NCBI GenBank assembly: GCA_903846015.1
Contig: CAIMZS010000655.1
Coordinates: 1-52,006, forward strand
Reading direction: 5' to 3'
Length of the DNA: 52,006 nucleotides
Origin: an uncultured Anaerolineae bacterium
GTDB taxonomy: Bacteria > Chloroflexota > Anaerolineae > Anaerolineales > Villigracilaceae
The translations under genes and the position numbers were made by a program. Position 1 is the first letter of the stretch. Every line of letters begins with the position of its first letter. Below the pieces are notes generated by a model, which did not search any database, was not told where the DNA came from, and was given only the letters and a program-made list of their open reading frames with translations. Positions 1 through 52,006 of the stretch are shown piece after piece.

Positions 1-53
1 CCCCCCCCCCACGGCTCTGAACACTCTTTCCCTACACGACGCTCTTCCGATCT
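1..53. other. Sequencing adapter contamination at contig end
   Basis: Bases 1-10 are poly-C and 11-20 match nothing I recognise. Bases 21-53 are identical to the 3' part of the Illumina TruSeq read-1 adapter, ending in GCTCTTCCGATCT. This is library-derived sequence left at a contig end and should be trimmed. It explains why the first gene stops abruptly at base 54. Confidence 0.97.
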
Positions 54-632
54 GGTCTTCATCCTTCGAGCTAATTCGTAAGTGAACAAGACATTTGCCA
101 ACTTGGATCTGGCATAGGCCTTCATTCCGAAATATCCCTGTTTGAACCCGAGATCATCAAAATTCATCGCGTCGTACTGGTGAGCCTCGGATGAAACATT
201 TATGATTCGCGCTGCCAAACTGTTTTGGATGGTTTCGAGCAGCAGATTGGTCAGCAAGAATGGTGCCAGGTGATTGACGACAAAGGTCATTTCAACCCCA
301 TAAGGTGTTTCCCGGCGTGTATTGAAATATGAGCCAGCATTGTTTACCAGCACATCCAATCGACCAAAACGTTCTTTGAATGATCCGGCCAACTCACGAA
401 CTTGCTGAAGATCGGAAAAATCAGCCAGCATATATTGAATGGATTCATTTCCCGTTTCGGATTTTATTTGCTGAACGGTAGCCTCAGTTTTCGGTTGATT
501 CCGACCGGTGATGATTACTTCTGCGCCTTGCGCTGCCAGAGCCGTTGCTGTGACCAGGCCGATCCCGGAAGTAGCTCCCGTCACCATGCATATTTTTCCA
601 GTCATAGTTTTTGAATTAAGCGTTGATCTCAT
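54..632 (-). CDS. Short-chain dehydrogenase/reductase, 3' truncated at contig end
   Basis: This frame is open from a start near 632 down to the adapter boundary. The protein has the SDR signatures in order: the nucleotide-binding glycine motif TGATSGIG just after the start, NNAG near residue 90-100, a catalytic Ser in NVSSEAHQ, and Tyr/Lys in YARSKLAN. It resembles retinol-dehydrogenase/WW-oxidoreductase-like SDRs, NAD(P)-dependent oxidoreductases of varied substrates, and the substrate cannot be read here. Two in-frame ATGs are possible, at 632 and at 605; 605 places the glycine motif at the usual distance from the start. About 184 residues remain from the 605 start, so the C-terminal third is missing. 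It follows the two-component genes on the same strand but is separated from them by about 70 bases. Confidence 0.88.
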
Positions 633-700
633 AAGGGGGTCCATTTCTGTTTGGATTTATTTTCGAAATAAGCCAGGGGGTTTAGCTGGGATAATCAGGG

Positions 701-1354
701 TCATTTTTTCCGATGTACAATACCTTCTTGCCAGGCATAAACAGCAGCCTGGGTGCGATCATCGAGATGCAGTTTTTTGAGAATGTTGCTGATGTGGGTC
801 TTTACGGTGCTTTCTCCGATAATAAGTGTTCCGGCAATATCAGCATTAGATGTGCCGGCTGCAATCAGGCGCAATACATCAAATTCTCGCTCTGAAAGCT
901 CAGTGAAAGGGTTGACTTCGTCTTTACGGATACCCTGCAGTTCTTTAATAATGCGGGCAGCAACGCGCGAATCAAGCACTGCCTCGCCCAGGGCAGCTTT
1001 GCGAATAGCAGCAGCGAGTTCATCCGGTTCTATATCTTTGAGCAGGTAAGAAATTGCCCCGGCGCGCACAGCCGGGAAAATGTACTCATCCTGATGATGC
1101 GAAGTAATAACGATAACCTGTGTCTCGGGGCACAGTTTGCGGATCTGGCGTGTCGCGGCGATGCCATCCAGTTCACCCGGCATTTCAAGATCCATAAGTA
1201 CAACATCCGGCTGATGTCTTTCAGCGGCTGAAACGGCTGCTGTACCCGAATCGGATTCAGCGATAACCTCGATGTCGGCGATGGTTTGTAGAAATGCGCG
1301 CACACCCTGGCGAACGATTCTGTGATCATCAACGAGCAAAACTTTAATAGGCAT
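701..1354 (-). CDS. NarL/LuxR-family response regulator
   Basis: The protein is about 217 residues. Its receiver domain starts MPIKVLLVDDH, with the phospho-acceptor Asp55 in VVLMDLEMPG. The C-terminal LuxR-type helix-turn-helix begins at LSEREFDVLRLIAAG and contains the recognition helix STVKTHISNIL. It is a DNA-binding transcription regulator activated by phosphorylation. The start at 1354 is chosen because the receiver fold begins directly at MPIKVLL; seven extra upstream codons to 1375 are open but add nothing recognisable. It lies 55 bases downstream of a histidine kinase on the same strand, so the two very likely form one operon and a cognate pair. The signal is unknown. Confidence 0.95.
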   Translation of the reverse strand: MPIKVLLVDDHRIVRQGVRAFLQTIADIEVIAESDSGTAAVSAAERHQPDVVLMDLEMPGELDGIAATRQIRKLCPETQVIVITSHHQDEYIFPAVRAGAISYLLKDIEPDELAAAIRKAALGEAVLDSRVAARIIKELQGIRKDEVNPFTELSEREFDVLRLIAAGTSNADIAGTLIIGESTVKTHISNILKKLHLDDRTQAAVYAWQEGIVHRKK

Positions 1355-1409
1355 TTTGAAACCTTTTTGCCACACTTAAGCCATAGAAAAGCCAACCAAT
1401 CGTTTTGAG

Positions 1410-2912
1410 TTACTTGGTGCCGGTGGTATGTAATTTTACTTCGGCGCTGACTTTTGTGCCAACAGCCAGCGTAGAATCAATTGTCAAAGAGCCATTAATC
1501 TCGCTTATGCGCTGTTTCATGCCCCCCAACCCGAGGGAATGGGCTGATACCGCGTCCAGTTCGAAACCGCATCCGTCATCAGCGATCGTTAAGCTCACTC
1601 TGTCTGGATCAATGCTGAAAACCAGGTTGACCGTATCTGCCTCAGCGTGGCGCGCGACATTCGAGAGCGATTCTTGCAAGATGCGATAGAGTACCTGTTC
1701 TACCTCTACCGGGATGGAACCTTCACCGTTGATGGTGGTGATCGCTTTGATGCCGGTATGCTCCTGCCATCGGGCTGCATAAACGCCAATCGCCTGCGCC
1801 AGCCCCCGATCTTCGAGTGCGGCGGGGCGCAGCTCGTCGATGATCAGTTTGAGTTCTTGTTGGGTTTCGCGGTTAAGTTGCAGCGCAGCTTCGATGTGCT
1901 CCGCGGCTCCTTGCGGATTAGATGTAAGCAAATTCTTGGCTGCGGAAAGCTGCATCCGCGTGGCGTAGGTCTGTTGTTTGACTGTATCGTGCAAGTCACG
2001 CGCCAGGCGGTTGCGTTCTTCAATACGGGCAAGTTCGTTGCGGGTCTGCAGCAGGCTCTGAAGTTGCTCTGCCATATTGTTCAGGTTTCTGGTCAGGTCG
2101 CCAATTTCGTCATTGGATTTATCGCGGGGCATGCTAGCAAAATCGCCTGTACTCCACGCCTTGGATGCGGCAGACAGGTTGGCGAGGCGCTTGCGCAGTC
2201 CTCGAGATGCCAACCAGCCGAAGACTGCCCCTACTGGCAGGGCAGCCATCAGCATGATGATGGCGATGACGGTAAAGAATACCTGGTAGATTTCCAGGTT
2301 GGCGGGTGTCGCAAAGATAACAGGTTTAATCTGGTAAATGACGATGGCAACCACGGGGTCAGCATCGCTTTTGCGGAGCGGAAAGGCAACCAGGTGGGCT
2401 CCATCTGGGAAGACCATGTTTTGGGCGGAGTAATTTTTATCGCCAACCAGCGCAGCGTCCAGTATCCTTCCGATGCTGTAGCCTTTTATCTCACGCTTAT
2501 TGAAAGGTTTGCCGATACTTCCAGAGTCTATTGCTGGGACGGCGGCGAGCAGATTCAGTTTGGGATCAAGTACATAGATGGGGGCATCCGCGATGATTGT
2601 GTTGGCATAATCGAGTGTTTCACGAATAGTGTAGGATTGAAAATCCGCGTTGGTGAAGCCATCCTTCTGGATGCGTTCCAGCCAGGTTTGCAGGATATCC
2701 GGGTTGTTCAACAGGTCGGGGATATTATCCTGGAATCCGGTCTTTGACCAGAAAAAGCTGTCGTAAATCCGCGAACTGTTCTGGGTTTCAGCGAAGAAGA
2801 CGATAAACACCAGGAGCGCCGCCAGAATGATCACAGTCCCGGCAGTAACAACCGCGTAAGATAGGGTAAGTTTCCATTGCAGGCGGCGGAAGAAGGAATG
2901 GATGGATTTCAT
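1410..2912 (-). CDS. NarX/DesK-type sensor histidine kinase with HAMP domain
   Basis: This 500-residue membrane kinase has TM1 at about 15-40, an extracytoplasmic sensor region at about 41-205, TM2 at about 210-235 and a HAMP linker at about 236-290. A HisKA_3 dimerisation domain follows, with the phospho-accepting His308 in RLARDLHDTVKQQ. The C-terminal ATPase domain has DDGCGFELD and SLGLGGMKQR near residues 448-470. The HisKA_3 type matches the NarL-type regulator immediately downstream. The sensor region is long enough to be a dCache/PAS-like ligand domain, but I cannot name the ligand. The start codon has an AAGGA element about 10 bases upstream. Confidence 0.95.
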   Translation of the reverse strand: MKSIHSFFRRLQWKLTLSYAVVTAGTVIILAALLVFIVFFAETQNSSRIYDSFFWSKTGFQDNIPDLLNNPDILQTWLERIQKDGFTNADFQSYTIRETLDYANTIIADAPIYVLDPKLNLLAAVPAIDSGSIGKPFNKREIKGYSIGRILDAALVGDKNYSAQNMVFPDGAHLVAFPLRKSDADPVVAIVIYQIKPVIFATPANLEIYQVFFTVIAIIMLMAALPVGAVFGWLASRGLRKRLANLSAASKAWSTGDFASMPRDKSNDEIGDLTRNLNNMAEQLQSLLQTRNELARIEERNRLARDLHDTVKQQTYATRMQLSAAKNLLTSNPQGAAEHIEAALQLNRETQQELKLIIDELRPAALEDRGLAQAIGVYAARWQEHTGIKAITTINGEGSIPVEVEQVLYRILQESLSNVARHAEADTVNLVFSIDPDRVSLTIADDGCGFELDAVSAHSLGLGGMKQRISEINGSLTIDSTLAVGTKVSAEVKLHTTGTK

Positions 2913-3336
2913 GGTGGCATGTCCTTAAGTTATTATCCGGTCTCGCTAAGTGCCTGAGACTGGTCTAATCGGGCAGAAAGATGTTCGCATCGGAATCTGT
3001 AATGGTCAGCAATAGCGCGAACAAAATAAGCATAGTTGCTTGGGTCTCCGTGAACGCTGGTAAGTATAGATGAGTTAACCAGCTTGTGGCTCATCCGCCG
3101 GGATGATTTTGGGTCAGACTGAAGATGGAATTTATCCAGCCGGATTGGAATATTTTTTAAACAGGTTCCATTTGTGACACCCATACTGCCAAAGCATTTT
3201 CTTTCCCATGCATGCTTCCAGCATTGATACGCGCAGATTTTATACTTCTGATCAAATTTTATAGTGGTACTTGCCATCAGTAAATATGAAGTTATACTTA
3301 ATACCTGACATAATCATCATTCTTAAGTTGAAAAAT
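2913..3336. other. Divergent intergenic region between histidine kinase and helicase operon
   Basis: This 424-base stretch separates two divergently transcribed operons. A minus-strand frame at 2933-3277 is open but has no ribosome binding site, an unusual Cys/His/Lys composition and no recognisable domain, so I do not treat it as a gene. The only structured signal seen is the plus-strand promoter at 3271-3298, listed separately. No RNA gene is recognisable. Confidence 0.5.
3271..3298 (+). promoter_or_regulatory. Candidate sigma70-type promoter for the helicase operon
   Basis: A -35 box TTGCCA (3271-3276) and a -10 box TATACT (3293-3298) are separated by 16 bases, each one mismatch from consensus. 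Transcription would start near 3305, about 30 bases before the ATG at 3337. This argues against the in-frame ATG at 3271, which sits on the -35 box. Confidence 0.5.
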
Positions 3337-5151
3337 ATGCCTCCAAGTCTTCCATCCACCCAATCCACTGATATCGAATTGTTGCCCATACCTGAAATGC
3401 TGATAAAAAGCGTCAGTGCCGGGGTTTTTGCCAGCCGCGAATTGTATAACCTGCGCCTGTTGGCCGAACATGCTCTGCTCGTCAGCGGTTTCGATGAGCT
3501 TATTTGTTTGAGCCTGCTCCAGTTTATGCCCTTTGATTACCAGGTGCGCGCGGCTCAAACCATGCTTCGCCGTTTTCGTGGGCGTGGGATGTTGTGTGAT
3601 GAGGTCGGTCTGGGGAAAACCATCGAAGCAGGACTGGTCATCAAGGAATACCTGGCGCGCAATGTGGTCCAACGCATCATGGTAGTGACACCCGCCGCAC
3701 TGGTGGAGCAGTGGCGGGAGGAGCTGGCAACCAAGTTTGGGTTATTCGGTTTTGTCACCACTGCAGACGCTGAGTTCCGCGCCTTAGGAAGCGACGCCTG
3801 GAGCCGCTTTCCTTTGTTGATCGCATCACTTGCCACTGCCCGACGCGCTGAAAATCGCGCCCGCTTGGCCGAAATCCCCTTCGATCTCATTGTGGTGGAT
3901 GAAGCGCACCATCTTAAAAACCGTAACAGCGCCTCGTGGAAGTTTATCAACGAGCTAAAACGCAAATATATCATCCTGCTCACCGCCACTCCGGTGGAAA
4001 ACAACTTGGATGAATTGTACAACCTGATCACCCTGCTCAAGCCTGGCCAGCTTAAGACTCCGCGCGAGTTTCGCAAGCAATTTGTGGTCAGTGGTGATCC
4101 ACGTTTGCCCAAAAATCGAGGTCAACTTCGCGAACTTCTTGGTGACGTAATGGTGCGCCACACTCGCAGCCAGGTTAACATCAAATTACCGCCACGCCAG
4201 GCCAATACTATCCATCTAAACCTTTCCCCCGAGGAAAATAGTTTTTACCAATCTGTCAGTGCTTACATACGTGAACACCTGAAGGGCAGCACCGCCGAAA
4301 CAGATGAAGCTGACCAGGCCACAGAGAAAACGGGCAAGGGTTTGCGCCAGGTGGATCGTTTTGCCCTGCTCACCATCCAACGTGAAATTGGGAGTAATCC
4401 CGCCGCCGCAGAACCGACCCTGCGCTTACTGGCTGGGCGTTTTCAGGATAAGGCCCCTCTTCTGGCATTAGCTGACCAATCTACGCATATCTCCACCTGG
4501 GCCAAAGCGGACGCGCTTGAAAAACTCCTCACCAGTTTGCTTCACGATCCATCAGAAAAGGTCATCATTTTTACCCATTTCCGCCGCACTCTCACGCTGT
4601 TGGCCGAACGCCTGCGGAAAATGGATATTTCGTTGGTGGTCTATCACGGCGAAATGGATACCGCAGCTAAGAACCAGGCTATTGACGATTTTGAGCAGCA
4701 TGCCCAGGTACTGCTCTCCACCGAAGCCGCTGGGGAAGGGCGAAACCTGCAATTTTGTCGCACCCTGATCAACTTCGATATCCCCTGGAACCCCATGCGT
4801 ATCGAGCAGCGCGTAGGGCGTATTCATCGCATCGGCCAAACACGCGAAGTGCGCATTTACAACCTGTCGGCGCGTGGCACAGTCGAAGATTACCTGCTTG
4901 GTATTCTGGATCAAAAGCTCAACATGTTTGAACTGGTTATCGGTGAAATGGATATGATTCTTGGTCAGCTTTCAGACGAACGTGATTTCGAGGCTATCCT
5001 GCTCGACATCTGGTTGGGGGCGCAATCCCAGGATGAACTACAAACCGGTTTCAGAAAACTCGGTGAAACCCTCCTGCAGGCCCGGCAATTGCACCAAAAG
5101 ACGCAGGAATATGATGATGCCTTGTTTGGCGACGATTTCACGGCAGAATAA
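3337..5151 (+). CDS. SNF2/RapA-like superfamily 2 helicase (DNA translocase)
   Basis: The protein is about 604 residues and spans both RecA-like lobes of a SNF2-family ATPase. Motif I is GLGKT near residues 91-95, the DEAH box is at 188-191, motif III is LLTATPVENN, motif V is STEAAGEGRNLQF, and motif VI starts near residue 491 as QRVGRIHRIGQ. The family uses ATP to translocate on double-stranded DNA and displace bound proteins such as RNA polymerase. The N-terminal segment (about 1-70) is short, so there is no separate Tudor or SWIM accessory domain as in RapA or other SNF2 proteins. The start at 3337 is preferred over 3271 because of the promoter position. It is followed after 3 bases by the zinc-finger gene, indicating one transcript. 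Partner genes suggest nucleic-acid processing or defence, which is inference. Confidence 0.93.
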   Translation: MPPSLPSTQSTDIELLPIPEMLIKSVSAGVFASRELYNLRLLAEHALLVSGFDELICLSLLQFMPFDYQVRAAQTMLRRFRGRGMLCDEVGLGKTIEAGLVIKEYLARNVVQRIMVVTPAALVEQWREELATKFGLFGFVTTADAEFRALGSDAWSRFPLLIASLATARRAENRARLAEIPFDLIVVDEAHHLKNRNSASWKFINELKRKYIILLTATPVENNLDELYNLITLLKPGQLKTPREFRKQFVVSGDPRLPKNRGQLRELLGDVMVRHTRSQVNIKLPPRQANTIHLNLSPEENSFYQSVSAYIREHLKGSTAETDEADQATEKTGKGLRQVDRFALLTIQREIGSNPAAAEPTLRLLAGRFQDKAPLLALADQSTHISTWAKADALEKLLTSLLHDPSEKVIIFTHFRRTLTLLAERLRKMDISLVVYHGEMDTAAKNQAIDDFEQHAQVLLSTEAAGEGRNLQFCRTLINFDIPWNPMRIEQRVGRIHRIGQTREVRIYNLSARGTVEDYLLGILDQKLNMFELVIGEMDMILGQLSDERDFEAILLDIWLGAQSQDELQTGFRKLGETLLQARQLHQKTQEYDDALFGDDFTAE

Positions 5152-5154
5152 GCT

Positions 5155-6990
5155 ATGACCCAGGATATCTCGCTCGAAGAATTGGTTCTCGGCTATTGCC
5201 GCCAGGTGGACGGAATTATTGAGCCGCCCGCTTATGGCGCTTATGAAGTACTCCTGCCCGACGATGTCGCTGTGCGTTGGGGGGTAACGCCTCATCTCCG
5301 CATGGCCTTTTTGCCTGAAGCAAAAAATGCTGTTTACATTCATTTCGGACACTCCATCGTGGAAGCCATTGTGGACGAAATCCGTGTGAAAACTGCCAAT
5401 GGCCTATTTTTTATTAACAATGTTCGCCCCGAAAAGCCAAAACTCTACGAAGTCATTGAAAAAGCTATTTCGCTGCTCAATGCCAAGATGTTCCCTATTC
5501 CAGGCGAGCTTGAGAGCATCAATCTGCATCATTATGCGCGCCTTAATTTCAAAATTAGTCTGATTGCGGATGAAAAGCGCGAGTTGATTTTGCCGATGTG
5601 GATGGATTTACAGGCAGGTTTTCCCATTAAAGGAGCCAGTATTGAACGGCTGGCGATTCTTGATCCGGAGAATCAGTATTTGGACACGCCCTCCGCCAGT
5701 TTGCTCTGGAGCAAGGATCCGCCGCTTTCGCAAAAAGCGCTTCATGATCTGATGGAGCGTGCCAGGCTTTTAGCAACTTTCGAATTAGGCGATACGCTGA
5801 CATCCATCCAAAAACGCTTGAAACGGTTCCTTGAACTGGATCGCGCCCGCCTGAATGATTATTACGATGATTTACACAAAGACACCGATCGTCGTTTGCA
5901 AAAAGCGGATGATGATCGCCGCTCAACGTTGGAATCCAAGCTTGCAGCCATAGAAGCTGAGCGCCGGTCCAAACTGGCAGATGTAGAGCAGAAATATCAC
6001 CTGCGGATACAAATGGAACTGGTCAACCTGGCAATCATCGCTCAGCCCAAGCTGGATTTGACTGTTGAAGTTCGCAAACGCGGGGTGACCATTAAACGTC
6101 GCGTTACGTGGGATCCGCTCCTTCATTCTGTGGAGGGGATGGCCTGCGATGTTTGCCATAGGCCGGGTTTATCGCTTATGTTGTGCGAAAACGGCCACCT
6201 GGCACACAGCGAATGCCTCGCGCCGCAATGCGTGGATTGCAAACGCACTTTTTGCCAGAAATGTGCCGCGGAAGTGCAAACCTGTATTGTTTGTGATCGT
6301 CCTGTTTGCATCCACAGCCTTGTCCGGTGTAAAGAATGTGGGCGGGCGACTTGCCAGGAACATACCGGCGCATGCCATGCTGATGCAGGTCAGCCGCGTC
6401 GGGTTTTGACTGAAACGCCCGCCAGTCAATCTGCTGCTTCGAAAACGGGATCAACAGATTCGCCGAAAACGGCCGGCCACGAAACAGGAAAAAGCCCCAG
6501 CCAGAAAACACCGGCAAAACCGAAACCCCAAAAAAACCTGGCGGCCTCAGCCAGGGTGGTTGATAAACCGTCTTCCGAGGTAGTCGGAGACTTTATGGAA
6601 GTTTACTCTGACCCGGGCCAGAAAACGATCCTCGCGTATGTAAAAACTAAAAAGCGCGATGTTGCCACCCGCGAGTGGAGCATGAGTGATGAAGGCCTGG
6701 CTGTGAATTGTTGGTGCGAAAAATCAGATTGTCCTGAACGAGGCATTGTTTATTATCCAATGGCAGCAGATGGGCTGACGGCTCAATTGAATGGGTTAAT
6801 CGAACGCTTTGCCAACGAATATAGCGTGCCTATTAAAAAAATACGTTTTTTCCAGGTGCGCCAGGGACAGCCGTTTGGCGAGATAAAATTAAAGGTGCCA
6901 GCTGACTGGAAAGATCCAGCTACTCTGGATCGTGCCCAGGCCGGATTCGAGGCGCTCAGGACGAGAAGCATGAACAGGAATAGACGATGA
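5155..6990 (+). CDS. Coiled-coil and tandem zinc-finger protein of unknown function
   Basis: I do not recognise a named family for this 611-residue protein. Residues 1 to about 200 are a mixed alpha/beta domain. About 215-290 is a charged coiled coil rich in Arg, Lys, Asp and Glu. Residues 331-407 are a dense Cys/His cluster with repeated CxxC-x4-Cxx(C/H) units (CVDCKRTFCQKC, CIVCDRPVCIH, CKECGRATCQEH), likely binding several zinc ions. About 410-470 is a Ser/Pro/Lys-rich flexible linker. The C-terminal domain carries another small Cys group (C519, C521, C526). The gene begins 3 bases after the helicase and its stop overlaps the next start (ATGA), so it is translationally coupled to both. A nucleic-acid or protein docking subunit for the helicase and nuclease is the simplest inference. 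Confidence 0.85.
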   Translation: MTQDISLEELVLGYCRQVDGIIEPPAYGAYEVLLPDDVAVRWGVTPHLRMAFLPEAKNAVYIHFGHSIVEAIVDEIRVKTANGLFFINNVRPEKPKLYEVIEKAISLLNAKMFPIPGELESINLHHYARLNFKISLIADEKRELILPMWMDLQAGFPIKGASIERLAILDPENQYLDTPSASLLWSKDPPLSQKALHDLMERARLLATFELGDTLTSIQKRLKRFLELDRARLNDYYDDLHKDTDRRLQKADDDRRSTLESKLAAIEAERRSKLADVEQKYHLRIQMELVNLAIIAQPKLDLTVEVRKRGVTIKRRVTWDPLLHSVEGMACDVCHRPGLSLMLCENGHLAHSECLAPQCVDCKRTFCQKCAAEVQTCIVCDRPVCIHSLVRCKECGRATCQEHTGACHADAGQPRRVLTETPASQSAASKTGSTDSPKTAGHETGKSPSQKTPAKPKPQKNLAASARVVDKPSSEVVGDFMEVYSDPGQKTILAYVKTKKRDVATREWSMSDEGLAVNCWCEKSDCPERGIVYYPMAADGLTAQLNGLIERFANEYSVPIKKIRFFQVRQGQPFGEIKLKVPADWKDPATLDRAQAGFEALRTRSMNRNRR

Positions 6991-9773
6991 AGCTTACTTT
7001 TTTGGGGGGCGCGGATGAAGTTGGCGCGAGTGGCATCCTGGTGGAAACCGCCGGGCGGCGCGTGTTGGTGGACTGCGGCATTCGACCTTCGCCTAAAGCA
7101 TATGGCGGATTGGCTCCCGATCAGTTGCCCGATTTGAGCCAGCTCGAAAATGGCTCAGGTAAACTCGATGCTGTGCTCGTTACTCACGCTCATACGGATC
7201 ACACAGGCGCACTTGAACTGGTGTTGGAACGCTACCCAGAAGTTCCGGTGTATGCCACTGCGCCAACTTTGGCGCTGACGCGCGTCTTGCATCAGGATTC
7301 GCGCAGAATCATGCAAAGCCGGTTGGATGAAGAAGGTGAGCTGCCTCTTTTCGATGATGTTGCTGTCCAACGCTTGATGACAGCCATGGTTCCTGTGCCG
7401 TTTAAAACTCGCCTGGCTCTGGCTGATGGTCTGGCTGCCACATATTTCCCTGCCGGGCATATCGCCGGGGCAGCCATGATTGGATTGGAAAGCGCCGAAG
7501 GGAAATTGCTCATTAGCGGCGATATTTCCATATCACCGCAGCGTACAGTGGACGGTGCTCGCCCCCCTGCCTTCCATCCCGATGCTTTTATTGTCGAAAG
7601 TACTTATGGGGGCCGGCTGCATGCCAACCGCGCGGTGCAGGAGCGCAAATTGGTGGAAACTGTTGCCCGTATCACAGCCGCGGGTGGAAAAGTGCTTATC
7701 CCTGCCTTTGCATTGGGCCGCGCCCAGGAAATCCTGCTCATCCTGGCAGAATACCTTCGGCGTGGCGAATTGCCCTCCGTCCCTGTTTGGGCGGATGGCA
7801 TGGTGCGCGCCATCTGCCAGGTTTACCCATCCTTCGGGGATGCCCTGCCGCTAGCCTTGCAGGAACAGGGTGCCCAATTTTTCAATAACAACATCCGCCC
7901 GGTAACATCCAACGACCAACGGAATGCCATTCTCTGGAATCCTGGCCCAGCAGTGATTGTCGCCAGTTCTGGCATGTTGGCGGGTGGTCCATCGCTCAGC
8001 TATGCTCGCGCTCTGGCAGCCAAACCCGAACACGCAATCCTTCTGACGGGTTATCAGGATGAAGAATCGCCCGGTCGCCGCTTGCAGGATCTTCGTGAAC
8101 GAGGTTCCGGCACCATTCGCCTCGGCAGTGAAAAAGTGGATGTGCAATGCCACATTGAATCCTACTCTCTATCTGCCCACGCCGATGAATCCCAGATTAT
8201 CAATTTGACTGAAACACTCGACCCTGAGCATGTTTTCCTGGTTCATGGTGATCTCAATGCCCGCACCAGCCTGGAAAAAGCGCTTAGCTCTCGGCAGCGT
8301 ATCGTTCGTCTGCCCCAGGCTGGACAGACATTTGAACTTAAATTTGAGAGAAGCACTCGCTACATCAAGCCTGACAGCGGTGACCTGCGTTTTCGCCAGG
8401 ATGAACTTAATCGCAAGCGGATTGAGAAAATGGCCGAATTTTCCGATTCGCTCGGGAAATGGTTAATGGTCAAAGGGGATGCCGCCGCCCCTGTTCGTTG
8501 TCTCTCTATCGAAAGCGATCACTTATGGGTCGAGATTGCCCCCGGATTGGAACAGGCAGTCTACCCAGAATCCGTACTCGCTATTTTAGGGCAAGCCGCC
8601 CCTACTGAAGTGGAACTTTCCCCTTTCAAACAGCTTTCAGTTTCATCCACAATCATGGAGCCGAATCAAGCCATCTCCACCGCCAATGGACATTTTCCTC
8701 CTGAAGCGGGCTTGCGCAAGAGTGGTTACCGTCTGGCTGACCATGTGTTGATTCTGACCTTTGACTTTCCCGATTCCGCCCGCCAACAATATGCTGATTC
8801 GATTATTGCACTGGGACAAATCACTGGTTGGCAGGTGGAAGTAACCCCCGAAAGCAACCAGAGCGCTCTTAGCGCTCTCGTCCGTGAGGTTCTGCCGCGA
8901 GACCGGCAAATCATCAAAGGCCCAGCCATTTATCGCGATCAGAAACTCGTGGCAGTGACTATCGCATCCGGCACATTTGCTGTGGAAATGGATGAGTTTC
9001 AAATTTCAAAAATTTGTGATCACTTTAGCCAAATTAGCGGATGGGAATTAAACATTACTGAATCGGAGCAAGCCATCTCAACCTTGAGTCCCGTGGTTTC
9101 CCACGGTCAATATATGGAAATCAATGCTGCCTATACCTTTATCAAGTCAGCATTGGAAGGAAGTACGCTTTACCGTACCAGCCTGAAAGGAAACGAAATC
9201 GTTTTATCTTTTATTTCGCGCCAGGTAGCCGAACGCTATCAGGCTCAAATTGCCGAACTAACCATCCAAACTGGATGGCCCATGATCATTAACCCTCAAC
9301 CCAACCAGGGCGCAATTCTTGAAACTGCACGTAACCTGATTACCAAAGCAGGATATATCATCAGCAAAGGACCAGGAATTCATACAGAAAAAGCCGAAGT
9401 GAGTGTAACTCTGGCTTCTGCACTTTCACCAGAACAAAGAATGGAAATAACCCAATCATTCGAACGGGAAACCGGGTTCCAGTTAAACCTTGCCAGCCTG
9501 CAGCCAGCAACCCAAAGCATCAAACCGCCAACCACCAATCTAAGCATTGTCGAAATTCCAATCAACCGGGTTCGCCTGAACAGTTACCAGCAATCGTTGC
9601 AACTCGACTCGATCAAGTTGGAAAAAGCTATTGAACGAGCCCGGCTAATGGGTATCAATCCGCCCATCCAGGTGCGCCGCACCCGGGATGGTTATATCCT
9701 GAGTGATGGTCTCTATCGCCTGCGTGCCGCCGAAGCTCTTGGGCTGGAGCGCATTCCGGCAGTGGTGGAGTAG
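6987..9773 (+). CDS. Beta-CASP metallo-beta-lactamase nuclease with internal repeats and ParB-like C-terminus
   Basis: This 928-residue protein starts with a metallo-beta-lactamase fold: the metal motif THAHTDH lies at residues 66-72, with later PAGHIAGAAM, ISGDIS, ESTYGG, PAFALGRAQE, the beta-CASP element GMLAGGPSLSYA and SLSAHADE. These features fit the CPSF73/Ysh1-like RNA nuclease family, and family members cut or trim RNA or DNA using two zinc ions. After a linker, residues about 585-840 hold four related units, each a strand-helix-strand ending in tGW/tGF plus a hydrophobic strand (near 587, 653, 736 and 803). Residues 854-928 match a ParB/sulfiredoxin-like domain (IPINRVRLN, then DGYILSDGLYRLRAAEALG). 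The start overlaps the upstream stop by 4 bases. Most beta-CASP proteins are about 450-550 residues, so the extension is unusual. Confidence 0.92.
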   Translation: MKLTFLGGADEVGASGILVETAGRRVLVDCGIRPSPKAYGGLAPDQLPDLSQLENGSGKLDAVLVTHAHTDHTGALELVLERYPEVPVYATAPTLALTRVLHQDSRRIMQSRLDEEGELPLFDDVAVQRLMTAMVPVPFKTRLALADGLAATYFPAGHIAGAAMIGLESAEGKLLISGDISISPQRTVDGARPPAFHPDAFIVESTYGGRLHANRAVQERKLVETVARITAAGGKVLIPAFALGRAQEILLILAEYLRRGELPSVPVWADGMVRAICQVYPSFGDALPLALQEQGAQFFNNNIRPVTSNDQRNAILWNPGPAVIVASSGMLAGGPSLSYARALAAKPEHAILLTGYQDEESPGRRLQDLRERGSGTIRLGSEKVDVQCHIESYSLSAHADESQIINLTETLDPEHVFLVHGDLNARTSLEKALSSRQRIVRLPQAGQTFELKFERSTRYIKPDSGDLRFRQDELNRKRIEKMAEFSDSLGKWLMVKGDAAAPVRCLSIESDHLWVEIAPGLEQAVYPESVLAILGQAAPTEVELSPFKQLSVSSTIMEPNQAISTANGHFPPEAGLRKSGYRLADHVLILTFDFPDSARQQYADSIIALGQITGWQVEVTPESNQSALSALVREVLPRDRQIIKGPAIYRDQKLVAVTIASGTFAVEMDEFQISKICDHFSQISGWELNITESEQAISTLSPVVSHGQYMEINAAYTFIKSALEGSTLYRTSLKGNEIVLSFISRQVAERYQAQIAELTIQTGWPMIINPQPNQGAILETARNLITKAGYIISKGPGIHTEKAEVSVTLASALSPEQRMEITQSFERETGFQLNLASLQPATQSIKPPTTNLSIVEIPINRVRLNSYQQSLQLDSIKLEKAIERARLMGINPPIQVRRTRDGYILSDGLYRLRAAEALGLERIPAVVE

Positions 9774-9808
9774 ACCGCTCGCCAATACCAGAGAATTTAG
9801 ACACTTCG

Positions 9809-10348
9809 CTATAGGGTGCCATATTTCTTGCGATATTTTAAATCCACTTCAGTTTCAATCAATTCCATTGCTAAATCTTTAACCTTCTGATCCTTAACGG
9901 CATCATATAGATTCCGAAGGCTTTGAATGATATCGTAACGGATCAGGGTGCAGTTCTTTTCCTCAACGCACCCCTTAAAGCGCCTTACAAGGCCGCTCAT
10001 TAATTGGCTCTGCTGTTCTTTTCCTGCAGCACCGACTTTCCAGAGCGACTGCATGCAATGCCTTGCCGTAACGAATCTTTCATCTTTTGTCACAGCGATC
10101 AGCGCATCAAAATCTTTTCGCATCCTGTTTTGGGGATCGCTCTTCGCAAGGTTACAAAGTACCTGTGCAGCAATCGCCCTGTTATGGTTGTCTTTGTGAC
10201 CCAGATTCGTCACTATCTCATCCCACACGTCATAGGCCCAATCTACACGGTCGGTTGTTGCTGCCAAAATATTAATAAAGGCTTTGTTCTGCAATTCCCT
10301 GTCGGCAGACCACAAGTTATTCAGGTCGGTTTGTGCGTTCTGATTCAT
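9809..10348 (-). CDS. HEAT-like all-helical protein
   Basis: The product is about 179 residues and appears entirely alpha-helical, with successive amphipathic helix pairs (for example AIAAQVLCNLAKSD and RHCMQSLWKVGAAG) typical of HEAT/ARM-like repeats. Such proteins usually act as protein-binding scaffolds; no catalytic motif is visible. The start MNQNAQTD at 10348 is chosen because it follows the upstream stop codon by only 4 bases, and sequence upstream in the same frame is a shadow of the GyrI-like gene. The two genes are therefore probably co-transcribed. The specific role is unknown. Confidence 0.8.
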   Translation of the reverse strand: MNQNAQTDLNNLWSADRELQNKAFINILAATTDRVDWAYDVWDEIVTNLGHKDNHNRAIAAQVLCNLAKSDPQNRMRKDFDALIAVTKDERFVTARHCMQSLWKVGAAGKEQQSQLMSGLVRRFKGCVEEKNCTLIRYDIIQSLRNLYDAVKDQKVKDLAMELIETEVDLKYRKKYGTL

Positions 10349-10352
10349 TTTT

Positions 10353-10850
10353 TTATTTAACCAAAAAGGCAAGCTCAGTTTGGTATTTCTTTGTATCGGA
10401 TTCTTTATCCGGATCGGTGAGATAAAACTCGGTTCGCCCGTTCCACCACTCGACGTTATCCTGCGTGGATGTATTCCAAACAATATTATTCTCTTTCGCC
10501 CAATCCAGAAGTGCAACCGTTGCTTTATAAATACCCTTTCCTTTATAGGACCCGGTGTACAAGAGGGTTGCATGTTGACCGGCGGGAAGGACACCTGCGA
10601 TGATTCGTCCGTGGGCAGGTAAAGCCCTATCAACTATGAAGCCCACATCAATATCCAACTTTGTTGACATGTCAGTGGTGAGATATCGAATAATCGCCGG
10701 GCCCGTTGATGTTATCCCATTGCTTTTTAGCCAGCTGCTTACTTCACTCCACAAAGGAGCTAGGTATTTACCGAATGGAATAGGTGCCGCTGTGCGAATT
10801 GCGACATAATGTTTTTCATTTCGATATTCAAGTTGGGGTTTTGTTATCAT
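10353..10850 (-). CDS. GyrI-like / AraC-type effector-binding domain protein
   Basis: This 165-residue protein has the layout of a stand-alone GyrI-like small-molecule-binding domain: an N-terminal strand with YVAIRTAAPIPFGKYLAPLW, a central GFIVDRALPAHGRI region, the LPAGQHATLLYTGSY segment, and a C-terminal WNGRTEFYLTDPD strand, where the conserved acidic and aromatic residues of the pocket usually lie. Stand-alone members bind hydrophobic cations or drugs, or hydrolyse some of them. An AAGGA ribosome binding site lies 8 bases before the ATG. It is followed by the HEAT-like gene, and no DNA-binding domain is attached. Confidence 0.85.
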   Translation of the reverse strand: MITKPQLEYRNEKHYVAIRTAAPIPFGKYLAPLWSEVSSWLKSNGITSTGPAIIRYLTTDMSTKLDIDVGFIVDRALPAHGRIIAGVLPAGQHATLLYTGSYKGKGIYKATVALLDWAKENNIVWNTSTQDNVEWWNGRTEFYLTDPDKESDTKKYQTELAFLVK

Positions 10851-10974
10851 AATGCGGTTTCCTTGAATGACCTGGGTTGGGTGAAGTTATACAAGCAGCC
10901 TTTTTTGCGATATTTGTTTTTTCAAAAGGTATTCTTTCCATGTAGAGCCTGGGCTAATTTCGCCTTTTTCAATA

Positions 10975-11271
10975 TTAACCGCCGGCCATCGCTCCAATAA
11001 CTCGAAAAGGCTCTGCTCCGGTTGCGACTGCTTCGGGCAGGGGCGCGTCAACCGGTTGGAGTGATAAATCCTCTCCGCAGGCGAAAAATCGAATGAAGGG
11101 CCGGCGTTGGAGTGTAGCCTGGTCACGGATCGTACCGCGCAGCATTGGATATTGGGCTTCCAGTGCGTCCAGTACCGTGCTAGGGGTTGCTGGTCCCATG
11201 ACAGGCAGCTCGATTTCCCGGCTGACTTGTGCCAGTACTCGCAAATGGTGCGGGAGAATAATGCGGATCAT
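10975..11271 (-). CDS. MoaD/ThiS-like ubiquitin-fold protein
   Basis: The protein is 98 residues, the size of a MoaD/ThiS sulfur carrier, starts with the beta-strand [11 protein letters not shown] and ends in a Gly-Gly (GAMAGG). The C-terminal Gly-Gly is the functional hallmark, because the terminal glycine is adenylated by an E1-like enzyme and converted to a thiocarboxylate. The middle has the expected [14 protein letters not shown] helix and a [12 protein letters not shown] strand. Its ATG overlaps the stop of the propeller gene by 4 bases (ATGA), so the two are translationally coupled. No molybdopterin or thiamine gene is nearby, so the sulfur acceptor or conjugation target is unknown. 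Confidence 0.88.
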
Positions 11272-12383
11272 GGCAGGGTCTGAACTTCAACAGACAATAC
11301 CGCCGGAAGATCGCGAACGATGGATATCCAATTATCGCCCGAATCGGCTGAAACGTACACCTGACCACCCGTTGTGCCGAAATAGACGCCACACTCATCC
11401 AGTGTGTCAACTGCCATCGCACTACGTAAGACGTTGACATAGCAATCGCTTTGCGGCAGCCCTCTTGTCAGAGGTTCCCACTCATTTCCCCCGGTACGGC
11501 TGCGATAAACACGCAGCTTGCCATCAGGCGGATAGTGTTCAGAGTCACTCTTGATCGGGACAACATAGATTGTATTTGGCTCATGCGCATGGACGACAAT
11601 TGGAAACCCAAAATCGCTTGGCAAGTTGCCGCTGATTTCGTGCCATGACTCCCCGGAATTATCACTTCGCATAACATCCCAGTGTTTCTGCATGAACAGA
11701 ACGTCTGGGCGTGAAGGATGCATTGCCAGGTTGTGAACACAATGACCCACTTCGGCGCTCGCGTCAGGCAACTCGAAGGGTGAGATAAGTCCGTTATTAA
11801 TTGGCCGCCAGATTTGACCACCATCATCACTGCGAAAGGCGCCGGCGGCTGAAATGGCAACAAAAATTCGTAAGGGATTGCCTGGATCCAGAATGATCGT
11901 ATGCAGGCACATGCCTCCGGCCCCTGGCTGCCAGAGATGCCCTTTTGCATCACGCAGCCCTGGAAGCTCCTGCCAGGTCTCTCCGCCATTTATCGAGCGG
12001 AATAGTGCGGCATCCTCCACCCCTGCGTAAACCGTATCCGGGTCGGTAAGTGATGGCTCAAGACGCCAAACGCGCTTGAACTCCCACGGGTGTTGAGTGC
12101 CATCAAACCATTGATGCGTACCCGGAATTCCATCGTAAGCAAATTTGTTGCCGACCGGTCCCCATGTTTTCCCGCCATCATTAGAACGCTGGATTACCTG
12201 CCCAAACCAGCCGTTGGACTGAGATGCATATAACCTGTCAGGGTCAGCCGGAGATCCATTTATATGGTAGATCTCCCAGCCAGCAAAATGTGGCCCGCTG
12301 ATATCCCAGCGCTCACGCCTCGTGTCGGACGTCAGAATAAACGCGCCTTTTCGGGTTCCAACCAATACACGTACGCCATTCAT
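11268..12383 (-). CDS. Sialidase-like BNR/Asp-box beta-propeller protein
   Basis: This 371-residue protein carries six Asp-box-like hairpins: [45 protein letters not shown] and VSADSGDNW. This is the pattern of exo-alpha-sialidase and VPS10-like beta-propellers. No signal peptide is visible, the N-terminus being [15 protein letters not shown], so it is probably cytoplasmic, and sialidase activity should not be assumed. A GAGG ribosome binding site lies 8 bases upstream of the ATG. The downstream MoaD/ThiS-like gene overlaps it by 4 bases; this pairing is, as I recall, seen in other bacteria too, but the joint function is not known to me. Confidence 0.88.
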
Positions 12384-12583
12384 ATTATTTTCCTCTTTAT
12401 TTCAACGATATTGAAAACCTGCTTCACCACTACAAAATATCGGGGTTATGTTAAAAACCAGTAGATGCCAAATTATCTGACCGTTTTCGGTAGCCAATTT
12501 ACGAAAGTCATCTGGCGCTTTGCCCGTTCTGGTTTTGGTCGTATCGAGATAAGCCTGAAAAATCACAACTCATCCTGCTGATG

Positions 12584-12982
12584 TTAATTTTTCTTACCGC
12601 CAGCCAGGTTATACGCCACAGCCGCGCGCACTAGATCTTTCAGGGCGCTTTCTCGGATATCGCCCCCTTTGCTGAAATCGATGGCACGCGTTGCCTTCGC
12701 GTCCAATCCGGCGTTGAAAAGTCCAAGTGGGTCTTCAAGCGCAGCGCCTTTGAAAAAATTAAGTTTTAAGTGATCTTTGAAAGCCGCGGCGGCAGCCACA
12801 TTTCCTTTTTTTGACCACACTGCGGTATCCCACTTCCATTCCTCGTTGATCTCGGGCGCGGCTTCGTGAATTAGCTCGCGCAAGCGGGCTAACAGCTCTC
12901 CACGCCAATCTGCCAGGTCTGCGATCTGTTTACTGATCAACTCTTCGGGTGTTAATTCGGTATTCATATTGGCTTGTTTCAT
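12584..12982 (-). CDS. DUF1801-family protein
   Basis: The 132-residue product has DUF1801 (YdhG/YdeI-like, iron-chaperone-frataxin-like fold) features: the LADWRGELLARLRELIHEAAPEI helix, the conserved KWDTAVWSKKGNV turn, and LKLNFFKGAALEDP followed by a C-terminal helical AVAYNLAGGKKN. No enzymatic role is established for most members. An AAAGGAG ribosome binding site precedes the ATG at 12982, which overlaps the stop of the upstream truncated kinase frame (ATGA), so the two belonged to one transcript. A second in-frame ATG lies five codons further on. Confidence 0.85.
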   Translation of the reverse strand: MKQANMNTELTPEELISKQIADLADWRGELLARLRELIHEAAPEINEEWKWDTAVWSKKGNVAAAAAFKDHLKLNFFKGAALEDPLGLFNAGLDAKATRAIDFSKGGDIRESALKDLVRAAVAYNLAGGKKN

Positions 12983-13353
12983 ATTTGCTCCTTTTCTAAC
13001 GCCTTGATGTATTCTAAAACGGTGTTTACATTATTTACCCAGTTATCGGATGTATTCAGCACCAATATTTTTTCCTTCCATTCCAGGTATTCCTTACGCC
13101 GATTTTCTACATCATCCCACGTAACTTCAGGGATTCCATTCATATTGCGGATTCGCGATTCTATTCTTTTTTTATGCAGTTCACTTTCCAAAACACATTC
13201 AATAACAACCAACCTGGAATGATGTTTATTGGACAATCCTCGGCACATGTCACGAGCTTCCATCACCGGACTGACAGCATCAATGATCACAGATTGCCAC
13301 AGCTTTAATTGCTCATTCGATAGTGTTTCAACAACCAGGTAAGCCGCCAACTA
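12979..13353 (-). pseudogene. N-terminally truncated P-loop kinase (probable pseudogene)
   Basis: The 123-residue remnant aligns by eye with the C-terminal part of small AAA-type kinases (gluconate-kinase-like): AAYLVVETLSNEQL, LWQSVIIDAVSP and SRLVVIECVLESELHKKRIESR correspond to the helix, the conserved strand-Asp and the arginine-rich lid. The N-terminal part with the Walker A motif is missing. In the same frame a TAG stop stands immediately before the only possible start, a TTG at 13350. In a neighbouring frame an ATG-led fragment reads MKTKVVGGLPGC and stops, which looks like the broken start of the same gene (expected GLPGSGKS). A deletion plus frameshift is the best explanation. The overlap with the DUF1801 gene shows it was once the operon's first gene. 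Confidence 0.7.
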
Positions 13354-13470
13354 CTTTTGTTTTCATTGTATTGTTCTTGGTTTGCCATTCGGATAATTTA
13401 ATTATAGAACAAAAATTCACATTAATCAAGATAAAAACTATCCATTTTGAAAACAATTTTAGCTCGAAGT

Positions 13471-13497
13471 TTGCCTTCCAGGAACGAATGTTATAAT
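13471..13497 (+). promoter_or_regulatory. Candidate promoter for the chromate transporter genes
   Basis: A perfect -10 box TATAAT (13492-13497) is preceded by TTGCCT (13471-13476) with a 15-base spacer. Transcription would start near 13504, giving a leader of about 47 bases that contains the AGGAG site used by the first ChrA half. Confidence 0.5.
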
Positions 13498-13550
13498 TTT
13501 CACATCCCTAAAAAAATGAACCATTAATTCCTGAACATAGGAGTCACTCG

Positions 13551-14168
13551 TTGGAAACAACAATTCAAAAAGCATATTCGACCCCGGCGCGTATATTCAT
13601 AGACTGGTTACTTATTGGCATTCAATCTTTTGGAGGCGGTTCGTCCACTTTTAGCCTTATTCACCAGGCAGCCATAAAGCGCGGCTGGATGACCGAAGAT
13701 GAATTTGTGCGTGCCTGGGCACTGGTTCAAATTGCGCCGGGAATAAATCTGGTCAAGCTGACGATTTTGATTGGTTATCGAATGTGTGGCTGGCTGGGAT
13801 TATGCGCGGCAGTAGGTGGTTTGCTTCTTCCCAGCGCAGCGGTGACTGTATTAATGACTGCCGGGTTTACAACTATTCGCAATATTTCCTGGATCCAGGC
13901 AATGATGAAGGCTATAATGCCAGCCGCGATTGGCTTATCTTTTGCCATGGGTGTGCAAATGGCTCAGCCAATCTTATTAAATGCTCACAAAGAAGGCGCC
14001 CGGCGCCTCGGAGCGCATATCTTTATATTGATAGGCGCTACTATGCTTATGGGGATCACCCGGCTCTCACCTGTTGTTATCTTGTTATTATCTGGAGTCA
14101 CCACGATTGTTTTATTCTTTTTTATTCCCACCCAGGCGCCAGAAATGTTGAGAGATATCAATTCATGA
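13551..14168 (+). CDS. Chromate transporter ChrA, N-terminal-type half
   Basis: This 205-residue membrane protein matches a single-domain (short-chain) ChrA subunit: the conserved SFGGGSSTFSLIHQ signature, then GWMTEDEFVRAWALVQIAPGIN (the usual QxxPGP-like region) and about five to six hydrophobic helices. ChrA proteins export chromate or a related anion driven by proton motive force; some relatives may carry other substrates. Translation probably begins at a TTG (13551) with an AGGAG site 7 bases upstream. The stop overlaps the ATG of the second half (ATGA), as usual for heterodimeric short-chain ChrA pairs. Confidence 0.88.
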   Translation: METTIQKAYSTPARIFIDWLLIGIQSFGGGSSTFSLIHQAAIKRGWMTEDEFVRAWALVQIAPGINLVKLTILIGYRMCGWLGLCAAVGGLLLPSAAVTVLMTAGFTTIRNISWIQAMMKAIMPAAIGLSFAMGVQMAQPILLNAHKEGARRLGAHIFILIGATMLMGITRLSPVVILLLSGVTTIVLFFFIPTQAPEMLRDINS

Positions 14169-14677
14169 ACCCGTTAATTTATTTTTGGCTATTTTTAAAA
14201 GCATCGCTTCTGTCGATTGGCGGCCTTGGTAACTTACCTTTCTTGAATGGAGACTTATTGGCTCTGGGTTGGGCTGCCCCTTCCGATTTCGTCACAGCCA
14301 TTGCAGTTGGAAACCTCAGCCCTGGGCCAAATGGTTTGTGGAGCGTTAGCCTGGGATATCTGACATTTGGCTGGCTGGGTGCGTTTATGGCGTTGATTGC
14401 TTTAAGTCTGCCGCCATTGCTGATCATCATTATAGATTCATCCTATAATCGAATCGAGAACCAGCCTATTGTCCGGGATTTCACCCGTGGATTGGGAATG
14501 GGTGTGGTTGGACTGACGTTGGCGGTTTCGGTGAGTCTTGCAAAGGCCTCGATAATGGATTGGAAAGGAATACTGATTATGCTTTGTTCCCTTAGTCTGG
14601 CACTAAGCAAGAAAATTCCTGTCATCGTTATTCTTGCGCTGGCATCTGTCGCTGGCATCTTAATATATGGGTTCTAA
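14165..14677 (+). CDS. Chromate transporter ChrA, C-terminal-type half
   Basis: The 170-residue partner carries the second ChrA signature: SIGGLGNLPFLNGD near residues 15-30, then VTAIAVGNLSPGPNGLW, and about five membrane helices. It starts at 14165, overlapping the first half by 4 bases, so the two subunits would be made together and likely form a heterodimer. Upstream extension of this frame to 13784 is only a shadow of the first half and is not used. No chromate-responsive regulator such as ChrB is next to it, so a role in chromate resistance is not certain. Confidence 0.88.
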   Translation: MNPLIYFWLFLKASLLSIGGLGNLPFLNGDLLALGWAAPSDFVTAIAVGNLSPGPNGLWSVSLGYLTFGWLGAFMALIALSLPPLLIIIIDSSYNRIENQPIVRDFTRGLGMGVVGLTLAVSVSLAKASIMDWKGILIMLCSLSLALSKKIPVIVILALASVAGILIYGF

Positions 14678-14765
14678 ACGGAAAAAGGGGATTTGTCGTG
14701 ATGAATATCATTATTCCCAGAAAGTTTCGCAAGAAATTTGGGTGAAGACACAAAATGAAACGGAT

Positions 14766-15497
14766 TTATGAGGACTTTCCGGGAATGGAAAAACTCATGC
14801 GATGGATTTCGCACAACCCTAATCGTTGGATGGCATCCCTGTGGATGGCAGTGCCGTAGCCTTTATGCCGGGCAAATCCATAGCCTGGATAGCGGGTATC
14901 AAAGATCACCATTAACTCATCCCTGGTAGTCTTAGCCAGTACAGATGCCGCCGCGATACTAAGAGATTGCGTCTCGCCCCTGACGAGTTTTTCACCTTTA
15001 TAGGGGCAGTCTTTCCAATGGATAAAATCAAAAAGGTGATATTCGGGTGTTAGCGTCAGGCCATCGATGGCTCGCGTCATTGCAAGGCGGTTACCTGGTA
15101 GAATACCAATTTCATCAATCTCAGTCGATGTGACTTCGCCCACCCACCATGCTACAGCCGCAGACTTAATTTTAATAGCCCAATGTTCACGCTGGCGAGG
15201 TGTCATCTTTTTTGAATCGCGAACACCGGCCAGGGTGGATGCGATTTGCACATCGTCTGGCAGAATCACCGCGCTGGCCATCATTGGGCCGGCCCAGGCT
15301 CCGCGTCCAGCTTCATCCACCCCAGCGATTAATTTAACGCCGCTTTTCCAAAGCATTTGTTCAATTTGTAAACTGGGCGTCTTATCATTCTTTGTACGCT
15401 TTGCTTGGCAATTATCGGGCATAGCTTGAATTTTTTCATCACCCCCTTCTCGATAACCTGCCTGTGTACGGGCCAGAAAAGTGGCATTACTTGTCAT
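14766..15497 (-). CDS. rnhB: Ribonuclease HII
   Basis: The protein (about 243 residues) removes ribonucleotides and RNA primers from DNA. It contains the type 2 RNase H catalytic signature IAGVDEAGRGAWAGPM, where the first Asp and Glu bind metal, then DSKKMTPRQRE, SIAAASVLAKTTRDELM, and HKGYGTAIHRDAIQRLG with the catalytic His/Asp region. About 35 residues precede the catalytic core, a little longer than usual. The start at 15497 overlaps the end of the upstream glycosyltransferase gene by 11 bases; codons further upstream are open but extend deeper into that gene. The neighbours are functionally unrelated, so the linkage seems positional. Confidence 0.95.
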   Translation of the reverse strand: MTSNATFLARTQAGYREGGDEKIQAMPDNCQAKRTKNDKTPSLQIEQMLWKSGVKLIAGVDEAGRGAWAGPMMASAVILPDDVQIASTLAGVRDSKKMTPRQREHWAIKIKSAAVAWWVGEVTSTEIDEIGILPGNRLAMTRAIDGLTLTPEYHLFDFIHWKDCPYKGEKLVRGETQSLSIAAASVLAKTTRDELMVIFDTRYPGYGFARHKGYGTAIHRDAIQRLGLCEIHRMSFSIPGKSS

Positions 15498-16209
15498 ACA
15501 ATTTCTTGCGTCCATTACGTCTGATAGTGAGCAGGTCAATGAACATATGCCATGAATCGTGGAGCAAGTTGATCTTGCTTTCAGGGTTGAAATACCACGG
15601 AATTGCTACCTCGAGGATGGGATAATTTCTTTTGCTGGCGATGTATAACAACTCAACGTCAAACGACCAACCCATAAGCGTTTGACGGCGGAAGATGTCG
15701 TCTGCAGCATCGGCGCGAAACATCTTAAAACCACATTGGGTATCGTTCAGCGCGGGTAAAACCAGCAGACGAATGAGTGTATTGAAAACACGCCCGGTGA
15801 CGTGCCGGTAAAATGGTTCGTCAAAGCGTACGGCGCCAGGCGCTTCTCGCGAAGCAATAGCAATCGGGATATCAACCGCCGGGGGAATAAAACGAAGGAT
15901 TTCGATGGGTGGCATGGACAGATCGGCATCAGCAAAAAAACGAAAAGCCCCCTTTGCAGCCAACATCCCTTTTTTAACCGCGCGACCCTTACCTGGCAAA
16001 TCCTCGTGAATAACACTCACCACTGGGTGATTTATAGCGTAATTTTGAGCTACTTCGAAAGTACGATCACTGCTGGCATTCTCAATTACCAGAATTTCAC
16101 TCTCAAAAGACTGGCTATTAATAAAACGCACAACCTGCTCCAGGGTTTGGGGCAGGCGGCGTTCTTCGTTGTGCGCAGGGATGATAATGCTTAGGTATGG
16201 ACTGGCCAT
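15487..16209 (-). CDS. Family 2 glycosyltransferase, dolichyl-phosphate glucosyltransferase-like
   Basis: This 240-residue GT-A enzyme starts with the nucleotide-sugar-binding strand LSIIIPAHNEERRLP, then VIENASSDRT and GKGRAVKKGMLAAKG. The metal-binding motif ADADLSMP (Asp94, Asp96) follows, and then NDTQCGFKMFRADAA. These features match the DPG_synthase/DPM1-like subgroup that transfers a sugar to a polyprenyl phosphate. No membrane helix is evident, so it would be a peripheral cytoplasmic enzyme. Its start abuts the stop of the NERD-domain gene with no gap, pointing to one transcript. Confidence 0.9.
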   Translation of the reverse strand: MASPYLSIIIPAHNEERRLPQTLEQVVRFINSQSFESEILVIENASSDRTFEVAQNYAINHPVVSVIHEDLPGKGRAVKKGMLAAKGAFRFFADADLSMPPIEILRFIPPAVDIPIAIASREAPGAVRFDEPFYRHVTGRVFNTLIRLLVLPALNDTQCGFKMFRADAADDIFRRQTLMGWSFDVELLYIASKRNYPILEVAIPWYFNPESKINLLHDSWHMFIDLLTIRRNGRKKLYDK

Positions 16210-17457
16210 TTAAAATTGTTGTGTGATATAGATGGCGAATGCAGCTATGGCGCAAAACCAGCACAGAAAGATGCCCCCCAGGATCGCCAATTGAGCAATA
16301 CTCATTCCCAAAAATCTTCTTTTCTTGATCGCAGGTGCTGTTGGTTTATTGTCTGCAGCAGGTCTATCTGTAGGGACTGGTGCTGCCGGCTGAACGATTT
16401 CAGTTAAATCTGTAAATTGAACGGTTGGGGTTCCAGCTTGCTGGTCAATAGCATGCAATTCAGTTTCCTGAGACCTGTTTTCCATGAAATCACCCGCTGA
16501 AAAGGCTCGATCAGGTGATTCGCTTTCTTGAAAACTAAATTGTTCGAATTGGTTTTCTGGGGATGTACTGTTGCGTTGTACCTGAGTCACATTGTTATTA
16601 TTTTTCAACGCTGTATTTTGGTTGCTACGTTTGGGGGCAGCGGCTGACTGGTAAGGTGGGGTTTTCTGTGGGCTGGCTGCCTGCTGCTCCGGTTCTGAAA
16701 AATCAAATGAAAAATCAAATGAATCTGATGCGAATGGCTGGGTCGTTTCCGGTTGTGGGACGGGGTTAAATAGGGTCTCGTTGGCATTCTGCGGGCTGCT
16801 CGGGTTGCTAACCGGCAAAGGTTCTGCCGGTGATTCTACAAATGGGGCAGCGGCAGCCTCTTTTTTGGGGCCGTTGACGATCACTTGCGCGATAGCTTTG
16901 ACGGTATCGTTGTCCTGCACGGCTCGAGCCTGGTTCATGGAGATGGCGAATCGTTCCAGCGCATCACTCATTACAATCCGGACTGCTGGGCGAACAGATT
17001 CTATATGCATTCCAGGATCTGCAGCCATAAGAATCGGATCCACAACCAGCTTATCCTTATAGCCTGCGCGATCAAGGTAAATTTGCAAGACGCGCCCCAG
17101 TTTTGCTGTGCGTTGGATATGGTTAATCCCAGCCGGGACAAATTTCCCGTTCGCAACTTTGCCCCATTCATCGTCTCTGGCCCGGTATACGCCACGCTCG
17201 TGTGTAACATTGATGAGATAGATGCCGGGAGGACCGATCAGTACCAATGGCAGATCAATATCTGTATTTGGCAGAGTTACATTACGCATTAAGACATAAT
17301 TGGGGCCTAAAACCTTCTCCAAAACAGCGATGACCACATCCTGGGCTTGCAACCGCGCATACCAGGACAGCCCATATTTCAGAGTTCCTTGGGCGCGGCC
17401 CACGATATCGATTCCCCCGCTTTCGCTTCGAAATGGAGTTCTGTCAGCAATTTTCAT
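16210..17457 (-). CDS. NERD-domain protein with disordered linker and C-terminal membrane anchor
   Basis: The product is about 415 residues. The N-terminal part (about 30-180) resembles a nuclease-related NERD domain: VIAVLEKVLGPNYVLMRNV, PLVLIGPPGIYLINVTHERG and a later KLGRVLQIYL helix, in the order expected of restriction-endonuclease-like folds. The catalytic Asp/Glu-x-Lys pair is not obvious, so activity is uncertain. Residues about 200-370 are low-complexity Ser/Pro/Gln/Asn-rich and include a duplicated FDFSFDFS. The C-terminus (about 385-412) is a single hydrophobic helix, so the protein is likely tail-anchored with its domain in the cytoplasm. The start at 17457 has an AGAGG site six bases upstream. 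Confidence 0.75.
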   Translation of the reverse strand: MKIADRTPFRSESGGIDIVGRAQGTLKYGLSWYARLQAQDVVIAVLEKVLGPNYVLMRNVTLPNTDIDLPLVLIGPPGIYLINVTHERGVYRARDDEWGKVANGKFVPAGINHIQRTAKLGRVLQIYLDRAGYKDKLVVDPILMAADPGMHIESVRPAVRIVMSDALERFAISMNQARAVQDNDTVKAIAQVIVNGPKKEAAAAPFVESPAEPLPVSNPSSPQNANETLFNPVPQPETTQPFASDSFDFSFDFSEPEQQAASPQKTPPYQSAAAPKRSNQNTALKNNNNVTQVQRNSTSPENQFEQFSFQESESPDRAFSAGDFMENRSQETELHAIDQQAGTPTVQFTDLTEIVQPAAPVPTDRPAADNKPTAPAIKKRRFLGMSIAQLAILGGIFLCWFCAIAAFAIYITQQF

Positions 17458-17492
17458 GGCTAACCTCTGCCGGATTTTCCGGCTCATGAACT

Positions 17493-17789
17493 TTATAAAA
17501 GTGGAACTTCTTCAAGCTGGTCGCGTTTCGTATTGCTGCCGGTCGTGATAATATTGCCATTGAGATAAACGGACTTGGTAGATTCAAAGGTGCTCCCCAA
17601 AAACTCTTTGCGTGAGCCGGTGACGAATTTCTCACCTTTTTTCAAGCGAGCAACCAGGTTGGCGCGGTCAATTAGTATATGATCAGAGAAAGTAGCTCCT
17701 CGTCGCTCATATGCGCGTACCAACTCAATGTTTCCATCGGGTGCATAACGCACCGCTTCGATCAGACCATCAAATTTCGCTTTTGCCAT
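17493..17789 (-). CDS. Small protein of unknown function (98 residues)
   Basis: I do not recognise the family. The sequence has clear beta-strand character: FDGLIEAVRYAPDGNIELVRAYERRGATFSD, then DHILIDRANLVARLKKGEKF and KSVYLNGNIITTGS, which suggests a small barrel. It is preceded by an unambiguous GGAGG ribosome binding site, and its codon use looks like that of its neighbours, so it is a real gene. It lies 35 bases upstream of the NERD-domain gene on the same strand and is probably the first gene of that operon. Confidence 0.8.
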   Translation of the reverse strand: MAKAKFDGLIEAVRYAPDGNIELVRAYERRGATFSDHILIDRANLVARLKKGEKFVTGSRKEFLGSTFESTKSVYLNGNIITTGSNTKRDQLEEVPLL

Positions 17790-17886
17790 TCTATACCTCC
17801 AAGCATAGTTCTATTCTAATTTTACTGCCATTTTGAATTATTGATGAGCTTAATGAAAACAGATGATGAAATCACTTAAAAGGGAA

Positions 17887-17910
17887 GCCGCCAGCCAAAA
17901 GGCCGGCGGC
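17887..17910 (-). terminator. Rho-independent terminator after tRNA-Pro
   Basis: A 10-base stem (GCCGCCGGCC / GGCTGGCGGC, one G-U pair) with a TTTT loop is followed on the minus strand by TTCCCTTTT. It sits just downstream of the tRNA on the same strand. Confidence 0.75.
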
Positions 17911-17920
17911 TTATTACCAG

Positions 17921-17993
17921 TCGGGGTGGGCGGACTTGAACCGCCGGCCCCCGCGTCCCAAACGCGGTGCGCTGCCAACTGCGCTACACCCCG
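17921..17993 (-). tRNA. tRNA-Pro (anticodon TGG)
   Basis: The 73-base minus-strand gene folds into a cloverleaf: the 7-base acceptor CGGGGTG/CACCCCG with discriminator A, a D-arm with GCGCAGTTGGCAGCGC, an anticodon arm CCGCG-TTTGGGA-CGCGG giving anticodon TGG, and a T-arm with GGTTCAAGTCC. The 3' CCA is not encoded (CTG follows), so it must be added by the nucleotidyltransferase. It has its own promoter and terminator, forming a stand-alone unit. Confidence 0.96.
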
Positions 17994-18012
17994 ATATTAT
18001 TGCAGAGGAAAG

Positions 18013-18041
18013 AGTATAATGCCAACCGTCCAACTAGTCAA
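18013..18041 (-). promoter_or_regulatory. Strong promoter of tRNA-Pro
   Basis: On the minus strand TTGACT (18041-18036) and TATACT (18018-18013) are separated by exactly 17 bases, with the predicted transcription start about 13 bases before the mature tRNA 5' end. Each box differs from consensus by one base. Confidence 0.8.
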
Positions 18042-18065
18042 ATAAAATATGCGAGATATTTCCTA

Positions 18066-18983
18066 ATGCCCAGATATTCGGTCACTCTTTTATCAATAGC
18101 TTTACTTTTTAGCATGATTCTGTCTGGATGTGATGCCACCCCGCCACCAATCCCACCGATGAATACGGCCACTCCCAATGCTGTTACCCCATTGATCCCT
18201 ATCACGGTGTCGCCTACGATGCCACCGATACAGGATACTCCCCCATCGGCCACTTCCACGCCCACATCCTCAACCTGTAAAGAAAAAACCGGTACCATTG
18301 AAAAGGGTATCATTTATACCAGGTTGATTGACAAACCAATGAGTTATAACGTTTACCTGCCGCCATGTTATAGCTTTGATGCCAGTCTACGTTACCCGGT
18401 ATTGTATCTACTTCACGGTCAGGGTTCAACTGAGGATCAATGGATCCGAATTGGCGCGGTGTCTGCTGCTGACAAGATTATCTCTCTTGCAAGTGCCCCG
18501 CCATTTATCATGGTTTTTCCATTCGATTTTTCGTACAAACAGCCGAATGAATACAAATTTGAGGAGGTTTTTGTTCAACTCCTCATTCCACAAATCGACA
18601 ATGATTACCGAACAAAGACCGATTCAACATACCGCGCGATTGGCGGATTGTCGCGCGGCGGCGCTTGGGCTTTGCGAATTGGTACCCTTCACCCTGAGCT
18701 CTTCGGCGCGATTGGTGGACATTCTCCGGCTATTTTTTATGTTGATGAAAAACCTCTCACCCGCAGGCTGTTGGATATACCGGCGGAATACATGCCCCGT
18801 ATCTGGTTGGATGCAGGCGATAAGGATTCTGAATTCAGTGTCATCGAGCCGTTTGAAAAGTTCCTTAGTGAAAAAGGGATTCCGCACGAATGGCATGAAT
18901 ATATTGGTTGGCACGAAGAAAAATACTGGTCTGCCCACGTGGAAGAATATTTAAAATGGTATGCCCTCGCATGGACCAGGTAA
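18066..18983 (+). CDS. Secreted esterase lipoprotein (alpha/beta hydrolase, esterase-D-like)
   Basis: The 305-residue protein begins with a lipoprotein signal peptide and lipobox LSGC (Cys22), followed by a Pro/Thr-rich linker of about 50 residues, so it is anchored outside the membrane. The catalytic domain belongs to the putative-esterase (PF00756-like) alpha/beta hydrolases: YPVLYLLHGQG, the nucleophile elbow GGLSRGG with Ser196, an acidic LDAGDKDSE around Asp252-254, and the candidate catalytic His283 in GWHEEKYW. Substrates of the family include acyl esters and feruloyl or S-formylglutathione esters; none can be chosen here. The start at 18066 is used because upstream codons run into the opposite-strand tRNA. 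Confidence 0.9.
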   Translation: MPRYSVTLLSIALLFSMILSGCDATPPPIPPMNTATPNAVTPLIPITVSPTMPPIQDTPPSATSTPTSSTCKEKTGTIEKGIIYTRLIDKPMSYNVYLPPCYSFDASLRYPVLYLLHGQGSTEDQWIRIGAVSAADKIISLASAPPFIMVFPFDFSYKQPNEYKFEEVFVQLLIPQIDNDYRTKTDSTYRAIGGLSRGGAWALRIGTLHPELFGAIGGHSPAIFYVDEKPLTRRLLDIPAEYMPRIWLDAGDKDSEFSVIEPFEKFLSEKGIPHEWHEYIGWHEEKYWSAHVEEYLKWYALAWTR

Positions 18984-19041
18984 TCTGCAAAATGAGCCAA
19001 AACCGGGATGAAGAATCTGTTTTGCTTAATTCGGAATACGT

Positions 19042-19047
19042 TATAAT
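19042..19047 (+). promoter_or_regulatory. -10 box 6 bases before gatC (leaderless-type start)
   Basis: A perfect TATAAT ends 6 bases before the gatC ATG, so transcription would begin at or next to the start codon. No Shine-Dalgarno sequence is present. The -35 region is weak. Confidence 0.55.
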
Positions 19048-19053
19048 CCTTGT

Positions 19054-19341
19054 ATGTCCTTATCAATACAGGAAGTGGAACATATAGCTGCACTCGCCCG
19101 TCTGGAACTGACTGATACCGAGAAAAATCGCTATCGAGAGCAGTTATCGGCTATTCTTGATCATGTTGCCCAGCTGCAAGAACTGGATACGTCATCCGTT
19201 CAACCCCTGGCAGGTGTTTTTAGTCTCGAAAACCCCTTGCGTGTTGATGAATCCCGTCCCGGGCTTTTACCGGAAACGCTGCTCCAACCCGCCGCACAAA
19301 AAGAGCGTGCCCAATTCAAAATTCCACCTGTTTTTGAGTAA
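19054..19341 (+). CDS. gatC: Glutamyl/aspartyl-tRNA amidotransferase subunit C
   Basis: The 95-residue protein is the size and shape of GatC: the N-terminal helix pair EVEHIAALARLELTDTEKNRYREQ, the LSAILDHVAQLQELDTSSVQPL segment and the conserved NPLRVDESRPGL turn. GatC clamps the GatA-GatB complex that converts misacylated Glu-tRNA(Gln) or Asp-tRNA(Asn) to the correct aminoacyl-tRNA. It precedes gatA by about 120 bases, the usual partner order; gatB is not in the window. Confidence 0.95.
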   Translation: MSLSIQEVEHIAALARLELTDTEKNRYREQLSAILDHVAQLQELDTSSVQPLAGVFSLENPLRVDESRPGLLPETLLQPAAQKERAQFKIPPVFE

Positions 19342-19461
19342 CATCGTGGATAGTTTATATCAATTCCGAATGCCAGGAGATCGACTCTCGGTTTTATCGG
19401 TCGCATTTTCTTCTGTCAATTGGTTCGCTGGTTTGCCTACCTCATTATCCGCCCTTTTCCG

Positions 19462-20925
19462 ATGAACCTCACCGACCTTTCTCTGATTGAAGCCCAAAAT
19501 CTGCTCCAAAAAGGCCAGATTTCCAGCCGCGAATTAACCCAGGCGGCTCTGGATCGAATCTCTGCTCTCGATGGAGATTTGCATGCTTTCTTGCATACCG
19601 CAGCCAAATCAGCCTTGGAACAGGCTGATTTGGCTGATCAAAAACGATCGGCTCGCCCATCAAAAGATTATTCATTACTTGGCATTCCGCTTGCGGTTAA
19701 AGATGTTCTAACCGTGGAAGGCATGCCATGTACATGTGGTTCATTAATCCTTGAAGGTTATTTCCCGCCTTATACTGCTACTGTAGTAAAGCGGTTACAA
19801 GCTGCAGGCATGGTTGTTGTTGGAAAAACCAATACCGATGAATTCGCGATGGGTTCATCAACCGAAAACTCGGCCTATGGTGTCACCCACAACCCGTGGA
19901 ATTTGGATCGAGTACCAGGCGGTTCTTCTGGTGGAAGTGCGGCAGCAGTAGCTGCCAATCTCGTTGTCGCTGCCTTGGGTACGGATACTGGGGGAAGTGT
20001 TCGCCAACCTGCTTCATTTTGCGGGGTAACGGGTTTGAAACCGACATATGGCCGGGTTTCTCGTTATGGTCTTGTCGCCTATGGATCATCTCTGGATGCT
20101 TGCGGCGCGTTTGGTCGTTCAGCCGAAGATGTGGCGGCATTATTTTCCATCATGGCTGGGTGCGATCCGCTGGATTCTACCTCTCAGAATATCCCTGTGG
20201 CGAAAATTATGCTCGATAAGGGCAGCAGCTTGCATGGAATACGGATTGGAGTGCCCAAAGAGTATTTTATTAAGGGCATCCAACCAGACGTAGAATTAAA
20301 AGTTCTGGCTGCGATCGATGTTTTGAAAAACCTGGGAGCTGAGATCAAAGAAGTCAGTTTGCCGCATACAGAATACGCCTTACCGGTTTATTACATCATT
20401 GCTCCAGCCGAAGCATCGGCAAACCTGGCGCGTTATGATGGTATTCGTTTTGGACCACGGATGGATGGGGAAAATCTCTGGGATGTTTTCACTCGCACAC
20501 GTGGAACAAAATTCGGCAACGAGGCTACCAGGCGTATCATGTTGGGCACTTATGCTCTTTCAACAGGTTATTATGATGCTTACTACGGGCAGGCGCAAAA
20601 AGTGCGCACCCTTATCAAGCGTGATTTCGAGCTGGTTTATCGTGAAGTTGATGCGATTGCCTGTCCAGTGGCCCCTACAACAGCATTTCCGATAGGGGCA
20701 CATGGTGATGATCCGCTAGCAATGTACCTTGAGGATGTTTTTACCCTGCCGGCTAACCTGGCTGGTGTACCAGGATTGGCTTTCCCGGTCGGGTTTGATG
20801 CCAGTGGGTTGCCGGTTGGCATGCAATTAATGGGTCGCCATTTTGACGAGGCTGGCCTGTTACGGATAGCACATGCTTATCAACAAGTAACAGAATGGCA
20901 TAAGCATCGACCCAATTTAAAATGA
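19462..20925 (+). CDS. gatA: Glutamyl/aspartyl-tRNA amidotransferase subunit A
   Basis: This 487-residue amidase liberates ammonia from glutamine for tRNA-dependent amidation. The Ser-cisSer-Lys triad is visible: Lys80 in AVKDVL, cis-Ser155 in GGSSGGSAAAVA and the nucleophile Ser179 in GTDTGGSVRQP. FCGVTGLKPTYGRVSRYGLVAY is also typical of GatA. The start MNLTDLSLIEAQ at 19462 gives the normal family length; the 14 codons upstream to 19420 do not resemble GatA. No Shine-Dalgarno sequence is seen, and it may depend on transcription from gatC. Confidence 0.97.
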   Translation: MNLTDLSLIEAQNLLQKGQISSRELTQAALDRISALDGDLHAFLHTAAKSALEQADLADQKRSARPSKDYSLLGIPLAVKDVLTVEGMPCTCGSLILEGYFPPYTATVVKRLQAAGMVVVGKTNTDEFAMGSSTENSAYGVTHNPWNLDRVPGGSSGGSAAAVAANLVVAALGTDTGGSVRQPASFCGVTGLKPTYGRVSRYGLVAYGSSLDACGAFGRSAEDVAALFSIMAGCDPLDSTSQNIPVAKIMLDKGSSLHGIRIGVPKEYFIKGIQPDVELKVLAAIDVLKNLGAEIKEVSLPHTEYALPVYYIIAPAEASANLARYDGIRFGPRMDGENLWDVFTRTRGTKFGNEATRRIMLGTYALSTGYYDAYYGQAQKVRTLIKRDFELVYREVDAIACPVAPTTAFPIGAHGDDPLAMYLEDVFTLPANLAGVPGLAFPVGFDASGLPVGMQLMGRHFDEAGLLRIAHAYQQVTEWHKHRPNLK

Positions 20926-20962
20926 GCAGGAACAGTTCGCCAATGTACCTGCGGAGGCATAT

Positions 20963-21943
20963 ATGAATATTTTTATCACAGGCGGGGCTGGTTACATTGG
21001 TTCTGCCACTGCTGAAGCTCTGCTGAAAGCGGGACATACCGTTACCGTATACGATTCTCTTGTCACTGGACATTTGCAGGCCGTGCCAGCAGGCGCGAAC
21101 TTTATTCAAGCGGATATTGCGGACAGCCATACGCTCGCAGTGGCGCTAACATCGCAAAAATTTGACGCCGTGATGCACTTTGCAGCTTTTATCGAGGCTG
21201 GTGATAGTATGAAAGACCCGGGAAAGTTTTTACGTAATAACCTGGTCAATTCGCTGTCATTAATAGATATGGCAACCAGGGCGCATGTCGGGCGATTTGT
21301 GCTTTCATCAACAGCTGCTGTCTACCAATCCAGCTCAGAACCACTCACCGAAGAATCCCCACTCGGGCCCACCAATACGTATGGATTTACCAAGCTGGCC
21401 GTTGAGCAATCTCTGGATTGGTACCGCCAGATCCATGGGCTTCGTTTTGCAGCACTTCGATATTTTAATGCCAGTGGTGCCTTGCCGGGCCGCGGCGAGG
21501 CCCACCAACCCGAATCGCATCTTATCCCGCGAGTTCTGCAAGTGGCGCTTGGCAAGGCAGAATATGCAGCTATCTATGGTACTGACTATCCCACCCCGGA
21601 TGGTACGTGTATTCGAGATTATATCCATCTGGGTGATCTGGTTTCCGCGCATATTCTTGCTCTGGAAGCCCTGGCTGAGCGTGATAAAATGATTTACAAC
21701 CTTGGATCTGGAACGGGTTATTCGGTCCGTGAAGTTATTGAGACAGCCAGTTCTGTTTCTGGAAAATCGATTCAGATCAGGGAATTTGAACGTCGTCCAG
21801 GCGATTCCGCGCGATTGGTGGCATCATCTGAAAAAGCCCGGCGTGAATTAGGTTGGAAGCCACAGCACGACTCCATCCAGGATATCATCAGTACAGCCTG
21901 GCAATGGCATGTAACCAATCCACATGGATATGAATCGATTTGA
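20963..21943 (+). CDS. galE: UDP-glucose 4-epimerase
   Basis: The 326-residue extended SDR interconverts UDP-glucose and UDP-galactose with bound NAD. The Rossmann motif TGGAGYIG is at residues 6-13, catalytic Ser115/Ser116 lie in RFVLSSTAAVY, and Tyr140/Lys144 in NTYGFTKLAVEQ. RYFNASGA, DGTCIRDYIHLGDL and the C-terminal GWKPQHDS are characteristic of GalE. A GGAGG site lies 6 bases before the ATG. It may be co-transcribed with the gatA gene upstream (37-base gap) and the hydrolase downstream (12-base gap). Confidence 0.94.
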   Translation: MNIFITGGAGYIGSATAEALLKAGHTVTVYDSLVTGHLQAVPAGANFIQADIADSHTLAVALTSQKFDAVMHFAAFIEAGDSMKDPGKFLRNNLVNSLSLIDMATRAHVGRFVLSSTAAVYQSSSEPLTEESPLGPTNTYGFTKLAVEQSLDWYRQIHGLRFAALRYFNASGALPGRGEAHQPESHLIPRVLQVALGKAEYAAIYGTDYPTPDGTCIRDYIHLGDLVSAHILALEALAERDKMIYNLGSGTGYSVREVIETASSVSGKSIQIREFERRPGDSARLVASSEKARRELGWKPQHDSIQDIISTAWQWHVTNPHGYESI

Positions 21944-21955
21944 AGTGAGGTCAAT

Positions 21956-22714
21956 ATGCGTATAGTTCGATACCAATACAAGAACTTGCCTGCAAAATAT
22001 GGGTGGATTTTTGAGGAAAATATCGGTGAGATCGATGGTAACGTTTTTGGGGAATATCGCCGGCAGGAAGCTCTTTTGCCTATCGCGAATGTAAAGTTGC
22101 TTGCCCCTTGCCAGCCCAGCAAGATCATTTGCGTTGGGCGCAATTATGTTGAACATGCCAAAGAGTTGGGTAATGACGTGCCCAAGCTCCCTTTGATATT
22201 TCTTAAGCCACCATCATCCATTATCAATCCGGGTGAGCATATCGTTTTGCCGGTACAGTCACAGCAGGTTGAACACGAAGCAGAACTGGTGGCAGTCATT
22301 GGTAAACGTGGGCGTAATATCACTGCGGAAGATTCTCGCAATTATATTTTAGGCTACACCATTGGTAATGACGTTACAGCGCGTGATTTACAGAAAATAG
22401 ATGGCCAATGGACCCGCGCAAAGGGTTTTGACACTTTCTGTTCTTTTGGCCCATGGATTGATACTGATTTCGATATCTCCGATGCGCTTATCACATGCAA
22501 AGTGACTGGTCAGCCACGCCAGATGGCTTCTACGCGTGATATGGTTTTTGGCGTTTATACCCTGGTTGCATTTGTATCATCCGTCATGACGTTGGAGCCT
22601 GGCGATATTATTTTTACAGGAACTCCTGCCGGAGTGGGGCCGCTCAAAGCTGGGGATGAAGTGGTAGTAGAGATTGAGGGACTTGGCTCACTCTCAAATC
22701 TTGTAAAGGCCTGA
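21956..22714 (+). CDS. Fumarylacetoacetate hydrolase family protein
   Basis: The 252-residue protein has an FAH catalytic domain: IICVGRNYVEHAKELG, PLIFLKPPSSIINPGEHIVLP, the metal ligands in VEHEAELVAVIGK, YILGYTIGNDVTARDLQ, KGFDTFCSFGPWI and the C-terminal GDIIFTGTPAGVGPL. Members hydrolyse or decarboxylate acylpyruvates and ring-cleavage products, and many are acylpyruvases or 2-hydroxyhepta-diene-dioate isomerases. The substrate is not evident. A GAGG site precedes the ATG, 12 bases after galE. Confidence 0.92.
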   Translation: MRIVRYQYKNLPAKYGWIFEENIGEIDGNVFGEYRRQEALLPIANVKLLAPCQPSKIICVGRNYVEHAKELGNDVPKLPLIFLKPPSSIINPGEHIVLPVQSQQVEHEAELVAVIGKRGRNITAEDSRNYILGYTIGNDVTARDLQKIDGQWTRAKGFDTFCSFGPWIDTDFDISDALITCKVTGQPRQMASTRDMVFGVYTLVAFVSSVMTLEPGDIIFTGTPAGVGPLKAGDEVVVEIEGLGSLSNLVKA

Positions 22715-23041
22715 TCCATACCCAATTACAATCCATAAAAGATAATAATCCCGATGTAAATACCATTCGAGCCCTGCAGATAAACAGGGCTCGAATGGTA
22801 TTTGGCGTGCATCGCGTATAACCTGAAAATATATCCTCGATTTGGCAGGTGCACGAACTCTATTACTGCGCTTGTTATTTGAAGTTTAGGAAAATATGCC
22901 CTTGAAATCCGCTGCGTAGACTGCTTTCATTGCTGTTATCCGCTTTTTCGCGCCGTCACATGTGCTCTGGAGCCGATCTTTATGCGTTTTCTCCGACAGG
23001 CCGCTAGAAATCTGTTTATCAACTGAGTTCAACCCTTGTCA
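22715..23041. other. Convergent intergenic region with a long perfect palindrome
   Basis: These 327 bases separate two convergent genes. Apart from the inverted repeat at 22758-22803 I see no open frame with a ribosome binding site and no RNA gene. Confidence 0.5.
22758..22803. terminator. Perfect 19-bp inverted repeat, putative bidirectional terminator
   Basis: The arms at 22758-22776 and 22785-22803 are perfectly complementary over 19 bases around an 8-base loop (CAGATAAA). Each transcript would end the stem in AUUU, a weak U-tail. It lies 43 bases after the hydrolase stop, between convergent genes, which fits a shared terminator. Confidence 0.6.
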
Positions 23042-24202
23042 TTAATGCCACATACTTTGATACTGGCCGGATACCAATTTCCCGGCTGCAAATCGCAGTG
23101 GCGTGAGAGATGAAATATCCACTGTTTTTGCCGCACCATCCAGAATTAATTCTGACATACACAGTCCCACAGCCGGCCCGATCTTAAATCCGGTTCCACT
23201 GAAACCACAATCCAGGTAGAAACCATCCAGCCCAGCCAACCCCAGCATGGGATGTTGATCAGGTGTGATGCCGTCATAGCCTCCATGTGCGCTGTGCAGC
23301 CCACCTTGTTCCATCATTGGTACACGCTCGCAAATGCGGTCAATCGCCCTTTCAACGAACCCTGCCTGGGCGTGATCGACATCACCTTCGGGCGCTTCTC
23401 CCAACGGATTTCCATCTTCCAACCCGACCAGCGTCAGTCCGCCTTCCGGGCGGAAATACATATCGTTTGGAAAGTCGATCACAGTTGGGTGTGATGGGCC
23501 AATTTGTGCTGGACGCTTTACGAACATTGTGTCGTGTCGCCAGGTATCATACGGCAGTTCCAAACCTGCAATTTTGTTTAGTTGACCTGCCCAGGCTCCC
23601 GCAGCGTTGACTACCACCGGGGCGGAAAATATACCTTGAGTCGTTTCCACGCCTTCAATTCGGCCTCCGGAAATTTGCAGCCCCATTACTGCACAATCTT
23701 GCACAAGGCGGGCTCCTTTGGCGCGTGCCGCCGTAACCATCGCGGCTGCGGTATCACTGGGCATGGCATAGCCAGATTCGGGTTCATAAGCGGCAAAATC
23801 AAAATCATCGGTCTTGAAGCTGGGTACTAATCTATGTACGTCATCAGCGCTGATTAAGAAGCTGGAGATTCCCACGCGCTGCTGCATGGCCACATTAGCG
23901 CGTAGATCATCGATGTTTTTACGCGCCACAATCTGTATAAATCCGGTGCGTGTAAATCCGCAATTTCCACCAACCAATTCACTCCAATTGCGAAAAAAAC
24001 GGAATGATTCCCATGCAAGTCGTGAATCGACTTCGGTATCGTAATGCATGCGCACCAATCCGCTCGAGCGTCCGGTTGCGCCAGCCGCAACAAATTGTTT
24101 TTCGAGTATAGTGGCTTTAACACCACGCTGAGCCAGATGGAATGCCAGGCTCGCGCCATGAATTCCTGCGCCGATGATAATGATGTCTGATGTGTTTGTC
24201 AT
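23042..24202 (-). CDS. FAD-dependent oxidoreductase, DAO/sarcosine-oxidase-like
   Basis: The 386-residue flavoprotein opens with the dinucleotide-binding motif DIIIIGAGIHGASLAFHLAQ and an acidic strand end (ILEK). It continues with GRSSGLVRMHYD and the substrate-domain pattern of the DAO superfamily, then PVVVNAAGAWAGQL and the C-terminal FAD-contacting GLDGFYLDCGFSGTGFKIGPAVG. Such enzymes oxidise D- or N-methyl amino acids or related amines. No covalent-flavin Cys can be confidently assigned. Its ATG overlaps the stop of the membrane-protein gene by 4 bases; it is the last gene of the ubiA-mvk operon. Confidence 0.92.
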   Translation of the reverse strand: MTNTSDIIIIGAGIHGASLAFHLAQRGVKATILEKQFVAAGATGRSSGLVRMHYDTEVDSRLAWESFRFFRNWSELVGGNCGFTRTGFIQIVARKNIDDLRANVAMQQRVGISSFLISADDVHRLVPSFKTDDFDFAAYEPESGYAMPSDTAAAMVTAARAKGARLVQDCAVMGLQISGGRIEGVETTQGIFSAPVVVNAAGAWAGQLNKIAGLELPYDTWRHDTMFVKRPAQIGPSHPTVIDFPNDMYFRPEGGLTLVGLEDGNPLGEAPEGDVDHAQAGFVERAIDRICERVPMMEQGGLHSAHGGYDGITPDQHPMLGLAGLDGFYLDCGFSGTGFKIGPAVGLCMSELILDGAAKTVDISSLTPLRFAAGKLVSGQYQSMWH

Positions 24203-24987
24203 AAACTCCTCCGGATTTTGAAATTATAATGCCGCAATACGAGAAAAGAAAGACTTTGAATAGCAATAGTTGTTGCAATCGCCAGCATAAACGCAGTCGT
24301 TATTCCTGTTCTTTCCAAAGACAGCGCCAATACCAGAAAAAAACCTGCAAAACCGAACAACCCCAAGAGTAATCCGCGCAGTACGCTGTTTGCCCCGGCT
24401 GGGCCATGTAACCGCTGGGCGAACACAGCCAGTATGGCAGTGTAAAGTGGGATGGTTGATATCAGCCCTGTCAAACGCGGACCTATAAATGGAGCAATAG
24501 CTGTCAGGCCAACGATGAAAGAAGAGCCGATCAGAATGCGCGCAGGCAAATCCCACCGCCCTGGTTTAACATCAATTGTCACAAGCTCTGTTTCCTTGGG
24601 CATTAGCCAAAAACCAGCCAGGATCGCAGCCAGTAGCATTGGAAAGATGATCCAAAGCGGCTGGATGAAATTTTGCATCAAGGTTGTTATCGTTCCAAAG
24701 ACCGCCAGGCTGCCAGAGATAGATATCGGCCAGCGAAAGTGCGCCGACAATCTGCTGTATGATATACAGAAAGCCACCAATGAAATACCACCGCTTAAAA
24801 CACCCAGCACAGTGGATGCCGCAAAAGGTGTGGAATGGCTGACTGCCACAAAAAATACCACTGGTCCGGTTGTAAGTGGCAGACCGACCAGCCAACCGCT
24901 CACAGCAGGTCCCCAACGTCTACCCGCCAGGCTTGCCGTGCCAATGATAAGTGGGGCAAGGATAAGTTTGAGTATGAAGATGTTCAT
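24199..24987 (-). CDS. Polytopic membrane protein of unknown function
   Basis: The 262-residue protein is almost entirely hydrophobic, with about eight to nine predicted helices. Two halves may be related: GPAVSGWLVGLPLTTGPVVF in the first and GPRLTGLISTIPLYTAILAV in the second have a similar layout, suggesting an internal duplication. No family name comes to mind with certainty. It overlaps mevalonate kinase upstream and the FAD oxidoreductase downstream by 4 bases each, so it is firmly part of the operon. A small-molecule transporter is possible. Confidence 0.85.
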   Translation of the reverse strand: MNIFILKLILAPLIIGTASLAGRRWGPAVSGWLVGLPLTTGPVVFFVAVSHSTPFAASTVLGVLSGGISLVAFCISYSRLSAHFRWPISISGSLAVFGTITTLMQNFIQPLWIIFPMLLAAILAGFWLMPKETELVTIDVKPGRWDLPARILIGSSFIVGLTAIAPFIGPRLTGLISTIPLYTAILAVFAQRLHGPAGANSVLRGLLLGLFGFAGFFLVLALSLERTGITTAFMLAIATTIAIQSLSFLVLRHYNFKIRRSL

Positions 24988-25910
24988 TGAACCACTGTAA
25001 CGATGGTCTGCCGCGCGCCGGAATCTAACAATGCGAATGCGACTTTTTCGGCATTTTCTGGCCTTACCAGTGCAATCATATTTCCACCGCGCCCCCCACC
25101 CGATAACTTGGCCCCTTCTGCTCCGCTGGTTTTTGCGACCACAACCAGCTTGTCAAGTTCTGGTGAAGAGACGGTCATTTCCTGTAGCAGCGCCTGATTT
25201 GTATCCATCAATGCTCCCATCGCCTGCCATTCTCCGTTTTGGATGGCTTGCCTGGCTGCGCGAGCTATTTCTCCAATTTTGTCGAATACCAGTTCCCAGC
25301 GCTTTGGGTTGGATGCCCAAAGTTTTCTAACATCCCCAACCGATTCCCTGGTTGGGGCCAGGATGCCTGTATCGGCAATAACAATGGTGAATGGTCTGAG
25401 AACCTGTAGTGTTTCGATTGGCTGTTCTTTGACGAAATACACGGGTTGGGCAAAGGTAATTACCGTATTATCAATACCGGAAGGTGTGCCGTGATGAATT
25501 TTTTCCACGTCGTAAGCCAGCTGGTTTACCCGTTCATCGTCGATAGCCTGGCCAAAATGTGCAGCCAATGCCCGGATGATTGCCACCGAAACTGCTGCGC
25601 CAGAACCAAGTCCTGATGCGACCGGAATTGTGGATAAGATTCGAATCGTGAGCGCGGGTGAAGCTGAAATGCTGAAGGTTTGAAGAGTTTTTTCTATAAC
25701 ACTGCGCAGCGGATTTGTGGAAGAAAGTGCCGAAAGTTGAGTCTGAAGAAAAATATTTGGCGCATCAATCCTTATTCCTGTGCCTTGCCCCTCCGTGATT
25801 TCAACATCAGTATGCACCTGCGTAACCGGTACTGCCAGGGCAGGGCGCCCATACACTACGGCATGTTCACCGAATAAAATAATTTTGCCGGGTGCGCTTG
25901 CAGTGCTCAT
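24984..25910 (-). CDS. mvk: Mevalonate kinase
   Basis: The 308-residue GHMP kinase phosphorylates mevalonate with ATP in isoprenoid synthesis. Three family motifs are present: an N-terminal APGKIILFGEHAVVYGRPAL, the phosphate loop PVASGLGSGAAVSVAIIRAL, and the C-terminal GAEGAKLSGGGRGGNMIAL. GTPSGIDNTVI carries the active-site Asp region typical of mevalonate kinases rather than other GHMP enzymes. It overlaps both neighbours by 4 bases. Other mevalonate-pathway genes are not in the window; the polyprenyl-using UbiA enzyme just upstream makes a link to polyprenyl-phosphate supply plausible. Confidence 0.95.
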   Translation of the reverse strand: MSTASAPGKIILFGEHAVVYGRPALAVPVTQVHTDVEITEGQGTGIRIDAPNIFLQTQLSALSSTNPLRSVIEKTLQTFSISASPALTIRILSTIPVASGLGSGAAVSVAIIRALAAHFGQAIDDERVNQLAYDVEKIHHGTPSGIDNTVITFAQPVYFVKEQPIETLQVLRPFTIVIADTGILAPTRESVGDVRKLWASNPKRWELVFDKIGEIARAARQAIQNGEWQAMGALMDTNQALLQEMTVSSPELDKLVVVAKTSGAEGAKLSGGGRGGNMIALVRPENAEKVAFALLDSGARQTIVTVVQ

Positions 25911-26779
25911 ATTTTGAGGTAGAAAACTGTAAGGATTACTAATCCTGTTAGAAAGATGGCGATTTTGATTGGCCGGTCGGTCAGAAGAACTTCATCTGGT
26001 GCGCCTGCATTTTGAGTCATTTGAATCAGGTACAAATACCGGAAGATGATATATGCCACAAAAGGGATCGTCAGCATCATACTGTGGTTGGCGGGAAGAT
26101 TTGGGGCTGAGAAGGTATATAGTGAATAGGATAATATGGTAGCTGCAGAAACGATGGTGATGTACTGATCGAGCAGTGGAATGCTATAACCTTCCAGAAC
26201 CTTGCGATGAGAACCGGCTCCAAGTGCCAGCAAGGCTAGTTCAGAGCGGCGTTTGCCAAACCCAAGATAAAGTGAACCGAGGGTGGTAACCACATACAGC
26301 CAGGGCGAAAACCGTTCAACGATGATAAGTGTGACACCTGCTTCAACCCGCAGCACAAACCCGGCTGCGATGACAAACACATCCACAATTGGGATATGCT
26401 TCAGCCATTTGGAATACGCCAGGTTAATGAACAAATAAGCGACTAACACCGCAGCAAAATTCGGCGCCAGCCAATATGCCAACGGTAGAGTGATAGCCAC
26501 GAATAAGATGGCTGCTATCCAGGCAATCTTTATGGATAATTTGCCGGATGGTAGTGGACGATTTTTTTTGATCGGATGTTGGCGGTCGGCTTCGATATCC
26601 GCAATATCGTTGATCAAGTAAACAACACTGGATATCAGGCAAAATAATCCAAACCCGGCCAATGTATGTAAAAAAGCGGAGTAATGAAATAGTTGTTTAT
26701 CGAAGATTATCGCAAAAAAGACAAATCCGTTCTTTGTCCATTGTCGAGGTCGCATTGTTTTTATCAGGGCTGAAAACAT
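25907..26779 (-). CDS. UbiA-family prenyltransferase, decaprenyl-phosphate phosphoribosyltransferase-like
   Basis: The 290-residue membrane enzyme has about eight to nine helices and the Asp-rich motif of the UbiA superfamily as YLINDIADIEADRQHPIKKN followed by RPLPSG, with a second region SLYLGFGKRRSEL. This combination (NDxxDxExDRxHPxKxxRP plus GFGKRR) is the pattern of decaprenyl-phosphate phosphoribosyltransferases, which attach phosphoribose to a polyprenyl phosphate for arabinose-type cell-surface glycans. A quinone or heme prenyltransferase is less likely. It is the first gene of a four-gene operon and shares 4 bases with the mevalonate kinase start. Confidence 0.88.
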   Translation of the reverse strand: MFSALIKTMRPRQWTKNGFVFFAIIFDKQLFHYSAFLHTLAGFGLFCLISSVVYLINDIADIEADRQHPIKKNRPLPSGKLSIKIAWIAAILFVAITLPLAYWLAPNFAAVLVAYLFINLAYSKWLKHIPIVDVFVIAAGFVLRVEAGVTLIIVERFSPWLYVVTTLGSLYLGFGKRRSELALLALGAGSHRKVLEGYSIPLLDQYITIVSAATILSYSLYTFSAPNLPANHSMMLTIPFVAYIIFRYLYLIQMTQNAGAPDEVLLTDRPIKIAIFLTGLVILTVFYLKI

Positions 26780-26785
26780 AGGTTA

Positions 26786-26791
26786 ATTTTA
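26786..26791 (-). promoter_or_regulatory. -10 box 6 bases before the ubiA-like gene
   Basis: On the minus strand TAAAAT (26791-26786) ends 6 bases before the ATG at 26779, leaving no room for a ribosome binding site. This suggests leaderless transcription of the operon. No good -35 box is seen. Confidence 0.45.
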
Positions 26792-26927
26792 CCTTATTCG
26801 GGCACCTTAATGGGGTTGGCGCAATGCTATGTCATTGAGTTGAAAGTTTGAGGGTAGAATTGAGAAGCTGCTTGTCTCGCAATTTTGCGTAATTCTCAAT
26901 GAAAGAAAGTTGACGGCACTGCCAAAT

Positions 26928-27731
26928 ATGTCAAAAACTCGCCTGGATCTCCTGCTTGTAGAACGCAATCTGGCCGAAACACGCTCCAAAGCCCAGGCTA
27001 TTATTATGGCGGGACAGGTTCGTGTAAAAGGTCAGATGGTCGATCATGCCGGGGCTTCCTTCCCACCTGATGTGCAGATCGATGTAGATTCTGGACCACG
27101 TTTTGTTTCCCGTGGTGGTGAAAAACTTTTGGGTGCGCTCGAGGCATTTCATATCAACCCGGCAGGATTGATATGTGCTGATGTTGGCTCTTCAACAGGT
27201 GGATTTAGTGACTGCTTGCTTCAGCACGGAGCCGCCAGGATCTATGATATTGACGTCGGGAAAGGTATTCTGCATTGGAAACTTCGTTCCGACCCGCGCA
27301 TCGTTGTTATGGAAGAAACCAATGCCCGCTATGTCGTAGCATTACCAGAACAGGTGCAGCTTGTCGTTTGTGATGCATCTTTTATTTCGTTGAGAACGCT
27401 TATGCCAGTATTTTTTCACTGGCTGACAGACGATGCCCAGGTGATCACATTGATTAAGCCTCAGTTTGAGGCCGGAAGGGTAGATGTTGCGCGCGGTGGT
27501 GGCGTAGTCCGCGATCCTCTTATCCATCGCCGGGTATTGGTGGATGTGCTCAAGTTTGTCCAGGAGCTCGGCTTTGGCGTCAAGGGGCTAATCCGTTCAC
27601 CCCTGTTGGGTCCAAAAGGCAATACTGAATTTCTTGCCTGGCTTGATCGGCAAAAAACCAACGCGAATGTTTCTGTGATGATTGAGCGTGCTCTTCATCG
27701 CCCATCTCCCCCTTCGGAGTCCGTGGAATAG
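26928..27731 (+). CDS. tlyA: TlyA-type rRNA 2'-O-methyltransferase (hemolysin A family)
   Basis: The product is about 267 residues, with an N-terminal S4 RNA-binding domain (TRLDLLLVERNLAETRSKAQ, IIMAGQVRVKG) and a FtsJ-like methyltransferase domain (SRGGEKLLGALEAF, then the SAM motif CADVGSSTGGFSDCLLQHG). DVGKGILHWKLRSDPRI and FEAGRVDVARGGGVVRD are classic TlyA signatures. The family methylates cytidine 2'-OH in 16S and 23S rRNA. The ATG at 26928 places the S4 domain at the normal start; an upstream TTG at 26910 adds six residues only. Confidence 0.94.
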   Translation: MSKTRLDLLLVERNLAETRSKAQAIIMAGQVRVKGQMVDHAGASFPPDVQIDVDSGPRFVSRGGEKLLGALEAFHINPAGLICADVGSSTGGFSDCLLQHGAARIYDIDVGKGILHWKLRSDPRIVVMEETNARYVVALPEQVQLVVCDASFISLRTLMPVFFHWLTDDAQVITLIKPQFEAGRVDVARGGGVVRDPLIHRRVLVDVLKFVQELGFGVKGLIRSPLLGPKGNTEFLAWLDRQKTNANVSVMIERALHRPSPPSESVE

Positions 27732-27818
27732 GAACCGGAGTTTACGGCAAAATGAAAATTAGTTTCTGGATTTCACTTTCACGCTAATCACACAAGATCC
27801 GGTATTTTTAAACGAAGA

Positions 27819-28784
27819 TTATGGTTCGTAGTCAACCGTATGTCTGCGCGCTTCGGCCAGTATTTGATCCAAGGTCATACCCTGGTGTTCCTTATCTGCT
27901 GGATGATAATGTACATGAACTCGGCGGATATTCGGAATGCTTCGGCACAACAAATCTTCAACCCGGTTGGCGATCTCATCCCCTTGCTTAACGGCCAGAT
28001 TGCCGTCGACGCCAATTGTAACGTTGACCACGCTGTGCGGGCCAAATCGGTGGGCCTGTACTTCTTGCACCTGTTCCACACCAGGCAATCCATCCAGAAT
28101 CTCACAAATTTGCTGGGCAAGTTCCTTGCTGGGTACAGCATCCATTAGTTCTACTGATGATTCTCGTAAAATATAAATACCCGTTCGCAAGATCAGCAGC
28201 GCCACAATCGCACCCGCCAGAGGGTCAATCCAGGGTAATCCACGCTGCCCAAGGAAAATGCCCAATGATGCGGCGGCAGCCGAGAACAAATCATTACGGT
28301 GGTCGTACGCCATAGCCTCCACCACCGGGTTTTTTGTTTCTTTGCCCAATTTTCGTACATAAAAAGTAAGAAAAATTTTTATTCCGACAGTCAGCAAAGC
28401 TACCCAGAGCGCCAGTTGTGATGCTCCCAATGATGTTGTTTGTCCATCCAGCAACCCCCACACTTTTTCGACTGCATCCCACCACACAGCCACGGCAGTG
28501 GTCACAATGAATGACCCAACTACGACAGCTGCGATACTTTCCAATTGTTGGTGACCATAAGGATGCTCGTCATCAGCTGGTTTGTTTGCCATGCGCACAA
28601 AAATGCTGGCTACAATGTAATAAGCCACATCGGATGTTGAGTTGATACCTTCAGCCAGCAAAGCAGGACTGTGTCCGGTCACGCCAATAATGGTTTTTAG
28701 AGCTGCCAGCCCAATATTGATTCCCAAACCCAAGTTTACTGCCTGTAAACTTTTCTTATCCCGGTTATGTGTCATATTCTCCAT
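27819..28784 (-). CDS. Cation diffusion facilitator (CDF) metal exporter
   Basis: The protein is about 321 residues, with six membrane helices and the CDF architecture: the helix-2 motif SPALLAEGINSTSDV, DDEHPYGHQQLESIA after helix 2, and the helix-5 metal motif AMAYDHRNDLFSAAAASLG. A cytoplasmic C-terminal domain follows with DGLPGVEQVQEVQAHRFGPHSVVNVTIGV and a terminal HVHYHPAD. It exports Zn2+, Fe2+, Mn2+ or similar by proton antiport. Note Glu in place of the usual His/Asp in helix 2 (AEGINSTSD), which may bear on metal choice. The start at 28784 (MENMTHNRDKK) is preferred; the frame is open to 28880. Confidence 0.93.
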   Translation of the reverse strand: MENMTHNRDKKSLQAVNLGLGINIGLAALKTIIGVTGHSPALLAEGINSTSDVAYYIVASIFVRMANKPADDEHPYGHQQLESIAAVVVGSFIVTTAVAVWWDAVEKVWGLLDGQTTSLGASQLALWVALLTVGIKIFLTFYVRKLGKETKNPVVEAMAYDHRNDLFSAAAASLGIFLGQRGLPWIDPLAGAIVALLILRTGIYILRESSVELMDAVPSKELAQQICEILDGLPGVEQVQEVQAHRFGPHSVVNVTIGVDGNLAVKQGDEIANRVEDLLCRSIPNIRRVHVHYHPADKEHQGMTLDQILAEARRHTVDYEP

Positions 28785-28961
28785 TGTAAGGGCATTTCTA
28801 TCCTGATAGAATGGACAAATGACATGTTTTTTATATTCTACCGGGTGCTTTTCTACTAGGATCTGTATCTTGGCAAGCAATAGAGTGTCGGTTCAAGTTC
28901 CCCTGCCATCCGTCCGTTTTCCAGTGGTAGTCTCTGCACCTGCGGAGCATGGAGCTTTGGT

Positions 28962-29378
28962 ATGAATTGTCCTAAATGCTCGACTGCGCTGACCAAGAAA
29001 TATTACAAGGGCATGATGGAAGTGGACTATTGTCCGGTATGCCGGGGTATGTGGCTCGACTTTGATGAATTGGACAGGTTGGAAGATATTGCCTTTGATG
29101 ATGACAGCTTCAAAGGCTCGCTTGTGCATCGCGAGAACAAGACACAGTACAAATGTCCAGCTTGTGGCGAAAATTTGCACGAATTCCAATACCGACTTTA
29201 CGATTTAATGATTGATTATTGTCCAGGTCGGCATGGTTTTTGGCTTGATGCTGGTGAAGATGAGCGTGTTTTGGCGATCATGCACACCCAGTATGATCGC
29301 ATCAAACGCAAAAAAAGTGCTGAAACTGGTTGGAAGCAATTGCTTCACGGCTTGCATTCATTTATCAATAAGGAATGA
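28962..29378 (+). CDS. Double TFIIB-type zinc-ribbon protein
   Basis: The 138-residue protein contains two zf-TFIIB-like units. The first is complete: CPKCSTAL at residues 3-10 and YCPVCRGMWLDFDEL. The second has CPACGENL and YCPGRHGFWLDAGED, where the fourth Cys is replaced by Arg and a His follows. The remaining C-terminus is basic. Proteins of this family are widespread and uncharacterised, and zinc binding is expected of the first unit. It starts a short plus-strand group and is divergent from the CDF exporter with about 180 bases between starts, so a link to zinc handling is possible but not shown. Confidence 0.88.
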   Translation: MNCPKCSTALTKKYYKGMMEVDYCPVCRGMWLDFDELDRLEDIAFDDDSFKGSLVHRENKTQYKCPACGENLHEFQYRLYDLMIDYCPGRHGFWLDAGEDERVLAIMHTQYDRIKRKKSAETGWKQLLHGLHSFINKE

Positions 29379-29593
29379 AAACTTCTTTGTTATCTGTTGT
29401 TGAATTGGCTGTACTTTCTTTTCCTGGTTATTCAGGTCGCATTGGCAGAAAATGGTGTTGGATCTAGTTTTTAGGGCAGACAATTTGGCATGCCAGCCTT
29501 ATGATAAACATGCGAAAAGAGTACAATACAACCAGTCAATCCGTTCCCGTGCTGGAAGCGGGGATAGTCATAAGAAAAAAATAGGAGGCAATT

Positions 29594-30220
29594 ATGGCAG
29601 ATAGCTATGTTCAGAGCATGCTCGGTGAGAATGAGCGAATTTTATTGGTGGCTCGTCAACACTGGTTTGTGCTTCTTAGCGCCATTTTGTTGGAAATATT
29701 CGTTGCACTTGTTGTGATTGTCGCTATTTCTATTGCAACCATAAACATGCCTAACCGTCTTGCATTATTCGGTTTTGTACTGGTGCTTTTGCCACTGCTC
29801 AGTATGCTTCATGATATCGTTGCGTGGAAAAATAAAGAGTACATTGTCACCAACCGGCGAGTAATTCAGATACTGGGTATTATTAATAAAAGCGTGGTCG
29901 ATTCATCCCTTGAAAAAGTCAACGATGTCAAAATGACCCAATCTTTTTTTGGCCGAATGTTTGACTACGGTGATGTTGAGATAATGACAGCCAGCGAACT
30001 TGGCGTCAATATGTTCAAGCAAATTGGTGATCCGGTTAAATTTAAAACCGCCATGCTTAATGCCAAGGAAAATCTTGGTTTCGAAGGGACAGGTTCCCGT
30101 GTTGCACATCCAGATACTATCCCTGCCATGATCGCTGAGTTGGATGTCCTGCGTAAAAAGGGCATTGTCACTGAAGCGGAATTTCAAAGCAAGAAAACTG
30201 AATTATTGGCAAAAATGTAG
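29594..30220 (+). CDS. Membrane-anchored bacterial PH-domain protein with C-terminal SHOCT motif
   Basis: The 208-residue protein has two adjacent hydrophobic helices (about 24-75), followed by a bacterial PH-like (YdbS/bPH2) domain: EYIVTNRRVIQILGIINKS, SSLEKVNDVKMTQSFFGRMFDYGDVEIMTAS. The last 35 residues form a SHOCT motif (AELDVLRKKGIVTEAEFQSKKTELLAKM pattern). PH and SHOCT modules are oligomerisation or docking parts; no enzyme activity is predicted. A strong TAGGAGG ribosome binding site precedes the ATG. Confidence 0.9.
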   Translation: MADSYVQSMLGENERILLVARQHWFVLLSAILLEIFVALVVIVAISIATINMPNRLALFGFVLVLLPLLSMLHDIVAWKNKEYIVTNRRVIQILGIINKSVVDSSLEKVNDVKMTQSFFGRMFDYGDVEIMTASELGVNMFKQIGDPVKFKTAMLNAKENLGFEGTGSRVAHPDTIPAMIAELDVLRKKGIVTEAEFQSKKTELLAKM

Positions 30221-30264
30221 CCGGTTTACACTCCCTTTCGGCTTGTTCATTATTTTCATCTAGA

Positions 30265-30447
30265 TCAGTCTTCGGTTTTGGGTTTAGACCCGATTTCTAT
30301 CAATTGCACCTGTACTTGATAGCGTTTTTCACCAATCTGAATTTTTCCCATTCCAAAATAGCCTTTTGAACCGGTTTTGAAAACCTTTTCTACAGCCGCT
30401 AAAATGCCAACTTGCTTGTCGCCATCTTTAATTTCAACTGATAACAT
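30265..30447 (-). CDS. Small unknown protein (60 residues)
   Basis: The product is MLSVEIKDGDKQVGILAAVE followed by a beta-rich stretch (KGYFGMGKIQIGEKRYQVQV) and an acidic tail. It has a GGGAG ribosome binding site about 8 bases before the ATG and neighbour-like codon use, so it is probably real. No family is recognised. It lies between convergently arranged genes, downstream of the homocysteine methyltransferase on the same strand. Confidence 0.65.
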   Translation of the reverse strand: MLSVEIKDGDKQVGILAAVEKVFKTGSKGYFGMGKIQIGEKRYQVQVQLIEIGSKPKTED

Positions 30448-30484
30448 AGTTTTATCTCCCTGAGTTTTATAAATGAATGATTTT

Positions 30485-31369
30485 CTAGCGGTTCTTCACG
30501 GAAGCCGCAATTCCTGCCACATGATCGGGGGATGAGCCGCAGCAGCCACCCACCACGCGCGCGCCGGATGCGATGGCGCGCCGGGCAGCTGCGCCCATTT
30601 CGTCTGGCGTAACATCATAGATGGCGTTATTATTTTCATCTGTTCTTGGCATACCAGCATTGGGCTTGGCCCAAATCGGGAACCTGGGCGCGGTTGCAGC
30701 ATATTCCTGTATGATCTTTTCCATGTTTTCGAGCGTGGTGCCGCAGTTTGCGCCTACAGCTGCTGCGCCTTTTTCTTTAAACATTTTCATGACCTGAGCA
30801 GGTTTTACGCCCATCATTGTACGCACACCTCGGTCATATCCAAAGGAAACCACGATCGGCAAATCGGTCACAGAACGAGCTGCATCAAATGCTGCGCCAG
30901 CCTCCTCTAAAGCAAACATCGTTTCGATGATTAGTAAATCCACGCCTCCTTCTGCCAACGCTTTCGCTTGTTCAGCGTAAGTGGCAAATGCATCTTGCGG
31001 GGTAAGCGGACCAAGAGGTTTCATCAATGCCCCAGTGGGTCCGATAGAACCTGCCACCAGTACCCCATCACGGGCCGATGCTGCCTTGCGTGCAAGTTCT
31101 GCAGCGCGCATGTTGATTTCTACGCAGCGTTCGACATACTTGGATTCTTTCATGCGCAGGCGTGTACCGCCGAAGGTGCAGGTAAGGATGATATCTGAGC
31201 CGGAAGCCACGAAGTGGCCTGCAAGCTGCGATAATATATCCGGGTTGTCAATCACCAGGTCTTCGGGCGCTGTACCTGCAGGCAGACCCATTTTTTGTAG
31301 GTTGGTGCCTGTGGCTCCATCTGAAATCATTACATCGCCAGCGTTGAGACGTTCGATGAATTTGTTCAC
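30485..31369 (-). CDS. Homocysteine S-methyltransferase family protein
   Basis: The 294-residue protein is a single Zn-dependent methyltransferase barrel of the type found in MetH module 1, BHMT and corrinoid methyltransferases: ISDGATGTNLQKMGLP at the start, LTCTFGGTRLRM, AGSIGPTGALMKPLG, then the zinc ligands in VGANCGTT and the C-terminal VGGCCGSSPDH. It transfers a methyl group to homocysteine or, in clostridial-like relatives, from quaternary amines; the donor cannot be read. Translation starts at a GTG (31369) with AGGAG 7 bases upstream. The frame is open a further 34 codons upstream but lacks any usual start codon. Confidence 0.92.
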   Translation of the reverse strand: MNKFIERLNAGDVMISDGATGTNLQKMGLPAGTAPEDLVIDNPDILSQLAGHFVASGSDIILTCTFGGTRLRMKESKYVERCVEINMRAAELARKAASARDGVLVAGSIGPTGALMKPLGPLTPQDAFATYAEQAKALAEGGVDLLIIETMFALEEAGAAFDAARSVTDLPIVVSFGYDRGVRTMMGVKPAQVMKMFKEKGAAAVGANCGTTLENMEKIIQEYAATAPRFPIWAKPNAGMPRTDENNNAIYDVTPDEMGAAARRAIASGARVVGGCCGSSPDHVAGIAASVKNR

Positions 31370-31473
31370 GAGTTGCTCCTGTTCTTGGGCTTTTTCCCTT
31401 TTTGGCGCCGTGGATTGCGCGTAGTATTCAGGGAGATATTCAGGACGGTGGTAGCTGTCAGCAATTTTATCAT
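31366..31473 (-). CDS. Possible 35-residue linker ORF between lipoprotein and methyltransferase genes
   Basis: An ATG at 31473 overlaps the lipoprotein TGA (ATGA) and runs 35 codons to a TGA that overlaps the methyltransferase GTG start (GTGA). The peptide begins MIKLLTATTVLNISLNTT and has a very basic C-terminus rich in Arg and Lys. It would join all three cistrons by translational coupling. No family is recognised and no ribosome binding site is seen. The alternative is that this is untranslated spacer, since the methyltransferase frame is also open here. Confidence 0.3.
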   Translation of the reverse strand: MIKLLTATTVLNISLNTTRNPRRQKGKKPKNRSNS

Positions 31474-33551
31474 TTTATTTTGGGTAGTATAGCGTAAACG
31501 CGCATACCTTCAGCGCTGGCAACTGCAAGGTAGCGTCCATCCAAACTGAACGAGAGTGCATCAATGGCGCTTTCGGCTGCCTGGAAGCTGGCGCTCTGGC
31601 CGCCATCTTGCGTCACGATAATGACGGCACCATCCTGTTGCCCAATGGCGAACAAGCCAGTGGTTGAAAGTGTAAATGGTCCTGGTTTGGCGGGCAGCGC
31701 TAGCCGAGTAATTTCTGTGGTATGCCGGGTCAGGGGGTCAATGACATTCAACACGGTCTGATTGTTACCCAATTCGTTTTGCATATAATAAATGGAGCCA
31801 TCAGCCGTCATCAAGATAGGTTTGTAAAGGAAATTATCCTTCTTTTGGTCAATTGTGTTACCGGTTTTTTTATCTACGATATTGATTGTGTAGGTGTTTT
31901 CTGCTTCCAGAGCGGTAAAAACGATTAAATTTCCATTTTCTGCAAATCCCTGTGGGCGTCCCTTTGCCGATTCTTGGGGTAATATTTTGCCCTTTGTATA
32001 CAGATCTGCGCTAAATCCGGTATTGATAAATGCCCATTCGCCATTACGATTAATGGCGGCAATGCGGTAAGTTCCTTCAACCTTGATAACTACTTCTCCA
32101 GCGCGATTCGTAAGGCTGGTATTCGAGTTTCCAAGTACCTCGGTAAGTACGGTGCCATCCTGTGCGAAGAGAACCTGGTTGGCATCTTTGAAGCAAGTGC
32201 TTTCGCCAGTTGGAAGTTTGAGCCAGCACGCAGAATGCGGGCTGTTTACCAGTAGCAGACCATCGCTGATGAATCTGAAGGCATTATATACCTGAGATCC
32301 CGCTTCCAACTCATTGGTGTTGGTTGGCAGTGGCAGGGGCGCCCCCCATAAGTATTCGAGAGCGTTGGGCGACTCGGTCGTGACTGTTTCCAGTCGCAAC
32401 TTTTCTCCAGTATCGATGTTCCATTGTCCAGTTTCCACCGTGGCAGTAGTATTGGAACCATCCCAACGAATTGCATACCCTTCCAGGGTGTTATTGTCAG
32501 CAAATGAGATTTGCCACTGACGCGTATCTGCGTTGCTGGGCGGTACGTTGATCTCACGTAGAATTTGTAATTTCTCGACTGTAAATATCCGCATTTTGGT
32601 TGGCAAGGCGATTGCGAGATATTTGCCATCTGATGAAAATGTATAGGGCGTATCCTCACGTGGCAGGAGCAGGTTGGCGCGCTGTTTCCAGGTGCTGATA
32701 TTGTAAAATAACATTTCCCTGCCACCATGAATAACAAAATTGGCCCCATCTGGCGTAAAAGTGATTCCATTCACTGCACGATCATAGCCCAAGACTTGCA
32801 GCCCGGTTTCCAGATCTATCACTCGCAGGGTGATAGATCCAGCCCGGAAGGCCAGATACTTTCCATCTGGAGATATGGCGATGCTGGCTTCGTTGGGGAT
32901 GCCGTGGTAACTTTTATCGATGGGTAGAGGGGGCAGTGCCAGGACAGCCTCTTCTCCCATGATATCGTATACTTGCGCTTCCCAATCACCCGCCTGGCGC
33001 GTGATCACTGCCACTCGGCTGCCATCACGATTGGTTGAAAGGCAGTTTTCACAGGCAAGTGCGGTTGTAAAAATGTTGCGCCATTGACCGAGCACTTTGC
33101 CCTTGCGGTTGTACATAAATAACCCACTGGACGTGCTTAGGAACAATGTCTGTCCATCCGCGCTGATGGTGGCATGGCGTGGATATGTTGCCAGTACACT
33201 AAAAACTGGTCTTAATTGCTGAAGGTTGTCCGGGCTGATCGGCGAAAAGCCCATGTCGATTAAAGGGGTGCCGAGCGCCACTGGATAAGGCGATTTTCGG
33301 GTTGGCACAGGTGTCCGGGATGGTGTTTCGGTTGGGGTGGCGCTTGGCAGGGGGCTGGGCGTCAAGGTTGCGGTTGCGCTTGGTGCAGGGCTGGCAGTTT
33401 CCATTCCAGGTGTCCCTGGCGCGGTGGCGCTGATGATGAAGTTCTGGTTGGCTGGCAGGGTAACAGCCAGATTGGCAGGAATAACAATTGGATTATTGCA
33501 TGCGCTGAGCAAGATGAAGGTCGATGCAATGAGTGCAGTAAGTTTTTTCAT
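31470..33551 (-). CDS. Beta-propeller lipoprotein (WD40/TolB-like)
   Basis: The 693-residue protein starts with a lipoprotein signal and lipobox LLSAC (Cys18). A Ser/Thr/Pro-rich stalk (about 40-90) leads to a long series of repeated propeller blades such as ATISADGQTLFLSTSSGLFMY, EASIAISPDGKYLAFRAG, YTFSSDGKYLAIALP and DALSFSLDGRYLAVASAEG. The repeats are of the WD40/quinoprotein type, expected to form one or two propellers outside the cell. No enzymatic motif is visible. A minus-strand -10 box lies about 35 bases upstream and AGAGG precedes the ATG. It is divergent from a Ser/Thr kinase. Confidence 0.88.
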   Translation of the reverse strand: MKKLTALIASTFILLSACNNPIVIPANLAVTLPANQNFIISATAPGTPGMETASPAPSATATLTPSPLPSATPTETPSRTPVPTRKSPYPVALGTPLIDMGFSPISPDNLQQLRPVFSVLATYPRHATISADGQTLFLSTSSGLFMYNRKGKVLGQWRNIFTTALACENCLSTNRDGSRVAVITRQAGDWEAQVYDIMGEEAVLALPPLPIDKSYHGIPNEASIAISPDGKYLAFRAGSITLRVIDLETGLQVLGYDRAVNGITFTPDGANFVIHGGREMLFYNISTWKQRANLLLPREDTPYTFSSDGKYLAIALPTKMRIFTVEKLQILREINVPPSNADTRQWQISFADNNTLEGYAIRWDGSNTTATVETGQWNIDTGEKLRLETVTTESPNALEYLWGAPLPLPTNTNELEAGSQVYNAFRFISDGLLLVNSPHSACWLKLPTGESTCFKDANQVLFAQDGTVLTEVLGNSNTSLTNRAGEVVIKVEGTYRIAAINRNGEWAFINTGFSADLYTKGKILPQESAKGRPQGFAENGNLIVFTALEAENTYTINIVDKKTGNTIDQKKDNFLYKPILMTADGSIYYMQNELGNNQTVLNVIDPLTRHTTEITRLALPAKPGPFTLSTTGLFAIGQQDGAVIIVTQDGGQSASFQAAESAIDALSFSLDGRYLAVASAEGMRVYAILPKIK

Positions 33552-33584
33552 GATTGCCTCTTTTTCTCGCCTGATACTGACTCT

Positions 33585-33614
33585 ATTTTACATGAATTGC
33601 TGCTTTGTATCCAA
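33585..33614 (-). promoter_or_regulatory. Candidate promoter of the propeller lipoprotein
   Basis: On the minus strand TTGGAT (33614-33609) and TAAAAT (33590-33585) are 18 bases apart. Transcription would start near 33577, about 26 bases before the ATG, leaving room for the AGAGG site. Confidence 0.4.
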
Positions 33615-33757
33615 TTACTGGATTGGCGGCTTTTGTAAATGGGCATATTTACTGAATTTGACTGTCGCTATAGAAAGTCGGTTTTGGTGTGTTCGCTATT
33701 CAGGTCAAATCCGAGTATCGGTAGTTTTTGGGGGGTAAATCCGCCATTTGGGAGTGT

Positions 33758-33763
33758 TATAAT
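33758..33763 (+). promoter_or_regulatory. -10 box 9 bases before the Ser/Thr kinase gene
   Basis: A perfect TATAAT ends 9 bases before the ATG at 33773. Transcription would begin within a few bases of the start codon, so the mRNA is probably leaderless or nearly so. Confidence 0.45.
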
Positions 33764-33772
33764 TTCATCACC

Positions 33773-34852
33773 ATGACCGAACCGACTTTGTTAAGTAATC
33801 GTTATCAATTGCTAGAGATGCTTGGCGCAGGAGGTATGGCGCAAGTGTTTCGTGCGCGCGACCTGATGCTCGAACGGTTTGTGGCGATTAAAATGCTGCG
33901 CCCGGATTTTTCTGCCAATACTGAGCTCCAGGTTCGCTTCCGGCAAGAAGCCAAAGCAGCCGCCAATCTTTCACATCCAAACATCGTTACGGTGCACGAT
34001 TTCGGCTTTGACCAGGGAAGTTTGTTTATCGTTATGGAGCATGTACCGGGCACCAATCTGAAAACGATGATCGACAACCTGGGAAAATTCAGCCCGGAAG
34101 ACACCTTACCATTGATTATTCAAGTCTGCGCTGGACTGGGTTATGCGCACCGCGCTGGCCTGGTTCATTGTGATGTAAAACCTCATAATATTCTTGTAAC
34201 TCCTGATCGGCGCGTAAAAGTGACGGATTTTGGCATTGCCCGTGCTATTGTGGGTATCAATCCAGAAGAACAAAATGATGTGGTATGGGGATCACCGCTT
34301 TATTTTTCGCCAGAACAGGCATCTGGCCAGGCACCCTCACCTGCTTCAGATGTTTATTCACTTGGCGTGGTAATGTACGAAATGCTGGCCGGCAGGCCGC
34401 CTTTTGTGGCCAAAACACCTGAAACGCTGGCCCGGCTTCACCGTGAGATGAAACCACAGTCCCCAAGCACTTTCAACCCCAAGATTACGCCAGAACTTGA
34501 ACAGATTCTTTTAAAGGTGTTGGCTAAGGAACCAGTTGCCCGATATCGAACCGCGGACCAATTGGGACGTGTATTGATGACGTTTGGGCAGCACAAACCT
34601 GCCGCACTCCCGGTTCAGGCCGCTCCCATGCGTAGTTCTTTGTCCGGCGCTCCTACAGTAACCATAAAATCTCCTGATATGCAACCCAGAGCCGCTTACC
34701 TTCAATCATTGCCAACAGAAGAACCTTACGAAGCCCCAGCCGAAATTGACTGGGTATCAGTAGGACTGGGTCTTCTGGCACTTGCCGCTGTAGGCGGTCT
34801 GGTGCCTTTGTGGCTGGCCATATTTTTTCGATGGAATAATGTCCTACCCTAA
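33773..34852 (+). CDS. PknB-type Ser/Thr protein kinase with C-terminal membrane helix
   Basis: The protein is about 359 residues. The kinase domain starts RYQLLEMLGAGGMAQVFRA (glycine loop), continues with the ATP-binding Lys in VAIKMLR, the catalytic loop GLVHCDVKPHNILV and the metal-binding VTDFGIARA, and ends near residue 275. The catalytic loop has Cys in place of the usual Arg (HCD), seen in many bacterial kinases. A Pro/Ala-rich segment and one membrane helix near the C-terminus (VGLGLLALAAVGGLVPLWL) follow; no PASTA domains are present, so it lacks a wall-binding sensor. The start at 33773 is taken from the kinase fold and the -10 box. rpe follows after one base. Confidence 0.93.
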   Translation: MTEPTLLSNRYQLLEMLGAGGMAQVFRARDLMLERFVAIKMLRPDFSANTELQVRFRQEAKAAANLSHPNIVTVHDFGFDQGSLFIVMEHVPGTNLKTMIDNLGKFSPEDTLPLIIQVCAGLGYAHRAGLVHCDVKPHNILVTPDRRVKVTDFGIARAIVGINPEEQNDVVWGSPLYFSPEQASGQAPSPASDVYSLGVVMYEMLAGRPPFVAKTPETLARLHREMKPQSPSTFNPKITPELEQILLKVLAKEPVARYRTADQLGRVLMTFGQHKPAALPVQAAPMRSSLSGAPTVTIKSPDMQPRAAYLQSLPTEEPYEAPAEIDWVSVGLGLLALAAVGGLVPLWLAIFFRWNNVLP

Positions 34853-34853
34853 A

Positions 34854-35522
34854 ATGAAATCTCTTGTGCTTGCACCTTCCATACTCTCGGCTGACTTTAC
34901 CCATTTAGGTCAAGATCTGGCTGATTGTGAGGCTGCAGGAGCCGATTGGATTCACGTTGATGTGATGGATGGGCATTTCGTTCCCAACATGACTTTGGGG
35001 CCCTTGGTGGTGGATGCCTGCCGGCGGGCTACCAAATTACCGCTGGATGTGCACCTGATGATCGAAAAACCAGAAAACATGCTCGAGGCATTTGCAAAGG
35101 CTGGTGCAGATCGTCTTACCGTTCATGTGGAAACATGCCCGCACCTGCACCGAACTATTCAACAAATACAGGCTTTAGGTGTGAAGGCTGGTGTAACCAT
35201 AAACCCGGCAACCCCGGCAATTATGGTGAAGGAAGTTCTTCCTTTTGTTGACCTTGTACTGGTGATGACCGTCAACCCTGGTTTTGGCGGGCAAAGCTTT
35301 ATCAGCGAAATGCTGCCGAAAATAGCTGAAATCCGTCAGGCTCTGAATTCCATTGGATCACAAGCCTGGTTGGAAGTTGACGGTGGCGTGGCAGATAAAA
35401 CGCTGCCTGCGCTGATCAAGGCAGGCGCGAATGCCTTCGTCGCCGGGAATGCAATCTTTAATCATTCGCATGGCATCAGGGCAGGGATCAAAACACTGCA
35501 GGATCTTTTGATCATCCCTTAA
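34854..35522 (+). CDS. rpe: Ribulose-phosphate 3-epimerase
   Basis: The 222-residue TIM-barrel enzyme interconverts ribulose-5-phosphate and xylulose-5-phosphate. It has all signature elements: LAPSILSADFTHLGQD, WIHVDVMDGHFVPNMTLGP with metal ligands His and Asp, PLDVHLMIEKPENM, and VMTVNPGFGGQSFI, then WLEVDGGVADKTLP. The start at 34854 (MKSLVLAPSILS) is the family's usual start and lies one base after the kinase stop; a start at 34839 would overlap the kinase. The rpe gene often follows such kinases in bacterial genomes. Confidence 0.96.
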   Translation: MKSLVLAPSILSADFTHLGQDLADCEAAGADWIHVDVMDGHFVPNMTLGPLVVDACRRATKLPLDVHLMIEKPENMLEAFAKAGADRLTVHVETCPHLHRTIQQIQALGVKAGVTINPATPAIMVKEVLPFVDLVLVMTVNPGFGGQSFISEMLPKIAEIRQALNSIGSQAWLEVDGGVADKTLPALIKAGANAFVAGNAIFNHSHGIRAGIKTLQDLLIIP

Positions 35523-35528
35523 ACAAAA

Positions 35529-35548
35529 ATCGCGGCTTGCGCCGCGAT
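35529..35548 (-). terminator. Rho-independent terminator of rpmB (possibly bidirectional with rpe)
   Basis: The 8-base stem ATCGCGGC/GCCGCGAT with a four-base loop is followed on the minus strand by a run of T (TTTTGTTT). On the plus strand the tail is weaker. It lies between the stops of rpe and rpmB. Confidence 0.8.
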
Positions 35549-35572
35549 CTTTGAATGATAAGGGATTGCAGT

Positions 35573-35755
35573 TTACGCTGTCTTGACCATCGTGCGGATG
35601 CACTTGGTGCAAAGCGTTTTCTGGGTTTTGGTGCCATTCTCATAAACGGTTACCTTTTGTAAGTTCGGTAAGAACTTGCGGTTAGTAGCCCGTAAAGAGA
35701 ATGAGCGATTGTGACCGAAGGTGGTCGTCTTGCCACAGTGAGCGCATTTAGCCAT
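35573..35755 (-). CDS. rpmB: 50S ribosomal protein L28
   Basis: The 60-residue protein has the Zn-ribbon form of L28: MAKCAHCGKTTTFGHNRSFS followed by the conserved RKFLPNLQKV and a C-terminal TLCTKCIRTM, giving two CxxC pairs. It is a structural component of the large ribosomal subunit. The start at 35755 has an AAAGGA site upstream; the codons beyond it do not match L28. It is divergent from the Asp23 gene, as in many Chloroflexota and Firmicutes. Confidence 0.96.
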   Translation of the reverse strand: MAKCAHCGKTTTFGHNRSFSLRATNRKFLPNLQKVTVYENGTKTQKTLCTKCIRTMVKTA

Positions 35756-35810
35756 AGTGAATTGTCCTTTCTTGCTATAATACCATTGAGCCGTTTGGTT
35801 CAGGCCCAAC

Positions 35811-35839
35811 ATTTTACCACAAAGCGTATCCTTCTACAA
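35811..35839 (-). promoter_or_regulatory. Candidate rpmB promoter
   Basis: On the minus strand TTGTAG (35839-35834) and TAAAAT (35816-35811) are separated by 17 bases, giving a start near 35804 and a leader of about 50 bases to the rpmB ATG. Confidence 0.55.
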
Positions 35840-35873
35840 GTCAAGTGTTAACACTCGCAAAGGATTAATAATC

Positions 35874-36230
35874 ATGGGACAGGATAAGACAACTCTGGGA
35901 AGTATTCACATTTCACCAACCGCTATTTCATCCATCAGTTACCACGCCACGCTTCAATCTTACGGTGTGGTTGGCCTGGCGCCGAAAAATCTGGCTGAAG
36001 GCATTGCTACAAGCATAACGCGCGAACCCACCCGAGGAGTTAATGTTCACTTTGACGGTGACAGACTCGATATTGATATTTACATCATCGTGGAGTTTGG
36101 AACACGTATTGCTTCTGTGGCGCAGAGCGTAGCCAACGCCGTACGTTACTCTGTTGAGAAAAACGTTGGACTCAAAGTTCACGATATCAATGTTCACGTG
36201 CAGGGATTGCGCGTGAGCAACAATGATTAA
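35874..36230 (+). CDS. Asp23/Gls24-family (YloU-like) protein
   Basis: The 118-residue protein matches the DUF322/Asp23 fold: IHISPTAISSISYHATLQSYGVVGLA, the GVNVHFDGDRLDIDIYIIVEFG strands, ASVAQSVANAVRYSVEKNVGLKVHDINVHVQGLR. Asp23-like proteins are small cytoplasmic or membrane-associated proteins tied to envelope homeostasis. It is next to the DAK/FakA-like gene, the same order (yloU-yloV) as in Bacillus, supporting the family call. An AAAGGA site precedes the ATG. Confidence 0.93.
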   Translation: MGQDKTTLGSIHISPTAISSISYHATLQSYGVVGLAPKNLAEGIATSITREPTRGVNVHFDGDRLDIDIYIIVEFGTRIASVAQSVANAVRYSVEKNVGLKVHDINVHVQGLRVSNND

Positions 36231-36324
36231 TGTAGAACAACATCCAGGCGCACAAACATATTAAATTTTTTGCGCTTTCTATACTCTCTAATCAATTATT
36301 GCCCGGGTGAGGAGATTTTTACGC

Positions 36325-37965
36325 ATGCGAAGCAAGTCTTTTGACGGTTTGGCGTTAAAACAACTGGTGGAGGCTGGTCTTACCTGGCTGCGCACCAATC
36401 ATCAAATTGTTAATGCCCTGAATGTCTTCCCTGTTCCAGATGGCGACACGGGAACAAATATGCTATTGACAATGACGTCTGCTTATAATGAAATTAGTAG
36501 TCTCGGACATCATAACGCCGGCCAAATGGCGGCGGCAGTGGCGCAAGGCGCTCTTATGGGTGCGCGTGGTAACTCGGGGGTGATTCTTTCTCAGCTGTGG
36601 CGTGGATTTTCCCGGGCTTTACACGGAAAAGATGTCATTGATGCCAGTTCTTTGGCGGCAGCCTTCGTCGAAGCACGCGATACGGCTTATAAAGGCGTGG
36701 TTCGACCGGTTGAAGGAACGATTTTGACTGTTTCGAAAGATATCGCAATAGAAGCGCTGCTCGCCATCAAGGATACTGATGATCCGGTGATAGTGCTGCG
36801 CAGATGTGTGGCTGCAGCCGATGTTTCAGTGCAAAATACACCTGAATTACTGCCAATCCTGAAGCAAGCCGGCGTGGTGGATTCGGGAGGAAAAGGATTG
36901 TTTTTCATTCTTGAAGGCATGCTCCGCTTTTTGGATGGCCAATCCCTTGAACTGCCGCTTATTTCTGTTCAGCCACTTTCAGCTATGAACCTGGAAAACG
37001 CGTTGGAAGATGTGGAAGAAGGACAGGATTGGGAAGTTGTTGTCGATTTTCGCCCTCATAATGGGTTTGAACTTCAAAGCTTCTATAACCGGTTGGAAGG
37101 CATGGGTACTTCTATTCAAGTGGGCGAGGGAGAGGGTATGTACCGAATGCATATCCATACCCCCTTAGAAAAAAGATATGAACCCATTGATTACATTTTG
37201 GGAATTGGCATAATAACCAAGGTGGCGATGGAAAATCTGCTGGCTCAGATGGATGATATCGAGAGTAAGGCTAGCCCTGCCAAGCTGGAGTTGACCAATA
37301 TCGAACCAGGGCAAATTGCCGTTGTAACCGTATCGCCCGGTACTGGGCTCTCTCGAATTTTTGCAAGTTTGGGCGTAGCCGCAATCGTAGAGGGTGGGCA
37401 AACAATGAACCCATCGACCAAGGATATTCTCGAATCATTTGAGAACTTGCCAACTGAAAGGATCATTATCCTACCCAATAACAAGAACATCGTACTTGCA
37501 GCTAATCAGGCCAGGGATGTGACCGTTAAGAAAGTACGGGTTGTGCCCAGCCGCAATGTTCCACAAGGCCTGGCGGCTATGTTGCATTTAAACCCTGATG
37601 CTGATCTGGATCAGGTAGCCGACAAAATGATTGCGGCCATGGAAAGTGTTGTGACTGGCGAAGTAACTATCGCGACACGTTCTGTGGAAATTGATGGTGT
37701 AACTGTCAAAGATGGGCAGGTGATAGCCTTGCTGAATGGCAAGTTAGCCGTAGCGTCTGACAGCCTGGAAGAGGCTTGCATCGAACTGCTTGAAAAAGCC
37801 CAGGCTGCCAATTTTGAATTAATTACCCTGTTTTATGGTGAAGAAATGAAACACGTCGAAGCCAACCGCATCGCCGATCTGATCCGCGGAAAATACCCTA
37901 ATCAGGAAATCGAAGTGCAGGAAGGCGGTCAGCCGCATTACCAGTTCATCTTCTCGATTGAATAA
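36325..37965 (+). CDS. DAK-domain fatty-acid kinase, FakA/YloV-like
   Basis: The 547-residue protein contains an N-terminal DhaL-type kinase domain (NVFPVPDGDTGTNMLLTMTSA, with the metal-binding Asp triad; GARGNSGVILSQLWRGFSRAL), a linker domain (VDSGGKGLFFILEGM) and a C-terminal domain ending with the DegV-like fold region (AVVTVSPGTGLSRIF, IILPNNKNIVLAANQA). FakA phosphorylates fatty acids held by a DegV/FakB partner. Two DegV-family genes lie directly downstream, which fits that complex. The start at 36325 is preceded by GAGGAG; the GTG at 36307 is not needed. Confidence 0.95.
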   Translation: MRSKSFDGLALKQLVEAGLTWLRTNHQIVNALNVFPVPDGDTGTNMLLTMTSAYNEISSLGHHNAGQMAAAVAQGALMGARGNSGVILSQLWRGFSRALHGKDVIDASSLAAAFVEARDTAYKGVVRPVEGTILTVSKDIAIEALLAIKDTDDPVIVLRRCVAAADVSVQNTPELLPILKQAGVVDSGGKGLFFILEGMLRFLDGQSLELPLISVQPLSAMNLENALEDVEEGQDWEVVVDFRPHNGFELQSFYNRLEGMGTSIQVGEGEGMYRMHIHTPLEKRYEPIDYILGIGIITKVAMENLLAQMDDIESKASPAKLELTNIEPGQIAVVTVSPGTGLSRIFASLGVAAIVEGGQTMNPSTKDILESFENLPTERIIILPNNKNIVLAANQARDVTVKKVRVVPSRNVPQGLAAMLHLNPDADLDQVADKMIAAMESVVTGEVTIATRSVEIDGVTVKDGQVIALLNGKLAVASDSLEEACIELLEKAQAANFELITLFYGEEMKHVEANRIADLIRGKYPNQEIEVQEGGQPHYQFIFSIE

Positions 37966-38022
37966 ATTACCTGTCCTAATGCCATTCCCCAGGCTTCTTT
38001 GGTGGGGTATTAAGTCTTTCTT

Positions 38023-38781
38023 ATGAGCCTGTGTATACTTACTAATAATTCTGCTCTTTTTTCATCCATCACTTCAGCCAGTTCTCACTTAATTCATACC
38101 GTGGAATTGAATGTTGATGGGGAATGCGTGCTCATTCCAAGTGTGGATGATTTCAGTCGCGCTTACAGCGAGCTTGAACATAGTTTTGGTTCCATACTTG
38201 TTCTGGTTGCCTCCGAAAATATTCTGCCTGGGGCTGATCTAGCTCGAATTGCAGCACAAATCCATGGTGGTTCAGCCAAAATTTCTGTGATGGACTCCCA
38301 ACAAATCGGTCCCGGACTCGCAATGCTGGTGCATATCGCCGCCCAACAAGCTGCCCATGGCCTGCCATTGCCAGCGGTGGAAGACCATCTTCGCGCCATC
38401 ATTCCGCATTTATTCACGTTATTGTGTCCCGATCATCTACCGTATTATCAGATAGGGAGAACTACACAGAAAACTGGTCCTGTAAGGGATCAAACCGATG
38501 CACAACAAGTATATTCCATCGAAGAAGGTCACCTGGTGCCCTATAAAAAGGTGCGCACACAACGGCATCTGATCGAAACCATGCAAGAATTCCTGGAAGA
38601 ATTCGAGAACCCTCAAGAGATCGCTTGCTTTCGTGGAAACGACAACAGTTTGCGTACCCGATCATTGTTGGAAACATCCGGAAATTTATTTCCCGGAATT
38701 GCCTTTAATGAGTGCGAACTCAATCCCTTGTTAAAAACATTGCTTGGCGCGCAATCACTGGGACTGACCGTATTGGAATAA
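38023..38781 (+). CDS. Divergent DegV-like protein
   Basis: This 252-residue protein sits between the fatty-acid kinase and a canonical DegV gene and shares the DegV layout: MSLCILTNNSALF in place of the typical T-D-S start, HTVELNVDGECVLIP, LVLVASENILPGADLARIAAQ matching the EKLTAIADIARKAA strand-helix, and SAKISVMDSQQIGPGLAMLVHIAAQ matching the VIESGSLSLGTGYQVLAAAE element. The fatty-acid binding motifs are weakly preserved. I read it as a paralogue or degenerate FakB with altered ligand or only a structural role. It follows the kinase by about 57 bases. Confidence 0.7.
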   Translation: MSLCILTNNSALFSSITSASSHLIHTVELNVDGECVLIPSVDDFSRAYSELEHSFGSILVLVASENILPGADLARIAAQIHGGSAKISVMDSQQIGPGLAMLVHIAAQQAAHGLPLPAVEDHLRAIIPHLFTLLCPDHLPYYQIGRTTQKTGPVRDQTDAQQVYSIEEGHLVPYKKVRTQRHLIETMQEFLEEFENPQEIACFRGNDNSLRTRSLLETSGNLFPGIAFNECELNPLLKTLLGAQSLGLTVLE

Positions 38782-38842
38782 CAGCGCAAATCTTTGGTAA
38801 AAACAGGCTTTCATACATGACCTTCTACAAAATTTAATCCTT

Positions 38843-39688
38843 ATGCGTATCGGACTTGTTACGGATTCTCCCAGTGATGTACCAGACGATTTGATTGACC
38901 GATACGAAATCGAGGTCGTGCCTGCTCTTATTGTTATGGAAGGCAGATCCTACCTTGATGGGATAGACATCACCCGGACAGAGTTTTATTCAAGGTTGCC
39001 AACCCTGCGCAGCTCGCCAACAACCGCCGCCCCTTCCTTGGAAGATTTCGCAAAGCGTTATCGTAAATTGTTTACAGCCGGCTGTGAAAACATTATTGGC
39101 ATATTTACCGCCGAAAAACTTACAGCCATTGCCGATATCGCCCGTAAAGCTGCCGATGAATTCAACGGAAAAATCAGTGTAATCGAATCTGGCTCTCTCT
39201 CTCTGGGTACTGGTTACCAGGTACTCGCAGCTGCTGAAGCTGTGGAAAAAGGATTGCTGCCTTCCGAAGCCCTTGCCGCAGTAAAATCGGTCCGCGAGCG
39301 TTTATTGGTTTATGCAGCTCTCGATACAATTGAATATTTGCGACGATCAGGGAGAGTGTCACAGGCAGTGGCTGCATTGGGCGGATTATTAAGCGTTAAA
39401 CCAGTGGTAGAGTTGCGTGAAGGAATCGTAAAACCTGTTGGCGCGCCCCGCACTACACGCCATTCTACTGAAAAACTTGCTGATCTGCTTAAAAACTTGG
39501 GACCATTGCAAAGCCTGAGCATTTTGCATACCAATACTGAAACCAGGGCAAAGGAATTTCTTGCAAAACTAAGCAGGGAAACGGACCAGATCCCCACGGA
39601 CATCCGCATTATTAATGTTACCACTGTGATCGGAACACATGTCGGCCCAAACGGGTTAGGGATTGTCGCAGTAAAGAAGATACTGTAA
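38843..39688 (+). CDS. DegV-family fatty-acid-binding protein (FakB-like)
   Basis: The 281-residue protein begins with the DegV signature MRIGLVTDSPSDVP, continues with SPTTAAPSLEDFAKRYRKL, GIFTAEKLTAIADIA, VIESGSLSLGTGYQVLAAAE and LDTIEYLRRSGRVSQAVAALGG, and ends with TTVIGTHVGPNGLGIVAVKK. These are the expected features of FakB, which carries a fatty acid for phosphorylation by FakA. Its position two genes after the FakA-like kinase supports a functional pair. Confidence 0.95.
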   Translation: MRIGLVTDSPSDVPDDLIDRYEIEVVPALIVMEGRSYLDGIDITRTEFYSRLPTLRSSPTTAAPSLEDFAKRYRKLFTAGCENIIGIFTAEKLTAIADIARKAADEFNGKISVIESGSLSLGTGYQVLAAAEAVEKGLLPSEALAAVKSVRERLLVYAALDTIEYLRRSGRVSQAVAALGGLLSVKPVVELREGIVKPVGAPRTTRHSTEKLADLLKNLGPLQSLSILHTNTETRAKEFLAKLSRETDQIPTDIRIINVTTVIGTHVGPNGLGIVAVKKIL

Positions 39689-39749
39689 GCTGGTTCAAAA
39701 TAAACCACAGTTTAGGTTTCACGTTTTATATTTTATGTTTCACATAGGG

Positions 39750-39755
39750 TAAAAT
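39750..39755 (+). promoter_or_regulatory. -10 box 6 bases before recG
   Basis: TAAAAT ends 6 bases before the recG ATG at 39762, with no ribosome binding site in between, indicating a leaderless-type start. Confidence 0.45.
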
Positions 39756-39761
39756 ACTTGC

Positions 39762-42305
39762 ATGCAATCATCACTTGAAAAACTGCGAAAATTTTTCCGT
39801 CTCGAAGCCGAGAATAAATACGCCAACACTGCTGTGATTGGTGGTCTGGCTAAAATATTGGATTTCTGGGAAGCCGAAGCACGCAATGAAAATGTGCCGG
39901 ATGATTTGATCCAATTGGTAGCCATGCGACTTCATGATTATCATCGCCTGACGCCTACATCGCGGGCTGATACGTTAAAAGGTGTTTGGAAGCGTATCCA
40001 GGGCCAAATTCCTAATGCTGATATTCCAACGCCGGTGTATGCGGCAGAAAATATCCAGCCTGATCCGGAATCGATCGGTTCTCCTGCCCGGACTGAAGAA
40101 TCGTCAGCCGTCAGCCATCAATCGCAATCACCGGCATCACAGCCACAACCGAAATCAGACCAGCGGGTGGAACCTTCACGGAAACCCGTGCCATCCCGGG
40201 CATCTTCCTATCCAGGTGCGCAAACATCGCAAACACCCGTTGCACTAAACGCCAGCCTGACAGTTCTACAAGGTGTGGGCCCTAAAAACGCATCATCCCT
40301 GGAAAAATTAGGAATGTTTACGCTGGGTGATATGCTGTATTACTTCCCACGCAGGTACGATGATTACAGCCAGTTAAAACCTATACGCTCACTTGTTTAT
40401 GGCGAAGTGGTGACGGTGATTGGCCAAATCCAAAGTGTGATGAACCGCCCGATACGCGGTGGAAAAATGCAGATTGTTGAAGCTGTGATCAGCGACGGAA
40501 CTGGGGCATTGCGTATCAGTTGGTTTAACCAACCCTGGTTAATGAACCGTCTTAGCGAAGGCATGAACATCGCGGTTGCGGGTAAGATAGAACAATACTT
40601 GGGCCGGTTGGTGTTGAATAGCCCGGATTGGGAACCTGTTGAAACGGAACACTTGCACACCAACCGCATCGTGCCCGTTTATCCATTGACGGCCAGTATT
40701 ACCCAGAAATGGCTGCGGCAATTGATGGACCAGGTGATCAAATTCTGGGCTCCACGGGTGGCAGATCCACTGCCTGAAACAGTAAAACAGGCAGCCGGGT
40801 TGTTTGGATTGGGCGAATCAATCCATCAGGCACACTTCCCCGATACACAAGAGTCACTCAAGGCATCACGTGAGCGTCTGGCATTCGATGAAATTTTCTA
40901 CCTGCAAATGGGTGTGCTTCGCCAGAAGCGTGATTGGCAGTCCGTTGTTGGTCGCATTTTTGATGTGCCGGATGAATGGTTGAGTGAGCGCATCGCAGCT
41001 TTGCCTTTTACTTTGACTGGAGCGCAGAAACGGGCTATTGATGATATTTGCGTAGATGTTGGCTCGGGTCGCCCGATGAATCGTTTGATCCAGGGTGATG
41101 TTGGATCAGGCAAGACGGTTGTTGCAGCACTGGCGGCAATGATGGTTGTGCGCAGTGGCGCACAAGTGGCTATTATGGCTCCTACTTCTATCTTAGCGGA
41201 ACAACATTTTAAAAGTTTTAGTAAACTAATGGCAGTGGAAGGCATTCTGGATTCACGTCAGATCTGTTTGCTGACAGGAGATAGTAATGCCACCGACAGA
41301 ACTGCTATTCAGGAAGGGTTGGCTTCGGGTGATGTGAAACTGCTGATCGGAACCCACGCTTTGCTGGAAGAACCAGTTACTTTTAAAGATTTGCAATTAA
41401 CCGTAATCGACGAGCAGCACCGTTTCGGTGTTGACCAGCGGGCTGTATTACGAAGTAAAGGCACAAATCCGCATTTACTGGTGATGACAGCAACACCAAT
41501 TCCGCGCTCACTCGCATTGACGTTATACGGTGACCTGGACCTTTCTGTTATGGATGAAATGCCATCCGGTCGTGAGCCTGTTTCAACGCATGTATTGACC
41601 CCGCAAGAACGTGAACGAGGTTATTCGCTCATTCGAAGCCAGGTTAAGTCTGGAAGGCAGGCTTTCATTGTCTATCCACTGATCGAGGAAAGCGAAAAGC
41701 TGGAAACACTCAAGGCAGCTGTCGATGATCACCAACGCCTTTCAAATGAGATATTCCCTGATCTTAAGCTTGGGCTGTTGCACGGTAAGATGAAGCCGGA
41801 TGAAAAAGATCGAATCATGACTGATTTCCGTGAGCAAAAATACCACATTCTGGTTTCTACTACGGTGATTGAAGTGGGTGTGGATGTGCCAAATGCCACC
41901 GTGATGCTGATAGAAGGTGCGAATCGGTTTGGACTGGCGCAACTGCATCAACTTCGCGGTAGGGTTGGGCGCGGCGGTGGCGAGTCGTTCTGCCTGCTTG
42001 TACCAGATCATGCGGACGCGACAGAAAACGAACGCTTGCAGGCCATGGTCGAAACCAATGATGGCTTTAAATTGGCTGAAATGGATTTGAAACAACGCGG
42101 CCCTGGCGAATTTTTGGGTACGCGCCAATCGGGTTATGCCACCACTCTGAAGATGGCATCACTTACAGATGTTGATCTGATTGAGAAGGCACGAGGGCAT
42201 GCCCAAAAAATGTTCGAAATTGACGCCGAATTGACTGCCCCGGAACATGCTTTGCTGGCAGAAGCGCTCGACCGGTTCTGGGGCAAAAAGGGCGACCGAA
42301 GTTAG
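39762..42305 (+). CDS. recG: ATP-dependent DNA helicase RecG
   Basis: The 847-residue protein is a branch-migration helicase that remodels stalled forks. After about 165 extra N-terminal residues it has the wedge domain (LQGVGPKNASSLEKLGMFTLGDMLYYFPRRYDDYS), then helicase motifs: Walker A GDVGSGKT at about 446-452, DEQH at 550-553, LLVMTATPIPRSLALTLYGDLD, the late motifs VSTTVIEVGVDVPNATVMLIEGANRFGLAQLHQLRGRVGRG. A C-terminal end follows with DLKQRGPGEFLGTRQSG. The N-terminal extension resembles that of some thermophile RecG proteins in length and is Ser/Pro/Gln-rich at its end. Confidence 0.97.
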   Translation: MQSSLEKLRKFFRLEAENKYANTAVIGGLAKILDFWEAEARNENVPDDLIQLVAMRLHDYHRLTPTSRADTLKGVWKRIQGQIPNADIPTPVYAAENIQPDPESIGSPARTEESSAVSHQSQSPASQPQPKSDQRVEPSRKPVPSRASSYPGAQTSQTPVALNASLTVLQGVGPKNASSLEKLGMFTLGDMLYYFPRRYDDYSQLKPIRSLVYGEVVTVIGQIQSVMNRPIRGGKMQIVEAVISDGTGALRISWFNQPWLMNRLSEGMNIAVAGKIEQYLGRLVLNSPDWEPVETEHLHTNRIVPVYPLTASITQKWLRQLMDQVIKFWAPRVADPLPETVKQAAGLFGLGESIHQAHFPDTQESLKASRERLAFDEIFYLQMGVLRQKRDWQSVVGRIFDVPDEWLSERIAALPFTLTGAQKRAIDDICVDVGSGRPMNRLIQGDVGSGKTVVAALAAMMVVRSGAQVAIMAPTSILAEQHFKSFSKLMAVEGILDSRQICLLTGDSNATDRTAIQEGLASGDVKLLIGTHALLEEPVTFKDLQLTVIDEQHRFGVDQRAVLRSKGTNPHLLVMTATPIPRSLALTLYGDLDLSVMDEMPSGREPVSTHVLTPQERERGYSLIRSQVKSGRQAFIVYPLIEESEKLETLKAAVDDHQRLSNEIFPDLKLGLLHGKMKPDEKDRIMTDFREQKYHILVSTTVIEVGVDVPNATVMLIEGANRFGLAQLHQLRGRVGRGGGESFCLLVPDHADATENERLQAMVETNDGFKLAEMDLKQRGPGEFLGTRQSGYATTLKMASLTDVDLIEKARGHAQKMFEIDAELTAPEHALLAEALDRFWGKKGDRS

Positions 42306-42447
42306 GAAACCCACTTGTGTATTTACTGTGCAATTTTTTTGATCTCTGCTTGGAAAGTCACGAAGTTTCTTACTGACAGAAACAGAGATTCGATATGTAC
42401 TTCGACACAAATATTTCTGATTTTTGAAACCAGGAGTCTGATATTAA

Positions 42448-42966
42448 ATGGTCCGAGCCATGTTTCCAGGCACATTCGACCCAATTCATTACGGCCATAT
42501 TGATATTGCCGAACGCGCTGCGCGATTGTTTGATGAGGTTGTCATCGCCGTATATGATAAACCGTTGAAATCGTTGCTGTTTTCACCAGACGAGCGCATA
42601 AGCCTCGTAACGCAAGCCTTCATTGGGCATCCAAAAATTCGGATAACCGGTTATAGTGGGCTTACAGTAAACATGGCGCATGATAATCAGGCCCAGGTAA
42701 TTGTCAGGGGTCTGCGGGTTTTTTCTGATTTTGAGTTTGAGTTTCGCATGGCGCTTGCCAACCATCGCCTCGCCACAGACGTTGAAACAATTGCTTTTAT
42801 TACAAACGAAGAACATACTTTTATTTCATCGACAACCGTTCGTGAGATTGCTATGCTGGATGGTGATATTTCCAGCATGGTACCCCCCCACGTGGAAACG
42901 GCTCTCAAGTTGAAAGTCTTGGGAATGAGCGATAGCCAACGCCCTGCTAATTCACTACGCGATTAA
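42448..42966 (+). CDS. coaD: Phosphopantetheine adenylyltransferase
   Basis: The 172-residue protein catalyses the penultimate step of coenzyme A synthesis. It has the nucleotidyltransferase signature MFPGTFDPIHYGHIDIAERAA (His14 and His17), PDERISLVTQAF, VIVRGLRVFSDFEFEFRMALANH and FISSTTVREIAMLDGDIS. The start has an AGGAG element 11 bases upstream. It lies downstream of recG with 142 bases between them. Confidence 0.96.
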   Translation: MVRAMFPGTFDPIHYGHIDIAERAARLFDEVVIAVYDKPLKSLLFSPDERISLVTQAFIGHPKIRITGYSGLTVNMAHDNQAQVIVRGLRVFSDFEFEFRMALANHRLATDVETIAFITNEEHTFISSTTVREIAMLDGDISSMVPPHVETALKLKVLGMSDSQRPANSLRD

Positions 42967-43053
42967 TTTGCATAGTTGTTATATAATTGTGATACACGAA
43001 TACTGTTATTGATTGTACAATAATGCCGCTGCGCCATTTGGGCGGAGGAGCCT

Positions 43054-43563
43054 ATGGATATTCTGCATCTTGTAGATCGTATTGAAGAATTGTTTAACGA
43101 AAGTCGCGCAGTACCCTTCACCCGCAATGTGGTTGTGGATGAAGATAAAATGCTGGATATCATCGACCAGATGCGCGTGACTGTGCCTGAAGAAGTAAAA
43201 AAAGCACAGCAGCTTGTCTCTCAAAAAGATAGGATTATTGCTCAGGCACAGGAGGAAGCCAGCCGAATTGTTGCGCTTGCCAAGGATAAGGCCGAATCGA
43301 TCGTTGAACGCGAAGCGATTGTTAAAAGTGCGCAGACTCGTGCAGCTCAGATCATCGCACAGTCGCGTGATGACGCTAGTAACACCCGTCATGATGCTGA
43401 TGATTATGTAGTTGACTCGTTGCAAAAGCTGGAAGAGGAAGTTACCAAATTATTGACACAGGTGCGCAATGGCATCCGGAAAATTGAGGAAGATCATCTA
43501 CATGCGCAAACGCCAACAGCAGAAGATTTAAGACCGGAATCAATTTCTGCAAAAAATACCTAA
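43054..43563 (+). CDS. Coiled-coil protein, ATP-synthase-B/DivIVA-like
   Basis: The 169-residue protein is nearly all charged helix: PEEVKKAQQLVSQKDRIIAQ leads to a heptad-like stretch of Ala, Glu, Lys and Arg, and a second region KLEEEVTKLLTQVRNGIRK. It resembles the small coiled-coil proteins often found next to coaD in Chloroflexota. A scaffold or stalk role is likely. GGAGGAG lies 5 bases before the ATG, and two possible -10 boxes (42982-42987 and 43016-43021) lie upstream. Confidence 0.8.
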   Translation: MDILHLVDRIEELFNESRAVPFTRNVVVDEDKMLDIIDQMRVTVPEEVKKAQQLVSQKDRIIAQAQEEASRIVALAKDKAESIVEREAIVKSAQTRAAQIIAQSRDDASNTRHDADDYVVDSLQKLEEEVTKLLTQVRNGIRKIEEDHLHAQTPTAEDLRPESISAKNT

Positions 43564-43582
43564 ATTTGGATCAGCCCGAAAT

Positions 43583-43608
43583 AAAAAATCCCCGTAAGGG
43601 GATTTTTT
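43583..43608 (+). terminator. Rho-independent terminator
   Basis: A perfect stem AAAAAATCCCC/GGGGATTTTTT with loop GTAA (43583-43593, 43598-43608) ends in a T-run. It follows the coiled-coil gene by 19 bases and closes the plus-strand cluster. Confidence 0.92.
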
Positions 43609-43635
43609 AGTACCCAAAAACGTGACAAAAGACTA

Positions 43636-43664
43636 TTGACTTATTAGAAATTTTGTTCTAATAT
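43636..43664 (+). promoter_or_regulatory. Promoter with embedded palindromic operator
   Basis: TTGACT (43636-43641) and TAATAT (43659-43664) are 17 bases apart. The inverted repeat ATTAGAA-N6-TTCTAAT (43643-43649, 43656-43662) covers the spacer and part of the -10 box, an ideal site for a dimeric repressor. The gene at 43709 starts about 40 bases after the predicted start. Confidence 0.65.
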
Positions 43665-43708
43665 ATAGCTACAAATTCTTTGCGTTTCCCATCTTCAAGG
43701 AGAAACTT

Positions 43709-44416
43709 ATGAAATACCTGTCTTCAATGCAATTACTTAATAACTTGCGAAAATCTGGGTTACGACGAGGGGCGGTTTTTGGTGGAATTCTTATAATCGC
43801 CTTGTTGGCCTTTGAAGTTTTTAACTACTCCACCACCGACTTCGCATTGACCGATTTGCTCGGTCAAAATCTTACTTTCATAGGGCTGCGCTGGGCAACC
43901 ATCTTGTCGATTGCTTTTTGCGGGATCGACTTTGCTGGACTTGCCCGTCTATTTACGCCCCAAATCGAAGCATCCCAGGAGCCCGCTGAAGTATGGTATC
44001 TCTTTGGAGCGTGGCTGCTTGCAGCCGGAATGAATGCCTCGCTGACTTGGTGGGGCGTTTCCATCGCGGTCAGTGGTCACACTGCGCTTGGAACAGCGAT
44101 AATTGGGCGCGACATGCTCACACGTGCAGTGCCGGTCTTTGTCGCTGTGATGGTATGGCTGATCCGGTTGTTGATCATCGGAACAATATCAATGGCAGGT
44201 GAAAGGTTGTTTTCAATGCCAGATACCAGGTTGTCTAATCGCCCCGCTCAAACGCCTTACAATAACATAAATCGCCCATTGAACCAGACCGTAAGCATAG
44301 CACCCAAACCATTCCAGAAGCCCACGCCTCAAAACATACTTCAACGCGAACCAGTTTACCAACCTGCCGGTATGGCAGCTAAATCAAAGGATGCTCAAAC
44401 TGGAACGTGGCGCTGA
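43709..44416 (+). CDS. Membrane protein of unknown function with disordered C-terminus
   Basis: The 235-residue protein has about four membrane helices (near 22-37, 56-72, 92-112 and 138-160) and a polar C-terminal third rich in Pro, Gln and Asn (from about residue 175). No domain is recognised. The gene has an AAGGAG site 9 bases upstream and its own promoter with an operator-like palindrome, so expression is probably conditional. It is isolated between two terminators. Confidence 0.8.
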   Translation: MKYLSSMQLLNNLRKSGLRRGAVFGGILIIALLAFEVFNYSTTDFALTDLLGQNLTFIGLRWATILSIAFCGIDFAGLARLFTPQIEASQEPAEVWYLFGAWLLAAGMNASLTWWGVSIAVSGHTALGTAIIGRDMLTRAVPVFVAVMVWLIRLLIIGTISMAGERLFSMPDTRLSNRPAQTPYNNINRPLNQTVSIAPKPFQKPTPQNILQREPVYQPAGMAAKSKDAQTGTWR

Positions 44417-44434
44417 TTTTGCGACAACCGAATA

Positions 44435-44482
44435 AAATTAAGACAGGTGGTTCCATACTTGATGAATCACCTGTCTTAATTT
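44435..44482. terminator. Perfect 15-bp inverted repeat between convergent genes, putative bidirectional terminator
   Basis: The arms AAATTAAGACAGGTG (44435-44449) and its exact complement (44468-44482) are separated by 18 bases. Each transcript ends its stem in UUAAUUU, giving a U-rich tail in both directions. It separates the membrane-protein gene from the acetyltransferase gene. Confidence 0.7.
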
Positions 44483-44506
44483 AAATGATCCAGCAAACAC
44501 ATTTGT

Positions 44507-45364
44507 TCAGAGAGTGGCTTCGCCGTTGGTCAACACATAATAACTTCTCGGTTTGTTATGCCTTGTATCAAAAACAAAATCGGTGACAAGATAACCGGCC
44601 GAAAAACAGGTTTCAAAAACATCGCGTGAGAAGAAACGCCAGGCGCGCGCAAGTTCAAAATCAGCTTCTTTAAGCTTGAGGAAGTCTGACGGTATTTCCA
44701 TCAGCAGCATGGCAGCATCAGGAATGTTATAACTTTCGGGTGGACGGACAAAATTAGCATCGAGATTGACCTGGTAAAGTGCCTGTACACCGGCAGCTTC
44801 ACAATCGGTCAGCGTAAGTGGTGGCATTGGCTTGTCAGACATATGCCGTTCAACCCGGTTCGTATTTACCCATAAATCAACCTGCAAACGGTCGGACGGC
44901 AGCCCCGCATTTAAGCCATCGCGCATCTCTCCATAGAGAGAACGCAGGAAAGTGTTACACACTGCACCCAGACGTCCAATATTCAGGCGTCCATTGCGGC
45001 TCATTAATGGGTCATAGGTCCAGGTAATACGGTCGATACCTTGCTGGCGCACTATTTGCCATTGAGCGCGTTTGAGCGCAAAACCAATGCCGGAATCGCG
45101 CGCGTCAGGTAGGACACCCATTTGGTGTGAACAATGTTTGAGGTGCAGACCATCGGGCACAGCATACAGCCCAACGAAGCCGAAGAGCATGCCAACCATT
45201 TTTTCGCCTTCAAAGGCGCCAAGAACCAGACCGCCGTTATGAGCAGCCGTCAACATCATGTGACCAGGAACTACATCGAGATCACTACCAGGCCAGACAA
45301 TCGCTTGTAAATATTCTGCCTGTTCCATTTCTTCGGGGGTTTCAAGAATTCGGATAATTGTCAT
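44507..45364 (-). CDS. GNAT-superfamily acetyltransferase (COG3375-like)
   Basis: The 285-residue protein resembles the predicted GNAT group COG3375: EMEQAEYLQAIVWPGSDLDVVPGHMMLTAAHNGGLVLGAFEG, then LKHCSHQMGVLPDARDSGIGFALKRAQW, which contains the acetyl-CoA-binding region, ITWTYDPLMSRNGRLNIGRLGAV, and VDLWVNTNRV. The acceptor is not known. Its ATG overlaps the stop of the epimerase gene by 4 bases. Confidence 0.85.
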   Translation of the reverse strand: MTIIRILETPEEMEQAEYLQAIVWPGSDLDVVPGHMMLTAAHNGGLVLGAFEGEKMVGMLFGFVGLYAVPDGLHLKHCSHQMGVLPDARDSGIGFALKRAQWQIVRQQGIDRITWTYDPLMSRNGRLNIGRLGAVCNTFLRSLYGEMRDGLNAGLPSDRLQVDLWVNTNRVERHMSDKPMPPLTLTDCEAAGVQALYQVNLDANFVRPPESYNIPDAAMLLMEIPSDFLKLKEADFELARAWRFFSRDVFETCFSAGYLVTDFVFDTRHNKPRSYYVLTNGEATL

Positions 45365-46308
45365 TTTTGTGTTGGGTGGGGGTTAGTAAAAAAGGTTTGC
45401 CAGGCCAGGCGGTTCCAGTTGATGCCTTTAAGGTGGTCCAGTCGATAAGTAAAGCGCGCTGGCAAGAAACCAAACAGGCGTGGAATAGCATCAACGGCGC
45501 AGGTACGATTATAAGATAAGTAATCCACCCAGAAGGTGGAAAAAGGAAATCCGGGCATAATGCTTTCCAGTGTAACTGTTAATGCGCGTAGATAAGGAAG
45601 CCCAAGAGGCAAGAACCAACGCCTCTGTCCGATGGTTTCCTGGATAATCTCTGTGATCTGGCGAAAGGGAAAATATTCCGATCCGCCAATATCAAATGTG
45701 TGATTGATAGTCCCAGGAGTATCCAACGACCAGAATAAGCTGGTAACCAGATCTTCTACCCACAGTGGTTGGATGAGCACATCCCCTTCACGTGGGGTAA
45801 ACAGGATTGGAAAAAATGCTAGCATACGAGCCAAAGCTGTGGTGAAATGATCCTCTGAACCATACAGCAGACCCGTGCGAAAGATGGTATGCGGCACTCC
45901 GCTTCGCCGAATGTGTTCTTCGGCAATACCCTTGATTTTAAACAATGGATAATAGGAAGAGCGGTCGGCACCCAGGTGGCTGATGTAAAATATTCGGCGC
46001 ACGCGTGTATCAGCGGCAGCCCGTGAAATATTATAGGTACCCCGCGCATCGATTTCGAGAATATTTGCGCGTGCACCCTGGTGCTCGGCTCCGGCCAGAT
46101 GATAAACAACATCAATTCCGCGCATAGCCGCTCGCAATCCTCGTTCGTCGTTAAGACTGGCTACCGCCACCTCTACCTGGACACCGCGAGGAAGATGGGG
46201 TGAGCGTGGGGATGGACGTATGAGCGTGCGTACCTGTTGTCCGTTGGCCACCAACTGCCGGATAAGCGTGCGCCCCACGAAGCCTGTTCCACCTGTTACC
46301 AGAATCAT
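45361..46308 (-). CDS. NAD-dependent epimerase/dehydratase-family protein
   Basis: The 315-residue protein starts with MILVTGGTGFVGRTLIRQLV (nucleotide-binding glycines) and has VVYHLAGAEHQGARANI, FYISHLGADRSSYYPLFKIKGIAEEHI and VLIQPLWVEDLVTSLFWSLD. The catalytic Tyr-x3-Lys is modified (YYPLFKIKG), as in atypical SDRs of the NDUFA9/YbjT-like group that bind NAD(P)H without classical epimerase activity. It overlaps the acetyltransferase start by 4 bases and appears to be leaderless. Confidence 0.88.
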   Translation of the reverse strand: MILVTGGTGFVGRTLIRQLVANGQQVRTLIRPSPRSPHLPRGVQVEVAVASLNDERGLRAAMRGIDVVYHLAGAEHQGARANILEIDARGTYNISRAAADTRVRRIFYISHLGADRSSYYPLFKIKGIAEEHIRRSGVPHTIFRTGLLYGSEDHFTTALARMLAFFPILFTPREGDVLIQPLWVEDLVTSLFWSLDTPGTINHTFDIGGSEYFPFRQITEIIQETIGQRRWFLPLGLPYLRALTVTLESIMPGFPFSTFWVDYLSYNRTCAVDAIPRLFGFLPARFTYRLDHLKGINWNRLAWQTFFTNPHPTQK

Positions 46309-46315
46309 GGTTATG

Positions 46316-46321
46316 ATTATA
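46316..46321 (-). promoter_or_regulatory. -10 box 7 bases before the epimerase-family gene
   Basis: On the minus strand a perfect TATAAT (46321-46316) ends 7 bases before the ATG at 46308; no ribosome binding site is present. Confidence 0.5.
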
Positions 46322-46372
46322 TCGTAATGTAAGTGAATTGATTTTTACTTATCGATGGACCTTCAAACAAAG

Positions 46373-46711
46373 CTAAACATCATCCAGTGTAGGCAGTAGA
46401 CATTCTGCAATGATACGAGCCTGCTCGATCAAATCGACATCGATGGGCAGCTTGAACTCTTTGGTGACGCGCATTACCAGATATTCGGCCGCTTGATACC
46501 CGGCGTCTGGTAAGCCAGGTTCTTTCAGCAGATCAAGAATGATTTCATAAGCGCTCACATTGGTCACTGGCAAACCGCGGCGTTGAAAATATTCTTTCAC
46601 CACAGCGCCAGCTGCCCGGCGTGCGCAAACGCGCGCCTGTCCTTCATTTCCATGCTCACGAGCATCCACCGCCAGTTGAATTTCTAGCTTAAATGTTGCT
46701 TTCCAGTCCAT
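46373..46711 (-). CDS. Small helical protein of unknown function
   Basis: The 112-residue product appears all-helical (FKLEIQLAVDAREHGNEGQA, RVCARRAAGAVVKEYFQRRG, AEYLVMRVTKEFK, DLIEQARIIAECLLP), compatible with a HEPN-like or four-helix fold, but I see no RX4-6H motif. No family is recognised. It lies between the epimerase gene and the histidine kinase on the same strand, with about 65 and 150 bases around it. Confidence 0.7.
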   Translation of the reverse strand: MDWKATFKLEIQLAVDAREHGNEGQARVCARRAAGAVVKEYFQRRGLPVTNVSAYEIILDLLKEPGLPDAGYQAAEYLVMRVTKEFKLPIDVDLIEQARIIAECLLPTLDDV

Positions 46712-46864
46712 AATTTAAACACTTTCAATTTATGATTTTTAGATGTCAATTGGATTGCTACTTAATGAGAATGTTTTGGAAACTGCCTGAAAAGTTGGTT
46801 TTACCCAGAAAAACTTTTCAATTCAAGTGAACCCTTTGCCTTCATGGTAATTTGGATAATCGGC

Positions 46865-48223
46865 TTAAGGTTTCAACGGGAATTTGATTGAAATCTTCAA
46901 ACCACCCTCTGCCTGATTCTCTGCGTGGATTATACCGCCCTGCGCTTCTACCAATTGACGGGCAATTGCTAAGCCAAGCCCTGCTCCACCCGAGGCGCGC
47001 GAGCGTGATTTTTCTCCTCGCCAGAAACGCATGAAAATATTGGGAATATCTTCATGCGGTACGCCTGGTCCATTATCGCTAACGGTTAGTACAGCCATCC
47101 CGGCGGTTTTTTCTACGAATAACTTCACACAGCCACCATCGGGTGTATAGCGAAGTGCGTTGCTTACCAGATTGCCAATCGCTTGTTTGAAACGTTGCGG
47201 ATCAAGTACCACGATTGCATCATCGGCGGGATCCTGAATGGTGAGCTTAATCTTTTTATCATCGGCTTGCGCCTTGAATAGATCGATCACATATGCCGCG
47301 ATATCGCTCATATTTACATCGTTGTGTTCGAATCGAAGCTGACGTGTTTCTGCCAGAGTCAGCAAGTGCAGGTCATCTACTAATCGTTCCATCAGGTAGG
47401 TTTCTTCCAGCGCTGGGCTAATTTGCTCCGGGCTTGGGGAATAAATGCCATCCATGATGCCTTCCAATCGTCCACGCATTACTGTCAGGGGAGTTCTTAA
47501 TTCATGTGCGATATCGGCCAGCATATTTCGACGTTCGCTATCACTTTGTTCCAACGAAATCGCCATATGGTTGAAGCTGTCAGAAAGAACACGCAGATCA
47601 TCTGGGCCAGAAACATGAACTCGCGCCGTGAGATCACCGCTTGCCACCGTTCGGGCAGCCGCAATAACTTCTGCAAGCGGTGTTACAAACCGGCGCATCA
47701 GGAAAAGGCCAATGATGATTGTGGGAATTGCCATGAGGAAGGATATTACTCCTACCGGCCACAAGAAATCCATCGAAAGCTGGCGTTGGATTGGAAAATA
47801 TGAAGAATCCAGGATAAGCGAGCCAACAACCTTTCCTTCCACGGTGATTGGGATTATCGAATAATCTGTGGTTTTGGTGTATGTAGTGCCAATCAACTTT
47901 GATTGATTGCTGCCATGGTCCAATACAATCATTCCCTGGGCATTGATCAGAGTTGATCTTTCCCAGAAGCGGTGAAAATCTACTTCCACCTCAGTTTGAG
48001 GCAGGATTTCGACTCCTTGCCAGTTTCTTTTAACCAGGTAAAACGTTTCCAGGCGAGTAACAATGGTTATGCGGTTTAGTGGGTTGTAATTTGAAGGTGA
48101 AATAAGGAAGTAGGCGGTTGCGGCAAGCACAAATAATACAATAAAGAGAACAGCTGCTGTGAAGGCGCGCAGCAACAGGATGAACAGGCGGGTTTGGATG
48201 GAACGAATGGTTGTATCGGTCAT
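46865..48223 (-). CDS. BaeS/PhoR-type sensor histidine kinase
   Basis: The 452-residue kinase has TM1 at about 17-41, an extracytoplasmic region to about 152, TM2 at about 153-177, HAMP at 178-230, and a HisKA domain with phospho-accepting His240 in LADIAHELRTPL. The ATPase domain has N box IGNLVSNALRYTPDGG, DNGPGVPHEDI and GGAGLGLAIARQLVEAQGG. It pairs with the OmpR-type regulator immediately upstream, with which it shares a 4-base overlap (ATGA). Confidence 0.96.
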   Translation of the reverse strand: MTDTTIRSIQTRLFILLLRAFTAAVLFIVLFVLAATAYFLISPSNYNPLNRITIVTRLETFYLVKRNWQGVEILPQTEVEVDFHRFWERSTLINAQGMIVLDHGSNQSKLIGTTYTKTTDYSIIPITVEGKVVGSLILDSSYFPIQRQLSMDFLWPVGVISFLMAIPTIIIGLFLMRRFVTPLAEVIAAARTVASGDLTARVHVSGPDDLRVLSDSFNHMAISLEQSDSERRNMLADIAHELRTPLTVMRGRLEGIMDGIYSPSPEQISPALEETYLMERLVDDLHLLTLAETRQLRFEHNDVNMSDIAAYVIDLFKAQADDKKIKLTIQDPADDAIVVLDPQRFKQAIGNLVSNALRYTPDGGCVKLFVEKTAGMAVLTVSDNGPGVPHEDIPNIFMRFWRGEKSRSRASGGAGLGLAIARQLVEAQGGIIHAENQAEGGLKISIKFPLKP

Positions 48224-48903
48224 GGCATGCCTTCAAATTTATAGCCTACCCCGTGTACGGTCACAATATAACGCGCTTCTCCTGATGCAGTCTCTAATTT
48301 TCGGCGCAGGTTACGGATATGTGAATCAATTGCGCGTTCATAGCTTTCGAAGGCGATTCCGTGCACGGCTGTCAAAAGCTGGGAGCGTGAGAAAATACGC
48401 CCAGGTTGGCTCATCAGCGTTGCCAGGATTTCGAATTCGGTAGGGGTTAGAATAATGGTTTTCTCAGGTAATGCCGCTTCATAACGTGTGCGGTCAATGC
48501 TTACTTCGCCTACCCTGATCATTTCGCTGGTTGGGTCGCCACTGGCGCGCCGCAGCACTACGCGCACCCTTGCCACTAATTCGCGCGGGCTGAATGGTTT
48601 GGTAATGTAATCATCCGCGCCGAGTTCGAGTCCAACCAACTTATCGCTTTCCTCAACGCGGGCCGTCAGCATAATGATGGGGGCGGTTCCTTCGCGACGA
48701 AGCACGCGGCAAACATCGAGTCCATCCATTCCGGGCATCATTAGATCCAGGACGATCAGGTCGGGCTTTTCTCTTCGTGCACTGTTTAATCCGAGCAGCC
48801 CATCGCTGGCCGAAATTACATCGAATCCTGCCGCCTTCAGGTAATCCTGGCAGATTTCAACTATCTTGGGTTCATCATCAATGACGAGTATTTTTTTGGG
48901 CAT
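48220..48903 (-). CDS. OmpR/PhoB-family response regulator
   Basis: The 227-residue regulator has a receiver domain starting MPKKILVIDDEPKIVE, with Asp53 in LIVLDLMMPGMDG and Lys in YITKPFSPRELVARV, followed by a winged-helix DNA-binding domain (LTPTEFEILATLMSQPGRIF, SRSQLLTAVHG, RAIDSHIRNLRRKLE). It starts at 48903, directly at the receiver fold. It lies downstream of the efflux operon on the same strand and probably controls it, though this is inference. Confidence 0.96.
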   Translation of the reverse strand: MPKKILVIDDEPKIVEICQDYLKAAGFDVISASDGLLGLNSARREKPDLIVLDLMMPGMDGLDVCRVLRREGTAPIIMLTARVEESDKLVGLELGADDYITKPFSPRELVARVRVVLRRASGDPTSEMIRVGEVSIDRTRYEAALPEKTIILTPTEFEILATLMSQPGRIFSRSQLLTAVHGIAFESYERAIDSHIRNLRRKLETASGEARYIVTVHGVGYKFEGMP

Positions 48904-48962
48904 ATCGGTCTTCTTCCTACACAAATGGTTCTTGGAGGTGAGCCGGGTTTTTGATGGAAGAG

Positions 48963-49008
48963 AAACAGGCAAATATGCCAATGGGTGTGCCGGCTAATTT
49001 GCCCGTTT
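48963..49008 (-). terminator. Imperfect hairpin after the efflux operon
   Basis: Arms 48963-48974 and 48997-49008 pair over 12 bases with one mismatch around a 22-base loop. On the minus strand the stem is followed by TTTCTCTTCC, a poor U-tail, so termination here would be partial and some readthrough into the regulator genes is possible. Confidence 0.35.
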
Positions 49009-49038
49009 GCCAATTTTTCGAATTCCAGCTAAAGATTA

Positions 49039-50289
49039 TTATTCATAGCGTAGTGCTTCAACTGGTTGAAGGCTGGCAGCACGGTTTGCCGGGTAGATCC
49101 CAAAAAACATACCAATGGCTGCAGAAAAAATAGTCGCCAGCAGCACTGAACTCGTGGTGATCGATGGGTAAAAGGCGTTGCCAGTTGCAATGGCAACCCT
49201 GCCAACGATATAGGATATTAGCCATCCAAGCATAATGCCAATTACACCGCCCAGTAAACTCAACAAAGAAGACTCGGCCAGGAATTGTGTCAAAATATCT
49301 CGTTTCCGCGCACCCAGTGCCTTGCGTAGCCCGATTTCACGTGTACGCTCTGCCACTGACACCAACATAATATTCATAATTCCGATCCCACCCACCAATA
49401 GAGAGATGCCCGCAATGCCACCCAGGAAGATTGTCAGGATGCCTGTGATCGATGATGCGGTCTGGAGCATATCTGCCTGCGTAAATACTGTGAAGTCATT
49501 ATCTCCACCCACGGGGATGTTGTGACGTGTTTGCATAATCTGTTTGATCTCATCTGATGCAAACGTGGTTGCTTCGGCACTGACAGATTGCACAAAGATG
49601 ACATCAACATCGTCGCCACTGCGATGGATGACACGGTCTCGTGCTGTTGTTAACGGGATGACCACCTGGTTATCTGCATTTCCAAATGCCGAGCCACCTT
49701 TGCTCTCCAGCACGCCGATTATGCGGAAGGGCTGCCCGGTCAGCCGGATTGTTTCTCCAACCAATCCTTCTTTTCGACCAAATAATTTATCAGCCAGGTC
49801 TGGGCCAATTACCGCCACTGAGGCGTGCCCCAGATATTGATCATTGGAAATAAATTCACCTTCGGTGACCGTTTCATTGCGCACACTGCCATAAGCAGGC
49901 GTAACGCCATTCACAGTGGTCTTTGATAATTGCCCCTGAGCGGCGGCATCGGCGGAGCCTTGTAAAACTGGCGCAACAGCCGAAACAGATGGCGCAGCAA
50001 ATGGATCATTGATGGCTTTTGCGTCATCCATGTTTAATAGCCGCACATTGCGGTTCGCATTTTGATTTTGTCTGGGCGGACCTTGCTGATTGCCCGAGAA
50101 AACGAACAATACATTCGTGCCGATACCATTGATTGAACCTGTGATTGAATCTTGTGCGCCCTGGCCCACTGCAAGCATGGCGATCACCGCCGCTACCCCA
50201 ATCACGATGCCCAAAATGGTCAGTCCTGAGCGCATTTTATTGCCGTTCAGGCTTTCCAGTGCTTCGATAAGAATTTGTGTTGGGTTCAT
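49039..50289 (-). CDS. MacB-like ABC transporter permease
   Basis: The 416-residue protein has the MacB/FtsX layout: TM1 in [21 protein letters not shown], a large extracytoplasmic MacB-PCD domain (about 45-280), and three C-terminal helices containing [43 protein letters not shown]. It acts in mechanotransmission, moving an adaptor rather than transporting substrates through itself. It overlaps the ATPase gene by 4 bases. Confidence 0.95.
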
Positions 50290-50972
50290 GCTATCTCCGT
50301 ATCTACCATACCGTCACGCACGCGGATGATCCGTTGAGCCTGCGCTGCGACCTTTGGATCATGGGTAACGATGATCAAGGTTGTTCCCACATCTTGGTTG
50401 AGATGTAAGAGTAGGTCCATGATTTCCTGCCCTACTTTTGAATCCAGGTTTCCGGTTGGTTCATCTGCCATGATGATGGCAGGGTCATTGACCAATGCCC
50501 GCGCAATTGCCACACGCTGTTGCTGACCGCCGGAAAGTTCAAAAGGTTTGTGGGTCATGCGATCTTGAAGGCCTACTGAAATGAGCGATTGCCGTGCACG
50601 TTCTTTGCGACCTTCTGTTTTGCCAGAGTAACGCAATGGCAGTTCCACGTTGGAAAGAGCTGTGGCTCGTGAAAGCAGGTTAAAGCTTTGGAAAATAAAG
50701 CCTACCTTGCGGTTACGAATATTGGCCAACTGGTCATCAGTGAGGCCAGCCACAGATTCACCATCCAGGGTATATGTGCCCGATGTTGGACGATCCAAGC
50801 AGCCCAGTATATTCATCAATGTGGATTTTCCAGATCCTGACGGGCCAACGATGGCTACCACTTCACCGCGATTAATACTCATGGTAAGTCCGCGCAGGGC
50901 ATTCACTTCCACGTCGCCCATTTTGTACGTTTTTACCAAATTTTCAGCGATAATAACAGGTTCATTCATCAT
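50286..50972 (-). CDS. LolD/MacB-type ABC transporter ATP-binding protein
   Basis: The 228-residue ATPase has Walker [10 protein letters not shown], the Q-loop FIFQSFNLL, signature [19 protein letters not shown], Walker [13 protein letters not shown] and switch His in [10 protein letters not shown]. It belongs to the MacB/LolD (3.A.1.122/125) group. The start is uncertain between two adjacent ATGs (50972 and 50969); the frame is open up to 51017, overlapping the adaptor gene. It is coupled to the permease by ATGA. Confidence 0.95.
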
Positions 50973-50979
50973 TCCTCGC

Positions 50980-52006
50980 TTATCCACCAAAGGGACTGGC
51001 GGATGGTGGGTTCTCAATTATTAAATCGCCATCTTTCAAGTCGCCACCTACTACTTCGCTAAACGTATCAGATGTAGAACCCAATCGGATGTTTACTGAT
51101 TTCGGTTTGTTGTCAACAAGAATATAAACCACACGCTGTCCATTTAATGTGCGTACTGCGCGGTTTGGAACCAACAGTGCATCTTTGATTTCCCGAACAG
51201 TAATTGTTACAGCGGCGGTCATGCCAGGTTTGACCAGTTCATCAGCCTGGGTGAGTTCCACTGTCACGGTAAAGTTGACACCGCTGCCGGTAGAGTCGCC
51301 TGCCTGGCTGATCTTGGAAACTTTTCCAGTATATGATTTGTTCTGCACCGCATCGAAGCTGATAGTTACCGCTTGTCCCACCGTCACATTGTTAATATCC
51401 ACTTCGGAGATTTGCAAGTCTACAAGCAGGTTGGTGAGATCATCCACGCGGAAGGCTATTGTTCCGGGGGTTACCAGGTCACCCGGCATGGGCTCGGCCT
51501 GGGTGATGACGCCGCTAAAAGGAGCAATGATTTTCGATTGGTTGATGGTTGATTGGGCTGCTGCCACACGCGCTTTGGCTGCGGCGATATCATCAGTGCT
51601 TGGTCCATTTTTGAGACGATCCACTTCGCGTTGGGCATCAGCCATTTGGGCTTGGGCAACAGCCAGGTTAGCGCGATATTTTTCTGCGTCGAGACTGGTG
51701 GCTTTCCCGGTATACCAATTGATCTTATTAGTCAAATCGGTAAGTCTTTGGCGAGCGTTTGTTAAGGTCAAGAGAGCTTGCGCCTTGGTTGAATCACCAT
51801 CGGGCTTTTTGGCATATAACTTGTAATTGTCTTCAGCGTTGGATATATCACGCTTTGCCAGATCAATATTCGCCTGTGTTTGCTGAATAAGATTGTCTGA
51901 AGCACGTTCAAACGTGATGCTATCCACCTTTTCTTGTGCGTCATCTACTGCCTGTTTGGCAACTGCCAGGCTTTGCTCGGCCTGCGCCAGGCTGGTATTT
52001 GATGCC
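50980..52006 (-). CDS. MacA/HlyD-type membrane fusion protein, N-terminus beyond window
   Basis: About 342 residues are present and the frame stays open to the window edge, so the gene continues past 52006. Residues seen begin with a long helical hairpin ([20 protein letters not shown], then [20 protein letters not shown]), followed by a lipoyl-like half [21 protein letters not shown], a beta-barrel domain ([20 protein letters not shown]) and the membrane-proximal segment [26 protein letters not shown]. These define an efflux adaptor. It is the first gene of the operon adaptor-ATPase-permease. Confidence 0.93.

Follow-up and report, generated by a model that had tools for sequence, protein, structure and literature searches.

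The operon at positions 3337–9773 of an Anaerolineae contig raises the question of which of its genes belong together. Three open reading frames on the forward strand encode a SNF2-family translocase, a zinc-finger protein and a beta-CASP protein with a ParB-like tail, and the initial annotation treated them as one system. The window, meaning the whole 52,006-nucleotide stretch analysed, is contig C655 of an assembly of 6.5 Mb in 662 contigs (97% complete, 5.9% contaminated). Its flanks carry one tRNA-Pro and open reading frames that resemble ordinary chromosomal genes by inspection.

The architecture itself is as described. The SNF2 gene (3337..5151, +; 604 aa; identified by open reading frame with Pfam and equivalog models) is followed after three bases (5152–5154) by the zinc-finger gene (5155..6990, +; 611 aa; open reading frame, alignment and predicted structure), which overlaps the beta-CASP gene (6987..9773, +; 928 aa; open reading frame, Pfam and models) by the four bases ATGA at 6987–6990. 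The promoter called plausible at the outset fares unevenly: a sigma-70-like match upstream of the operon, TTGCCA-16-TATACT (3271..3298, +), agrees at 10 of 12 positions and is the best promoter-like site within 7.5 kb, but such sites occur in the region at chance level (8 observed against 6.7 expected). What does not stand is the reading of the three genes as one fixed system, as the beta-CASP gene adjoins the other two at 2 of 27 loci, the window included. The initial annotation had named dispersal of the homologues as the observation that would count against it; this dispersal is seen for the beta-CASP gene but not for the SNF2 gene, which adjoins the zinc-finger gene at 29 of 29 loci. The proposed unit of three genes was too wide; the stable one consists of the SNF2 and zinc-finger genes, here called the pair.

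The SNF2 protein and its constant partner

SNF2 enzymes track along double-stranded DNA and displace bound protein. The window SNF2 protein consists of the helicase core only, with SNF2-rel_dom (144.6 bits) and Helicase_C (89.5 bits) both above the Pfam cut-offs and with Walker A, DEAH and motif VI apparently intact by inspection. These domains, and those of the beta-CASP protein, bear out the nucleic-acid-related design first proposed for both. The SNF2 protein scores 260.4 bits against the DrmD equivalog (cut-off 610), 218 against DpdE and 204.9 against RapA (PRK04914, which requires more than 576 bits over the whole protein); because all three scores lie far under the cut-offs, it is assigned to no equivalog. 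In the PDB, the core matches an archaeal Snf2/Rad54-type helicase best and RapA, the RNA polymerase-associated SNF2 ATPase of E. coli, almost as well; the helicase core is shared with RapA (E = 1.1e-41). RapA has 968 residues, whereas the window protein is far shorter and lacks RapA's flanking domains. The initial annotation was right to set DISARM aside: the core resembles DrmD but scores far too low, and no DISARM family is among the matches listed (25 of 35 PADLOC families) for the 42 other open reading frames of the window. None of the three proteins matches a Jet family (for the SNF2 protein, among the best 25 of 66 families).

The zinc-finger protein matches nothing in Pfam above cut-off. 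Its structure, predicted from 28 sequences at a pLDDT of 84.8 (alignment A3: 27 of the 29 loci described below plus the window), comprises an N-terminal α/β part, a long helical region (aa 193–280; 5731..5994, +), a zinc array and a C-terminal α/β domain, with a low-confidence stretch at residues 418–473 between the last two. The zinc-binding array (aa 331–408; 6145..6378, +), delimited by alignment and inspection, holds ten Cys/His pairs that would make up about five sites. All of its 20 Cys/His residues except H387 are invariant or at least 90% conserved across 28 sequences. In the C-terminal domain, the alignment reveals a CxCEKx2C site (aa 519–526; 6709..6732, +) that is invariant in 10 sequences and conserved in 90% or more of 28. 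Descent of the protein from a split-off C-terminal half of a RapA/DrmD helicase was considered and rejected, as PDB sequence searches gave no credible match and Foldseek with the model found no solved relative, RapA included, better than E 0.16.

Pairing was followed by a pattern scan of genome contigs from 84,980 species with the zinc-finger alignment, which returned 29 loci, all from Chloroflexota groups (the genus Brevefilum among those checked); a single-sequence pattern scan of genome contigs with the zinc-finger protein found no relative. Because both scans depend on patterns that are short and degenerate, these 29 loci should be read as a sample. Every one of them has a SNF2 sequence directly upstream of the zinc-finger gene. 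With start codons picked by script, the junctions are 4-bp overlaps (12 loci), gaps of 2–3 bp (10) or gaps of 10–82 bp (5), and two copies of the pair are broken (L117, frameshifted, and L120). A contig edge cuts the SNF2 gene of L099. Trees of 27 rows (the window and 26 loci, omitting L099, L117 and L120) contain no strongly supported SNF2 group that contradicts a strongly supported zinc-finger group. This concordance and the recurrence of the ATGA junction in a second genus place the operon beyond chance.

Distant zinc-finger members (~22–36% identity) likewise lie 3′ of a SNF2 gene at L049, L050, L051, L053, L055 and L056; the locus of L052 stops at a contig edge, and L054 has no SNF2 gene within 17 kb. 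Overall, the pattern suggests that the SNF2–partner pairing is old and strict. It is also patchy: zinc-finger genes occur in 11 of the 152 family genomes, of which some reach a completeness of only 66–85%, and no zinc-finger relative was found in the viral contigs searched. The proteins of L050–L052 have ~345–355 residues and end after one zinc ribbon. Far longer Cys-rich arrays, with many tandem CxxC pairs, are found in the distant SNF2 partners at L055 (250-2214) and L056 (1412-3535).

Some pairs have a further neighbour. PRiA4_ORF3 proteins adjoin the pair at L092, L097, L098 and L120. At L097 (6607-8166) and L098 (4146-5597), the PRiA4_ORF3-domain protein ends at the SNF2 start, the overlap being 1 base with an ATG start and 4 with an upstream TTG. 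Because the two genes meet in this way, the pair in these species may have an extra upstream operon gene. L120 (9533-10660 on contig C24 of G043) is a second, decaying copy, G043 having an intact pair as well; only the last 50 residues of its SNF2 protein are recognisable, and the PRiA4_ORF3 gene lies just upstream.

A probable relation to Bacillus YqhH–YqhG

A SNF2 protein with a companion, like the Chloroflexota pair, also exists in Bacillus as YqhH (HepA) and YqhG, encoded in B. subtilis by genes that we take to be directly adjacent. Pfam labels YqhG a 'protein of unknown function'. In B. subtilis, yqhH and yqhG are placed together in a stretch next to sinIR (PMC6123443).

The YqhG profile (PF11079) matches 7 of 28 zinc-finger family members at E up to 0.1, the best match (E 3.2e-4) reaching 20.2 bits against a Pfam gathering score of 25. 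When ten members were scanned singly, five matched, with the matching segments in similar order on the profile, and the other five did not; the weak similarity lies in the N-terminal half. A six-frame search of 201 Chloroflexota genomes with the profile gave one match at E up to 0.001, located in the zinc-finger homologue of G271. The window protein was matched neither in the Pfam scan nor in the six-frame search, which also missed the zinc-finger protein of G014. With one match and these two proteins missed, the profile shows specificity, but its sensitivity only just extends to the family. Such matches make it likely that the zinc-finger family is related to YqhG, although formally below the cut-off. 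The gene order agrees, a SNF2 gene lying directly beside a YqhG-like gene at 29 of 29 loci. The YqhG profile has 258 positions, whereas most Chloroflexota partners have about 600–840 residues, and the zinc array, the C-terminal domain and the optional third gene are additions in Chloroflexota. The Chloroflexota pair is probably a much enlarged, divergent counterpart of the RapA-like YqhH (HepA) with YqhG. The Chloroflexota version gives the YqhG-type partner recognisable nucleic-acid-type features in the form of the zinc array.

Our first choice, held tentatively and close to an even call, is that the SNF2 and zinc-finger genes form a two-gene Chloroflexota module, an accessory rather than a housekeeping translocase that probably acts on transcription complexes, with an optional beta-CASP RNase in a few lineages. 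The SNF2 protein would serve as a bare translocase core and the zinc-finger protein as its constant partner, a combination suggesting that the partner supplies docking and control. It would provide the surfaces for recognition and tethering that in RapA are part of the protein's own additional domains. Acting in a complex, the pair would drive the ATP-dependent removal or remodelling of DNA-bound protein, with stalled RNA polymerase as the best candidate target. RapA is reported to recycle RNA polymerase (PMC8666675, PMC8501970). B. subtilis HepA (YqhH), a Swi2/Snf2 enzyme called poorly characterised, is described as interacting with RNA polymerase and is counted among factors acting on the stalled polymerase (PMC7385302).

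That grouping would also suit a DNA repair or replication–transcription conflict factor without a defence role, an alternative that we regard as improbable. B. thuringiensis YqhH is reported to hydrolyse ATP in a DNA-dependent manner and to show helicase activity in vitro, with reduced UV resistance in the knockout, yet the knockout survives slightly better after 60 min of UV and total helicase activity is unchanged (PMC10054049). Loss of hepA in B. subtilis does not suppress the lethality of PcrA depletion (PMC7385302), and a repair factor would be expected in more than 11 of 152 family genomes.

The beta-CASP protein and its link to the pair

The third protein begins with a metallo-beta-lactamase/beta-CASP/RMMBL core (aa 1–440; 6987..8306, +; Pfam and alignment). 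Beta-Casp (86.8 bits), RMMBL (47.4 bits) and ParB_N (31.2 bits) all score above their cut-offs. HAHxDH (67–72), H158, D179, E204, H398 and H420 are invariant in seven beta-CASP sequences and are taken to be the metal-site motifs of the family. By its Beta-Casp and RMMBL domains together with these motifs the window protein belongs to the beta-CASP nucleases, and it is probably an RNA-cutting enzyme. Its nearest solved relatives are archaeal aCPSF1/FttA, INTS11 and CPSF73, then type VII Cas14 and bacterial TTHA0252, all of which have the core and the metal-site motifs in common with it. Against the aCPSF1/FttA model TIGR03675 it scores 300.8 bits, well short of the cut-off of 580.2, and the match begins at model position 176. 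Unlike FttA, the archaeal termination ribonuclease, it has no N-terminal KH pair and carries duplicated repeats and a ParB_N tail at its C-terminus. Three distant proteins (23–29% identity) are the only beta-CASP proteins found in the viral contigs searched.

The repeats (aa 556–840; 8652..9506, +) were found by self-alignment and predicted secondary structure. Their two halves align to each other at E = 2.4e-12, and each is predicted to contain two αββαβ-like units (pLDDT about 57–78, with a dip near 695–708). The repeats are possibly KH-like, the αββαβ-like pattern being of low-to-middling confidence; they have no Pfam KH match, and a PDB sequence search with them gave nothing credible. The structure model, built from two sequences (mean pLDDT 44), was used for the repeat region only, and its Foldseek matches had low TM-scores and added little to the sequence result. 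A ParB_N-like domain (aa 854–927; 9546..9767, +; Pfam cut-off 26.3 bits) ends the protein and matches ParB chains in the PDB (best E 2.3e-6). ParB CTPases combine ParB_N, including a GERR-type CTP-binding motif, with a following HTH domain. The tail does not fit this class: DGLYRLRAA stands in the motif region, and little sequence follows before the C-terminus.

How firmly this gene is tied to the pair depends on the evidence weighed. Among 26 loci with at least 300 bp downstream of the zinc-finger stop, one (L101, in G024) has a beta-CASP gene there, which with the window gives 2 of 27. Full-length beta-CASP–ParB genes occur in 7 of 152 family genomes; within the family, 2 of the 7 adjoin a pair, as do 2 of 11 SNF2–zinc-finger loci. 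Three of the seven genomes have the beta-CASP gene and no pair (G008, G046, G420), two others (G001, G459) carry gene and pair on different contigs, and G083, from another family, has a relative in pieces. The two operonic copies fall apart in the beta-CASP tree, so the operonic arrangement either is ancient and has been lost in places or evolved on two occasions. All this, with the majority of pairs having no beta-CASP gene, would suit an independent beta-CASP gene that is co-transcribed by chance, only the pair being a system.

We nevertheless judge chance co-transcription unlikely. The ATGA junction of zinc-finger and beta-CASP genes is identical in the window and in a second genus. Of the 7 genomes with beta-CASP, 4 also have the pair, which occurs in 11 of the full 152 (Fisher p = 0.0005, uncorrected for kinship). 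Two further junctions appear to bear scars of a start: at L102 the 12 bases from an ATG that overlaps the stop codon of the zinc-finger gene are the same as at the beta-CASP start of G008, the start-like scar matching at 9 of 11 bases (random-sequence p = 0.0003), and at L094 the match is 8 of 11 (p = 0.0035), both values having been computed after 12 junctions had been inspected. On the zinc-finger tree, L102 and L094 both fall in the group of L101, a placement that the SNF2 tree shows clearly for L094 only. A search for beta-CASP gene-body remnants downstream of the pair at seven loci found none convincing. The same-genome co-occurrence and the two apparent scars argue for a link that is real but looser than that within the pair.

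The operon of a few Anaerolineales lineages includes an FttA-like beta-CASP gene; under the accessory-translocase reading, the module would there combine stripping of the complex with cutting of the emerging RNA. FttA takes nascent RNA directly from the polymerase exit channel and then cuts it (PMC11616081), and joint clearance of transcription complexes would fit the encoding of an FttA-type core enzyme with a SNF2 motor in some lineages. This makes it possible to test how YqhG serves its SNF2 motor and whether a bacterial β-CASP protein acts together with such a motor on transcription complexes. A literature search, largely of open-access papers, found no system of this composition, nor does one appear in the available part of a BREX survey (PMC12839542). 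We see here a variant of a known, little-studied pair that takes a three-gene form only rarely.

Lone beta-CASP genes keep other company. A conserved gene of ~175 aa lies closely 3′ of the beta-CASP gene at L087 (7671-8201, G008) and L088 (3269-3793, G001); it was not found near the copies of the window or L101. At L089 (3773-7201, G046), the lone beta-CASP gene is convergent with the gene for a different, 1142-aa SNF2-type protein with 28% identity to the window SNF2 protein.

Defence genes around the pair

Wadjet (JetABCD) neighbours the pair at 4 of 29 loci, with JetA, JetB and JetC at L096, L097 and L101 and JetA alone, at a contig edge, at L104; PADLOC matches support these assignments. 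The JetA/B/C probes gave no match in the 15 control windows, at six loci with a beta-CASP gene and no adjacent pair, or in the window, whose genome carries JetA on another contig. JetA occurs in 19 of 152 family genomes, including 7 of the 11 with the pair (one-sided p = 4e-5) and 6 of the 7 with beta-CASP (p = 1e-5), uncorrected for kinship. In some lineages the pair is coupled both to a nuclease of FttA type and to genomes that bear Wadjet. PglZ, a defence gene about as frequent as JetA (21/152), is found in 3 of 11 pair genomes and 3 of 7 beta-CASP genomes (p = 0.18 and 0.06), and PRiA4_ORF3 (29/152) in 8 of 11 and 4 of 7 (p = 8e-5 and 0.03). JetA is itself weakly correlated with PglZ (p = 0.03) and PRiA4 (p = 0.01), and genome size or gene-rich assemblies may therefore explain part of the co-occurrence.

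Other defence genes are scattered among the loci. At L100 (5466-8336), PsyrT–PsyrA lies directly 3′ of the pair, the PsyrT frame overlapping the zinc-finger stop by four bases; L116 has a HEC-01A-like ATPase and L105 a PglX-like methylase. At E 1e-30, 49 PADLOC families are matched by open reading frames neighbouring the pair and 29 by control frames (25 of the 49 and 25 of the 29 being listed); all frames were called mechanically and are not gene calls. The pair set comes from 22 places (the window and 21 of the 29 loci), with 134 of 143 frames tallied. The nine omitted frames, dropped on grounds of size, comprise two above 1300 aa and seven of roughly 700–1190 aa; an exception was made for the 1112-aa JetC of L096, known beforehand, and this favours the pair set. 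When three of the seven were scanned alone, two had no match and one matched UvrD-type families. The controls are 134 of 196 frames, from 10 of 15 windows in two single-contig genomes (G018, G388). Among 49 frames around five lone beta-CASP genes there are matches to PDC-S01 and to DpdE/ZorD-type SNF2 models, the latter most likely through the 1142-aa protein of L089.

The initial annotation had asked whether homologous operons sit in defence islands, and the answer is divided. Several loci hold known defence genes, but the 42 other frames of the window match kinase-type families (PD-T4-6 and similar) and mads_3 only, among the 25 of 35 PADLOC families listed. Wadjet is present at 4 of 29 pair loci and in 0 of 15 control windows; other PADLOC matches occur in controls, lone beta-CASP loci and the window.

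The pair might then be a defence module that detects or strips foreign plasmid or phage DNA, its variable neighbours, beta-CASP included, being effectors as in defence islands. We place this on the unlikely side, if not by far. It would account for the patchy distribution of the pair, the Wadjet loci, the PsyrT/PsyrA, HEC-01A-like and PglX-like neighbours, and a co-occurrence with JetA that PglZ does not equal. It sits less well with the surroundings of the window itself, with the PADLOC matches among control frames, with the tracking of PglZ and PRiA4 by JetA in figures uncorrected for kinship, and with the absence of zinc-finger relatives from the viral contigs searched.

The preferred reading, an accessory translocase on transcription complexes, can take in much of the same evidence. 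Patchiness, and genomes and loci held in common with Wadjet and other defence genes, suggest foreign or damaged DNA that is being transcribed as its probable target, which would lend the module a protective role. A transcription- or defence-linked role, as raised by the initial annotation, may apply. A more elaborate version, which we consider a long shot, is genome protection resembling the nuclease-driven termination of archaea and eukaryotes: the YqhH/RapA-type translocase and its zinc-finger recognition partner would remove RNA polymerase from foreign DNA, the FttA-like beta-CASP protein, guided by its repeats and ParB-like tail, would destroy the transcript, and the Wadjet SMC alongside would cut the plasmid.

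One more gene recurs in these neighbourhoods. The gene starting MGMFDTVYAELDCPFCG in L101 is conserved and lies near the pair at L101, L097, L095 and L098; it recurs near Wadjet JetA, including at L189 and L191.
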